A stretch of DNA of 53,650 nt, from assembly GCA_018398765.1 (NCBI GenBank), contig JAHBMJ010004770.1:23929-77578 (forward strand). Direction: 5' to 3'. The translations under genes and the position numbers were made by a program. Positions 1 to 53,650 of the stretch are shown here, one piece after another. The notes under the pieces were generated by a model that ran no database searches, was not told the origin of the DNA, and saw only the letters and a program-made list of their open reading frames with translations. The stretch comes from Chromera velia. Taxonomy: Eukaryota; Sar; Chromeraceae. The number at the start of each line of letters is the position of its first letter. The first letter of the stretch is position 1.

Positions 1-1
1 T

Positions 2-139
2 GGCTGGCGGCCTTTGGACCCTTCGTTGCAACTGATGCAGAGCCGAAAGGCGGCCTCAGGAACTGGACTGGGGGGGGAGAATACGGAAGCGGAGTGCGGA
101 TCTGAGGGAGGAGACTTTGAGGAAGGAGACGCAGACTGA
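2..139 (+). CDS. Possible C-terminal end of a gene cut by the window edge
   Basis: Reading from base 2, an open frame of 45 codons runs to a TGA at 137-139. The tail is Gly- and acid-rich and ends in GDFEEGDAD. The base composition changes sharply just after the stop, from GC-rich codon-like sequence to very AT-rich spacer, which is how gene ends look elsewhere in this window. No domain is recognisable in so short a piece. It could also be an untranslated or intronic fragment, so the call is weak. Confidence 0.35.
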   Translation, partial: GWRPLDPSLQLMQSRKAASGTGLGGENTEAECGSEGGDFEEGDAD

Positions 140-910
140 TTTGAATCAAAGTGAATCGTTTTCCACTTTTACAGCCAGACTGTGTGGTTGTCTGTTGACT
201 TGATTTCGTTTTTATTAATTGTCGCTTTCACTTATTGTCGTTTAAGGAACTGTTGCGGCTGCAGACTTATAGTAACTTGTAGTATGTCATAAACTAGTCA
301 ATAACTAGTTGTTATAAGGCTAACTGTCACTGATATAAGCTTTAAATTACTATATATTTAAACTAGTTTAAGTGAGATAAGAATATGTTTATTTATTTTT
401 TTAACATACTCTAAGTTTAGCTTGGTTTACTAGCTAATCTTAATAACTCTTGGCCAAAATGTTTTTTTGTCTAACTCATTTGACTACGTCATTTAAGGTC
501 CGGCCATGCATGTTATTAACATAATAAAAGTGATATTTCTAGATATTGCAAAAAGTCAAAACAAAATATCAATTTGAATTCATATAGTATCATTTAATAT
601 ATATTATTACCAGTATAATACTTTGATGTACTAATTTGAAAGAAAGTCAGTGTTTTTAAATGCAATCGCTTTGTGCCTAGCTTTGTGCCTATTAATATGA
701 AAGAACAGTAAAAAAACTTGTTCAAAGAATTAGTTTTCTTTGATTTTCATACAGTATACAAAACCGGAAATCATAGTTCAGAACTTCTAGCTACTTCTGA
801 CTCGTTTTCTTGACATTACAATGACGTACAATGACGTGAGCATAGGTGTCAGAGCTGCACATAGTAGGACATAGTGCACAGATGATCATGGATGATGTTC
901 TAAGCCGCTT
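140..910. other. AT-rich intergenic spacer
   Basis: This stretch is strongly AT-rich, with scattered ACTAGTT and TTAATAT motifs. I see no coding frame, splice signal or RNA gene in it. Confidence 0.6.
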
Positions 911-924
911 AAAGCCTGGAAGGG

Positions 925-1031
925 GTGAATGACCGGCGGCGCGCCTGTGGCGCGGAGCGCCGGGCCCCGGGCCTCGGGGGCCGCGCCGCCGCGTGCGAAT
1001 CTGAGCGTCGGCGCGATCAAAAAAAAAAAAT
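925..1031 (+). repeat. GC-rich block ending in an A-run, retroposon-like
   Basis: A very GC-rich island of about 100 bases, built of CGCGCC, GGGCCCCGGG and GCGCCGCCG runs, ends in GCGCGATC followed by a run of A. A GTGCGAATCTG stretch near its 3' end resembles a Pol III B box. GC island plus terminal A-run looks like a short retroposon. Similar islands lie at about 12859-13000, 35838-35900 and 45165-45215, but by eye they share composition rather than clear sequence identity. Confidence 0.35.
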
Positions 1032-1703
1032 CCAAGTAGCGATGCCTGTTTCGAAAATGTTTCGAAAGGTTTCGATGCATGTGGTTTCGATTTGTTGCCT
1101 GATCTTTGATGATCTTCGATCAAAGATTCTTCAACATCGTAGTGGTATTTGATTGTCTATGATTGCCCCACATGCACGTGTTTTGAGCATTGCTCTCTTG
1201 CATCTCGAGCATATCTTGAGCCCTTCGTTCAGTGAATACAATCCTCTGTGCTTTTGGGGAGGTTTGCGTAAGCAACACTCCCGAAGCGATTGTCTCCGAA
1301 CCGGCAGTCTCCAGGTTTCGATATGCCGAGCTCACTTGAGCAACAGATATGGTCACAACAGCCCTGAAGTGGCTTCTTGGCGGCAAGTGTTGTGAAAGTA
1401 GCAGTTGGTTTCACTACTGAAAAAAAATGTGATGGGAAGACAGCATCAAAGCCCAATCTGTATCCAAGGCGCTCCTCATGAATCCAAAATCAGAAGAGCC
1501 GACATCAGTTTTGCTGGCAGCTTCAGCCTTCGAGTATGCACTCAATTCTGCAGACAGCTGTTGCGCACATGATCACGCACCCTTCAGGTCGGTAGATGAC
1601 CCGGCCCTCTTCGACTTAATTCCTGCAATTTGAAATTCACAGAATGCAACATCACAATAGTCAACCTCTCCTCACCGTCTCCTGCCTCTCCATTTGCCTG
1701 CAG
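1032..1703. other. Non-coding or intronic stretch
   Basis: The sequence contains TTTCGAAA and GATCTTCGATCAAAGATT near-palindromes at about 1050-1130, then ordinary mid-GC sequence. No exon could be supported until the CAG acceptor at 1701-1703. Confidence 0.4.
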
Positions 1704-1793
1704 GTCTGTGCTGCCTGCAAGGAGGTATTGCACGCCTACCAGCACCACAATGAAGCTGTGGAGAGTTGCGCGACGTACAGGACAGCGAGTGAG
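1704..1793 (+). CDS. Candidate 30-codon exon of an unidentified gene
   Basis: A TTGCCTGCAG acceptor is followed by 30 open codons (VCAACKEVLHAY at the start, YRTASE at the end) and a GTGCTG donor at 1794, giving a phase 0-0 exon. The helical, charged composition fits the coiled-coil exon downstream, so it may be an upstream exon of the same gene. A second candidate exon, phase 1-1, lies at 4279-4356 (DLALYSTAST to FIHDAE). I cannot prove that these join one another. Confidence 0.3.
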
Positions 1794-3219
1794 GTGCTGC
1801 CAGGAAACGTTCTCTCCTTCCAAATCCATTCGCAGGGCTTCTTCACCGTCGGACACCTCCGAGGCCTGTCGCCAGGAATGGCATTGGCCAGGTCCCAGCT
1901 TTGGATTGTCGCCAGGAATGGCATTTTTTGGGTATGAAAGAATTTCTTGGTGGCATTCCTGCCTTTCCTTCCCCTTCCTCCAGTTGCACTGATCGGCCAG
2001 AGGGCCGCTTGTCAGCTGACGAGACTAGAGTTGAGTGGTCCTGGGCAGCTGGATCAGAAAGGCCTTAGTTCAGGAGGGCGAGGGCGCTGTCTCATGCGAA
2101 GTGCTGATCCAGCTGGTCGGGCGACTTCAATGTTGGGATTGAAGAACTGGAGTGGGGGTGCTTTTTGAAAGAAGTGCCCTCTCTCTGTTCCCGTGGGACG
2201 TCCAGAAGTCGATCGATCGCAACTTTGTTCCTTCCTGTTCATAAGAAGCGGGACCCCTGTGCAGACCTCGATGTTGTTGTGGAGTCGGGAAGGAAGCTCT
2301 CCATTGTATGTGCATGGAGGTTTTTCACGGGACTGGCGGTTTCGTCAGGCATAGAAGGCAGCTGTGCACACGCACATGCACACATGCATGAGAGAGGGGC
2401 GGGGGAGAAGGGGAGAGAGAGACCAGACAGGATGCAGCAGATTGGGCCTCGTCTTTCTGTAGCTTGGTCAGTACACCTTCCTTTTGCTTCCTTACTTTCT
2501 TGGACTCATTGGTTTTGGATTGTTTTGGCTCACCCCCTCAAATGCCTCTGTGCAGAGAAATATAGAGAAGTGCTCGCTTGCAAAGCTTCGCCTGCTTGCA
2601 TACCCACGTGTTCCTCTGCCAGTCTGCGTGCGTACCTGTGTGACAGACTCCCTGTCCGCCCTTCTCCGTGCAATCTTTCTGCCGACTTGTTCCTGTCGTC
2701 CTGTCGAATAAGCTTCTTCGCATGCAGCTCCATTCTGTGTTTTCTGTTTTGCGCTTGCATCGTTTCCCTTACTCTCCCACACAGAACATTTCGTGCCTCT
2801 AACTGGCAATCTGTCAATCAAATTGACTCCGTGCATGATCGATTTTTCGTTTTCTTCTCCACTGTTCTACAGTGCCATTCTCATTTGGCGTGTTTTGAGC
2901 GCCGACGGCTTCAACTCCCTGCTTTCTTTCTCAAATCTCTGCATGTCGGTCTGTGTAAATTACCGTTTGCAGGAAGTGCAGCATGCACCAAATGAATGGG
3001 ACCTCGCAAGACAGAAATTCCAGCTAGGACATCAGTGAAGAGCCCTCTGTGTCAATTGTCTTCTCGTTTTGTTTGGGGAGGGGAGAAGAGGGAGACCCAG
3101 AGAGCGGCGGATGACGGCATACTAAAGGTACACTTTCGTTGATCCTCGCATCGCTCCCTCCACGATTCATCTTTTTCTCAACATTTTTTCTGGTGTCTCG
3201 CTCTCTTTGAATCCTAGCC

Positions 3220-3617
3220 GGCCACACATGTCCATGAACTTTTTGTCCACTTGTTTGCCCCTTTTGTCTGCTTTGTTTGCATGTTTGTCATCCTTGAAAG
3301 CGGCACACGAAAGGTTTTGGGCGGGGGTGGTAACAGCGGTCGCAGTAATAGTAATTGTAGCAGGCTTCTTTGGGCGTGTTCATACGCATATTTCCTCCTG
3401 TCCTCCACTCTTCTCCTTCTCTCCTTTTCCGTTCTCTTGTGTAGTCCGTCTCTGTCTGGATATGCACCGTCGGAATGTTCTTGCTGCTCTTTTGTTCTCG
3501 AAATTCCGCTCTCTCCTTCTGGCCGGACTCGATCGTCGCCTATGTGGTACCTGTCTTAGGACAGCGTGTGGTCTTGTGGGTATGCAGAAAGAATGGGTCT
3601 TCCCGTCGTTTCCTCAT
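3220..3617 (+). repeat. Dispersed repeat, copy 1
   Basis: This segment recurs at 5676-6190 in the same orientation. Shared landmarks in order are GGCCAC.CATGT.CATGAAC at the left end, then TCTCCTTTTCCGTTCTCTTG, then AATGTTCTTGCTGCTCTTTT, then TTGTGGGTATGCAGAAAGAA near the right end. The copies are highly similar over the last ~250 bases and looser at the left. It lies in non-coding sequence between candidate exons. Confidence 0.85.
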
Positions 3618-4649
3618 ATTGTGCTTTACTTGGTCAGCGATGAAGAGACGATCAATGACGGTGAAGTTAGGTAAAGATCCCGTGCCTCTCTTGCACCTCT
3701 CTCACTGATTGCCTGCCTGCCTGCGTCTGAGCAGGCATCATGCTTCGACTGGGCCGCGAAGTTCTTGAACCCCCCCCCTCCCCCCCCAGAGCAGCCCCTC
3801 CTCCCTCCAGAGCAGCAGGTGTGCAGCTGTCTCATTCCTTCCCCGAATTCTCACTTCACATAGTCGTTGTATCGCTGCAAGCAGAAGAGACAGACGGTTT
3901 CCTTTCCGGTATCACACCAGATTCTTTGAAGAGAATCAGTCGGTAGTCTATGTGCGTGAGCGTGCAGTCTCTCTGTGGGATTGGAAGAAAGTCGGTCTGC
4001 CCTCCAAAATGAAACGAGAAAAGACGGAGGGTGTGCTTAAAAAAGGAAGCAAAGCAGCTATGCAGGCAGGAAGAAATGCGGGAAGGAAGAAAAAAATCAA
4101 ATCCCTGGGCATCTCACACACCCCGTTCCTTTTCAGTTCTTTTTCTCACTTAATCTCTTGCCGCCTTTCTCTTCTCTTGTCTTGTTCCTCTTCACAAAAG
4201 GAAACGCTTGAATGTCAGATGTCTGTGAAATCTTTCTAAACAACTTTCCTCTGTTTGTTGGTCCCATGGAATTTGCAGCTGATTTGGCTCTGTACTCCAC
4301 TGCAAGCACTCGCACGAGGTCGTTGTGCCCGACAGAATTTATTCATGACGCTGAAGGTCTGTCTGCTCGATCTCTTCTTCCTCTGATTCCTCTTCCTCTG
4401 GTTGCTTTGCATCGTTCAGTGAACCAGGAGAAGAGAAGTGAGAAAGTATTTCATCCCATGATACAGGCTTTGAAATGCCGTCTGTTGACCGAAAAACAAC
4501 CAGTGTAGCATTGACAACGTCCTGATGCTCGTGTTCGTCGGTCCTCATGCCTCAAGCCTCTCTTGGTTTCCTCCCACTCCCTGGATGCGTAGCATCCACT
4601 CCCAGTCTTAACGCATTCACGTACCGATTGATGTCTGCCCCACTGCCAG

Positions 4650-5106
4650 GAAGCATGGCGCAACGCAGTCGAGAAGGCTCGGCAAGCAGAGAGAGAGCAG
4701 GCGGTGCTGCGATCTGAGATCGAGGAAGAGAGAAGACGCTGCCGGGAGGTTCTGCGCAACGCCGCCGAACGGGAGAGGAAGGAGGAGGAGAGAAAGAGGC
4801 ACGAATCGAACGCGCTCCGGAAGAAACTCGAGGAAGCAGAGAAGAGAGAGACTGAGCTGGACCGTCTTCGAGAGCAGATTGAGATCTGCAGGCAGAAAAA
4901 GGCTTCCCTTGAAGCAGAGAACGTGTCCCTCGTGCGAGAGCGGGCAGATGCTTTTGAGAGAGCTTCTGCCCTGGGTTCAGAGTTGCAGGGTGTCGTTGAG
5001 AGACTGAAGATTGCATGCAGAGACAGAGGGAGTTGGGTTGAAAGACCAACTGTGTGCCCTCAGAGACGAGAATGAGACAAGCCACACACTTCTGCAGAGG
5101 GAGAAG
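4650..5106 (+). CDS. Coiled-coil exon(s), frame broken near 5000
   Basis: After an ACTGCCAG acceptor (4647-4649) an open frame of over 110 codons reads as strongly charged heptad sequence (EAWRNAVEKARQAERE at the start, then EEERKR, KKLEEAEKRETELDRL and SLEAENVSL), typical of a long coiled coil. Near 4990-5020 the coiled-coil pattern continues in a different frame (GLKDQLCALRDENE to LLQREK) up to a GTACGT donor at 5107. Two explanations fit. One is a one-base indel. The other is a 31-base GT-AG intron from the GT of AGGTGTCG to TGCATGCAG, whose phases would match exactly. The ends of the gene are unresolved. The family is not identified; the role is inferred only as structural or scaffolding. 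Confidence 0.5.
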
Positions 5107-5331
5107 GTACGTTTATTCGGACGGCTTAGATTTGGTTGGGTGGTGGTATGGCTTGACAGGAGGTTGCATGAATCTAGAGTTTTTTTGTGGGCGTGAGGAA
5201 GCTGAAATGCCACCTCCGGCCATCATGCGGTAGTCTCCTTTTGTATGGCTTCGAAAAAATCTGTTTTTGTCTCTCGATTCCTCAAGGCCCGTTTGGCCTT
5301 CCGGCCCTCATCAGTTTGCTCTGTCTCCGCT

Positions 5332-5339
<8 letters not shown>

Positions 5340-5365
<26 letters not shown>

Positions 5366-5418
5366 TGTGTGTGCATGTGTGTGTGTGTGTGTGCGCGCGC
5401 GCGCGTGTGTGTGTTTCT
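5340..5418 (+). repeat. TC/TG/CG dinucleotide microsatellite
   Basis: Runs of TC, then TG interrupted once by CATG, then CGCGCG, lie in a presumed intron. Apparent ORFs across it are simple repeat translations. Confidence 0.9.
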
Positions 5419-5675
5419 GTATGAGAGAGAGGGGGTGGGAGTGCGGGAGTGCGACATCTATGCCAAATCTTCAAGACAAAGGGCAGATATGTGGCGGATT
5501 ATTGAACGAATTTGAACTTCCCCCGATCCCCGTGATAGAGAAATAAACAACGTTGACAGAGATGGAGAGGCAAGAGGTAAAAACAGTGTTTGGGGAACGG
5601 AAAGATAAGAGTAACAAGACTGAAGAAAAGCCATTTGTTCTCACTCAATTTCTCGATGTCCTTCTGGCAACACAT

Positions 5676-6190
5676 GGCCACGCATGTTCATGAACTTGTC
5701 ACCCATTGTTTTGTCCTTTTTTCCTGCTGTGTCTGTATCTTTGTCATCTACAGAAGAGGCCCATGAAGAGGTTTGGGCAGCAGTCTTGACGGCCGTTGTA
5801 CTGATCCTGAGGTTGGCCTTCTTGACAGGATTTGTGCGAGAGACGGTGGACTTAATGGAAAAAATGGTACGCTTTGTCATGCAGATCTTTGAACGAGAAT
5901 GCGTCTGGGGAAAAAAGCGGGCAGACTCCTTCGGGCGTATGTGTGTATACGCATATTTGCTCCTTCCTCTCGCTGTTCCCCTTCTCTCCTTTTCCGTTCT
6001 CTTGTGTAGTCCGTCTCTGTCTGGATATTTATCCATACCTCGGAATGTTCTTGCTGCTCTTTTGTTCTCGAAATTCCGCTCTCTCCTTCTGGCCGGACTC
6101 GATCGTCTCCTATGTGGTACCCTTCGATCTTCGGACAGCGTGTGATCTTGTGGGTATGCAGAAAGAATGAGTGGTCCCGTCGTTTTCTCA
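5676..6190 (+). repeat. Dispersed repeat, copy 2
   Basis: This is the partner of the repeat at 3220-3617. It carries about 117 extra bases internally, around 5835-5930, which copy 1 lacks. The right-hand part, from about 5985, is nearly identical to copy 1. An open frame runs through it (5684-6145) with hydrophobic content, but copy 1 does not conserve that frame, so coding is unlikely. Confidence 0.85.
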
Positions 6191-6243
6191 GATTCAATCC
6201 CTTTAATTTCACATACGGACTTTCCTCCACTTAACTTGGACAG

Positions 6244-6888
6244 AGAACCCAGCGTATGACGACGCCTCAGGACCTGACATAACGTGCGATGGTCAGTAAG
6301 CTCGCGATGGGTTTGTGCCTTTCTCCCTCGAACCCTTTTTGGGAGAACGACGTCAGCCTTTGGTCCTTTTGCACTGTCATCACTGTCCCCGTTTCTCTTT
6401 TTCGGTGTCCTCATTTGGTTCAACAAGGCTGCAGTCCCCCCTTTGATCGCATGGTTGACCAAACAAAATGAAGACTGCAGAAACCAGATTCCACGGCTTC
6501 ATGCTTTGCAGACATCGATGAGTGCTCTGAGATGCAACACGACTGTCACAGCAACGCCACGTGCACGAACAGCGACGGCAGCTTCTCTTGCGACTGCAAC
6601 ACGGGATTCTTCGGAGATGGGGTTTCCTGCTCTGGTCAGTTGTTGCAGCCTCCGGGGGGGGAGGGGGAAATGCGCATACTCGTCTTACCACCGTTTTGAT
6701 TTGTCCCTTCTTGTTTGAGCGTTACTGTTTCGTGTCCGCGAATGGTCATCCTCCCTTCTCTGCAGACATCGACGAATGTGCAGGCGGGAACCACACCTGC
6801 GAGGGGAACTCCACTTGCGTGGATGTGGAGGGGTCCTTCGAATGCCCCTGCTATGAGAGATACTCAGACACCGGCCTCGGCTGCACAA
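6244..6888 (+). CDS. Calcium-binding EGF-like exon cluster
   Basis: Three phase 1-1 exons can be read. Exon 6244-6291 (48 bp) encodes [15 protein letters not shown]. Exon 6512-6634 (123 bp) begins [12 protein letters not shown] and ends FFGDGVSCS. Exon 6766-6888 (123 bp) begins [12 protein letters not shown] and ends TGLGCT. Each of the last two has the DIDEC calcium-binding signature, six cysteines and the GSF.C.C core of cbEGF domains. They act outside the cell or in the secretory lumen, usually as calcium-stiffened adhesion or matrix modules. Acceptors are GCAG or ACAG; donors are GTCAGT and GTCGGT. Whether the upstream coiled-coil exons belong to the same transcript is open. No signal peptide was located. 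The domain call is firm; the gene identity is unknown. Confidence 0.8.
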
Positions 6889-7489
6889 GTCGGTCTTTTT
6901 TTCTGTCTTGTTGTGTCTTTTTGTCTGTCTACCTGTCTGTTTGCCTGCGTGTGTTTCTATCAACGAGATCCGTACCACTCTTCGTTTGAAAAGCATGTGG
7001 CAGAAAACTGTCTGTCTGTCTGTGTGCATCTTTTGCACTTGCCCCGCTCTCGGAAAGCAAGTACGGAAAGGCTGTCACGCTACCTTTTTTCCACGGTGTG
7101 GTTCATAAGCTTCTTGGTCCATGAAGTCTTGCACAAGAAATGTTGCATAGACATAAATACAGACAATTGCGGACAATTGCTGTCCCTGCTTGTGCTGCTG
7201 CTTGTATCTTGGTGTGCACATCTGAAAAAAATAATCCAACAAAGTCTTAGAAGGTTTTGGGGGGCAGGAAGCCGGATGGGGAATAAATTTTGGAGGACAA
7301 CAGCGGAATGGGGCGACACGTACCGGGAGTTTCGACGGTCGCGCATCGTCAAAGTCCTCGCAACTTTCTCTCGCGGTAGGCGTTTTTTCAGGCAGTTTTC
7401 TTCCTTAATTTCCCTCAGTCTTTTTGCATTTCCGCGCGTTTCTGCGTACACTTTTCTGTAGACTGCGTCATTCGATCATTTGCATGCAG

Positions 7490-7557
7490 CGATAACCTGC
7501 TCGAAGATTTGCAACCAAAGGGGCAAGATCTCGCATGATCTCTTCTCATTCTGCTGA
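7490..7557 (+). CDS. Candidate terminal exon of the EGF gene
   Basis: A GCATGCAG acceptor leads into a phase-1-compatible frame reading TITCSKICNQRGK and ending at TGA 7555-7557. It would follow the second EGF exon in phase and has an ITC motif resembling the one in the first exon. An alternative terminal exon is 7907-8036 (KVLEKHEANKGN to SSSEPNIT, stop TAA 8034-8036), whose charged character suits the coiled-coil frame better. Both are tentative. Confidence 0.3.
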
Positions 7558-8036
7558 ACGAAGGTTGAGGAGTCACACAGCACTGGCAGCACAACATTGC
7601 AAAACGATTGAAGGTCAGAACGGGAGACTTTTGATTGACTGCATGCTTACTAGCTTCTCCGGGACTCCTCTGATCCCTTCCTTTCCTGCATGTACTCTGT
7701 CGCGTGTTTTAATTCTGGAAGGGCTTTCTTCGGTCCCGATCTTTCCCCTTCTGCGTACTTTTGTGCATAGAAGAGAGATATAAAGAAACAGAGAAAGTCT
7801 GTCTGTCTGGTTTCTTCGTGTCCTCCGATCTTTACTATAATCGGCTGAACTTTTCGAAATCGCCCTAAAGTGTGTCCCGCTTCCATGTCTGCTTCTTTGT
7901 CGAAACAGGGAAGGTTTTGGAGAAGCACGAAGCCAACAAAGGGAATCGAAGCTCTCTTCGGGATCTTTCGAGAAGTTGGGGGACGTGTATGGGGGGAGAT
8001 CTTAATCAGTCGTCATCAGAACCAAATATTACTTAA

Positions 8037-9319
8037 GTGTACAGAAAATTATAGTTTAATGAACGGTAATGAAGTGCATGTAAAAGTTACACTAAGCTAA
8101 ATTTGATTATTGTCTCTGAATTATTCTAGTTTACTATTTAATTTAAATTTGTTTGAATTTAATGACTTCAACTTAATTCTTTCTGCTTTCTTTGAGCCTG
8201 GCGGTAATGGAGCTTGATAGTGCAAATTGTTCAACAGTTGGTGTGGGAGGACATTCAGTCGTTTGGAGCTAGCGCTTTCAATTATTTTTTTCTCTGAATC
8301 TAGGCTTAATTGCCAAACTTTAAGTAATTGCCTCTTTTTATATGCCTGTCAGACTATCACCTCTTGACTAGCCATTGAACAAACATTGAATGATTGATAA
8401 TTGCATATCATGTATGATATAATTGCATTAACCCTGGTTGCTTGAAGATGAAGCTACCCTCTGTTTCTATTTCCATTTCCGCCCTAGCTAGGCTTTGGTC
8501 CATGCAAATGCCCCAGTGGGGTCTAGGTTGAGGGATCGAATCTATGTAGGAAATACTAGGTTGGCCTGAGCCTATATGGCTCACTGGCTTTAACCTCATA
8601 CATCATTATCATCATCATGATGCCTCACAGTTGGCGAAAACCCACTAGCAAGCCTGAATGGTGTGCTCACCGGCTTTAACTGTCTCAATTCAATTTATTC
8701 CTAGATTTATTCCTAGGTTTATTCATATGATCTGTATAGTTCTTTATGTATATTTCACTTACATTTTATACTCTGTGTCTCGCTACGTTTCGCTTTACAG
8801 ACTAGTTTACGGACCCTGCATCGCTAACTGCATCGTTTATTATAAAGTTACATTATAATAGTACGTACTAGTATAACTTGAATATATTCACTCCAATTAT
8901 TCTAGCTATTACTAGTACTAGCCTACTAAGTCTAGTAGTTAGTTAGTTAGTTTATTAGAAGGTACCTAGCTCCAAGATATAATTATTAGTCGATCTACTA
9001 AACTTAGCTAAAAAATTAGTAAAAACTAGGCTAAAAACTGAGCTAAAACGCAGTGAAAGGCACTGAAAGCTAGAATTGAAGGTTATACTTGCCGTGGGAA
9101 CTCAGAATAACAACTGCGCATGCGTGGATATGGTGGGCTATACATAAAAAAATATTTTTTTTTACTTTTTTTGATCGACTCGAGTTCTGACTCGGAGTTC
9201 ACCAGGCTGACACCAGCTATAGCGGGAACATAATTTTTTTGAGTGATGTTGATTGTAGTGTTTTCAGGAATTGACTGTTGACTTCCATTGTACTAACTTT
9301 TTGGAATAATTTCCTACAT
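8037..9319. other. AT-rich intergenic spacer with a possible SINE remnant
   Basis: The spacer is AT-rich with short tandem motifs: ATTCCTAG at 8697-8718, TAGT runs around 8935-8955 and an ATCATC run at 8603-8620. Around 8485-8550 there is a GGGATCGAATCTATG stretch resembling a Pol III B box downstream of a CTAGCTAGG motif, so a decayed tRNA-derived SINE is possible. A CTGGCTTTAAC / CCGGCTTTAAC pair lies about 85 bases apart. I see no gene. Confidence 0.5.
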
Positions 9320-11883
9320 CTACCAATCGAAGGTACCGGTCAGTTCTTTGAAAAAGGTTTCTTTTCCACCGACCTGCAGCGGCATTTGTGCAGAAGGAAG
9401 AGCTGCAATAAGAATGAGAAATAAAACGAATAAGAAAACCGAAGGAGAGCTGAGCATGGATCTGGACACATCAAACGCAACCTTTGAAAGCGAGAAAAAT
9501 GCAGTCACAAGCATTGACTGCTACGCAGAAAGCACGCAAATGGCAGATGCCCATACGCCCTGACTCACCGCAAGCACTCCATTCTGCATCTTCACTTGCC
9601 ATTGCCCGTCTGCCTTTTTCGGTCTCTTCACCTGCACACGCTCACACAACCGAAACATAAAGTACACAGAAGAAGAGGAATTGAGAATTTCCATCGATAG
9701 AAGTTGACCAGAGACAGACCAGCGTGAGAATGTTTTCGTCTCTTCCAGAAGGGAATCCATCTCCGTTTCGTCGATTGATTTATCAAACTGAAGGCACACG
9801 CCGCTCAAGTCACGATCGAGAAAAGAGACCAGCAGTGCGACGAGGAAAAGAGCAATTCAGTACCAGACAACGACAACGGATTTTCCTGCGACACGTCAGA
9901 ATGAAACAGCTTGATTTAAAAAGAGGATGATTTGCACGAGCAAAAGTAGACACTCAAGTGCCCTCCCAAGGTCTGATTTCCCCAGCATGCACTCTAATGA
10001 AAGAAAGAAACCGACCGACCGAGACAAATTCTCCAACGATGGTGTCCTCAAATTCTGGATCATCAAACATTCCAGGGGGAATCGTCACGTCCCCCAGCCC
10101 ATCGTCCTCAGTCCCCTCCTGCCCCGTCTGACCACCCGCACCTCCCCTCCCCGTACCGTCCTTCGTCTGTGCAGCACTGGAACTCGAACTTGAAGCATCC
10201 AATTTCCCACTCGCCCCCCCGCCCCCCCCCGCCCCGTCCTCGTCGTCGGACTCAAACAGAATCTCCTCATCCTCTTCCTCCTCATCCTCCCCTTCCTCAC
10301 CCCCCACACCCATCTTTTCGTCACCCTGCCCATCCGTCTGTGCAGTCACTGCCCCGGCAGGCGCCGACTTGCCTCCTTCTCTGCAAGCAAAAGCGGGAAG
10401 CCCCTCACTGTCAGAATGAAGAGACGAAGTAGAGGAACCAAAAGAGAGAACACGACATCGGGATGGAAGAACACATGACAGATCGTGAGAGAGGCAGGAA
10501 GAGAGCGGGGACGGACGCCGACCCTCCCTCGCAGTTGCACAATCCACGTGGAGAAACACAGAAAAAACGCGCCAAATCCAGGACAGCAAGCCATCCCCAT
10601 CACCACCCTTCCACAAGATCAGCTGACCCCACAACACCAGCAGCAGCAGCCCCGTTTTGCCTCGATAATTCGGCTTGTGCCTGAGGACCTGACGAAGAAG
10701 ACGAAGAGGCACCTCCACCACCCACTCCCCCACCAGCAGCAGCTGAAGAAGAGGAAGAGGAAGACGAGGAAGCTGACGCTGCACCCCACAGATCCAACAC
10801 TCATCTACGTCTATATGCGTCCTTTGCAGGAGAGAAGACGACAGAAAGCTCGACACGAAAAGCGGAAAAGCCAAGCAGAGACAGAGAAGGGACCCACAGG
10901 AAATTCTCTCTTGCACATATCAGGTTGTTCTATTGATAGTTCCAAGCAGACACGCTGATACACATGAGAAGACAAAAAATGGCGGTGACGCATTCCGACA
11001 AAGAATCAACTGGGCATGGAGCCTACCCGCGAAGGCTCCGAGTCCCGTCCCTTCAAGAGCCTGCATTTATATTCATACACATAGCAGAGGTGGGGGAAAG
11101 GCCCGGGGAGAGGGAGGGAAAAAAGCAGAGTGTCTGGTTAAGAGGACGTGAACGCCACAGCGAGGATGCGGGAAAGCGCAGATTGGAGGAAGCGTATTGT
11201 TCAGAAGCAACAAGGAAACAACCTGAAAGGTTTGCTGTGCACGCGATCAATCTCGGCTTCTTTGTCTCACCGTCCTCCTTGGAAAACAGGATCACTCTAG
11301 AATACCCCCGCATCTGCTCTCGCAGCGTGTCCACACAACCCTCCGAGAGGCCAGATAATCAAACCACAGGAGCGAAAACGAAGAGCAGAGAAGCAAACCA
11401 CAATGAAGTGAGAGGCGTCGAGTGGCAAAGGAAGACAGAAGGATCGGTCCAGATATTCGACGATACGAAAATACTCCTCTCCCTCTCCTTTCTCCGGTCC
11501 TAAATGCCTTTTTTGCGGTCTTCCGATACACTACGAAGTCGCAGTCCGTTGAATGGATGGGTTCGCACCCCGACAGCTCCACTGTTTCCTTCAATCCTTA
11601 TTTCCATTCACTGTACCCCTGCCGGAGGCCCACGGACGCACCTGAATTTTGACCTGTCGAGGATCTCCGAGAACTGACGCGTCCTGAGAGGAGAGAAGGA
11701 GAGAGAGAGAAAGAGGGTGGACGAGGAACTCGGAAGTCTTTTTGTCATGGGCATGAAGTGGATGGCAGGCTCTCTCTTTCTCTTACCCCTCTGTTTCTTT
11801 TCTTCCTTGCTGCCTGCCTGCCTGCCTGCCTGTCTGTCTGTCTGTCTGTCTCTCTATCTGTCCGTGCGTGCGTCCGTCCGTCC

Positions 11884-11915
<32 letters not shown>

Positions 11916-12534
11916 GTAGGTCTGCCTGTCTGCTGGTCTGTCTTTCCTGTCTCTCTTTCCTTCTCGCTCTCTCCCATGCACACACGCCGAGGCAGCCAAA
12001 CAAACACGTCAGCGAGATTCCACCAAGAGAAGACTCTGCAGAATCCCGCAAAAACAAGTCGACAATCAGGCAAGGCCACAAAAATCCTAGACGGCCCCGG
12101 AACAGCTGGTCAGCTAGACTGGACGGATGTCGAACAATTCTGACCTCCAGCTTTGCTTGTACTGGCTTTGCTTCCAAGGGATAAAAGTTTGTCCGCATGC
12201 CGCCCTGCTCCCGAAGCCGATCGAGACGCTCCCTCAGTTTGCGCCTCCACGCCTGCAAAAAGACATTTGAGTGGAATTTCTGTTTTCCTCAATCAAGCAA
12301 TGCCGAAGATGCATGAATTATAAAAAGCACGCAAGACCTCTGAATGAGCACAAACACTATCAAAAGGACAAAGCCGGACCGACAGTCAAGCTAGTAGGTT
12401 TTCAGACCGACTTGTTCAAGACTCTGAATAATGTTTCCATCCAACTCTCCCGCATTCTTATACAGCTCCTTGATTGTCTCCTGAATTATTTTGTCATACA
12501 GCGGACTAGGGTCATGCGCGCTGGACTGCTCCAT
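9320..12534 (-). CDS. GTF2A1: Transcription initiation factor IIA, large (alpha/beta) subunit
   Basis: TFIIA stabilises TBP on the TATA element in the nucleus. Exon 1 (12534-12412, 41 codons) begins MEQSSAHDPSPLYDKIIQET, and exon 2 (12252-12145, 36 codons) begins AWRRKLRERLDRLRE; together they give the two N-terminal helices of the family. A middle region rich in Ser, Gly and acid follows: probable exons 11683-11642, 10778-10628 and 10380-10020, the last holding EEGEDEEEEDEEILFESDDE and ending near PEFEDTIVGE. The C-terminal barrel is encoded by VCLQFDK (about 9803-9779), exon 9631-9569 (VKRPKKADGQWQVKMQNGVL) and exon 9373-9320 (VGGKETFFKELTGTFDW and stop), the typical acidic-aromatic end of the family. 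An in-frame TGA lies 24 bases before the ATG. The junctions around VCLQFDK remain uncertain, because no clean GT donor follows it. Confidence 0.85.
11811..11962 (+). repeat. CTGC/CTGT/CCGT tetranucleotide repeat
   Basis: Long runs of TGCC, TGTC and CCGT units sit within an intron of the TFIIA gene, so on that gene's sense strand they are GACA/GGCA runs. ORFs here on either strand are repeat translations. The same family recurs at 31336-31506 and 31823-31955. Confidence 0.9.
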
Positions 12535-13435
12535 ATTCTCTGTACTTTGGTTCTCTTGTCACCGGCAGTCTTGTCGAAAAAGAGCGGGTTGACTGAAAGA
12601 TCTGGCACACACGACAAAGGTAAGGGGAGATCAATCAGATCGAAGGCTGCGAAAATCGGCGCCTCCTTTCCCTGCTTTCGGCAATTTTCTTGGTCTGATG
12701 ACTCCGCGGTTACTGAGGGATTGCCGGCTACCTTTTTTCTTTTCTTGACTGACGCTCTATATGAAGCTCTAACTGCCAGGGATGCTCTACCGAAAAAGAG
12801 ACGGATCTGACTTCCTTCAGAGGCCGGAGGGGACGGACGTACGCGATTTTTGCGGCGTGCCCCGGCATGCCGCATCATGCCGGGGCTTCCGCATGGCCGC
12901 GGGCCCGCGGCTGAGCGGCTTCAAGCCGCCGCGCCCCCGGGACGGGGGACCCGCGCGCGGGGCCCCGGCCGCGCGGCCCTCGCGCGCACTCTTTGCGTCG
13001 CACGTATGTCGCACGTCTGTTGCAGTGCAACATGCATGCATGCATGCGCATTGAGCAACACGTTGCGCAGCTATACCAGCTAGGTTCGCTTCTTCTGAAA
13101 GTGAGGTGCATCGACATGCACGCGGGGATTTGTGACCCCTCCACAGAGGAGATTGAATGCTTCACCCAGTACTCTTCACTAGAAATTGCATTGCCCGGTT
13201 GATATTTGAGGGACCAGAAGAAACAAGCAACACTTCCGTGAACAACACGCACTAAGCGCGAGTCATGGTGGTTTGACGTAACAACTTGTCCTTGCAAAGA
13301 GTGGTCATCTGTGTCCTGCTATTTTGCTTCTCTCCCTCAAGCTCTCCAGACCCCCACTGTACAATTGGGTCGCAACGTTCGGGGGGAAAGAAACGACGGA
13401 GCCCATCATAAGAGAAACGGCCAGAACAGAAGAAA
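12535..13435. promoter_or_regulatory. Divergent promoter interval between TFIIA and the WD40 gene
   Basis: The two flanking genes start outward from this 0.9-kb interval, so it must hold both promoters. No convincing TATA box is visible on either side. The centre is a GC-rich island with a perfect hairpin (next entry), followed by CATGCATGCATGCG at about 13029. Confidence 0.4.
12859..13000. repeat. GC-rich island with perfect 11-bp hairpin
   Basis: GCCCCGGCATG (12859-12869) is the exact reverse complement of CATGCCGGGGC (12876-12886), with a 6-base loop. It continues into GGCCGCGGGCCCGCGG and an almost pure G/C run with several further self-complementary words. It resembles the island at 925-1031 in composition and may be a retroposon or a CpG-type promoter element. 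Confidence 0.6.
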
Positions 13436-16400
13436 ATGATGTCTCAAAAGTCTGGGGCCCTCGCGGAGCTCCTCCAGTCCCCTGACGAGCATGTGATTGG
13501 ATCAGCAGCGGCCGCATCAAAACAGCAAGCCCAGTCGGAGAACTTCAAGCAGAGAGCTGCAGAGAGGGTGCGGAGATGTATCGTTAGGTTCATGGACCGT
13601 CTGCTGTCGAAGCCGAACCTGTTGTTCATGAAGTTTCACCTGAGAGTGAAGGCAATGCAATGGAACTTCATCAAGAGCATGAACACAAAGTACCTCCACA
13701 AGCTAGAGAGAAGGTGGAAGATGTACAAGGACAAACTGAGGGAGGATCAATTCACTCGACTCATTCTTGTGAGTCTTCTTCTTGTTTTCATCCCCGGGTT
13801 CCTCCTCCCTTAGTCATTTCTGTCCTCCGGTTCCCTTCTTGTTTGGCAGTTCGCCCTTCCCTCTCCGTCTACATCCATCTGCTTGCCTCCAAAGAGATCT
13901 TTTAGCCCGTCTGCCCTTCCAATTTCGGCGGCCATCTCAATTTCTTCCTCGTGCAGACCTTCAAATGAACGTGTTGCTACCCCCTTTCCTCAGAAGAATT
14001 TCCAGAAAAAACTCTAAGCACGCCTCATGTATTTCAGGAATTATTTTGCAGTGCAAGACAAAATACAGCCCTTCGGATCTTATCTCCTTTTCTCCTGCTC
14101 ACAGAACTTCATTAGCATCCTTACTTGTGGCGTCAGGCAAAAGAGTTTCTCCTCTTCAATGACTTTGTGCGTAACTTCTCTGTGATCTTAGTCTTTTCTT
14201 TTCTTTAATCACTTCACTACGCTGCCCTCCTCTCGCAGCCCTACCTGAGGGGTCCGAAGATCTCTCTGTTGACCGGCCTGGAGGACATGGAGGTCAACTA
14301 CGTGTGCTACTACGTCGCACACAAAATGTTCTCTGAAGTTGACGTGTTCGACTCGGGCAGCATTTCTTGGCGGTCGTTTCTTGACTACCTCCTCGCGACG
14401 GGTGAGGTGTTCAGGTGGAAGGCCTCCCTCGCTCTGGCGACGATGGGAACTGAGAAGGGATCGCTGCCCTCCCAGTTCGACAGAGTCACCACGAACATCG
14501 CAACACACAAACCCAGGAAGGTGAAGGCAGTGTTCAGCAGGATGTGGTACTTTCCTGAAGTGCAGAGGGTGGTGCAACTCGAGGAGGGGCTCCGTGAAAT
14601 TCGGGTGGGTGGGTGGGTCCGTCCTTTGGGCTTGTGGAAAACTTCGTTGTCGTCTATAGGCTTGTGAAAAGCTTAGGTTGAGTATGCAGATGTGTGCTGT
14701 TGTATGTGGTGTAGGCTTCGATGGCAGGCACCCCGTGTCCTTCTGGTGTCCGCTTGGTTCTTGTTCTTAAGTCCCCCTTAATTCTCTCCTATCTTCTGCC
14801 GGCCTTCCTTGGCGACTAAGCTGGCGGTGTGTTTTTGGAAGGTGAAAGATCCAGGCGAAATGCTTCTATGCAGCCTTTTGTCCCCTATGCATAGGGGTGC
14901 ATCTACGAATTGTCTCCTCCCTGTCCCTACTACTCCGCTTCACTCCCCGTCTGATCTCTCCCGACACACGTGCGTGCAGATTCTGGACCCGAAAACCTCC
15001 GAGAGAATCCGGACTCTCCCTGGGCATGAGGGTGAGTGCCTTGGAGCAGAGTGGCTGGGGACGCCCCATGAGTTTCTGTTCACCAGCGGGAACGACAAGT
15101 GCGTTCGGATTTGGGAGGTGATGACGGGAACTCTGGCACGGATCTGGAAGCCTGCAATCCCGACCAGCGGGTGGGGCACAGGGAGCGAGGGGAGCTCTAA
15201 GCCTGTGCCGACAAAGAGAGTGACTCTGGGAGAGATGGAATATGCACCTGGGGTCGGTAGTTGAGAGGTTTGCGTGTGTCTGCCGGCTCTGTCACTCTGG
15301 GAATTTATGCAAGGTCTGTTTTCGGTCAGAAGCTCCTTCTGTCTGGCTGTGTGGGAGTGGCTGCACACATTTATCCATTCCCTCTCACACAGCGTGTATC
15401 TATTGATAAAAGCCTTTACGTGTCTTTCCGCTTGTTTCTTCCAACATCAATTCAATCCTCCCTTTCTTCCGATTGTCCGCAGATTTTCACTCTCTTTGCT
15501 GCGGACTACTTTGGCCCCGCGATCTACTCCTGGAAAGTGGCAAACGAAAAAACAGCGTCAGTCGACTTTTTACCCTCAGGCTCCGTTTTTTCTTTCTCTG
15601 TGCTGATTTCTTTTCGTTGACACCGGAAGAAAATGGGAAGGACTTCGGACAAAGTAGACATTTATTCGATCGTTTCTTTCACTCCTTTAGCTTTTCTACC
15701 GAGAGCCTTCGGGTGTGGAGTGTCATTAACTCTGAGCCTCTACCTAGATCACCCAAAGATTTTTCTGCCATGCAAATATACTTGAACCAGTTGCTACCAT
15801 ACGACCTCTTTCCAAGCTCAAGTCCTCCTCTTGCCTCTCCCTGACATTGTGTTTTTATTTCAGCCTGAGGGCTTGTGACTCCACAGGTGCGGGTGCTCTG
15901 ACGTACTCGGGAGAGTACCTCTCTCGGGAGGGACACCCGGAGATAGCCCTCTGCTCTGTCCACATGAGGTCTGAGATGAGACAGGAGGGCGCCGTCTGCT
16001 GTGCAAACAAAGTCCTGGTCAGTCTGTCTGTCAGTGCATGAGTTCGTGTATCCGTAATTCTCCTTCCACCCATATCCCTCTTCTTCCTCTTCTTCTTTTC
16101 CTGTACTTCATTTTCTTTCTGCTGTCTCTTTTGATGACACCACTCATTCTGTTTTCCTCCGGATCCGCTTCAGTTCTTTGACGGAGATTTCTTTCTTGCC
16201 ACACGTCGGGCGGACACAAAGAAAGCGCTCTAATCCATTCACACTCTTTTCACGTCTCTGATTGTACTCAAATACTGTGATGCCTCCAAATGCATTCCCA
16301 TTGAAGTTCCTCATTCTGTGTGTCCATTTCGTGCATTTTTGCAGTCTCTCCTCTGGATTGGCCAGCTGGGTATGTTGGCTTCTGGGGCTGCTGACGGTTC

Positions 16401-19400
16401 GGTTGTCCTCTGGAACCCCCAGAGGCGGACTGTGGTGTTCAAACTTATGGGACACACAAAGGGGGTCACCCAGCTGGCTTACTGTCCGCAGGTGTGTGCG
16501 TTTGGGGTGGGTGGGTGGGGGCGTGGCAGACACGAAGCGAGAAAGAGAGACAGATGAATGAGTACTGATGGGTGCAAGGTACGTTGAAAAGGCCTGGAAC
16601 CAGAGAAAGACAAAAAAAGGGACGAGAACAAGACGAAAGAGGGAGAGAAAGAAATCAAAAGAGAAGAATCCGATCAGACAATTATTCCTTGCCTTCTTTT
16701 TGATAGCTGATTTCTTCGTTTCGGATTTGTTGATATTTTCCTTCCTCTCCATTCCTGATTCCTGCTCGATCTTTGCCCGCTGTCGCACCTCCCTCCCTCC
16801 CTCCTTGTCGCAAGGTCTGGCTGCTCCTCTCGGGAGGATTCGACACCTTCGTCTGCCTCTGGGACCCCAACATTGGTCGGTTGGTAGGAGGGTGGTGTGG
16901 CAATTTGGTTTCTCTCTGTTGGTCTTTCTGATTTGCTTGATCTAGAGAATTCTTGCCGGCGATGATGCGTTGAACGTATGCCATGGATAGGGATGATTAC
17001 GAATAAAGTCAATGAAATTCATGGTCTCATTTTTTTGTGCTGTAGATACGTGCAAAAGCTCACCCTAAAGCGTTTCTTGTTCTCGCATTTTTTCTTTCTT
17101 TTTCACTCTCCCCCGTATTTCTGTGGTGCTCGGGTCTTCAGCTATGCGACTCACCTGATCGGTAGACCTGAACAGGCCAGAGACAAAAAGAGACCACCGT
17201 GGCTTGCTTCCCTCTCTGATCTCACTGCAGGAATTCGCACGGGCACTTTACGGGGCCACATGGGGCACTTATCGAAAGTCGTGTGTGTCCCCGGAACAAG
17301 TGAGGCTGTGACCATGGATGAAGCTGCGAATGTGAAGGTACGCCCTCCCTCAGTCGGTTCTTGTTCGGCATGCACCATAGTAGTGACACAATCTTGCCCC
17401 TTCCTTCTTGAATCAAACGTATCTGTTTTTCATTCTGCCACCCCCCACACGCCCTCTTAATTTCCCATTGCAGATTTGGGATCTGCGCCGGACATCCCTG
17501 CTCCAGCGCATCCACCTGAACTGCGAGGCCGTGGATGGAGAGCCTCTGAAGGCACAGGACCTGTGCATAATCGACAGGTAGGAAGAGCAGGGCAAGGCAG
17601 AGGTTCCCCTCACGATGTGGACAGAGATGAAGGAGCGAGCGCGTGTTGGGCCCTGTGCCTGCATTCCCAGAATCAGGAGAAGTGGAAGGAAGAGGAGGTA
17701 TTCCATTTTGTGCGGCATTTTGAATCTTTTGATGTGTTCTGTGTCCCTCCTTATTTCCATTGGCTCTTCCTGCTGCCACTAAATTTCGCCTCAAACCGTT
17801 GAGGTTTTCTTTCTCTTCCTTTAATTGTTAAAATTTTCTTTTCTGAGTGTGAACAAAACGCGTGGAATGTATTGGGTTTTCACTGTGATTGTCACTCTGT
17901 TCTCTCTCTCTCTCTCTCTCTTTTCTAAAAAAACGGAGATGCCATTTATGAGTGAAGGGCTATGATCGAGGGGCATTGGCTCGATGCCATCATGCCGTCT
18001 CGTGTTTGCTTCCTGGCTCTTTTTGTTTTGATTCAGGATGCGGATGGTGGTGTGTGGACGCACAACTGCCCACTTTGTCCGGTCGATGCAAGAGGGCTCC
18101 TCAGGAGGCGGGGGAGGCAACTCGAACAACTCTGAGTCCCTTCCTCTGGCTGCTCGGTTGGTTGGTAGGTTTCCTTCTTGTCTTCTTGTTCGTGAAGAGA
18201 TCGAGGCTTTACTTGTTGCCTAAGTGAGGGCGAGGCTAGGGACATCTCCTCCGTTCTCTCTGAATTGTGGGAGGGGTCTGAGGGTGTTCTCATGTTTTTC
18301 CCCAGGCACAGCATGAATGCAAAACGGTGTTTTTTTTAGTCGGTCCCTTCCAAAAGAAAAAAGGTATGGTTCTCTTGTTCCGACGTATATTTTCTGTGTG
18401 TACTCCCTTTTCCTTCTGCGCAGATACAATCAGAGGTTCTTCACTCTTGCGATCCCAGTGAAGAGGGGGGTGCGACTGATTGACCTCTGCACGAACACAG
18501 TCGATGTGGAGCATGAAGGTCAGGCAGTAGCCGTGGGAATAGATCGAGGTGTTGCATTCGTTCTGTGCAGGGGGGGGGCTCTGCATTCCAAATGTTCCGA
18601 AATGGTTGTGAAGGTCTTGAAGTCATCCAATGTACAAAAAGCTGACGAAGTTTTCCAAACATGTGCAACTCTCACAGCCATTTGTCAAATTCGGTTAGAT
18701 CTCGTAGACTTAGTCTTCTTTCTGCATGGCTTGTTGCCCTATTGTGTCTCCTCAATATCTTCTCCAATTAAAACAAGAATGAATGTTCCACCTACTACCA
18801 CGTATCTCCCTTCCCGAAAATCCCCCTGTTCGCCCCTTGGCGTGAATTCCTGCCTGCAGACATTCTGCCTGAATTCGTTACTGCATTTGACATCGACCCT
18901 GCTGAGAAAAGATTCGTCGTGGGAGACTGCGAGGTTTGTCTGCTGGTCTTTGCAGCGTTTTGTGTCAGTGTATCTAGTGTACATCCGTGTGAGGCTTTTG
19001 GTCTTTTGTGGCCCTCTAGAGGATCCATACTTCACGTTGGTCAAAAGAAAGGGGGGAAAGAGAGTGAAGGAGAGAAAGAGAGCGCGCCAAGAGGGAGAAA
19101 GAACTTTTCTGCTCGAATCCTTTTTAACTGTCGTTGAATTTTTTCTTTCTTGCTCAACTCTTCCTCTTCTCATATGCGTTCATCTGTGGTCTTCCCTCTC
19201 TCTCTCTCTCTCTCTCTGCAGGGCAACATGAGGGTGTTCGGGTTCTTCTCAGGACAGCTCCTTCTTGATCTGCAGTCTCATGCTGCTGAGGTCTCGTCGG
19301 TTGAGGTCAGTCTGTTATCAATCAAACGATTGAGTCGCCCTTCCTTTTTTCTCCCTGATTGGTTGCAAACCGTGGTGTTCGAATGCCTGCTTTCGAGACA

Positions 19401-19729
19401 CTTCCTGTAAGTCTTCTTCGGATGCCTTAAATCCTCTCGGCACACCTCCTCACTTATAGTCCTTTTGAGTCAACTCCTTCTTCTCAGTGGCACAGCAACC
19501 AGCTGCATCGATCGGTTAAATCATACTGACAAGCAAGCTCACTGAAACAAATAGACACACGAGTTTGGTTTGAACTTCTTTTGCGGTCCTGCTGGCCTCT
19601 CTCGACTTCTCTCAGGTTGCCCTCGTGTGTGATAAAGGAAAAAGGCACCCTCTGGAAATGTGGGGGGTGTGAGTCATGACAGAGAGAGAGTAGTTTCTGC
19701 CTGTTACTGGGAATCGTCCGTTGATGATG

Positions 19730-19766
<37 letters not shown>

Positions 19767-20878
19767 TGTGTCTATCTGCAGTTCGTTGTGGATCGGTCTG
19801 TGGTGCAAGAAGGAGGCAAGCGCCTCGACAGGGTCTGTGGGTTTTTCTCGTGGCCTTTGTTGTTGACCTTCGTCTTTCAGAAAGGAAGCAAAGAGTCTCT
19901 CTCGACGGGATCAGCCAATTTACTTTACGTGTTGGTTCCTCGGAAAGACGAAGAACCCATTCCCGCAATGGGTTTTTCTCACCGCAGCCCTGTAATGCGA
20001 AAGCAAGTGGAGGTCCCAGGAATTCTTTCATCGCTCTCTTGCTTCTTTCTGGTTTGTTCGTTTGCATGTGTGTTTGTGCGCGTGTTTGATTGTATTTAGT
20101 AATGCACGTCCATATGGATGTGTGCAGATTGTCTCATTCAGTGCCGCAGAGAGAGTTGTGAAGATCTTTCAAGACAAATTTGAAGGTCCGCCTGCGAATT
20201 TTGGCCCTAGATAGGGCACATTTGTGTGTGGGGGTGAGAGGTTGACGAAAAGGCCTCTCTCCCCCCGTTTCTGTTCCGTTTCCGTTTCCGACTTGTTGAA
20301 GAATGTGTCTCACTTTTGCTGACAGAAGAAAGCTTTTCGAACAAATCAGCTGCTTCGCACTTGCGAGGTTTCTCAATTTTCGTGCACTTTTGCGAACTGC
20401 AGGTAAGGGATGGTAAGAAGAAAACCTTACTTCCTGTGTTCTTGAGGTGCACTGTTAATGCCTTTTTTTTTCTGCCTGTGTGCAGAGATAGACAGAGCAG
20501 CTGCGCCCATGAGGTCCATTCAGCTCGCCTTCCCAGACGCCCTCAGCTGCTGCATGGATGTGGCCTCAGGTGCGTGCGTCAGCATTCAAGTGGAAGAACG
20601 ATCTTCTCTTTCTCTTCCTGAGCATGCCTTCAGATGGACAAACTTTTTTCACTTCTTCAGAAAACGAAGGCGGCCGCTTCTTGCCACTTGTCTCTTGGAT
20701 CGCCCGCTGCCCTTTCAGTACAATTTCGGTGTTCCCTTTTTATTTCCTCTGCTTTCCTTTGCTTCCTTCCTGCCTGCCTGCAGGTATTGCTGCCGTCTCA
20801 ACGTTCTCGTCACGACTTGTCTGGTCAGTCAGACGGAAAGAAGTGAAGATTATTTTGTTCTCTAGCACCCACAATCGT

Positions 20879-20917
<39 letters not shown>

Positions 20918-23900
20918 GTCTGTCTGTCTGTCTGTCTGCGTGTGTGCGTGTGCAGAGCTTTGGAGGATGGTCACATTTTCGTGTTCGCCCCTGTCCATCT
21001 ACCACAGGGTCCCTTACTTGCCTTCCTTGCCATTTCTCATCTTCTTTTAATTTCTATTGTGTGGTGTGCTGTGCTGTTCAGGGTCCATGTAGACAGCAGA
21101 ACAACTCACCATGAGCTCTACACAGGAGCGGTCAGTGTTCCCCGTTTGGTGCGATTCACAAAAAGTTAAAGCATTGTCCACCCCACTCACGCAGACCCTC
21201 GGCCGATCAACAAAAATCAATTCACTGCAATAGGAACGGCTGGTGGGAATTTCTGTTTGCCTTGTGGTGAACTCCATAGCTGTGATTTGACGATCTGGAA
21301 AAAGATGAGAGAAAGCTTGCTACAGCCATCAAATTGTTTCTGCCGTGTCCTGACAGTGCACTGTCTTCGCATCCAATTTGAGAACTCCAGTATTGCTCAT
21401 GCTGTGCGTGTGTGAACCCCTTTGTGTGTGCAGCCTCTGGTGACTTGTCGCTTCATGGCACACTCACCTCTGTTGTTTGGAGTGAGCACAGAGGGAAAAG
21501 TCTCTGCCTGGTGAGCTCTGAATGACGTCACCGAATGCAGCATCATCGATCCATTCAAGTCCTCTGCTTCAGCATTTGGCCTCTTTCTTTCACAATGACT
21601 CAGTCTCTTCTGCTTTTTTCTTTAGCGTGTCTGCTTTACTTTTCGTCATCGTTTGGTCATTCCTTTTAATCATTCACTCCCTCATTCACTAATTTACTCA
21701 TTGGTTTTTTTCTTCCTTCCTTCCTTCCTTCCTTCCTTCCTTCCATTGCAGGACTGCCAAACCGCTGCACCCAGGGTCTCTTTTCCTCCACTCCCAGCTT
21801 CTGGTCCCCCTCTCTCAAGAGCAAATCTTATGGTTGAGGGAGAGGGAGATCAAGGGCATGCTCAACTTGGTAGAGGGCCCAGAGAGACCCCGGCAGCCAG
21901 AGGAGACCTCCAGACTTAGCATAGGGGGAGGCACAAAGTCGCCCTCTGCCAGAAAGATTCTGTTGGGGGGGTCCAATCAGAAAGACCTCATGCCGCAGGA
22001 GGACAGGGACGAGACCCTCAATGGCCCCTCGCCTGCCTTTTCTCTCGAAGAATCGATCCTCACCAGCACTGCCATTGAAGAGAAACTTTATCAGAAGGAG
22101 AAGGAGAGAGAGGAGGCCAGCAAGCCTGTAGTGCACTCCAATTTGGCGGAAGCAGCCAAGGCCCAGGCAACCGAGAGGAATTACTTCAAAGAGCAGCTCG
22201 CCAAGTCTTCTCTGGTCTCAGAATCAGACTTCAAACCCAAAAGGGAAAAGGCAAAGAAGGAAGGACGTCAGTCAGTGAATCAGCAGATCAGTCAGGAAGT
22301 GGATTGCCAAACAGATAAGCAGATAGACAGACATTCTGACGGGTCAACAGACTCGCAGGTCGATTGAGTCATATGACACGCAACGGAAATCAGGCGAAAG
22401 TAATGATCTTTTCCTGATTTTTGCCCGGCATCCATGTGAGAGCTAAACGGTTGGTCAGAATCGAATCCATTTTGAAGTCCGAGAAAGGTCTCTGCTGCCC
22501 CCTGCATTAAGACCGGAACGTGGTCAACTGCCACCCCATTCCGTGTCTTTGTCTTTTCCTTTTTTGCAGACGTCGCGTCGTACCGCTTCATCCACCCGGC
22601 TGTCGCCAAGAAGGCCCGAAAGATGATGTTGGCTCAGCACGATCAGGCACAACAAGGAGAGAAGGAAAAGGGGTCTGGTGGAGAACCTCCTCTTTCCGCC
22701 ACATCTGCCTCTGGACCTGCGGAGGGTCTGGTGTCCTCCCAGGCGGCTGGTGGCAAAGACAAAGAGAAAGAAGGGACGGTTGAGGAGAAGGAAAAGGAGA
22801 AACAGGGGGACGCAGCACTTATTCCGGATCTTCCATCTTCTTCCTCTGCCTTATCAAAAGAGAAAGAGAAGCTTCCTACGCACGCACTCATGTCTGGTGT
22901 CTCCTGTGCGTGTTTCTCGGAGGCCTCTGGGGAGAGCTGGACCCTCTACGTCGGCTTTGAGGGGGGGTCTGTTGGCGCATGGGATTTCTCGGATGTCACG
23001 GTGAAGGTTAGTCTGGCTGTCTGTCTACGCCGTCCGGCATGCCTTCAATCAAGCGGAGCGAGCGCATCTTACCAGATGTGTGCATGGAAGGAAAACAATG
23101 CCAGATTTAGGGTTGCGCTTGATTGGAACCATCAATCCACCAGCAGGAAGAGACTGCCAGACAAAGGATAAGCGCCAGCCCCCATTGCTTCTTCCTGCCC
23201 TTGTGTCAATGTGTGGGAGGGGTCTCTACCTGGGCCTGTGTGTGAACGTGTGCGTAAGTCCACATAGTGATCGTTTACACTCCATTTGCTTCAACCGACT
23301 CTCCTCCTACCTGCAGGGCCAGCAGCTGATGGAGATGGAGGAACTGAGGGCAGCTCCGCAATTGATTCCGGTGGGCGTCGAGACACAGACGATGGGGCCG
23401 GCACAGATCTCACGGAAGCGACGGCAGATTGAAGATGCAGGTAGGGACGGCGATTCCTGGTCGTCTTTCTTATTGTCGCGTCAGGATGGCTTTCTTAACA
23501 AGAGATCTGTGTGAATTGCTCCCATCGTCCCTTTCTCATCTCAACTTCCCTCCCGGCTTTCCGTCGCCTTTGTAACTCTGTTGGTCACACAGTTTACTGC
23601 AGAGAACGTCGGCTTACAAACGATCTCCGTACAACTTGGACACTCCCGGAGCTTATCACAGAACTACAAACCTTTTCTCTGCCGCTTGCGCTTTTTGTTT
23701 TGACCTCAAGGCCCTCCCATTGTCTGCCCGTGTTTCCGTTTCTGCAGCTCGGCGTGCAGCCAGAAAGGCAAAGCGAGAAAGGGAGGCTGCACGACAGCAG
23801 CGAAACAAGCAGCAAGAGAAGGCCAAAGAAAAGGAAAAGGATCAGGTGGTTGCTGCCTTCTCGTTTGCATCTGCCAAGGACGTACTCCAGGAGTCGGGGG

Positions 23901-25819
23901 CCCCCGATCTGGGTGCTGTGGAGGGGGAGGACAGAGACGGGGAGGGAGAGGGGGGGGAGGGGGGAGAGGACAGACCGCCTACCGGAGGGAGTGGGGGGGA
24001 AGTCCCGAGTTCTCCTCTGGCAGTGCGTTCCTCTTCCTTTGCCTTCCGGGCACCCGCTGCTAACGAAGCCCGTCCTCCTGCCCCAGACACACCGGAGGAC
24101 GAAATGGCAAAAGCCAGAGGTGAGGTTGTCTGACTGACTGAATTGATAAATTGAGTACAGTGAGTGACCTACCGCACCTCTAGCAGAAAACAAAAGGTCG
24201 ACAGAGAGGCTACAGCTGTTCTTGGCCATTTGGTTCGTCTTCCCTGAGCTCAAGTGACGGATCGCCAGGCCTTTCTCTCTCTCTTTCCAGTGGCTTAAAA
24301 AACTGATGCGATGCCAAATTCCTTCTTTGGTTTTCCTCATTTCCTGCAGAGGCTTTGGGGTTTGACCCAAAGGAAATCGTCTTCACTCGCAAAGACATCG
24401 CCTTCCTCTGGATCGTCCCGAGGGCCCACTTTGACTCTGTGACGGCGATTGAGGCCCCGACGTCCTCCGCATTTGTCATCTCAAGTGAGTGAGTGGCTGA
24501 GTGAGCGGATTGATGGGCCAGTGTGCGAGGGTACAGAGGAAGAGAAACAGCTGCAAGAGGGTATGGAAATCGAATGAGCTTATGTGAGAGGATTGGGGCA
24601 GTGAGGTCCGCGTACAGAGGAAGAGAGCAAGGACCCGTTCGGCTGGCCTTGTCGAGTCGCCCTTCATTTTCTCTTCTTCGTATCAAATTTTCTGCTTCAC
24701 CGCCCTCCCCTCCCCTTCCCTTCCCTTCCCTAGATGACCTTCGGATTCTTCTACTGCGTCTATCTGTGCACCCTTTCTATCGAAGTTTAGGTTGCTCTCT
24801 CTTTCTGTGTTTCCGTCTGGTGCTCGGTGCACAAACCTTTTTTCTGACATCCGCAGCGGGACTCGACGGCCACGTCAACGCGTTTCACTCATCGACGGGC
24901 GCGATGCTCTTCAATTTGCAATCAGGTCAGAAAAGGTGGAGAGGGAAGAGGGAGATAGACTCAACATCTGCCACTTTTATGCAATCAGGAATCCCCGTCG
25001 TCTCAACCTGCCGCAAGCGTACCCTCACAGGAGGCATTTTGGCATTCTTTCGCCGCTCCTACGCTACAGGTCTTGATGAATGCATGGATCTGCACTGACC
25101 TTGCAGGAAGGTCACAGCCGTTTCGACTTCCTGTTGACCTCGCTGCGCGTCTGTGCGAAGAGAGAGCCGAGATCTTAGGTCTTCATGATAAGTGGAGAAG
25201 AGAGGAGGAAGAGGACGAGACTGGAGAGAGGTTGTTGGAGAAGCAGAGGGAAAGAGATGCCGAGATCAGATTTGAAAAGGAGCACGGGGCCCTGTCACCT
25301 TCTTCCAAGAACCTCACAGAAAAGGAAAAGCAGGACAGGGAACGACTACAGAAGATTACTCGTGTGAACACCTACGACGGCAATCTGGCTGTACAGCCCA
25401 CACACCCGGCAGCCACTCAAATGGACGACAAGGTCAGGTTGATGAGTGACCACCTGCAACAGAGAGCCAATATGATTTTGCAAGAAGCCAGAGCCCAACA
25501 GGCACAACTTCGACGCTCTTCGATGGAAGCATCGGAAGGTTTTAATTCCACAAAATCTGGAGCGGGGGGGAACTCTGCCCGACCGAGAGACAATGCGGTC
25601 CTCTTGAAAGCAATTGCGCGGTCTCCGACTCTGTCCAAGCCCGAAAGGATCCCGACCGCCGTTCATGTGGATGTGAACAAGGTGGAGAAGAAGGGAAGTG
25701 CAGAGAAGCTCGACAGGTTTATTGCGAGATCGTCGCTTATCAGTCCAAAGCCAGAGTCGACAGTCTCTTTCAGCCCAAAGACGGTTTCTCACAGCCCGAA
25801 ATCTACAACACTAAGCTAG
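13436..25819 (+). CDS. Large EF-hand-like / WD40-repeat protein, 27 exons
   Basis: Exons: 13436-13768, 14239-14604, 14980-15252, 15483-15556, 15864-16017, 16345-16491, 16815-16875, 17231-17337, 17474-17577, 18037-18168, 18424-18518, 18860-18933, 19222-19305, 19782-19832, 20128-20185, 20486-20569, 20784 to about 20810, 20956-21008, 21093-21130, 21434-21510, 21752-22266, 22570-23006, 23317-23440, 23748-24119, 24350-24484, 24857-24925, 25107-25819. Phases agree at nearly all junctions, giving about 1,590 residues. Exons 1-2 are helical and basic with an EF-hand-like DVFDSGSISWRSF loop. Exons 3-20 and 22 hold WD blades (GNDKCVRIWE, ADGSVVLWN, GGFDTFVCLWD, GNMRVFGF, LEDGHIFVF, EGGSVGAWDF), with one more blade at exon 26 (GLDGHVNAF). 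Exons 21-24 add charged low-complexity segments; the tail has SPKP/SPKS motifs. EF-hand plus WD40 recalls the WDR49/WDR64 group (inference), suggesting a scaffold, possibly axonemal. The junctions of exons 17-19 are ambiguous, and a 21-bp microexon at 14821-14841 (LAVCFWK) is possible. Confidence 0.82.
19196..19218 (+). repeat. TC microsatellite forming a polypyrimidine tract
   Basis: A (TC)n run directly abuts the GCAG acceptor of the exon at 19222. It is one of several pyrimidine microsatellites placed just upstream of 3' splice sites in this gene; see also 19731-19770, 20885-20940 and 21715-21745. Confidence 0.9.
20885..20940 (+). repeat. TC/TGTC microsatellite next to an acceptor
   Basis: A (TC)n run passes into (TGTC)n and ends about 15 bases before the CAG at 20953-20955. 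Confidence 0.9.
21715..21745 (+). repeat. TTCC microsatellite next to an acceptor
   Basis: About seven TTCC units run straight into CATTGCAG, the acceptor of the large exon at 21752. Confidence 0.9.
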
Positions 25820-26937
25820 CCGGGAACAGCTGCGGTAAAGTTTAATCAGCAAGGAGCTGGCAGTCTGCCAGACAGCTTGACCTGCACTGGCATAACTATG
25901 AAACAAACAAAACTGGAATCACTGTCTAGATCATTGTAGAGTGGATTGTACACTAGAATTAATGCACAACTTTATATCATCTGATCATATCAGAGAGTTA
26001 CTAGTTCTATCATGATTCCTGTGACAGCTAACTTATCCGAGCATTGATTCAAGGTTTCTGTATAATTAAACGTTTTAAGTCAAGACTCTTTTTCAACTTA
26101 ATTATTTGTATATTTTGTTAATCTGAAAATACAGTACTATTATCATTAGTATAGTACTTAGAGTTAATTAGTGTATATATTTCTAGATATATTTTCAGTT
26201 TGTGTGCATAATGTGCATGTTAAAGGAAAAAAACATCATAATAGGTAAAATAACACGTACAACATCAATTTTATAAAGTATTTTTTTACTCCAGCCGCTT
26301 AAACCTGAGCTTGAACTTATGAACTAAAGTTTGAAGCCTTGAACAGTATATGCAACACAAGCCTCATACATACAGCTAGTATATTTAAATTTAAGGCTTG
26401 CAAGACTAGACGTCTCTTTTGCTTTAGTGAGTCTAATAGTGACTTAGTTTTATTAAACCATGCACATTCGATGGAGGAGAGCCTAGTAGAGAGCAGCCTG
26501 AGAGCTCGAAAAAGACATAGCCTGAACAATTAGTTTGCAACAAAATTTTAAGTCACCCCCCATGGTCCCCCACCTAATAGTCTCTACCCGTTTAAGACTT
26601 CTTTGAGTTATCATTACAGAATATTATGAGTTAATTCATATTTGATACCCTCCCTCAGTTCAAATGTGTTGACCTCTAGGTTGACCTCATGAGGGACCTT
26701 AAGCTTTAGCTAGCTTTAGCTAGCTTTAGCTCAGCTAGGCGGTACAATTTTAGATTTTAGTTCTTCCAAGCTAGAGCTTGAAAACTTCAGTAAGCAGCTG
26801 ACAACAGTTACGGTAGTCTTAGAGCTGGCTCTAAAAGAATAAATATACTGACTGACACTTTTTACTAGGCTTTTTAAAGGTTTTTATGCAGTGTATGCAG
26901 TGTACAGTTTTTAAAAAAAGTTTGAAAATGTGGTTTA
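25820..26937. other. AT-rich spacer between convergent genes
   Basis: The spacer separates the 3' ends of the WD40 gene and the ATPase gene. It is AT-rich. At 26700-26731 there is a short tandem array of AGCTTTAGCT units, about three copies. Nothing else is recognisable and no coding frame is credible. Confidence 0.55.
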
Positions 26938-29304
26938 TCACATACTGCGGATGCTCGCCCCGAGATCCATGGTAATTCTCTGCCGGATCTGAAGGACTGC
27001 AAACAGATTCTCTCTGTGTGATCGAACCTCTCTGACGTCTCCTCTGTCTCTGTCTAAGTCAGAATCCGACTCGGAGTCTGTGTCACCGCCTGAATCTCCA
27101 AAAGCCCGAAGACCCAACTGCAATTTGTGCTTTCGGGCAAACACCAGGCTCTCACCCTGGTGGAGCCGCAGGATGCGGTCAAAGTGATGGGGCCGTAAGG
27201 GCAACTTCGTGCGCAAGTGCGCAAACCACTCTCTTGAGCAAAAGTTGTGCAGCGCTGCCACCGACACCAGCTCGAGAAGCTCTGAGCTGAGGGCCAAAGG
27301 CGCCTGCGTTGAGATCGCCAGTCTCGTGCCATCGTGCCGCATCGTCCGTGCAACATCCACAATGCTGCCACTCAGACCGTCGGACGCCTTGCCGTCCATA
27401 AATTTGTGAGCCTCATCCAACGCCAAGAGCTTGCCCACCTTCCCCACATGACAAGCACGGAACTGTTCCGTCAAAACGTGAAAAATGCCGTTCGGCTCTT
27501 CCTTCGCCAGCATCGGATCTGTCAGGTCCACCACCACCATCGCACCTGCTCGGAGACACTCCGAGAAATCCCCACCCATCTCACTCATAACGCTGTCTCT
27601 CTGGTTGATCTCACTCTCATCAACTAACTGGTCGAGCAACCTCAGTCGTTGAAGGAGGGGACCTTCCTGCGACCTCATCAGGCCGCACTGCTCTTGGATC
27701 TCTCGGCAAAACTCCCGATACCCAGGCTTCTTTCCCTCCCTCTGATACTGTTGTAACAGCCCCAAAAGAACAGACATGTACAGCTGAGTGTCAGACGAAC
27801 TCACCCGCATCAACCGCTTGATATGATCTGCGCTGAGGAGCTTCCACCGGAAAACCAGGGGACGGATGTTGAAGCTGTCGTCGCCGTAGAACGCCCTCCG
27901 TGCTCTGTAATTAGACGGTGTGACGAGAACTGTGATGTCCTCTCTCTTCACGTGGGTTGCTGCCGCCCTCTCATGCAATCTGGAAAAGAACGAAGAAGAG
28001 TGGGGGGTAGAGCTTGAGGAGCTCTGGCTGCTGCTCTCGGTGTCTCCCGGGTGATGGTGAAATTGGTGTAAACCTAGGGCCTCACAGACAGCAGACTGAT
28101 TCTGGTCGTAGTGAAAAACTGCGACGGCAAGGGGACGTTGCAGTTTGACAATCGGCCAGTGAGGGAGTAGAAAAGCCTCCAAGATTGAGGCCAGAGTGTG
28201 AGACTTGCCTGCTCCCTGCACTCCCACAGTGACAAAACAGAACGGTTCATTGACATTCAGGTAAACAGGCAAAGACCGATTCCCACTCAATCCGGAGGAA
28301 GACGTCAAAGTCCCCATCAACCCACCCATTTCAAACTCCGACAGATCATGCGACAACACGACACCTGACTTTGACAGGTGGCTACCGTGAGACGCCACTC
28401 CCATGTAATATTCAAGCGCCTCCCGCTCATACAGAGAATCTCTCGTACCGTCTCTTTCAACACCAGTAACTATCTCTTCAGAAGAGACGCTTTCGAACTC
28501 CCCGTCTGCGTCTGCTCTCACCTCACTGCGGACACCCGTCTTCAGGTCTCTCTGCAACTTTGCGATGTCTCCAAAACTCTCCCTCACCTCAATTTCGTGA
28601 TGGGTGCTGCTGGCAGGCCCACCACGATCCGCATGACCCCCTCCAAGAGAAAACCCCAACACACCCCCAGCCCCCCCATGTGCGCAGGAGCTGCTGGAGG
28701 GCTGCTGCTGGGAAAAATTGGCAGCTGAACTTGCACCACGTGTGTTGGGTTTGCTCTGAGCCGTCTCAACGGGCGGGAGCCCGACAGCAACTCCAGCGGC
28801 AACCCCACTGGAGCTGGCAAGGTTTGCTCGTACCCAGGCCGCTGAAGGCGTCACGAACCCGGTCGACTGAGCGACAGAGACCCATGAGATCGACTTCAAA
28901 GCTTCTGTAGTCTTCTGACCAACGCACTGATTTTTGAATTCTTGGTCGACTCCAAGAGCGAGGAGACTCAGAACAAGAGGTTCGCCACGACTGTGCAGTG
29001 CACGAAACGAATTTGCAAGAAATGCATCCAAACCCTTGGCAACAGGGGGACGAGAAGCATTCGGGGAGACCAAAAAATTCGGATTTTTTTTCAGCCAGGA
29101 AGACTTAATCCTCACACAGGCCCCCGCAACTTCGGCCCAACGAATTCCCTCTATGGCTTTTTTGGCTTTGCCAGGCCCTCTGAGGCTTTTCACTTGAGTG
29201 CTTCCCAGCAATGTCAGCTGAATGGCAAGAGGTTTCTTGCTTGCCTTCAAAGCACAAAACTCCGTCCAAAGCCACTTCTCTAGGGGCGTGAATGAGTCCA
29301 TCAT
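26938..29304 (-). CDS. HerA/FtsK-type P-loop ATPase with duplicated N-terminal repeats
   Basis: A single uninterrupted frame of 788 codons lies among intron-rich genes. The ATPase core has a Walker A motif GVQGAGKSHT (residues 361-370), a beta-strand AMVVVDLTDPML (588-599) and a Walker B strand KLLALDEAH (625-633). It is followed by RTMRHDGTRLAISTQAP (653-669) and LVSVAALHNFCSREWFAHLR (679-698). This order (Walker B with DEAH, then an Arg-rich segment and a Ser-Thr-Gln sensor strand) is that of HerA/FtsK-like or DUF87-type ATPases, which move DNA or protein. Residues 24-75 and 108-161 are two diverged copies of a helical repeat with the shared frame PL...LL.LG..Q..K....K...A...I.W..VA......S..W...N. 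Residues 165-290 are low-complexity linker. The ATG is doubled (MM). Substrate and partners are unknown; acquisition by transfer or retroposition is possible. Confidence 0.75.
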   Translation of the reverse strand: MMDSFTPLEKWLWTEFCALKASKKPLAIQLTLLGSTQVKSLRGPGKAKKAIEGIRWAEVAGACVRIKSSWLKKNPNFLVSPNASRPPVAKGLDAFLANSFRALHSRGEPLVLSLLALGVDQEFKNQCVGQKTTEALKSISWVSVAQSTGFVTPSAAWVRANLASSSGVAAGVAVGLPPVETAQSKPNTRGASSAANFSQQQPSSSSCAHGGAGGVLGFSLGGGHADRGGPASSTHHEIEVRESFGDIAKLQRDLKTGVRSEVRADADGEFESVSSEEIVTGVERDGTRDSLYEREALEYYMGVASHGSHLSKSGVVLSHDLSEFEMGGLMGTLTSSSGLSGNRSLPVYLNVNEPFCFVTVGVQGAGKSHTLASILEAFLLPHWPIVKLQRPLAVAVFHYDQNQSAVCEALGLHQFHHHPGDTESSSQSSSSSTPHSSSFFSRLHERAAATHVKREDITVLVTPSNYRARRAFYGDDSFNIRPLVFRWKLLSADHIKRLMRVSSSDTQLYMSVLLGLLQQYQREGKKPGYREFCREIQEQCGLMRSQEGPLLQRLRLLDQLVDESEINQRDSVMSEMGGDFSECLRAGAMVVVDLTDPMLAKEEPNGIFHVLTEQFRACHVGKVGKLLALDEAHKFMDGKASDGLSGSIVDVARTMRHDGTRLAISTQAPLALSSELLELVSVAALHNFCSREWFAHLRTKLPLRPHHFDRILRLHQGESLVFARKHKLQLGLRAFGDSGGDTDSESDSDLDRDRGDVREVRSHRENLFAVLQIRQRITMDLGASIRSM

Positions 29305-29882
29305 CAGAGGGGGGGAAAGGAGGACTGTGAATGTCTCACGGGGAGACGGACGTGTGATGGCTGGGGGCAGGTCGACCCGATTAGGACCTCAGCTCAATGA
29401 AGCCCCATGAACCATAATTTGATGGGATTTCTGTTGCTCTTGTTGTGTCAATTGAAGGGATGTGATGTGTGAAGGAAGTATTGGAAGTCGCGTAGAAAGT
29501 CTGCTGTATAAGGCTGTCGAGAGATATGAAGTTAGCTCGGCAAGCGGAGTTAACTCGGAGAGCGTATAAAGGCCGAGCTAAATTAAACGAGCTACATCTG
29601 CATGGCCCCGGAAAGCTATAGCTATAGCTTTTGCTTGCATGAGGGCGTCTCCGCGGCCGGTCTGGCCAAATTTGGCCCCATGCATGCAATTGAGATGCTT
29701 CCGCACTCTTTGCACGGCTTGATCAGCTCTGTTGGTTGGTTGCTCTTCATGTTGAGTCTTCTGGACAGACTTCGGTCAGTGACCCACCTTGTTCCACACT
29801 TGTAGTCAGGTTTATCGATTTCCTGTTTCTTGCTCACTGGTGTCCCCCTCCGAGACGGAGACGGCATTGTTCAACCGAGTAC
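29305..29882. promoter_or_regulatory. Divergent promoter interval, ATPase gene and ispE
   Basis: This 578-base interval lies between two outward-facing starts. On the plus strand TATAAA at 29565-29570 could serve ispE, about 315 bases before its ATG. An open frame of 67 codons (29602-29805) begins MAPESYSYSF and has a hydrophobic stretch; it would be an upstream ORF or untranslated leader rather than a separate gene. AGCTATAGCTATAGCT at about 29613 is a short palindromic run. Confidence 0.4.
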
Positions 29883-31276
29883 ATGCCCGTCTCTCTGGTG
29901 TTTCTTGCCTTCGGGCTGGCGACAGCCGTCACGGCATCATCGAATGCCCCCACCCAGGCCCCCGCCTTTCTCAGCCATCTTCAGCGCAGTACAGCAGCAT
30001 GCGGAGTTCGGGGCCGAGCGAGGAGACGGACAACATGCCGTCTCGCAGAGACAGAAGGGGAGACATTGACTCTGTTCTCTCCCTCCAAAGTTAACCTCTT
30101 TCTTCGGATTCTTCGAAGAAGGCCAGACAACTACCACGATCTGGCTTCTCTTTTTCAAACCATTAGCCTAGGAGACTCTCTCTCCTTCTCTGCACTACCT
30201 ACAGGTGCGTCTGCTGACGTCCTGACATGCACTGACAGCTCAGTTCCTACCGACGGCAGCAATTTGGTCGTGAAGGCCTTCGATCTGTTCAGGCGAAAGT
30301 CCGGGAAGAATAAATTCTTCCGATGTCATATTGACAAGAAAGTCCCCAACCAGGCAGGGCTGGGGGGGGGGTCAGGGAATGCCGCAACTGCCCTCTTTGC
30401 TGCTGCCAGACTGACGGCCTCTGGAGACGGGGCTGTCTCGCAGGAGGATCTCTTGAAGTGGTCTGCAGACATTGGCTCCGACATTACTTTTTTTCTTTCC
30501 GGGGGCACTGCCTACTGTACAGGGAGGGGGGAGATTGTGGAGCCCTTGGCAGCTCTTCCTCACGCCCCCCCCTGTCTGTATGTCGTGAAGCCCGACGAAG
30601 GCCTCTCAACGCCCCTTGTGTACAAATCCCTCGACCTCTCAGCACTCTCTCCGGAGGACCCTGACGGCCTTCTTCGGTGCTTTTGTGCGGAGACGGCTGA
30701 CAGGTGGAGGTTGGTCAACGACCTCGAACCTCCTGCCCTGAAGAATTTGCCGTCCTTGAAAACTCTGAAGGGGGAGATGGGGGAGTTATATGGGGTGCAG
30801 GAGGGGAAGGGATTGGAGAATACAGTAATGATGTCGGGAAGTGGCACTGCTGTATTTTCACTCGGAGAGCCTGTCGGGGGAAAGGAGGCCTTCAAGAAAT
30901 TTGTTGCTGACAGGTCCGTCTGGATGTTTGTTGGATTGAGGGGTCTTCTCACAGTGAATGTTCCTTTCGGGGTCCCCTTTCTGACTGTCTTTCAAAGTGC
31001 TGACCATTTTATGCGACTGAATTTGTACTTGATTGCCTGGCTGTTCGTTTTCCTTTCTATTTACCTGCTTGTCCACTTTTTTCGGTTTGCCCTTCTGATT
31101 TGCCCTTTTTGGAGTGAAGAACAAAACACATTCTATCTAATGAAGCGGTGTTTTGCACGTTTACGGCCCTCTTCCTTCCAAGACATCTCAGCGTGCACGG
31201 AAACAGCTGTAGAGGAAGCGTCTGTCTGAAGACTGCCACCCAGTTGACGTATCGCCGGGCGAGTGCCGGCCCATAG
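29883..31276 (+). CDS. ispE: 4-diphosphocytidyl-2-C-methyl-D-erythritol kinase, plastid-targeted
   Basis: IspE phosphorylates CDP-methylerythritol with ATP in the plastid MEP pathway to isoprenoid precursors. From ATG 29883, residues 1-20 (MPVSLVFLAFGLATAVTASS) are a signal peptide, and residues 21-58 are Ser/Ala/Arg-rich and transit-like, as expected for a complex plastid. The mature enzyme starts near LTLFSPSKVNLFL, with the catalytic Lys at 69. The GHMP ATP loop PNQAGLGGGSGNAATA is at 155-170, IGSDITFFL with the catalytic Asp at 200, and a third GHMP motif MSGSGTAVF follows near 320. The open frame reads on to a TGA ending at 31229 through an implausible hydrophobic tail. A GTCCGT donor at 30914 and an AG acceptor at 31181-31182 would instead give FVADR followed by HLSVHGN and a stop at 31274-31276, closer to the family's C-terminus. 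The start at 29883 is chosen over an upstream frame because it exposes the signal peptide. Confidence 0.88.
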
Positions 31277-31443
31277 ATGAGTGCGTGGCTGCGCGTGTGG
31301 CACCCTGCTTTGTGGCCCTCTGTCCGTCCCTGCGCCTGTGTTTGTCTGCCCGCGTGTCTGTTTATGTCTGTCTCTGTCTGTCTATGTCTATCTGCCTGTT
31401 TGTCTGTCTACCCCCTTGTCTGTTTGTCTGCCTCTCTGTCTCT

Positions 31444-31480
<37 letters not shown>

Positions 31481-32519
31481 TGTCTGTCTGTCTGTCTGTC
31501 TGTCTGAAAAAGGGAACCCCAGAAGAAGAGAGAGGCGAATGCTGAAAACAATCCTTTTGTGAAGGACCCTATGCGAAAGGAAATGAAGAGAAACGAACTC
31601 GTTCAGATGGAAAGAATGTGGAAGTACAAGAGGGCAACCCTGCACTGGGCAGTGAAGGGCCGCAGGGTACGACTTAAGGCCTGGAGCTCTGGTACCCTTC
31701 CACTGAGAGCGCGCCAAAAGAAGTGAAGAAAACAGAAGAGAATGAAAGGAAGGCTCTGCCTGTCTGTCCGAAAGAAAGGAAGCGTTTCGGAAAAAGTGAA
31801 GTGAAGAAAAGACGATATAGTCTGTCTGTCTGTCTGGCTGTCTGTCTGGCTGTCTGGCTGGCTGGCTGGCTGTCTGTCTGGCTGGTCTGGCTGGCTGGCT
31901 GGCTGGCTGGCTGTCTATCTGTCTGTCTGTCTGTCTGTCTGGCTGGCTGTCTGCAAGGAAAAAGAGAGAAAAGAGGGGAAAGATTAACTCATATGGTCGT
32001 CTGTTTCTGTGTGTTTATTGGAGTTTTCATTCTCCACACAATGATGCTTTGTCTCTGTGACGTACATACATACACTGACATGGACATCCGTATGCCCTAT
32101 GTTCAACGTATGTCCTTCCTTGCAGGCCCACTTTGCGGGCGTGGCGCTGCACATTTGTAAACCGACCAGGCAATTCTCCTGAACAGTGGTTTGAGGAAAC
32201 AACTGTGGAGCCTCTTTGAAGAAGAAAAGGCAAGCAGCTGACAGCCGTGAATTAATGAAGCCTTTCGCTTTTATTATAAATATAGGCCCTGGCCCTTGAA
32301 TTGTGACCAAAAACGCTTTTTCTAGTATAAATCAAAATATATGATACATAAAAGATTTTAGCTAGTATAAAACACTTTTATATCGTCTAACAATTTATAT
32401 TCTATACAAAAATTTCAATCAATGTTTATACTTGGTTCTCAAACTGTTTGATGTTCGATATCAGGCCTTATACTACCTTATACCAGGCAGGTTGAGCAAG
32501 AGAGTGCCTCCAAGCTTCA
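31277..32519. other. Spacer with CTGT/CTGC/CTGG microsatellites
   Basis: Tetranucleotide arrays lie at 31336-31506 (TGCC/TGTC) and 31823-31955 (TGTC/TGGC). ORFs here, rich in Cys, Leu and Val, are repeat translations. From about 32270 the sequence becomes AT-rich. No gene is supported. Confidence 0.6.
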
Positions 32520-32940
32520 TGTTTACACACATGGTCACATGGTGATAAAACTGGCAGAGAAGCTCCACATCGTCAGGATGATTTATGTTAAAAACTGTAT
32601 TTATCTACTGAGTTTCATGTCCAGAAGGAATCTTTCTGACTCTCAGTTTGTCCAAAGAGTATCTCCGATGTGTGCTTGCTCTGTAGTGATTGTGGTGCAT
32701 ATCGTATGCACAGCGAATGTTAGCATGAGTCACAATTGGAAAAAGGTTTGCTGCTCCACACTGCTCATACTGACTACCAAAAATATTTCGAATTTCATTT
32801 TTAATAGCATTATTGGCCTGTTTTTGCGTCTAATTAAATTGATATTTCCACGCTTTAGCTTGAATGATCGGCAAAATTCTACTGTGGAAAAGTTGTTTGC
32901 ACTGTGCATTAGAAGTAAAGGTAGCACCAGAATTTTGCGG
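32520..32940 (-). pseudogene. Decayed ORF, probably a mobile-element fragment
   Basis: On the minus strand one frame is readable for about 140 codons with only two or three stop codons (for example SRILPIIQAKAWKYQFN, then a stop, then RNIFGSQYEQCGAANLFPIV, MHHNHYRASTHRRYSLDKL, and NINHPDDVELLCQFYHH). The amino-acid composition is protein-like, unlike the other frames. I do not recognise the family. Surroundings with SINE-like pieces and an assembly gap suggest a dead transposable-element ORF. Confidence 0.35.
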
Positions 32941-33029
32941 ACGGGGCACCATAGTGATAGTACGTGCGCAAGCCACGCGCCTATCCATCAGCTGCCCCCT
33001 ACGATCTACTTCAGTTTTTTGAAGGAAAA

Positions 33030-33100
33030 AAAAAAGCCGCGAGATGGCTACTTATAGGCAGTCCCGGGTTCAAGCCCGACCGTGGTCACTTTTTTTCTAG
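33030..33100 (+). repeat. tRNA-related fragment (B box)
   Basis: CCGGGTTCAAGCCCGACCG at about 33063-33081 is a textbook T-arm/B-box shape, followed by CACTTTTTTTC, a Pol III terminator-like T-run. Upstream spacing to an A box is too short for an intact tRNA, so this reads as a tRNA-derived SINE fragment. Confidence 0.45.
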
Positions 33101-33233
33101 TATGTTTTCAACCTATTTTTGCGCCATCGTTACGCATGTCATCGCGTGCGGCCGCGCACGCTATGTAAGCGCTCAGACGGCTTTCAGATAGGGCCCCACT
33201 TGGAGTGACCCATTTTTTTTGCAAAAAAAAATT

Positions 33234-33255
33234 NNNNNNNNNNNNNNNNNNNNNN
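33234..33255. other. Assembly gap (22 N)
   Basis: A run of N flanked by A-rich sequence, so the surrounding repeat was probably not resolved. Single Ns also occur at 34899 and 38498. Confidence 1.
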
Positions 33256-34284
33256 AAAAAACAATACAGATGCTTCAGTACAGCCAAAGCACCTATATCA
33301 TGGTCAAGCTTGACCGGTCATAATTTAAGGGCCAGGGCTTATATTTCAGAACAGATTTGAGTAACAATACTAATAGTAAAATTTCTATTTGGGTTCTCTA
33401 TGTTGCTACGCGGTTCTACATACATGGCTCTGCATGGCTTGCTCTCAGACTGGCCATATCATCATTTCACATACTCAACTGCACTCCTTGCCTCCAGGAA
33501 AATGCCAGTCTCTAGTGTTAGTCTACTCATTCATCCTCTTACCATCAATCTGTTCTTTTACCTTTCTTTTCTACAGTAGTATTACACTAGCTACTAACCG
33601 ACTGAATTAATTCTGCATGCATGTCGCACATGTACATTGATGTATGCGCGGGATCCTGATATTCCTGCACGCGTCTGTATATACCCCCTTGCTCCAGCGG
33701 TTACGCGCCGCCGCGCGCCACTACTCAAACGCTGACTTCGATCCTGGACCAACTCTTGACCCGTCACAGTGCCACTTCAAGGCATGGCTACTTCTTGCAC
33801 TTGTTCTTACAATCCTGTGAAAGCAAGCATCCTGAATTTCACTCTAATTATCGCTATCATTATTTTTAGACTATGAATGAATGAATGAAGTTGGCTTTGC
33901 TAAAGTGGAGCCATGCTCCCAGCAACCTATGTTCATGCAAGAGATCGTCAATCACTCAACTCTAGAGATAAGGCTAAGCGCGAGATCTCCTGAAGTGCTC
34001 GCTTGGTGAGCTCACAAGCAGTATGCACATTGGATATGGCAATAGAAGACTCGAACAGAAGAAGAAAAGGTCGCGTTCACATAGAAACAGGCGTGCACAG
34101 TGAGTAACAAAGATCGCAAACGGCTCTGCATACTTCATACGGATCAACTTGTAAAGCCAAAAGCAGCATCTTCCTCGCTTCTGTTTCGGCTGCATCCGAT
34201 CCCTTAATTCCTTCTCTCTGAATTTTTTGCTTCACTTCCTTTCCTTCTACCACTTTGTTTAGTTTATTTCTTACTTCTACCTAA
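33256..34284. other. Spacer with a tRNA-derived SINE-like element
   Basis: At 33688-33752 the sequence reads GCTCCAGCGGTTACGCG, then about 30 bases later CTGACTTCGATCCTGG. These correspond to Pol III A-box and B-box shapes at tRNA-like spacing, so a tRNA-derived SINE is likely. A TGAATGAATGAATGAA run lies at about 33875. No gene is seen. Confidence 0.4.
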
Positions 34285-35055
34285 TTGGAGCATACTGAAA
34301 GCCGGTGCCAGAGATTATCAATTTTTCTTCTATTTGAACAACCCTCTACCAGACAAAACACCTCTCCCAGAGAGTTAACCCCCCCCGTCAGACCCTTCCG
34401 ATTTAGTGTTAATGCCCTTAGGAGTGGCTTAATCTTCTCACATAAGGCACTTCTCGGCAGACAGGATATCCGTACCTTGGGGTCATTCTTTGAAGACAAA
34501 AGAAATAGAGAAGAATATGAAGAAGACGGAAGAGCTCTCTGTAGTCCTGATAAAGAGGCAGACAGGGGGAAGTTGCCCTTTTCTTCCCTGTCTCCCCTTT
34601 TTATGCATTCCATTCCCCAGGCATCCTTAATTTTAGTAGAAACAAACAAATTCCCCTTCGGGGCCCGTCTTTCTGAGCTCCGGACAGGGAGAGATGTCAA
34701 AAAGTCAAGGCCTGCCTATCTGAACAAACCATTGACAGCTCGTCTTTGCTTCTGCCCCGCTGGTCCCTTCCATGAATTCAAAAGAGCCTAAGGAATACAG
34801 AGATGCAAACGGCTAAGTACAATCCAGAATGAAGCAAAAAGAGTATACAAGAGCGTGCGAGCAGACATTAAATTAACAGACAAAAGAGAGGGTACACGNA
34901 AACTCCTGACCGGAAGTCGGGCTGCCCATCGAACAAACCGGAGCCGCAAGTTGTTAATCGCCTCCCAGTCTCCTTGTCTTATCGAAAAGCACTTCAGACT
35001 ATAGAGTGCTACCGGTTCCTCGTACGCCATCAGTAGCTGCATCTTTCCCCCGAGA
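34285..35055. other. Unclassified ORF-bearing sequence, probably element debris
   Basis: A plus-strand frame (34285-34791, 168 codons) and an overlapping minus-strand frame (34700-34281) are both open. Immediately to the right a minus-strand frame carries AVIGLAASLSGLPLGGKMQL and LKCFSIRQGDWEAINNLRLR. None matches a family I know. An ambiguous base lies at 34899. I cannot decide which strand codes, if either. Confidence 0.3.
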
Positions 35056-35251
35056 GGCAACCCAGACAGACTCGCAGCCAGACCAATCACCGCCCCCATT
35101 GCACGCTCTGCACTGCGTAGGCGTGTTTCAATCGACCGAGCTTTTCCCCAAGAGGCAACCCAGACAGACTCGCAGCTAGACCAATCACCGCTCTCATTGC
35201 ATGCTCTGCACTGCGTAGGTGTGCTTCAATCAACCAAGTCAAATCCCCTCC
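35056..35251 (-). repeat. 98-bp direct tandem duplication
   Basis: GGCAACCCAGACAGACTCGC begins at 35056 and again at 35154, and the following ~75 bases match with few differences. On the minus strand both units encode IGLAASLSGLPLG. Because 98 is not a multiple of three, the copies lie in different frames, so the duplication breaks any ORF through it. Confidence 0.8.
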
Positions 35252-35399
35252 CTCAAACAGAAGGCAACCCAACATTAATTCGACTTAAAACTAACCTGTA
35301 TAAAAAGGAACTAAATAGAAGTAGATTAAGGTTCATACTAAAAATTTTTTTAAAAAGAAAACTGAGTTTTCTATTTTAAAGAAAATGTGTGTGTGACCT

Positions 35400-35600
35400 C
35401 CTTGAACCTAACGACCATTTAAAAGTTCAAGCCGCATTTTTGGATAAGCTTGAAAGTCTGTGCCGCAGGCGTGGATCATTTACATTATCTTGAAAGCCAA
35501 AGCTACATATCTGGGCGGTCTCTTGACCATCTACGCCGCAGGCGTGGATGGTCTCATGAAAAACGATGCCGTAGATAGAGATCATCTTGATTACATTTTT
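35400..35600. repeat. Degenerate ~35-bp tandem units
   Basis: Units starting CTTGAA or CTTGAC and containing GCCGCAGGCGTGGAT (35462 and 35531) or a degraded version repeat four to five times with poor conservation. No coding frame spans them. Confidence 0.4.
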
Positions 35601-35837
35601 TTAAGTGGTACTTAGGTTCAGGGAGGTTGTGTGTGTATTGAAGTACATACACTCATATCATTACTAGAACTTTTTATAGAAGTTTGGGAAGCAAAATGTT
35701 AGGCCAGCTGCCAGCTAAGCCAAATACACAATGCAAGACAGCCTCTTGTGTTAGATGGTATCGATTCTGCTTCCAGATTTGTGTTGCACCACTTTCGATG
35801 CACGCGAACAACAAAATGTTGCGAGCAATGCGCTCTC

Positions 35838-35960
35838 CGGCGCCGCCGCGGCCGCTGGGCCGGACCCTTGGACGCGCGCCGGGCACTCGCGCGCGAAAGA
35901 TGGTCACTCGCGGTTTGAGCCGCGCGTTTGACTCGCGGTTTGAAACTTTGAAACTTTGAG
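35838..35960. repeat. GC-rich island with short direct repeats
   Basis: GGCGCCGCCGCGGCCGCTGGGCC and GCGCGCCGGGCACTCGCGCGCG form a dense GC island. It is followed by two ACTCGCGGTTTGA words and a GAAACTTT repeat. Its composition resembles the islands at 925 and 12859. Confidence 0.45.
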
Positions 35961-36009
35961 CCATGCACGGTTTGGCCAACCGAGCCAACAGCTATAGGAG
36001 GAGACGGGA

Positions 36010-36398
36010 ATTTCACTCAGAAAATAACACCGGCCACACGAGAGTCGGATTGGCCGCGCAGTGGCCGTGCAAAAGTTGGTGAGTAGGGTCTGACTTCTGT
36101 ATGTCACCTCTCCTTCCTTTCTCCACATAAAATCCGCGCCTATTCCGGCCCTCTTCTCAAAGAGCCGGTCGTATAGCCTTGGACGAGGGTCGTTTACTTC
36201 TTCTTCGTGGTCCATCACTTCCTGTAACGCCGAGGATAAACGGACTGGCGCCTCTTCAGACGTGTAAGTGGGGACATGGTCAGCGGGGGGCTTACGTATT
36301 AATTCTGCTGCGTCATTCACGAAATCGTGATGTGCGAAAAATGTTGAGACTGCACTTGTCTCTCTCCCCCCTGCACCCCGTCTCTCTCTCGCATACAA
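36010..36398 (-). CDS. Candidate minus-strand exon, unidentified
   Basis: An open minus-strand frame contains protein-like sequence: FFAHHDFVNDAAELIRKPP, then SSALQEVMDHEEEVNDPRPR, then RLFEKRAGIGADFMWRKEGE. A second minus-strand frame is open at 36714-36421 (HRILDRRFDARQHNWQAP). These could be exons of one gene or part of an element. No domain is recognised and no splice sites are convincing. Confidence 0.25.
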
Positions 36399-36753
36399 GT
36401 GACGAGTTGGTGAAATTACATTACCTGGTTGCCTCCTGGCCTAGGTGTGCCTCTGCTCTATGTTCACGCACAGGAAATCGCTCAATGCGTCGTATGTCCC
36501 GATCCCTGATGTGCCCCTCTCCTGCACAGGTTTCCGAAGCATACCTCGCCCCACTTCCGACACCCCTGGATAGTGTCTGTGACACAGCTGCAACCACGGT
36601 ACCTCCACGTAGTTCCACAAACGACCTCGGCATCTGGACGGGAGCCTGCCAATTGTGCTGGCGTGCGTCAAATCGCCTGTCCAAGATCCTGTGAAGCTTG
36701 TTGAGTTCCTTCACGCCGTAGAGTTCCTCCGCGTTGCGAGTTCCGTGGACGAC

Positions 36754-38421
36754 ATGTTCTCCTCTCTGTTAAGGGCTGGTGTTGTGCTTCTCCTTGACAC
36801 TGCCCGCCGGCTGTTTGAGGAGAGCGAGGAGGACGTGCAGATGCCAAACGCTGCAGTGCACGAGTCTGACCTCGAAGATTTTCTTGACGAGGAGGAGCGG
36901 AGTTACCAAGACCCATGCAGGACGACGGGTACGATCACAAGCTTGGGACAGCTTACAGATGTGCGAGACCAAGGTCACGCGCAAGACCTCCCCTTCAACC
37001 GCGAAGCTGGGGGAACCTGTGCCCTCAATTCAGTCGCCACACATGTCCGTCTTGTGATGTGGCAGAGTGGTTGGCCCCCGATGTCGATTCCCGAGCACCG
37101 AGATCTTGTGCACGTGATGCTACTCTTCCGGCCGGGGTACGAGGAGAGGTATCCCGAATTCAGCCGCACTCAACGTGCACTGCAGTTTGCCTCAGACATG
37201 TACGGTCTCGAGCATCGTGAGATGCACTTGAGAGAGGTGGAAACGCAGCTGAGGAACGGGGCAGCGGTGTCACTGAGCATGCGGTGGCCCGAAAATTCGA
37301 AGGATTGGGCTAGACGATACGGCACAGGGGCGATCCCTCGTGCAGACTTGGAAGGAATGGAATTTTCCGGCAGACACTCGGTCATCGCATTGAGGATCAC
37401 AGAGAGCGATGGGGTGCCGTGTCTTCTGATCAAAAACAGTCACGGGATTGATTGGGGCGATAGAGGATTTTTCGGAATACCCGTCAGCGCCCTCAAGTTG
37501 AAGTGCCTGGAGGTCAAGGCCTACGAGCTTCAGAGCCCCAGACGAATTGACACCCTCGGCAGCATACCACAGTTGAGGTGGACACCGGATCTGGAGACTA
37601 TCAGGTTTTCCAACTGCCCTCTCGGTGACAATGGTGTTGAAATCGTTGCACAGGCCCTCGAGCACTTGGCTGACTCAGAGGAGAAAGGGAGTTGCGAGTG
37701 GCAAGTGGATGAACTCGAGTTTGAGGGGTGTGAGATAGGCCCGCGAGGTGTGAAGAGCCTCTTTCGTTCCTTTCTGACGATGAGTATCAAAGACCGGCTT
37801 TTCTTGACTCACCTTTCCATTGACGGCCTCTGTGACCAAGGGTTGCGGAAGGTGGCAAGAGGTTTGAAGACCCTCAGCATATTTTACGACCTGAAAAACC
37901 TCTCTATCGGTGTGCAGCTCGAGGGGGGGGTTTCCAAGGGAGCGAGCAAGCTGATTTCTGTCTTGGCTGCAGAGAGAACAAAATTCGATTCACTCCGCAT
38001 TCCTGCAGACCTGCTGCATGCTCTGCCGACCGATCTCTCTGGTCGGAACGGAAACCTCTGTAAAGTGAATGTCTTGTCGGTGTACGACTGCGACATCGAA
38101 GCGATCGACAAGATCATCGATCTCTGCAGGGAGGGAAGGGGTCAGTTGTTGAGGGTGAAGAAAAAATTGAGCTTGAGGATGAGGTGCAGCGAAAACGCAG
38201 AGGAGGATGCAGAGCACATCATTGGGTGTTGTGGCGAGGCACCATTCTCAACGCTGCAGGAGCTGTGTCTCTCCCAGAACTTCTTTCAAGACACGGAGGC
38301 GCTGCTCTTGGCAGAGGCAATGGAAGAGGACTTCGCGCACCTCAGAAAACTCGACCTCCAACACAATCAAATATCTGCTGAAGTGAAAGAAAGAATTGGG
38401 ACAAGTAGAGTTACCGTATGA
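36754..38421 (+). CDS. Papain-fold (C1-like) cysteine protease fused to leucine-rich repeats
   Basis: An intronless frame of 555 codons runs from the first in-frame ATG; the frame is open upstream to 36613, so an earlier exon is possible. The peptidase part shows all four papain landmarks in order: VRDQG (oxyanion Gln, residue 73), GGTCALNSVATHV (nucleophile Cys 89), GRHSVIAL (His 208) and IKNSHGIDWGDRGFFGIP (Asn 228). Between Gln and Cys there is an extra DLPFNREA-type insert. The usual Trp after the active-site Cys is Ala. After residue 275 come about ten leucine-rich segments of the ribonuclease-inhibitor type (LETIRFSNCPLGDNGVEIV, LTHLSIDGLCDQGLRKVARG, LQELCLSQNFFQDTEALLLA, LRKLDLQHNQIS). 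No signal peptide is seen, so it is probably intracellular. A recognition-plus-proteolysis role is inferred from architecture only. Confidence 0.75.
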   Translation: MFSSLLRAGVVLLLDTARRLFEESEEDVQMPNAAVHESDLEDFLDEEERSYQDPCRTTGTITSLGQLTDVRDQGHAQDLPFNREAGGTCALNSVATHVRLVMWQSGWPPMSIPEHRDLVHVMLLFRPGYEERYPEFSRTQRALQFASDMYGLEHREMHLREVETQLRNGAAVSLSMRWPENSKDWARRYGTGAIPRADLEGMEFSGRHSVIALRITESDGVPCLLIKNSHGIDWGDRGFFGIPVSALKLKCLEVKAYELQSPRRIDTLGSIPQLRWTPDLETIRFSNCPLGDNGVEIVAQALEHLADSEEKGSCEWQVDELEFEGCEIGPRGVKSLFRSFLTMSIKDRLFLTHLSIDGLCDQGLRKVARGLKTLSIFYDLKNLSIGVQLEGGVSKGASKLISVLAAERTKFDSLRIPADLLHALPTDLSGRNGNLCKVNVLSVYDCDIEAIDKIIDLCREGRGQLLRVKKKLSLRMRCSENAEEDAEHIIGCCGEAPFSTLQELCLSQNFFQDTEALLLAEAMEEDFAHLRKLDLQHNQISAEVKERIGTSRVTV

Positions 38422-40481
38422 AAAGCATCAAGCAGAAAAACGGGAAGCAAAGTGAAAAGAGCTTGGTATCCGTTTCTTGACTTTTTTTTGGGGGGGGNGG
38501 GGGGGGGGGGGGACGGCCTAGAGTACAGCAGAGTATCTACGTACCGGCCCCTGTTTTCTTTGCAACTGCGAGGCCTGATACAGGAATGCAAATCGCACCC
38601 GGCGCTAGGGGGCATGCCTGGGACGTGTGGGAGCCAAATTGAGTAAACCTTCGCGGGCCATGCCAAGCACACTGGCAATGCATGCGTACCACCAGCTTTC
38701 TTTCTTTTCTTTTATTAACTTTCTCTCTTTTTGTTTTTCTTCATTTCTTCTCTTTCTTTGCTTCCTTTTTCTCCAAAAATCCTCCATTTCGTCTGTGTAA
38801 GGAAGCGACAGAAAGCGGGTGGCTTTTCGTGAACGTTTGAAATCTCAAAAAGAGGGAGCAGACAACAGTCTGAGACAGTCTTTTGCATGCATGAATCTGC
38901 ACAAAACATACTCGTCAAGTGAACAAGATATTGACAGCACTCAGTCTGCATGTGGTTTTTTTTGGAAATTTTTCCTTCCGCTCCTGCTTTGATTTGCGTG
39001 CTGTTGACGCTGAGCAGCAGATTTCATTCCCTACAATTCAGTGCACCTGCTCGGAACGACACTCGCGACGCCCTATCATTTGAATCGAGCGGCGCGATTC
39101 GAGCCGCCTGTTTTGCAGTTGGCTAGGGAGCTGGCCCGGGTCTCTAAGCCTGAGGCGAGCATTACATTGCAAGCATAATGCTGCATAAAAGCTAGCATAA
39201 AAGGTTCTTTGCATAAAACATGATAAACGCTAGGATAAACGTGACGTACTGTCTTTATTTGCAGTGTCGTTTGCAATGTTAACTTTGCACTGTGTTAAGT
39301 TCGATCTACTAGTACATTGTTATACCTCAAGTTATAACTTGTGCTAGCATGGTAGATTATTAATGAATCATGCAAATAATAATGCAGCAAATCTAATCTA
39401 ATAGTAATTTTCATTTAAAAATATATCATTCAATATCATAATTTACTTCATATTGTGATAGCTAGTGAAATCACTGAAATGTTGAGAAATTAGAGTAAAT
39501 TTCTGAAAAAGTAAAACATATGGTCCAAATTCTAGTTCAAATTAGTTCAAATTTTTTATATCAGACTTATATAATATTTTTATAATAATATAATATTTCT
39601 ATAAAGTTTTTCCGATTAATCATAATAATTAATATTTAATAATAATAATGATGATGACGATGATTAAGCGTTAAATCCTAGACCCAGCGACGCCAATGTC
39701 ACGCCATCATACGTCGCCATGTAGATGCCAAGCCACCAACAAGGCTTGAAGAACATATTTCTAACGTATTTCTTCAACTTTTTTGTATAAGGTAACAAGG
39801 TTATGCACAACGAAGATGTTACTGACTTAATACTGAGTGCACAAGCGGTCACTTAGCGGTGGTTTGCTACTTAATTTGTTCTGCTATACATGGGCCTCAA
39901 TCTAGCATAATCTAGCACTTCCATATTGACTTTTTCGACCGTAAACGTAACATATCATTGTATAACACACGCCATAAACAAACATGTACTTGCGATTGCT
40001 GTGACACCACTTCGGTTTTGCATGATGCATAACTCCTCAGAGCGAATCTCAACGACATTTCTTCCATGAAGTGCCCTGACAAGCGACATACAAGCGACTC
40101 AAAACGACTGCATGCATAAGTGAAATTGCCTTCAGTCTTGAATTAGAAAAGGACAATTGACATATCAAATCGATCCAGGAAAGAAGGAATGTACCTACGT
40201 GTCCTCAGGGCCGGGCTGTGTGTTTCCTAGCTCCTCCTTCTGATCCTATCCTGCATCTCCTTCCCCCCAAAAATACGCAGGGAGGCGAAAGGGAAACACA
40301 AGCTCGTGACACATTTTGGGAGCAACAAACTGAAGCAGGCTGGGTGTGGGCCTCTGTCTGTGTCGGTGTCTATATGTGTGTGTGCGCGCTCGGGGGGGTC
40401 GAGGGGGTATCCTGCAGCAGCCAGGAAAACCGGACACACGAAGGCACACAATCCTTCCTGCTGTGAGGCACAAAATCAGAA
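38422..40481. other. Spacer with poly-G tract and SINE-like element
   Basis: A T8-G run with an ambiguous base lies at 38482-38512. At 39085-39150 tRNA-like words occur (TTTGCAGTTGGCTAGGGAGC, and CGATTCGAGCCGCC on the other strand's B-box side), followed by GCATAAAA repeats at 39181-39240, suggesting a SINE. The rest, to about 40140, is AT-rich. No gene is supported. Confidence 0.45.
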
Positions 40482-40768
40482 ATGGCCCAAATCGTTTGGA
40501 CCTACGTCTTCTGTTTCCGAGAGGAGAGGAGAATGACGAAGGGAAGTCTACTCGATCCGCTCGGGTTGCCATTGACTCACGAGACCCCCTCCCGCCCCCC
40601 GGGGAAATGCACAGCCAGTAAGAGCAGGGGTGCGGAGCCGGGAGGCCCCCCTCAGCCGTGCCCATCCATCTCGCTTTCTTTGATGAATACCACGAAATCG
40701 AGGTGAGGGTTGAACGATATATTCAAGCAACGGCAACGCCAAATCACCACGTCGGCTTACTTAACTGA
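40482..40768 (+). CDS. Possible small two-exon gene, 82 residues
   Basis: Exon 1 (40482-40617) begins MAQIVWTYVFCFREERRMTK and ends at a consensus donor GTAAGAG. After only 38 bases, CCCCCTCAG (acceptor ending 40655) leads into exon 2 (40656-40768) reading VPIHLAFFDEYHEIEVRVER and ending at TGA. The phases match (1 + 2). The joined protein looks natural in composition, but the family is unknown and a 38-base intron is very short. The second exon could instead be the end of a longer gene. Confidence 0.35.
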
Positions 40769-41171
40769 GAGTGTCTATGAGACCACTTTCGAACTCGATC
40801 ACTCAGCTTCCTGACTCCACCTGCTTTCTCCCTCGCCCCACTTTACCCTTCACTTTCTTTTCCTTCCTTTCCCTTCACTTCACTTTCCTTTCCTTTCCTA
40901 TGGCTCCCTAGAGGGCCGCAGTCAAGGAATGTACCGACTGCTCAGAAGCAAAAATCAAAAAAGCTTCGTTTGCACACACACAGAATGTAAGGAGACCAAA
41001 AAGAAGAGAGAAGACCTTCCGAAGTGTCTACAAGCCAAATCCAAACTGAATGAAAAAAACTCAAACAAAAACCCAAAAGAGGGGCCTAATTATAAGCGAA
41101 AGAAGAAAAAGAGAGAGAAAATTGAACAAGAAAGACAAAAGGAGTCAACTCTCCCCCCTTTCCAACTGCTT
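40769..41171. other. Intergenic and 3' flank of ORC3
   Basis: Pyrimidine-rich CTTTCC runs (40855-40898) are followed by A-rich sequence, which on the minus strand would be the 3' untranslated region of ORC3. No gene is seen. Confidence 0.45.
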
Positions 41172-44100
41172 TCAATCTGAGATCATCTCTACCTCGACAT
41201 CAGAACTGTCAACCACAGGCTCCCGTTTCGAATTTTCACTCAGTCTCCCGCTGCGTCTCGGGGGAGGTTTCTCTTTCTTCTGCTCCCTAGCGCTCTGATC
41301 ATTTTCCTTTTCCTTCTCCTTTTGCCCTCCATGACGCCTTTCAGAGGGCGGGGGGGATTCCTTCTCTCGTTTCGGTTTCTGTGGCAGTGCAGATGAGAGA
41401 GAGCCCTTTTCTGCTTTCTTTGCAGATGCAACAGCGTTGGATGAGCTGCTGCCCTTACCCTTCTCTCCCGAGAGTGAGAAAGACAGAGGGGCAGACGCAG
41501 AGAGAGAGTCACCTCTCTCCTTTCTCCTCTCATCTGCTCTGAGAGCCCTCTCGCCCCTCAACACCGTCTCTCTAGTGGAAGCCCTCCGCTTCCTCAACAT
41601 CTCATGCACCTCCCCCGTGTTCCACACACGAGAGGGATCCAAACGCCGTATTCTCAACGGCATGGAGTTAGACCATGCTGTCAAGGGCCAGGAGGCAGGG
41701 ATGCCCTTCTGCTCTATGAGGGGACGAATAATCCCCGCCCAGGCCAGACTGTCTGCCGCAAGACGAAATCGGAGACGCTTCTCCATCACCTCTTCCTCGT
41801 CTTCATCCTCCTCCTCTTCCTCTCTCTTTACTTTCTCCTCCCCCTTCTCTCCACCCTTCTGACTGGTCTCTTTGTCTGCCCATTCATTGAACGTTCGCAA
41901 CCACCTCTTTACATCCAATACAGAGCCGCCCTCTGCAGCCACCTCAATCCCCCTGTATGCAATCATGACGTCTTCCATTGACTCTCTCGTGCTGGCCTGA
42001 TCTAGGAGGGTCCCGAATCGGCAACAGTCACACGACAAAGACGCACTTCCCTTGCACCCCGCAACAGACGCTAGAATCTCCCTTGAGTCACCCGGGTAAA
42101 GTCGGGAGATGACCTGGGAGACCTCCTCTTCGGAGACGGAAAAAACGGAAGAAACACTGGAAGGCACAGAGACAGAGTGCCCGAGGGAATAGACAAGACG
42201 AACTAGGGAGGCAAGGAAAAGACGAGCAGAACGACGGGAAGACAGAGACTGTTTCTTTGCCCCTTCTCTCTTGGGACCTGATGATGACGGACTCGGGCCT
42301 CCCCGGTCCCCCCCCTCTGCATCTTGCTCCCTTTCTGCTTGCTGAGCAGCCATGTCCATCTGTTGCCGTCTCTTCTCCCGTGCTGTCGCGGGGTTTCGCA
42401 CGACACTCTGCGTGGGAGGTAGCTGAGCGGCAAGGGGGTGGGCGTTGGCGCTGGCAGACGGGCGCAGCACCTCAGTCTGGGCGGCAGCACTTTTCTGGCT
42501 CCTATATGAGGAAGGAGACGGATTTCCTCCCTCGCCTCTGTCCATGACTGCACAGAGCCTGTCAAGGACCTCTGAGATCTTCCCCTGGTCTTTCAAAGAC
42601 TCGAAAGAGTCGACCTCGTCCGATTCAGCAGAGGCCGTTGAGAGACCCTCGAGGACCCGAGCGGCCTCCAGGAGGTCGGCACTCGAGCACACACTCAGCT
42701 GCTCCTTTGCCATCTCCTGGGCCGTTCGGAGAATCTCAATTGCCCCTGTCATATCCCTCAGAGACTGCGCAGTGACGCGACAGGCCTCTCGGAAGTTCTC
42801 ACGGCAGCACGCGACCACACGATCCTTCAGGCGGGATGCACCCATGCGAAGGTCGGCAGCGACTTCTGCAGAGAGGAGAGGAGAGGAGAGGAGAGGAGAG
42901 AAGGGGAAAGGATAGAATCAATGGCTGCTGCAGGCAAAAAGGCCGTGGCTCGTCGTGTCGTCTTGTGCAAACGCGGAGAACAAACACAGGATAGCAAAGA
43001 AAAGCTGCAGACATACACAGAACCACCGTTGTGTGCCGAGAACGATTCCCGAGACCAAATCGACAAAGTGTGCACAAAAGATTCATGAACGTATCTTCTC
43101 AAAAGGAGAAAAACAAGGTCTTGCTGTGGAAGGCCTGTTTAGACTGTCACTGAGAACAGTCAGTCGCTGTTTCTCTTGCACCCCTCTGACTACCTGCCCG
43201 AAGTTTCACCGCTTTCCAAATCCGTACAATGAGAAGAGACTGCCGGCTAACCTGCTCGAAGGTTTTCAGACTGGAGGAGGTTCTCTTCTGCACGTGCAGA
43301 CGCCCCCCTGATGATGCCGCCAAAGAGAGACTCCAACTCCGCACGTAACCAGAAGGCGACATGCCACAACTCCCTGCGTGCATGGCATTGAACAAGTTGC
43401 AGCCACAAACGGCGTCGGGCGTCTTGCTGTTGCTTGCTCCGCCCAACAACCCCCTCCTCCTCCCCTCCCTTCCCCGCCGCCCCCCCCCTTTTCAGAGAGG
43501 TGCCGCGACCAGCCGCAGCGGACGAACGGCCCTCTCCCCCCCCTTTGTTCTCCTTTTCGGTCTCCCCCACCCCATTTCCCTCAGCTCCCTCTCCCAAAAA
43601 CTTCACCACTGCTTCCTCCTGCAGGAAAAGGGACACATCCTCCTTGCCCTTTCCTTCCTTCATTCTGCACCTCTCCTCTACTCTCTCACAAAACATCTCC
43701 ACACGTTCTGCCCACCCCCTTTCCCCTTCCTTCTCGATGGATCCCCCTTTCCCCAAAAGAAGGTCGAACAAATCGGGAGAGGCAACCAGGCGGAGCGCGT
43801 GGAGATCGGTGAAGGCCGGGACCTGAGGGCATGCCGGGGCCTTGGAGGAGGAAGGCCCCGGCATTCCCTCAAGAGGAGTGTGGAATTCGGGAGAAAAGAA
43901 TTGGCGGAGCAGAAAAAAAAGGAAAGACCGCAGTCGGGACAGCGACCCTTCAGAGTCAGAAAATTTATTCCAACACACGCACAACGCATGACGGACTGAT
44001 TCTTCCGACACGGCCAGAGGAAACACAGAGGGATCAGTCAATCTGCACAGAACTCGCCCAGCCACTTTGGAGGTTTCGATCAGACGGAGAGGGAGCACAT

Positions 44101-44896
44101 GGACCCTCCCTAGAATTTCGGACGGAAGGGTTGCGGTGAGAAATTCCGGCCCTGTGCTGGAGGCGAGAACTGCGGATGCGTCTACACCATGGAGGATGCG
44201 AAGGAGTGAAAGGGCCTGTAGAAGCAGAGGGAGGGAGGACCCGACAAGCAGATTTGCATCCTCAATGAAAACGGAAAAATACGGAAAGACGAACTCACTC
44301 CTCAGCCCTTCACACCATTTACCTAGGCGATCAAGCTGGAGGCCTAGAGCTTCTGCCTTCCTCGTTCTCTCTTCTCCCCGTCTCTCGGGTCCCCCCTCCG
44401 TCTCCGACTCATCTGAGGAGTCATCCCCACAACCCTCACCCTCAACCCAACCCTGCCCCGCTGCCACACGCCACTTCTCCAAAATAAAATTCAAAAGCAC
44501 AGATGCCTCACATTCTGACGCACGCAGTCGGGCAATCAACCAGGGCCGCTCTACTCTTCCGACTTGGTGGTCCTTCGTCGCTTTCGAAATGTGGTCAGAA
44601 ATGCAGCGAAGCACTTCGGCCGCATCTTCACTGCTAGGTCCTGTCTCTGCTATGACTATGGGGACCTCTCTGAAGATTTTTGAGGGAGACGGGAGACCAG
44701 ACTCTTGGAGAAAGGAGAAAAGCTGCTGGAGGGGACTTTCCAGACTTTCGAGAATTTCGTCTGAAAGAATCGAGTTGATTCGATCCCAGGACACCTCGAA
44801 CGCCTTTCGTCTTCCCGACAGGCTTTCTAGTTCTGACTTCTTTTTTGACTTTGCCCTTATCTGCGAAGGATTCAGCTTACTGTTCCAAGACAGCAT
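41172..44896 (-). CDS. ORC3: Origin recognition complex subunit 3
   Basis: ORC3 is a scaffold subunit of the complex that marks replication origins and loads MCM in the nucleus. Exon 1 (44896-43252) starts MLSWNSKLNPSQIRAK and ends in phase 1 at a GTTAGC donor; exon 2 (42865-41172) follows a CTCTGCAG acceptor. The intron is 386 bp and the product 1,112 residues, longer than typical ORC3 because of low-complexity inserts. Family features in order: FEVSWDRINSILSDEI and VPIVIAETG (first strand of the degenerate AAA-like core, no Walker A lysine); FPYFSVFIEDANLLVG (Walker-B-like strand, residues 204-219); SAVLASSTGPEFLTATLP and VLPLRLIETS; FLFFLLRQFFS. In exon 2, VMIAYRGIEVAAEGGSVLDVKRWLRTF and RFRLAADSLAWAGIIRP match the C-terminal winged-helix region. 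The tail is Lys/Glu/Ser-rich. Recognition rests on motif order, not a search. Confidence 0.78.
42866..42900 (-). repeat. GAGAG repeat at the ORC3 intron acceptor
   Basis: Plus-strand GAGAGGAGAG units read on the gene strand as CTCTC repeats ending directly in CTCTGCAG, another microsatellite serving as a polypyrimidine tract. Confidence 0.85.
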
Positions 44897-46511
44897 TTTT
44901 CTTTTAGTTTTCTTCGCGGAGACGGATTTGTGGTTGACAAACCGAATGATACGACACCTTTCTGTTTCGTGGACAGCACACCAAGAGTGTGGATCAGGCC
45001 TTTACTGCAACTTCACCAATCGTCACATTTCTTTTTTAAACCAATATGAATACATTATTAAACAGACATCATCCGATCAATTCCGATCATCAAATCGACA
45101 TCAAATCTGACGCAGCGACCGTGTGACAAAGCGCGATTGTCTGACACGGAGCTAGAAGAGATCTCGCGGCGGCTGCGGGCGCGCGCGGGGCAAAGCTCGG
45201 CATGGGCCGGCATGGCTCCCAGGCTCTGCATAAGAAGAAAAAGCGGGCCTTCAGGACACGGCTCAGCTGTACTGCAAATTGGGCACACAACTCTGACTGC
45301 TCAATCAGGGTACCTCCTATGGAGTCCTTCTATCACGCCCACATAACCAGTTCTGCTACCATGATAAGAACTATTAAGGTGGAGGATCGACTAGTGGGTT
45401 TAGCTGACAGATTCACGTAGGTTGGACTCCATCAGTCAGGAGGAGTATCAGTCCAGTACTAAGTACAATCACCAGACAAGAACAATTAAAGATCATACTC
45501 TTTGGGTGTGAGGATACACATCGATCGATCAGTCGCTGCAGGCTAATGAATACGATAGGCCTGCACGCATGCTATCTGGGGCTAACTGACAGGCACTGCA
45601 GAGGTGGCACACTGGTTGCACCTAGTTACACCACAAGGGACAAGGCTAACCCGTAATGCACACAAGCATACATAAGCCAGACGTTAGGTATGAACCAAGG
45701 TGGTTCATAACAGTAAGTACACTAGCCCTCAAACTCTCAAAAGGGAAAGCTTGATCTAATACCGTCCTCAAAAATGAAATTTCGCCAAACTCTAAAATTT
45801 TATTCAATAATTTTGTTGCCTAGGGTAGTATTGATCTGTACATGTGTTATAATCCCATCTAGAATAAAAATTAATAAAAATGTAAGAAATGTTGAGCTAA
45901 ATGGGGCCTAGAAGGCACAAAATCCCAGAAAATGTGAAGTGTTCTATAGATGGTGCCGCGCACGTTGCATGGCCCATGCTGCCCGTCCATGCACGTCATG
46001 GGGGTTGCAGCTGCCGCCGGGTAAGTGGGTTCCTGCGATAGCGTACGCACTCACGCATGTACTCACTTAACTCCGCACACAATGCGTGCGAACTGACTTG
46101 TATGTATTAAATTATGCTAATATTTTATGCTTTATATACCGGCTGAGGATATCAGCTTGACGTGCTGGTGAGATGCCGCAGTGAGTTTTTTGAGGCTGAC
46201 AGGCTGTGTTCAGGCTTTAGCTGAGTTTATTCTTAGAAAGTCATTAATATTTTGCAATTGTTCCTAAAATTGTAAAAAACTACTTTAAAAATGAATGAAA
46301 ACATTGATGCCACTGCTTACTACTATTTAGACTATTACATGCATCCACACACTATACTATAACCACGGATGACGATGGCACATCATTAATTATGATTAGC
46401 CATGGTCATTTCGACATGATAGATGAAACAAGCTAGGAAACAATCTGGGTTTTACACACAGTGGAATGGGAAAAAGAGGTAGCTTGGCAAGTAGGCGAGA
46501 ATACCGATGCA
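44897..46511. other. Intergenic spacer with a GC island
   Basis: Near 45165-45215 there is a GC-rich island (CGCGGCGGCTGCGGGCGCGCGCGGGG) followed by GGGCCGGCATGGC. The remainder is AT-rich. The word GTACTAAGTACAATC and several ACTAG motifs occur, but no coding frame is convincing. It holds the 5' flank of ORC3 and the 3' flank of the HNH gene. Confidence 0.5.
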
Positions 46512-48605
46512 CTACTTAGTTTGCAGGCAGTCGGGCCTGCCAACGAACCGGTTACCCTTTCGGAGGTTTTCTTCTGACCACATCGGTTGAAGGTTCAAAA
46601 AGTGGAGACGGGCAATCTGGGTGTTAACATCCGGTTTCTTCCCATCAGGGCCCGGATACATGATGGGGACAATGTGGTCGACATGCCACCCATTCCCCCC
46701 ATAATTGTCCCACGACATTCCGGGGCGGAAGTCTCTCTCCAAATGAGCCTTCAGCTGCTCAGAGGAACAACCAATGTACTCCAAACTGCGCTTTTCCTTC
46801 ACGGGGCCTGCCTTGTCCCGAATGGAAGCGAGACATCTCCACACTGTCCGACGCACCACCTGCGCCAACCGGTAGACAGTGTTTTCTTGATACTTTGTCC
46901 GTTGGCGAGCGTTCTTCTCTTCTCTCCTGAACAGAAAGAGGGGATTGTCCTTTTGACAGATTGAGCATCGATACCTCAACCGCCCATGTTCGCAGAGACT
47001 CCCCCCGCCACACACCTTACATTTACTGCGCTGGTGGCCGTGCTCGCAGAATGCGCTGCCCCCACACTCCTTGCAATAATTGCGCCGGCGGCCGTGTTCA
47101 CATATACCTGTGCCCCCACACTCCTTGCAGTAATTGCGCCGACAGCCGTGTTCGCAAATGCTACTCCCCCCACAGTCCTTACAAAGACTACGCTGTCGTC
47201 CGTGCTCGCAAATACCCTTCCCCCCACACTCTTTGCACTTGTTGCGCTGACGACCGTGCTCGCAAATACTGCTGCCCCCACACTCCTTGCAATGACCACG
47301 CTGTCGCCCGTGCTCGCAAATACCCTTCCCCCCACACTCTTTGCACTTGTTGCGCTGACGACCGTGCTCGCAAATACTGCTGCCCCCACACTCCTTGCAA
47401 TGACCACGCTGTCGCCCGTGCTCGCAAATACCCTTCCCCCCACACTCTTTGCACTTGTTGCGCTGACGACCGTGCTCGCAAATACTGCTGCCCCCACACT
47501 CCTTGCAATGACCACGCTGTCGCCCGTGCTCGCAAATACCCTTCCCCCCACACTCTTTGCAATAATGGCGACGACGGCCATGCTCGCAGATTCCCTTCCC
47601 CCCACACTCTTTACAAAGACTACGCTGTCGTCCGTGCTCGCAAATAGCCCTACCACCACACTCCTTGCACTGCCTTCGCATCCGACCATGCTGGCATATG
47701 CTACCTCCTCCGCACTCCTTGCACTGACTCCGCTGTCGCCCGTGTTCACAAATGCCCCGACCTCCACATTCTTTGCAACGATGTTTTTGGTGGCCGTGAG
47801 CACATATACGGCTGCCCCCGCACTCCTTGCAGTACGTCCGCTGGCGGCCGTGCTCGCAGATTCCCCTCCCTCTACACTCTCTACAATAATACTGGTCTCT
47901 TCCATGGGGGCACTTGGCCCGTTTTTTTTCCTTAAGGGGACTGTCGGAGGATATTTTCAGGGCAGAGACCAGGCAAGATGGGACTTGGGTGTTGCATTTG
48001 TCTGTGATGCCTGTGTTTTCTCGGGCCCGCAGGTTCGTCGCCGACTCATAAGATCTCAAAGGTGCAGACCCAGTGTAAATGGAGGTCCGATCGCACAAAG
48101 AAAAGTGGCCGCACGACTGAATACTTCTACATGCCAACCCTAGCGCGGGGGCGAGGGCAGGAGGCTTCATGGGAAAAGGGGAGGACCAAAAAGATCTTGA
48201 AACAAGAAGCTGGGATGATTTATGGGAGGCGTCGGAAGACAGAGGGTGCGGCGTGGAAGAATTTCCGGTAAACAACCCATCGGTCTGAAGATGCTGTTCG
48301 AACCGCAGCTGTTGGAGGTTCAAATTGTGGAGAGGCAGAAACTTTGTCACGGCCTCTTTTTCAGTTCTCCCCAATTCATTGCGCATTGATCTGTGCCCAA
48401 AACCGTATCTCATGTTTTGCACTGGATGGAGTCTTGCATGTCGAAGAGTCGTTTTTGCCGAAAGAAATCTCCTGCTTTCCCCCGTTGACTGACATGTTTG
48501 TTTACGGTCTGATCTCGTCTGCAGGGTCGCACTGAGCGCAGAGGGCATGAGGTGCTGGCAGTATCTCTTATTACAATGCAACACTTGCGCAACGACACCC
48601 TGCAT
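46512..48605 (-). CDS. Cys/His-knuckle repeat protein with C-terminal HNH nuclease domain
   Basis: A single-exon frame of 697 codons starts at ATG 48605. Residues 1-225 are unstructured and Ser/Arg-rich. Residues 231-555 are 18 tandem repeats of 18 residues with the pattern C-x-H-x6-C-x2-C, consensus ICEHGRQRxxCKECGGxx, each a likely one-zinc knuckle. The last unit is degenerate (CSICQKDN). The C-terminus resembles phage and homing HNH nucleases: YIGCSSEQLKAHLERDF, then MSWDNYGGNGWHVDHIVPI (His-Asp-His near 641-644), then LHFLNLQPMWSEENLRKGN (Asn 671 and the final Lys). The domain cuts DNA in known relatives. Zinc-repeat arrays followed by HNH occur in several algal and protist genomes (from memory). 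The repeats probably bind nucleic acid; the biological role is unknown. Lack of introns suggests mobility or transfer. Confidence 0.82.
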   Translation of the reverse strand: MQGVVAQVLHCNKRYCQHLMPSALSATLQTRSDRKQTCQSTGESRRFLSAKTTLRHARLHPVQNMRYGFGHRSMRNELGRTEKEAVTKFLPLHNLNLQQLRFEQHLQTDGLFTGNSSTPHPLSSDASHKSSQLLVSRSFWSSPFPMKPPALAPALGLACRSIQSCGHFSLCDRTSIYTGSAPLRSYESATNLRARENTGITDKCNTQVPSCLVSALKISSDSPLKEKKRAKCPHGRDQYYCRECRGRGICEHGRQRTYCKECGGSRICAHGHQKHRCKECGGRGICEHGRQRSQCKECGGGSICQHGRMRRQCKECGGRAICEHGRQRSLCKECGGKGICEHGRRRHYCKECGGKGICEHGRQRGHCKECGGSSICEHGRQRNKCKECGGKGICEHGRQRGHCKECGGSSICEHGRQRNKCKECGGKGICEHGRQRGHCKECGGSSICEHGRQRNKCKECGGKGICEHGRQRSLCKDCGGSSICEHGCRRNYCKECGGTGICEHGRRRNYCKECGGSAFCEHGHQRSKCKVCGGGSLCEHGRLRYRCSICQKDNPLFLFRREEKNARQRTKYQENTVYRLAQVVRRTVWRCLASIRDKAGPVKEKRSLEYIGCSSEQLKAHLERDFRPGMSWDNYGGNGWHVDHIVPIMYPGPDGKKPDVNTQIARLHFLNLQPMWSEENLRKGNRFVGRPDCLQTK
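46941..47915 (-). repeat. 54-bp coding repeats, 18 units, with 108-bp higher-order triplication
   Basis: Each unit is 54 bp and codes one Cys/His knuckle. Between about 47217 and 47540 three consecutive 108-bp double units (KGICEHGRQRGHC... and SSICEHGRQRNKC...) are nearly identical at the DNA level, while the outer units are diverged. This points to recent expansion by unequal exchange. Confidence 0.9.
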
Positions 48606-51090
48606 ATATATTGCATTCTTCCTGGAATGATTACAACAACAGAGAGTGAGGCTGCCGCACCTACTCCGCCCGCAACCTTAGCCTTTTTTTTTTTAGAGAA
48701 TGCTGAGGTGATCACTTTGTATGAAGCGTGTCAGCCAGCGAAGGTGGATTCCCCCTGGTGGAAGCTTCATGACATGGAGTACCGGGTACGGATGGGTACG
48801 GTATAGTAGCGCGGAGTATATATAGTAGGACTGAGGATAGAACAGATTAAAAAATGGGTGCGCAATGCGAGCGAGACAGATATAATCACCCCTGACAGAA
48901 TTATTATTATAAAAGTGGTAGGGCCCGAAGGGCGCCGTGCGGACCTTGCAAAACTTGTAAAAATTTATAAGTCCAGAGAATCGGATTGACGTCACAATTC
49001 ATCATAATGAATCTATTCATTCTAATCATATATGGTATCATATGTTCAGTTCAATGGATCAGTGGCGTGGTGCGGCGTCGCGGCGCGTTGGGGGGGTGGG
49101 GGTAGGCAGGGAGTGAGATGTGTGGAGCGTGAGGGTAGAGTGGCACGAAAAGGGACAGGGGGGGAAGAGGGATTCGACTTCAGGGTTGAGTTGAGCTCTG
49201 ACTGACCTGCATGCATATGCATATGTGCGGTGGCGCGCGAAAAGGGCCCACGTGCATCTGCGAGGTCGCACGCGCATATCGATAATTATAATAGGGTGCA
49301 TAGGCAGCGGAGCATCTGTCTTCGGGGGCGTGTGGAGTTCTACCCTGTGGCACTGCCCTTTGAGCCTTCGAATGCACCATAACTGAGTGAGCCAGCGTGC
49401 CGCACCACATTCCGCCACCGCGCTTTGCTTCGTACATGTCGCGCGTGTATCGATCGAAGTTGAGTCTGACCTTTGCAATGTTCATATTTAAACAACATGT
49501 CACTTGAGCAACAGATAGGATCGTTTAAGGCTAATGTCTGTTTATCTAAGACTCTGAGAGAGAGGAACAGAGAGAAACATAAGTGGAAATTGTGCAATAA
49601 TAGAATGAACCCGGCTGATTGGAATCCCTGTGTCGACTTTTATGTACTCTCTATGATAGAAATCAGATCTGTCCTTGCGCAACAGTAGAAAACCGATTAC
49701 AACATATCGATATGGGCATGGTTAGGCAGAGACCATGAGTGGAGGAATTCAGCATCCCCTTGTATCCCAAGCTGCCTAGGGTTCTCTTTTGGAGACCCCT
49801 TTCGAGTCCGATCCTGGACTTTGCCTTTGTCTTTGGGTGGAGAGCCCGAAGATCGTTGGAGGTCGCCAAAGCCGATAATCTTGTGGAGACATTCAAACTC
49901 ACTTGGTATTGCTTGGAACTTCGAGAAGCCTGATTTTATTGAGAATGCCACGTACGAGCAGATCGCAATTCAAACAGCCAGTAGAGTGCTTTTTTTATGC
50001 CTTTTGATTCTGTAACTGTCTTTGTCTTCCGGACGAGTGTCAGCTGATCACCCTCACTTATCTTTACTGTTGGTTGCTTGCTTGTCTGGCAGTGCGCAAG
50101 GCTGACCACCTTAAAGTTTGTGGCCTGCAAACACCTCTAGTGTGTCTGGGTCTGTCTGGACTGGTCCTGCGACAGCGTTCAAATATAAAAAGATGCCCTT
50201 TATCTCTCCTATCTGTCTGCGAGGCTGCCATTTTTTTCAGAGAGAGAGCTTATCGCTTCTGGCTGTCCGGCTATCGTATGGATCGTTTGATGAGTGGCCG
50301 TTCGATTGGGTGCATGAGACTCGGCATGCATGTTTAATAGACAGAAGGGACAGGTGGCGGCGTACTACATGGACTAGCACAGTGATGGCCGGTGTGCTAG
50401 CCGGGGAAGGCTTTCTGCTCTGGGACCCCGACGCGGCGAGCCTGGAGTAGGAAGGAGGAGGAAGTGAGGAAGGGATACAAAATGACATCGAGGCTGCCCT
50501 CGACGGTAAGAGAGGCAGAAGGGTTATAGCAGACCTACCGAGAGACAGGGTAGGGTACACGGCAGCTGCCGCCTCGTCTCTCACTGGCACTGGCACATTT
50601 TCTACTAACAGGGAAGGGAAAGAGAGGGAGAAGGGGGGGGAAAGGGGAAGAGGGGGTGAAAGCGGGGGATAAAGGGAAAGGGAAGGGGAGGGAAAAAGGG
50701 GGGGAAAAAAGGGGAGAGGGGGGTTGCTTTGGGGTGAGGGGGTGAATCGAATTGAGGCTCAGCCTGGCCGAGAGCATGTGAAGTACTAACCTGTAAGGGC
50801 TCAATATGGAGGTGCCCGCTGCTAAACCCGCCGCCGCGGCATCTTATTGAGATATGCGGGGCGGGCGTGCCGCATGGATTTATGGAATAATGATCGCATA
50901 TTGATTGAAGCATGATTGAATACGAATCAAACAGACTGATTGATAAGAAGGAAGACATTCTTCTTCTTATCAGTCCTCTCCGTATAAATGATTTGAATCT
51001 TCTTATAGTAAATTCTCTTCTCCGCTAGAGCCTAGTAACTTTCAATTCAGTGTGTCACGATCTGATTGAGTCAAACCGGAATTTTTAAAA
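48606..51090. other. Spacer with short unassigned ORFs
   Basis: No gene can be supported. An ATG frame at 49500-49688 (MSLEQQIGSFKANV, stop TAG) and an open plus-strand frame at about 49760-50015 (containing LGIAWNFEKPDFIENATYEQ) look protein-like, but opposite-strand frames are equally open. From 50600 to 50740 the sequence is purine-rich (GGGGAAAGGGG runs). TGCATGCATATGCATATG lies at 49208-49225. Confidence 0.4.
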
Positions 51091-53096
51091 ATGGTGCGGA
51101 CTCGTACAGAGAAGAGAAGACTCCAGAAAGAGCAGCAGGTAGCTGAGGCTGCAGCGGCCATAGCCGGTGTACCAACGGGTTCAAGAGAGATGATTGTTCT
51201 CTGCAAAAGCGATTTGCAGGCCCTGATTGATTCCTCAGTGCAGAGAGGAATCAAAGAAGGGATGGCTGCTCTCGCCCTGTCACTCTCACAAGCCCCGTCT
51301 CCTGTTGCTCGTGTTAATTCTCCTCCAAAGGATGAGGAGCAGGCCCCTTCTGTGTCCGCTTCTTCTTCCTACTGCTATGTGAAAGTTAACTTCGGTGCTG
51401 TGCCTCAGATGTAGAACAAACAGCACATTAAGGAGTAGGAGCAGAAGTGGCAGAACTTTTGCAACGACCAGCTACCCAGAGAACGCTTTGTTTCGGACAA
51501 GAGTTGGAGGAATAAAATGAAGGTCTGCTTCGACAAGCTCGAGAACTCGGAGGTAAACCGTGATATCCAGAGATTGCTAGATTGGGGTGTGCTTGCCGAG
51601 AATAATGTGTCATTCCCCATGCACTCTGAAAGGAGTACGGTCTTCTCACCTTCAAGGTCGAAAGCAAGAGCCGGATGCTTGAAGATCGCCCTTCACATTC
51701 AGTTCTTCCCGTATCATTGTGAGAAGGTGAACAAGGATAGCCTCCCCGTTGTTTACTCTGGTCTCGTTTTCTCCTACTACACCATTCACAAGAGGCTGGA
51801 TGAGCTTCTTCGTAACGCGTCCAAAGAGAAGTACTACATCGATGAAGACAGTCTTGTCCCCAACGTCCTGAATTTGTTCACTCAAGTCCAGCATAAGGAG
51901 GTCTTTTGTACTCTTCCCGATGAAGTGTTTGAGAAGTTGGACAACGTTGCTGAATTCAATAACCTCTCTTTTTCCTGCATAAAATTTTTGATGCTGTGAA
52001 AGATCCTTAAGAAATTCGCTCTGACGGACACTGCCAGCCCCCAGACAGAGCTGCAGGAGCAGGAGAGGGAGAGGGGTTCACAGGGTATTATATGGAGAGG
52101 GCAAATACGGCGGCCGAGGGGGTGAATGGGGGGGGACAGAGCTCCTCCGGCTCACAAGACTCCCCTCCTCTCTGTCAGACGTATGGAAATAGACACGTCA
52201 GCACCTGCAGAGCCACCCTCGACGGTGCTTCCCCCTGCAGGGCATATGGGGAGAAGGGGCATTGGGACAAAGCCCCTGTCTGCAAGAAGAATGGGGGGCA
52301 AGGGACCAGGGAGGGGGGGCGCAGCAGCGCCTGACCACGCTTAGGCTTTGAGAAGGGTGTGCAAGTTGGGGGGGGGATCCGCCTTGAAAATTCTTTCGCC
52401 CCGGGGCCCCTCAGTGATGACGATGACACAGGCAGAAAGGAGGAAAGGAAGGAGCATGTGGGGGCAGCGGGGAGCAGAGGGGAGTCAAGATGGGTGTGAA
52501 AAAAGAAGTCCCCTGTTGCCGATACTGGTTGCAGTCAGCATTTGATTGGGGAGGATCTCGAGGACTCGATTGTATCCCGCAGGCCCTGTGAGTTCAGGTA
52601 TAAGGAGGCCTCGGAGGGAGAAATGGTATGTACTGAGGAGGTGTAGGCATCACCTCTGCTTGAGGGGGTGGACGGAGAGCCCGTTCGTCCTCTTCTGAGA
52701 GGGGCTTTCAAATCGTCAGTCCCTGTGTCTCTCTTCTCAGTGAGGGGTTGCAGGATGCAGAAAGTGGACCCTCCCTTTTGGGTTGAATTTCCTGGCAAGG
52801 GGGGTGGTGCAGTGAGAGCTTGTTTGTATGAGAGAGATGAGGTGCATGTAGTACGTGTTCTCTCTCCGTCGTCTTCTTCTCCTCCCTCTGAATCTTATTT
52901 GAGTGCAGACAGAAAGGACTGTGTGTACCTGACCATTGTTTCAGATTCTTTTTCTTTTATTTCTTCAGGCGCCGATGAGGCTGCTAGGGAGTGGATACCC
53001 GACAAGGTGAAGCTTTCTATCTTATGGTTACAGCAATGCACAGAGATTCAAGTATTTTTTAGATTCGAACTTGACTTTTTAATCCAAACTTTTTAG
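51091..53096 (+). pseudogene. Decayed retroelement, Gag-like region and possible Pol fragment
   Basis: ATG 51091 opens a frame (MVRTRTEKRRLQKEQQVAEA) that stops at TAG 51412. The same frame continues past a second TAG near 51433 as protein-like sequence (WQNFCNDQLPRERFVSDKSW, VCFDKLENSEVNRDIQRLL, LFTQVQHKEVFCTLPDEVFE) to a TGA at 51997. In another frame at about 52170-52290 two zinc-knuckle-like motifs follow, CQTYGNRHVSTC and CRAYGEKGHWDKAPVC. In each, the second Cys of CxxC is Tyr. A frame from about 52668 to 53096 (KSSVPVSLFSVRGCRMQ, ACLYERDEVHVVRVL) resembles the segment between protease and integrase of Ty1/copia elements. LTRs were not found. The element type is inference; the stops and frame changes indicate decay. 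Nothing is restored here. Confidence 0.45.
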
Positions 53097-53360
53097 GTGT
53101 TTTCGAAACAACATTTCATGTTTTAAATTTATGTTTAGATATCTTTGAAATTTTATCAAACAGATTTTTAATTTTTCAGGTTTGTTTGAAACAAAATTTT
53201 ATCCTTTAAATTTATGTTTATAGATACATATGTTTAAAATTTTATTAAACAGATTTTTAACTTTTTAAGTCTGTTTGAAACAAAATTTTATATGTTTCAA
53301 ATTTATGTTTATATATATGTTTAATATTTTATCAAACACATATCGAACACATTTTTACGT
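53095..53360 (+). repeat. AT-rich ~88-bp tandem repeat, three copies
   Basis: Three consecutive units share the order GTTT(T/G)(T/C)(T)GAAACAA.ATTT, then TTTAAATTTATGTTTA, then ATTTTAT(C/T)AAACA. The first begins at about 53098, the second at about 53181 and the third at about 53270. The last decays into A/T-rich sequence with microsatellite-like runs to the window end. No coding content is seen. Confidence 0.7.
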
Positions 53361-53650
53361 TTTAGTACATAACTGAAATAAAGTGAAACACAAATCTTAT
53401 CCTACGATATCCTATCCTATAATATACTAGGCCTATCACAGAGAAAAAAAAATAATTAAAGCCAATTCTCGCGTAATTTTTTTTTTTAGGCAGTGGACAT
53501 AGCAAACAACTGTTGTTTAGGTGTTGCATAAGTATTGTTTGAGTATTGCACAACTATTATCAACTGTTGCTTTAGTGTTACACAAAAAATAAAAAAATAA
53601 TTTAGGCAACTTTTCAGTTTTTTTTTTTTTACTGTGATACGCCTAGATAA

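Follow-up and report, generated by a model that had tools for sequence, protein, structure and literature searches.

The 53,650-nucleotide stretch of Chromera velia DNA analyzed here (the window) contains a continuous reading frame in which a diverged, predicted papain-like cysteine peptidase domain is followed directly by leucine-rich repeats (LRRs). The explanation we favor, to which we give about an even chance, is that the product is an intracellular, LRR-targeted and catalytically competent cysteine peptidase with a diverged papain fold. The features are as follows.

36613..36753, + strand: stop-free, possibly coding upstream extension (an upstream exon or part of one), from codon-position G+C
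36754..38421, + strand: ORF, 555 amino acids plus stop, ATG to TGA, counted from the first ATG
36916..37539, + strand: predicted papain-like (C1-type) domain, residues about 55-262, from profiles, alignment with relatives, an AlphaFold model and VIA-align
36970..36972, + strand: Gln73, putative oxyanion-hole position (papain Gln19); Gln in 48 of 48 aligned relatives
36976..37005, + strand: 10-residue insert between Gln73 and Cys89, its exact placement in the loop being arbitrary
37018..37020, + strand: Cys89, with Ala next to it, at the putative nucleophile position (papain Cys25); all 48 aligned relatives have Cys
37375..37377, + strand: His208, putative catalytic His position (papain His159), from PF00112, PDB and relatives alignments
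37435..37437, + strand: Asn228, putative catalytic Asn position (papain Asn175), from the same three kinds of alignment
37441..37443, + strand: His230 at the papain Trp177 position; Trp in 48 of 48 relatives, many of which were found or kept by a pattern containing Trp177
37579..38403, + strand: ribonuclease-inhibitor-type LRRs, about nine units of 27-33 residues, from profiles, PDB matches and a motif scan

The ORF is enclosed in a stop-free run of 602 codons that begins at 36613. None of 500 first-order Markov sequences modeled on the local 4.5 kb reached that length, and the longest run among them was 392 codons. G+C at the three codon positions is 0.59/0.40/0.63 over the whole gene, a pattern kept throughout. 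Positions 36613-36762 give 0.70/0.34/0.66, resembling the gene's own start. Because the pattern extends upstream to 36613, ATG 36754 is uncertain as the start; the true start may lie farther upstream, possibly behind an intron. A Pfam search of 36613-36903 identified no domain. The initial annotation described the gene as intronless, which holds for the frame 36754..38421 only, open as it is from ATG to TGA. The idea that the insert hides a 33-base intron was dropped on inspection, since excision of such an intron would leave the Gln-Cys distance one residue under the usual spacing. On the - strand, 35907-36714 holds two open frames that by eye resemble exons of another gene, joined across a plausible GT-AG junction; a search of the organism's own genome with the DNA of 35900-36780 gave no second match.

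The LRR half is the more readily identified. Residues 270-555 score 34.1 bits with LRR_6 (cut-off 23.4) and 25.1 bits with LRR_1 (cut-off 20.6), confirming that LRRs directly follow the protease domain in the same frame. The nine units are a count by eye, and six of them match a simple LRR motif in the motif scan. A phmmer search of the PDB returned LRR chains with a best E of 5e-5, including ribonuclease inhibitor at 5e-4, and partial strand-helix alternation is present in a low-confidence model. Five other LRR loci of the same genome show a weak resemblance to this half (E from 0.018 to 0.44), and no peptidase motif was seen in them by eye. LRRs most often bind proteins.

The peptidase half is homologous to C1 peptidases in its C-terminal lobe, to which alone PF00112 aligns (residues 186-242). 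PF00112 gives the whole protein 17.7 bits and the domain 20.1 bits, both under the Pfam cut-off of 20.7, the domain narrowly so. Since this cut-off was missed, the half is described as C1-like and not as a member of Pfam family C1; in the family searches foreseen at the outset, the LRR part exceeded its cut-offs and the peptidase C1 part just missed its own. The domain fares better with profiles built from compact C1 peptidases: 25.8 bits with the viral-contig profile and 37.5 bits with the combined profile, for which the best of 2000 shuffles reached 6.3 and 4.0 bits, respectively, and 36.4 bits with the bacterial profile, a score that stands without whole-domain shuffles. When four profiles were run against the 818 stop-to-stop ORFs of at least 40 codons in the window, the 36754..38421 frame alone passed the inclusion threshold.

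A papain fold is predicted for the domain by an AlphaFold model and VIA-align. This structure prediction, a check set in advance, used an alignment that contained C1 relatives, which biases the model toward that fold. Single-sequence AlphaFold prediction of the full-length protein was poor (pLDDT 39.5) and placed the domains relative to one another with low confidence. The earlier claim of a papain fold and LRRs in one frame is upheld, the fold by prediction and the LRRs by profile. PDB and plasmid searches with the peptidase part returned mostly weak matches to C1 peptidases. Besides C1 and LRR chains, two PDB rows touch this part, the designed repeat protein 5lec_A (E 0.063) and 2gmy_A (E 0.3); both were judged to be chance, as were five of the ten matching plasmid records, which lack an annotated feature. 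There was no match in phage records by tblastn, none for the protein in PHROGs or PADLOC, and nothing in NCBIfam except a sub-cut-off match in the LRR region and one chance row. No relative was found in viral contigs with the peptidase part as query or in prokaryote genome contigs with the whole protein. The I29 propeptide had no Pfam match in residues 1-555 or in 36613-36903, though an upstream exon might still encode one.

It was the plasmid matches that led to the compact C1 peptidases, of which the bacterial ones have about 210-240 residues. Contig scans for these relatives used the patterns DQG..TC and RNSWG, so that the relatives carry these motifs partly by selection. From prokaryote genome contigs the best 80 of 117 relatives, 79 of them distinct, were used; L027 and L080 were dropped, no frame having been found, and L090, which has a frameshifted end, is in the bacterial profile and was left out of the dynamic-programming test and the relatives alignments. 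In viral contigs, 70 loci (L111-L180) encode relatives; a motif and length rule removed 25 of these, and the presence of the tetrad in the remaining rows is in part a product of this filter. Among the viral-contig loci whose motif was printed, the residue after Cys is mostly Thr, not Trp. The alignment of 48 relatives draws 21 rows from the 31 bacterial representatives and 27 from the 37 of viral contigs. Identity of the window domain to the compact C1 peptidases is about 16-28%.

Several of the plasmid copies (L020, L022, L023, L024, L026 and, in part, L021) lie in an operon consisting of an HTH gene, an ImmA/IrrE metallopeptidase gene and the compact C1 peptidase gene. The metallopeptidase has a C-terminal chagasin-like I42 domain, of a C1-peptidase inhibitor family, above the cut-off in three of five copies, and the operon resembles a protease switch that carries an inhibitor of its own. 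The gene after the C1 peptidase has a sub-threshold likeness to thymidylate synthase in three of the five copies scanned. Farther downstream, five of six plasmid stretches have a uracil-DNA glycosylase gene, and two of six have a gene for MazG or an NTP-pyrophosphohydrolase. In a Deinococcus plasmid (L025:2378-3787) a sub-threshold TerB-like region and a long run of acidic DEEDI repeats come after the C1 peptidase.

The order Gln, Cys, His, Asn noted from the first reading is confirmed at aligned positions as Gln73, Cys89, His208 and Asn228. All four residues of the "intact tetrad" are therefore present, and the domain may be active. Cys89 (model residue 50) lies at the start of model helix 49-65. 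The His-Asn spacing of 20 falls within the range of the compact relatives (17-23), whereas the Cys-His spacing is 119 in the window protein and 135-159 in the relatives. The Gln-Cys spacing is 16 versus 6 in all 48, which bears out the reported insert and sizes it at 10 residues. The initial annotation also took the missing Trp after Cys as a sign of odd activity. We do not follow it here, because Trp occupies that position in none of the 48 compact relatives. The stronger oddity, one that the earlier reading overlooked, is His at the Trp177 position. In papain, Trp177 shields the Asn-His bond.

Judged by sequence alone, the first lobe (N-lobe) of the domain is the weak point of the papain assignment. 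A profile of four cathepsins from the same genome failed as proof of this lobe, scoring -4.4 bits, which 441 of 1000 shuffles equalled. With the bacterial compact profile the score of residues 41-200 was reached by 24 of 2000 shuffles; for residues 41-160 the counts were 9 of 2000 with the viral-contig profile and 58 of 2000 with the combined profile. A separate dynamic-programming test of the N-lobe gave 16 of 1200. The largest run comprised 20,000 shuffles, of which 294 reached the bacterial score, 149 the viral-contig score, and 14 both together. The bacterial profile locates RDQG at residues 71-74 and the viral-contig profile locates GTC at 87-89, with the 10-residue insert falling between them. 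When cathepsins or the bacterial C1 rows were used in hhalign, the C-lobe alone was aligned; hhalign against an alignment that already held the window protein is circular, and no evidence was drawn from it. MAFFT put the Gln-Cys motif in the wrong place when cathepsins were the sole partners in the alignment.

In the tree the domain sits on an end branch of about 7 changes per site and has no assignable position. An origin by bacterial transfer was considered; the tree leaves the domain unplaced, and the relatives were sampled from biased collections. The impression that the nearest relatives are bacterial is biased in the same way, the searched collections being prokaryote, viral and plasmid ones and the PDB.

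If the favored reading of an LRR-targeted peptidase is correct, Cys89 would act as the attacking nucleophile. His208 and Asn228 would activate it, with Asn228 orienting the Cys89-His208 pair, and Gln73 would stabilize the oxyanion. The LRR solenoid would bind a partner or substrate and so set where and on what the peptidase acts; bringing a substrate or partner would be its simplest role. No propeptide was found, so the LRRs, localization or a separate inhibitor would have to provide control. Catalytic activity, a cytosolic location and LRR-based targeting are what we infer, and a sensor-effector role, as proposed initially, could likewise be reached only by inference.

The main rival is that the domain is a pseudopeptidase, its papain fold kept beside the LRR scaffold to bind or regulate, with catalysis weak or absent. 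We consider this somewhat unlikely; altered or lost activity is nevertheless a serious rival, because His replaces Trp177 and the insert lies in the oxyanion loop. The short Cys-His stretch, the very high divergence and the lack of a second copy among the matches listed in the own genome also point this way, and the retention of all four catalytic residues at an identity to the relatives of about 16-23% argues against it. The LRRs might instead be a built-in inhibitor or sensor that folds back on the active site until a ligand releases the peptidase, a sensor-effector resembling caspases or NLRs. The position of the LRRs directly after the peptidase domain and the lack of a detected propeptide would suit such an arrangement. 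In the five plasmids scanned, the compact C1 gene lies beside the I42-domain metallopeptidase gene, by analogy with which a restraint other than a propeptide may exist. This reading is unlikely, however, in view of a domain arrangement predicted without confidence and a Pfam search of residues 1-555 that found no NB-ARC, NACHT or other NTPase or signaling domain; an upstream exon might still encode an NTPase domain.

Two further readings concern the ends and the integrity of the gene. A secreted or vacuolar peptidase, with a signal peptide at the N-terminus or in an upstream exon and the LRRs outside the cytosol, is suggested by the uncertain start and by a run of hydrophobic residues, AGVVLLL, close to the first Met. 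This run is short, though, and by eye is followed immediately by charged residues, and we regard the reading as very unlikely. Fast divergence, and again the absence of a second copy among the own-genome matches listed for comparison, could indicate two genes with separate transcripts, or a dying copy, read as one. The 602 stop-free codons, matched in none of the 500 simulations, and the codon-position signal throughout make this highly improbable. A bolder reading is an LRR-guided papain-type executioner in a photosynthetic apicomplexan relative, cytosolic, restrained and aimed by its own LRR solenoid, and operating without NTPase or death-fold domains; we think it quite doubtful.

The own genome was searched as an assembly of 177.8 Mb in 4040 contigs. 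Neither a second copy of the gene nor a second C1-LRR fusion was found among the matches listed. No contig appears both in the list of at least 39 C1 places and in that of at least 38 LRR_6 places, for which 150 of 479 candidates were scored. Each list is a minimum, and the 36754..38421 gene is missing from both. Two C1 matches with long frames were rejected as LRR fusions, as their frames run through N, and a third (730 codons, CGSCW motif) has no LRR in its first 400 residues. The C1-LRR architecture was not found among the matches listed from the full-text literature searched. We take IPR009003 to be the trypsin-like PA clan. Brown-algal ROCO-LRR group 3 has a C-terminal peptidase domain of that entry (PMC11378527), and a C1A domain is listed among Medicago truncatula NLR proteins (PMC11734081), which gives a C1 protease with LRR-class receptors a precedent. 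The gene may best be seen as a new combination of known parts; the pairing is unusual, and orthologs in eukaryotes may exist.

Other frames in the window include a GHMP kinase frame at 29694-31226 (+ strand; PF00288, E 1.8e-12), which presumably resembles plastid IspE, and an origin recognition complex winged-helix domain at 41175-42917 (- strand; PF18137, E 4e-6). The frame at 43250-45001 (- strand) has no Pfam match and, as a guess, may share a gene with the latter. The frame at 46515-48677 (- strand), also without a Pfam match, holds some eighteen repeats that resemble one another and follow the pattern ICEHGRQRxxCKECGG, and in its C-terminal part after the repeats an HNH-like HVDHIVP (by eye).

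If the protein is active, the repeats joined to it would dictate its choice of target; this would be simpler than the design of NLR or caspase systems, and easy to test because the halves are short and share one frame. If inactive, it would have retained the papain fold as a scaffold, catalytic residues included. In either case a protease has been joined to a type of LRR found in many other frames of the same genome.

Among known systems, the Medicago NLRs and brown-algal ROCO-LRRs likewise have a peptidase domain within an LRR-bearing protein class, and differ in their NTPase core, of which Pfam finds none in the window protein. In contrast to C1A peptidases of the cathepsin/papain type (PF00112), including those of the same genome, the window protein has no I29 propeptide match and no CGSCW motif and misses the Pfam cut-off. 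Closest in profile score are the compact C1 peptidases of prokaryotes and viral contigs, which share the tetrad order, the lack of Trp after Cys and the His-Asn spacing; the annotated plasmid copies (L020-L024, L026) start at or near the domain. Unlike these, the window protein carries LRRs and the 10-residue insert, has His in place of Trp177 and is at least 16 residues shorter between Cys and His. Its sequence suggests a domain near the compact group, in which it is not filed because of the Gln-Cys spacing of 16 and the His at position 177. With ribonuclease-inhibitor-type LRR proteins it shares an LRR_6 score over the cut-off and PDB matches that include ribonuclease inhibitor itself, and it differs from them in having its LRRs joined to a peptidase.
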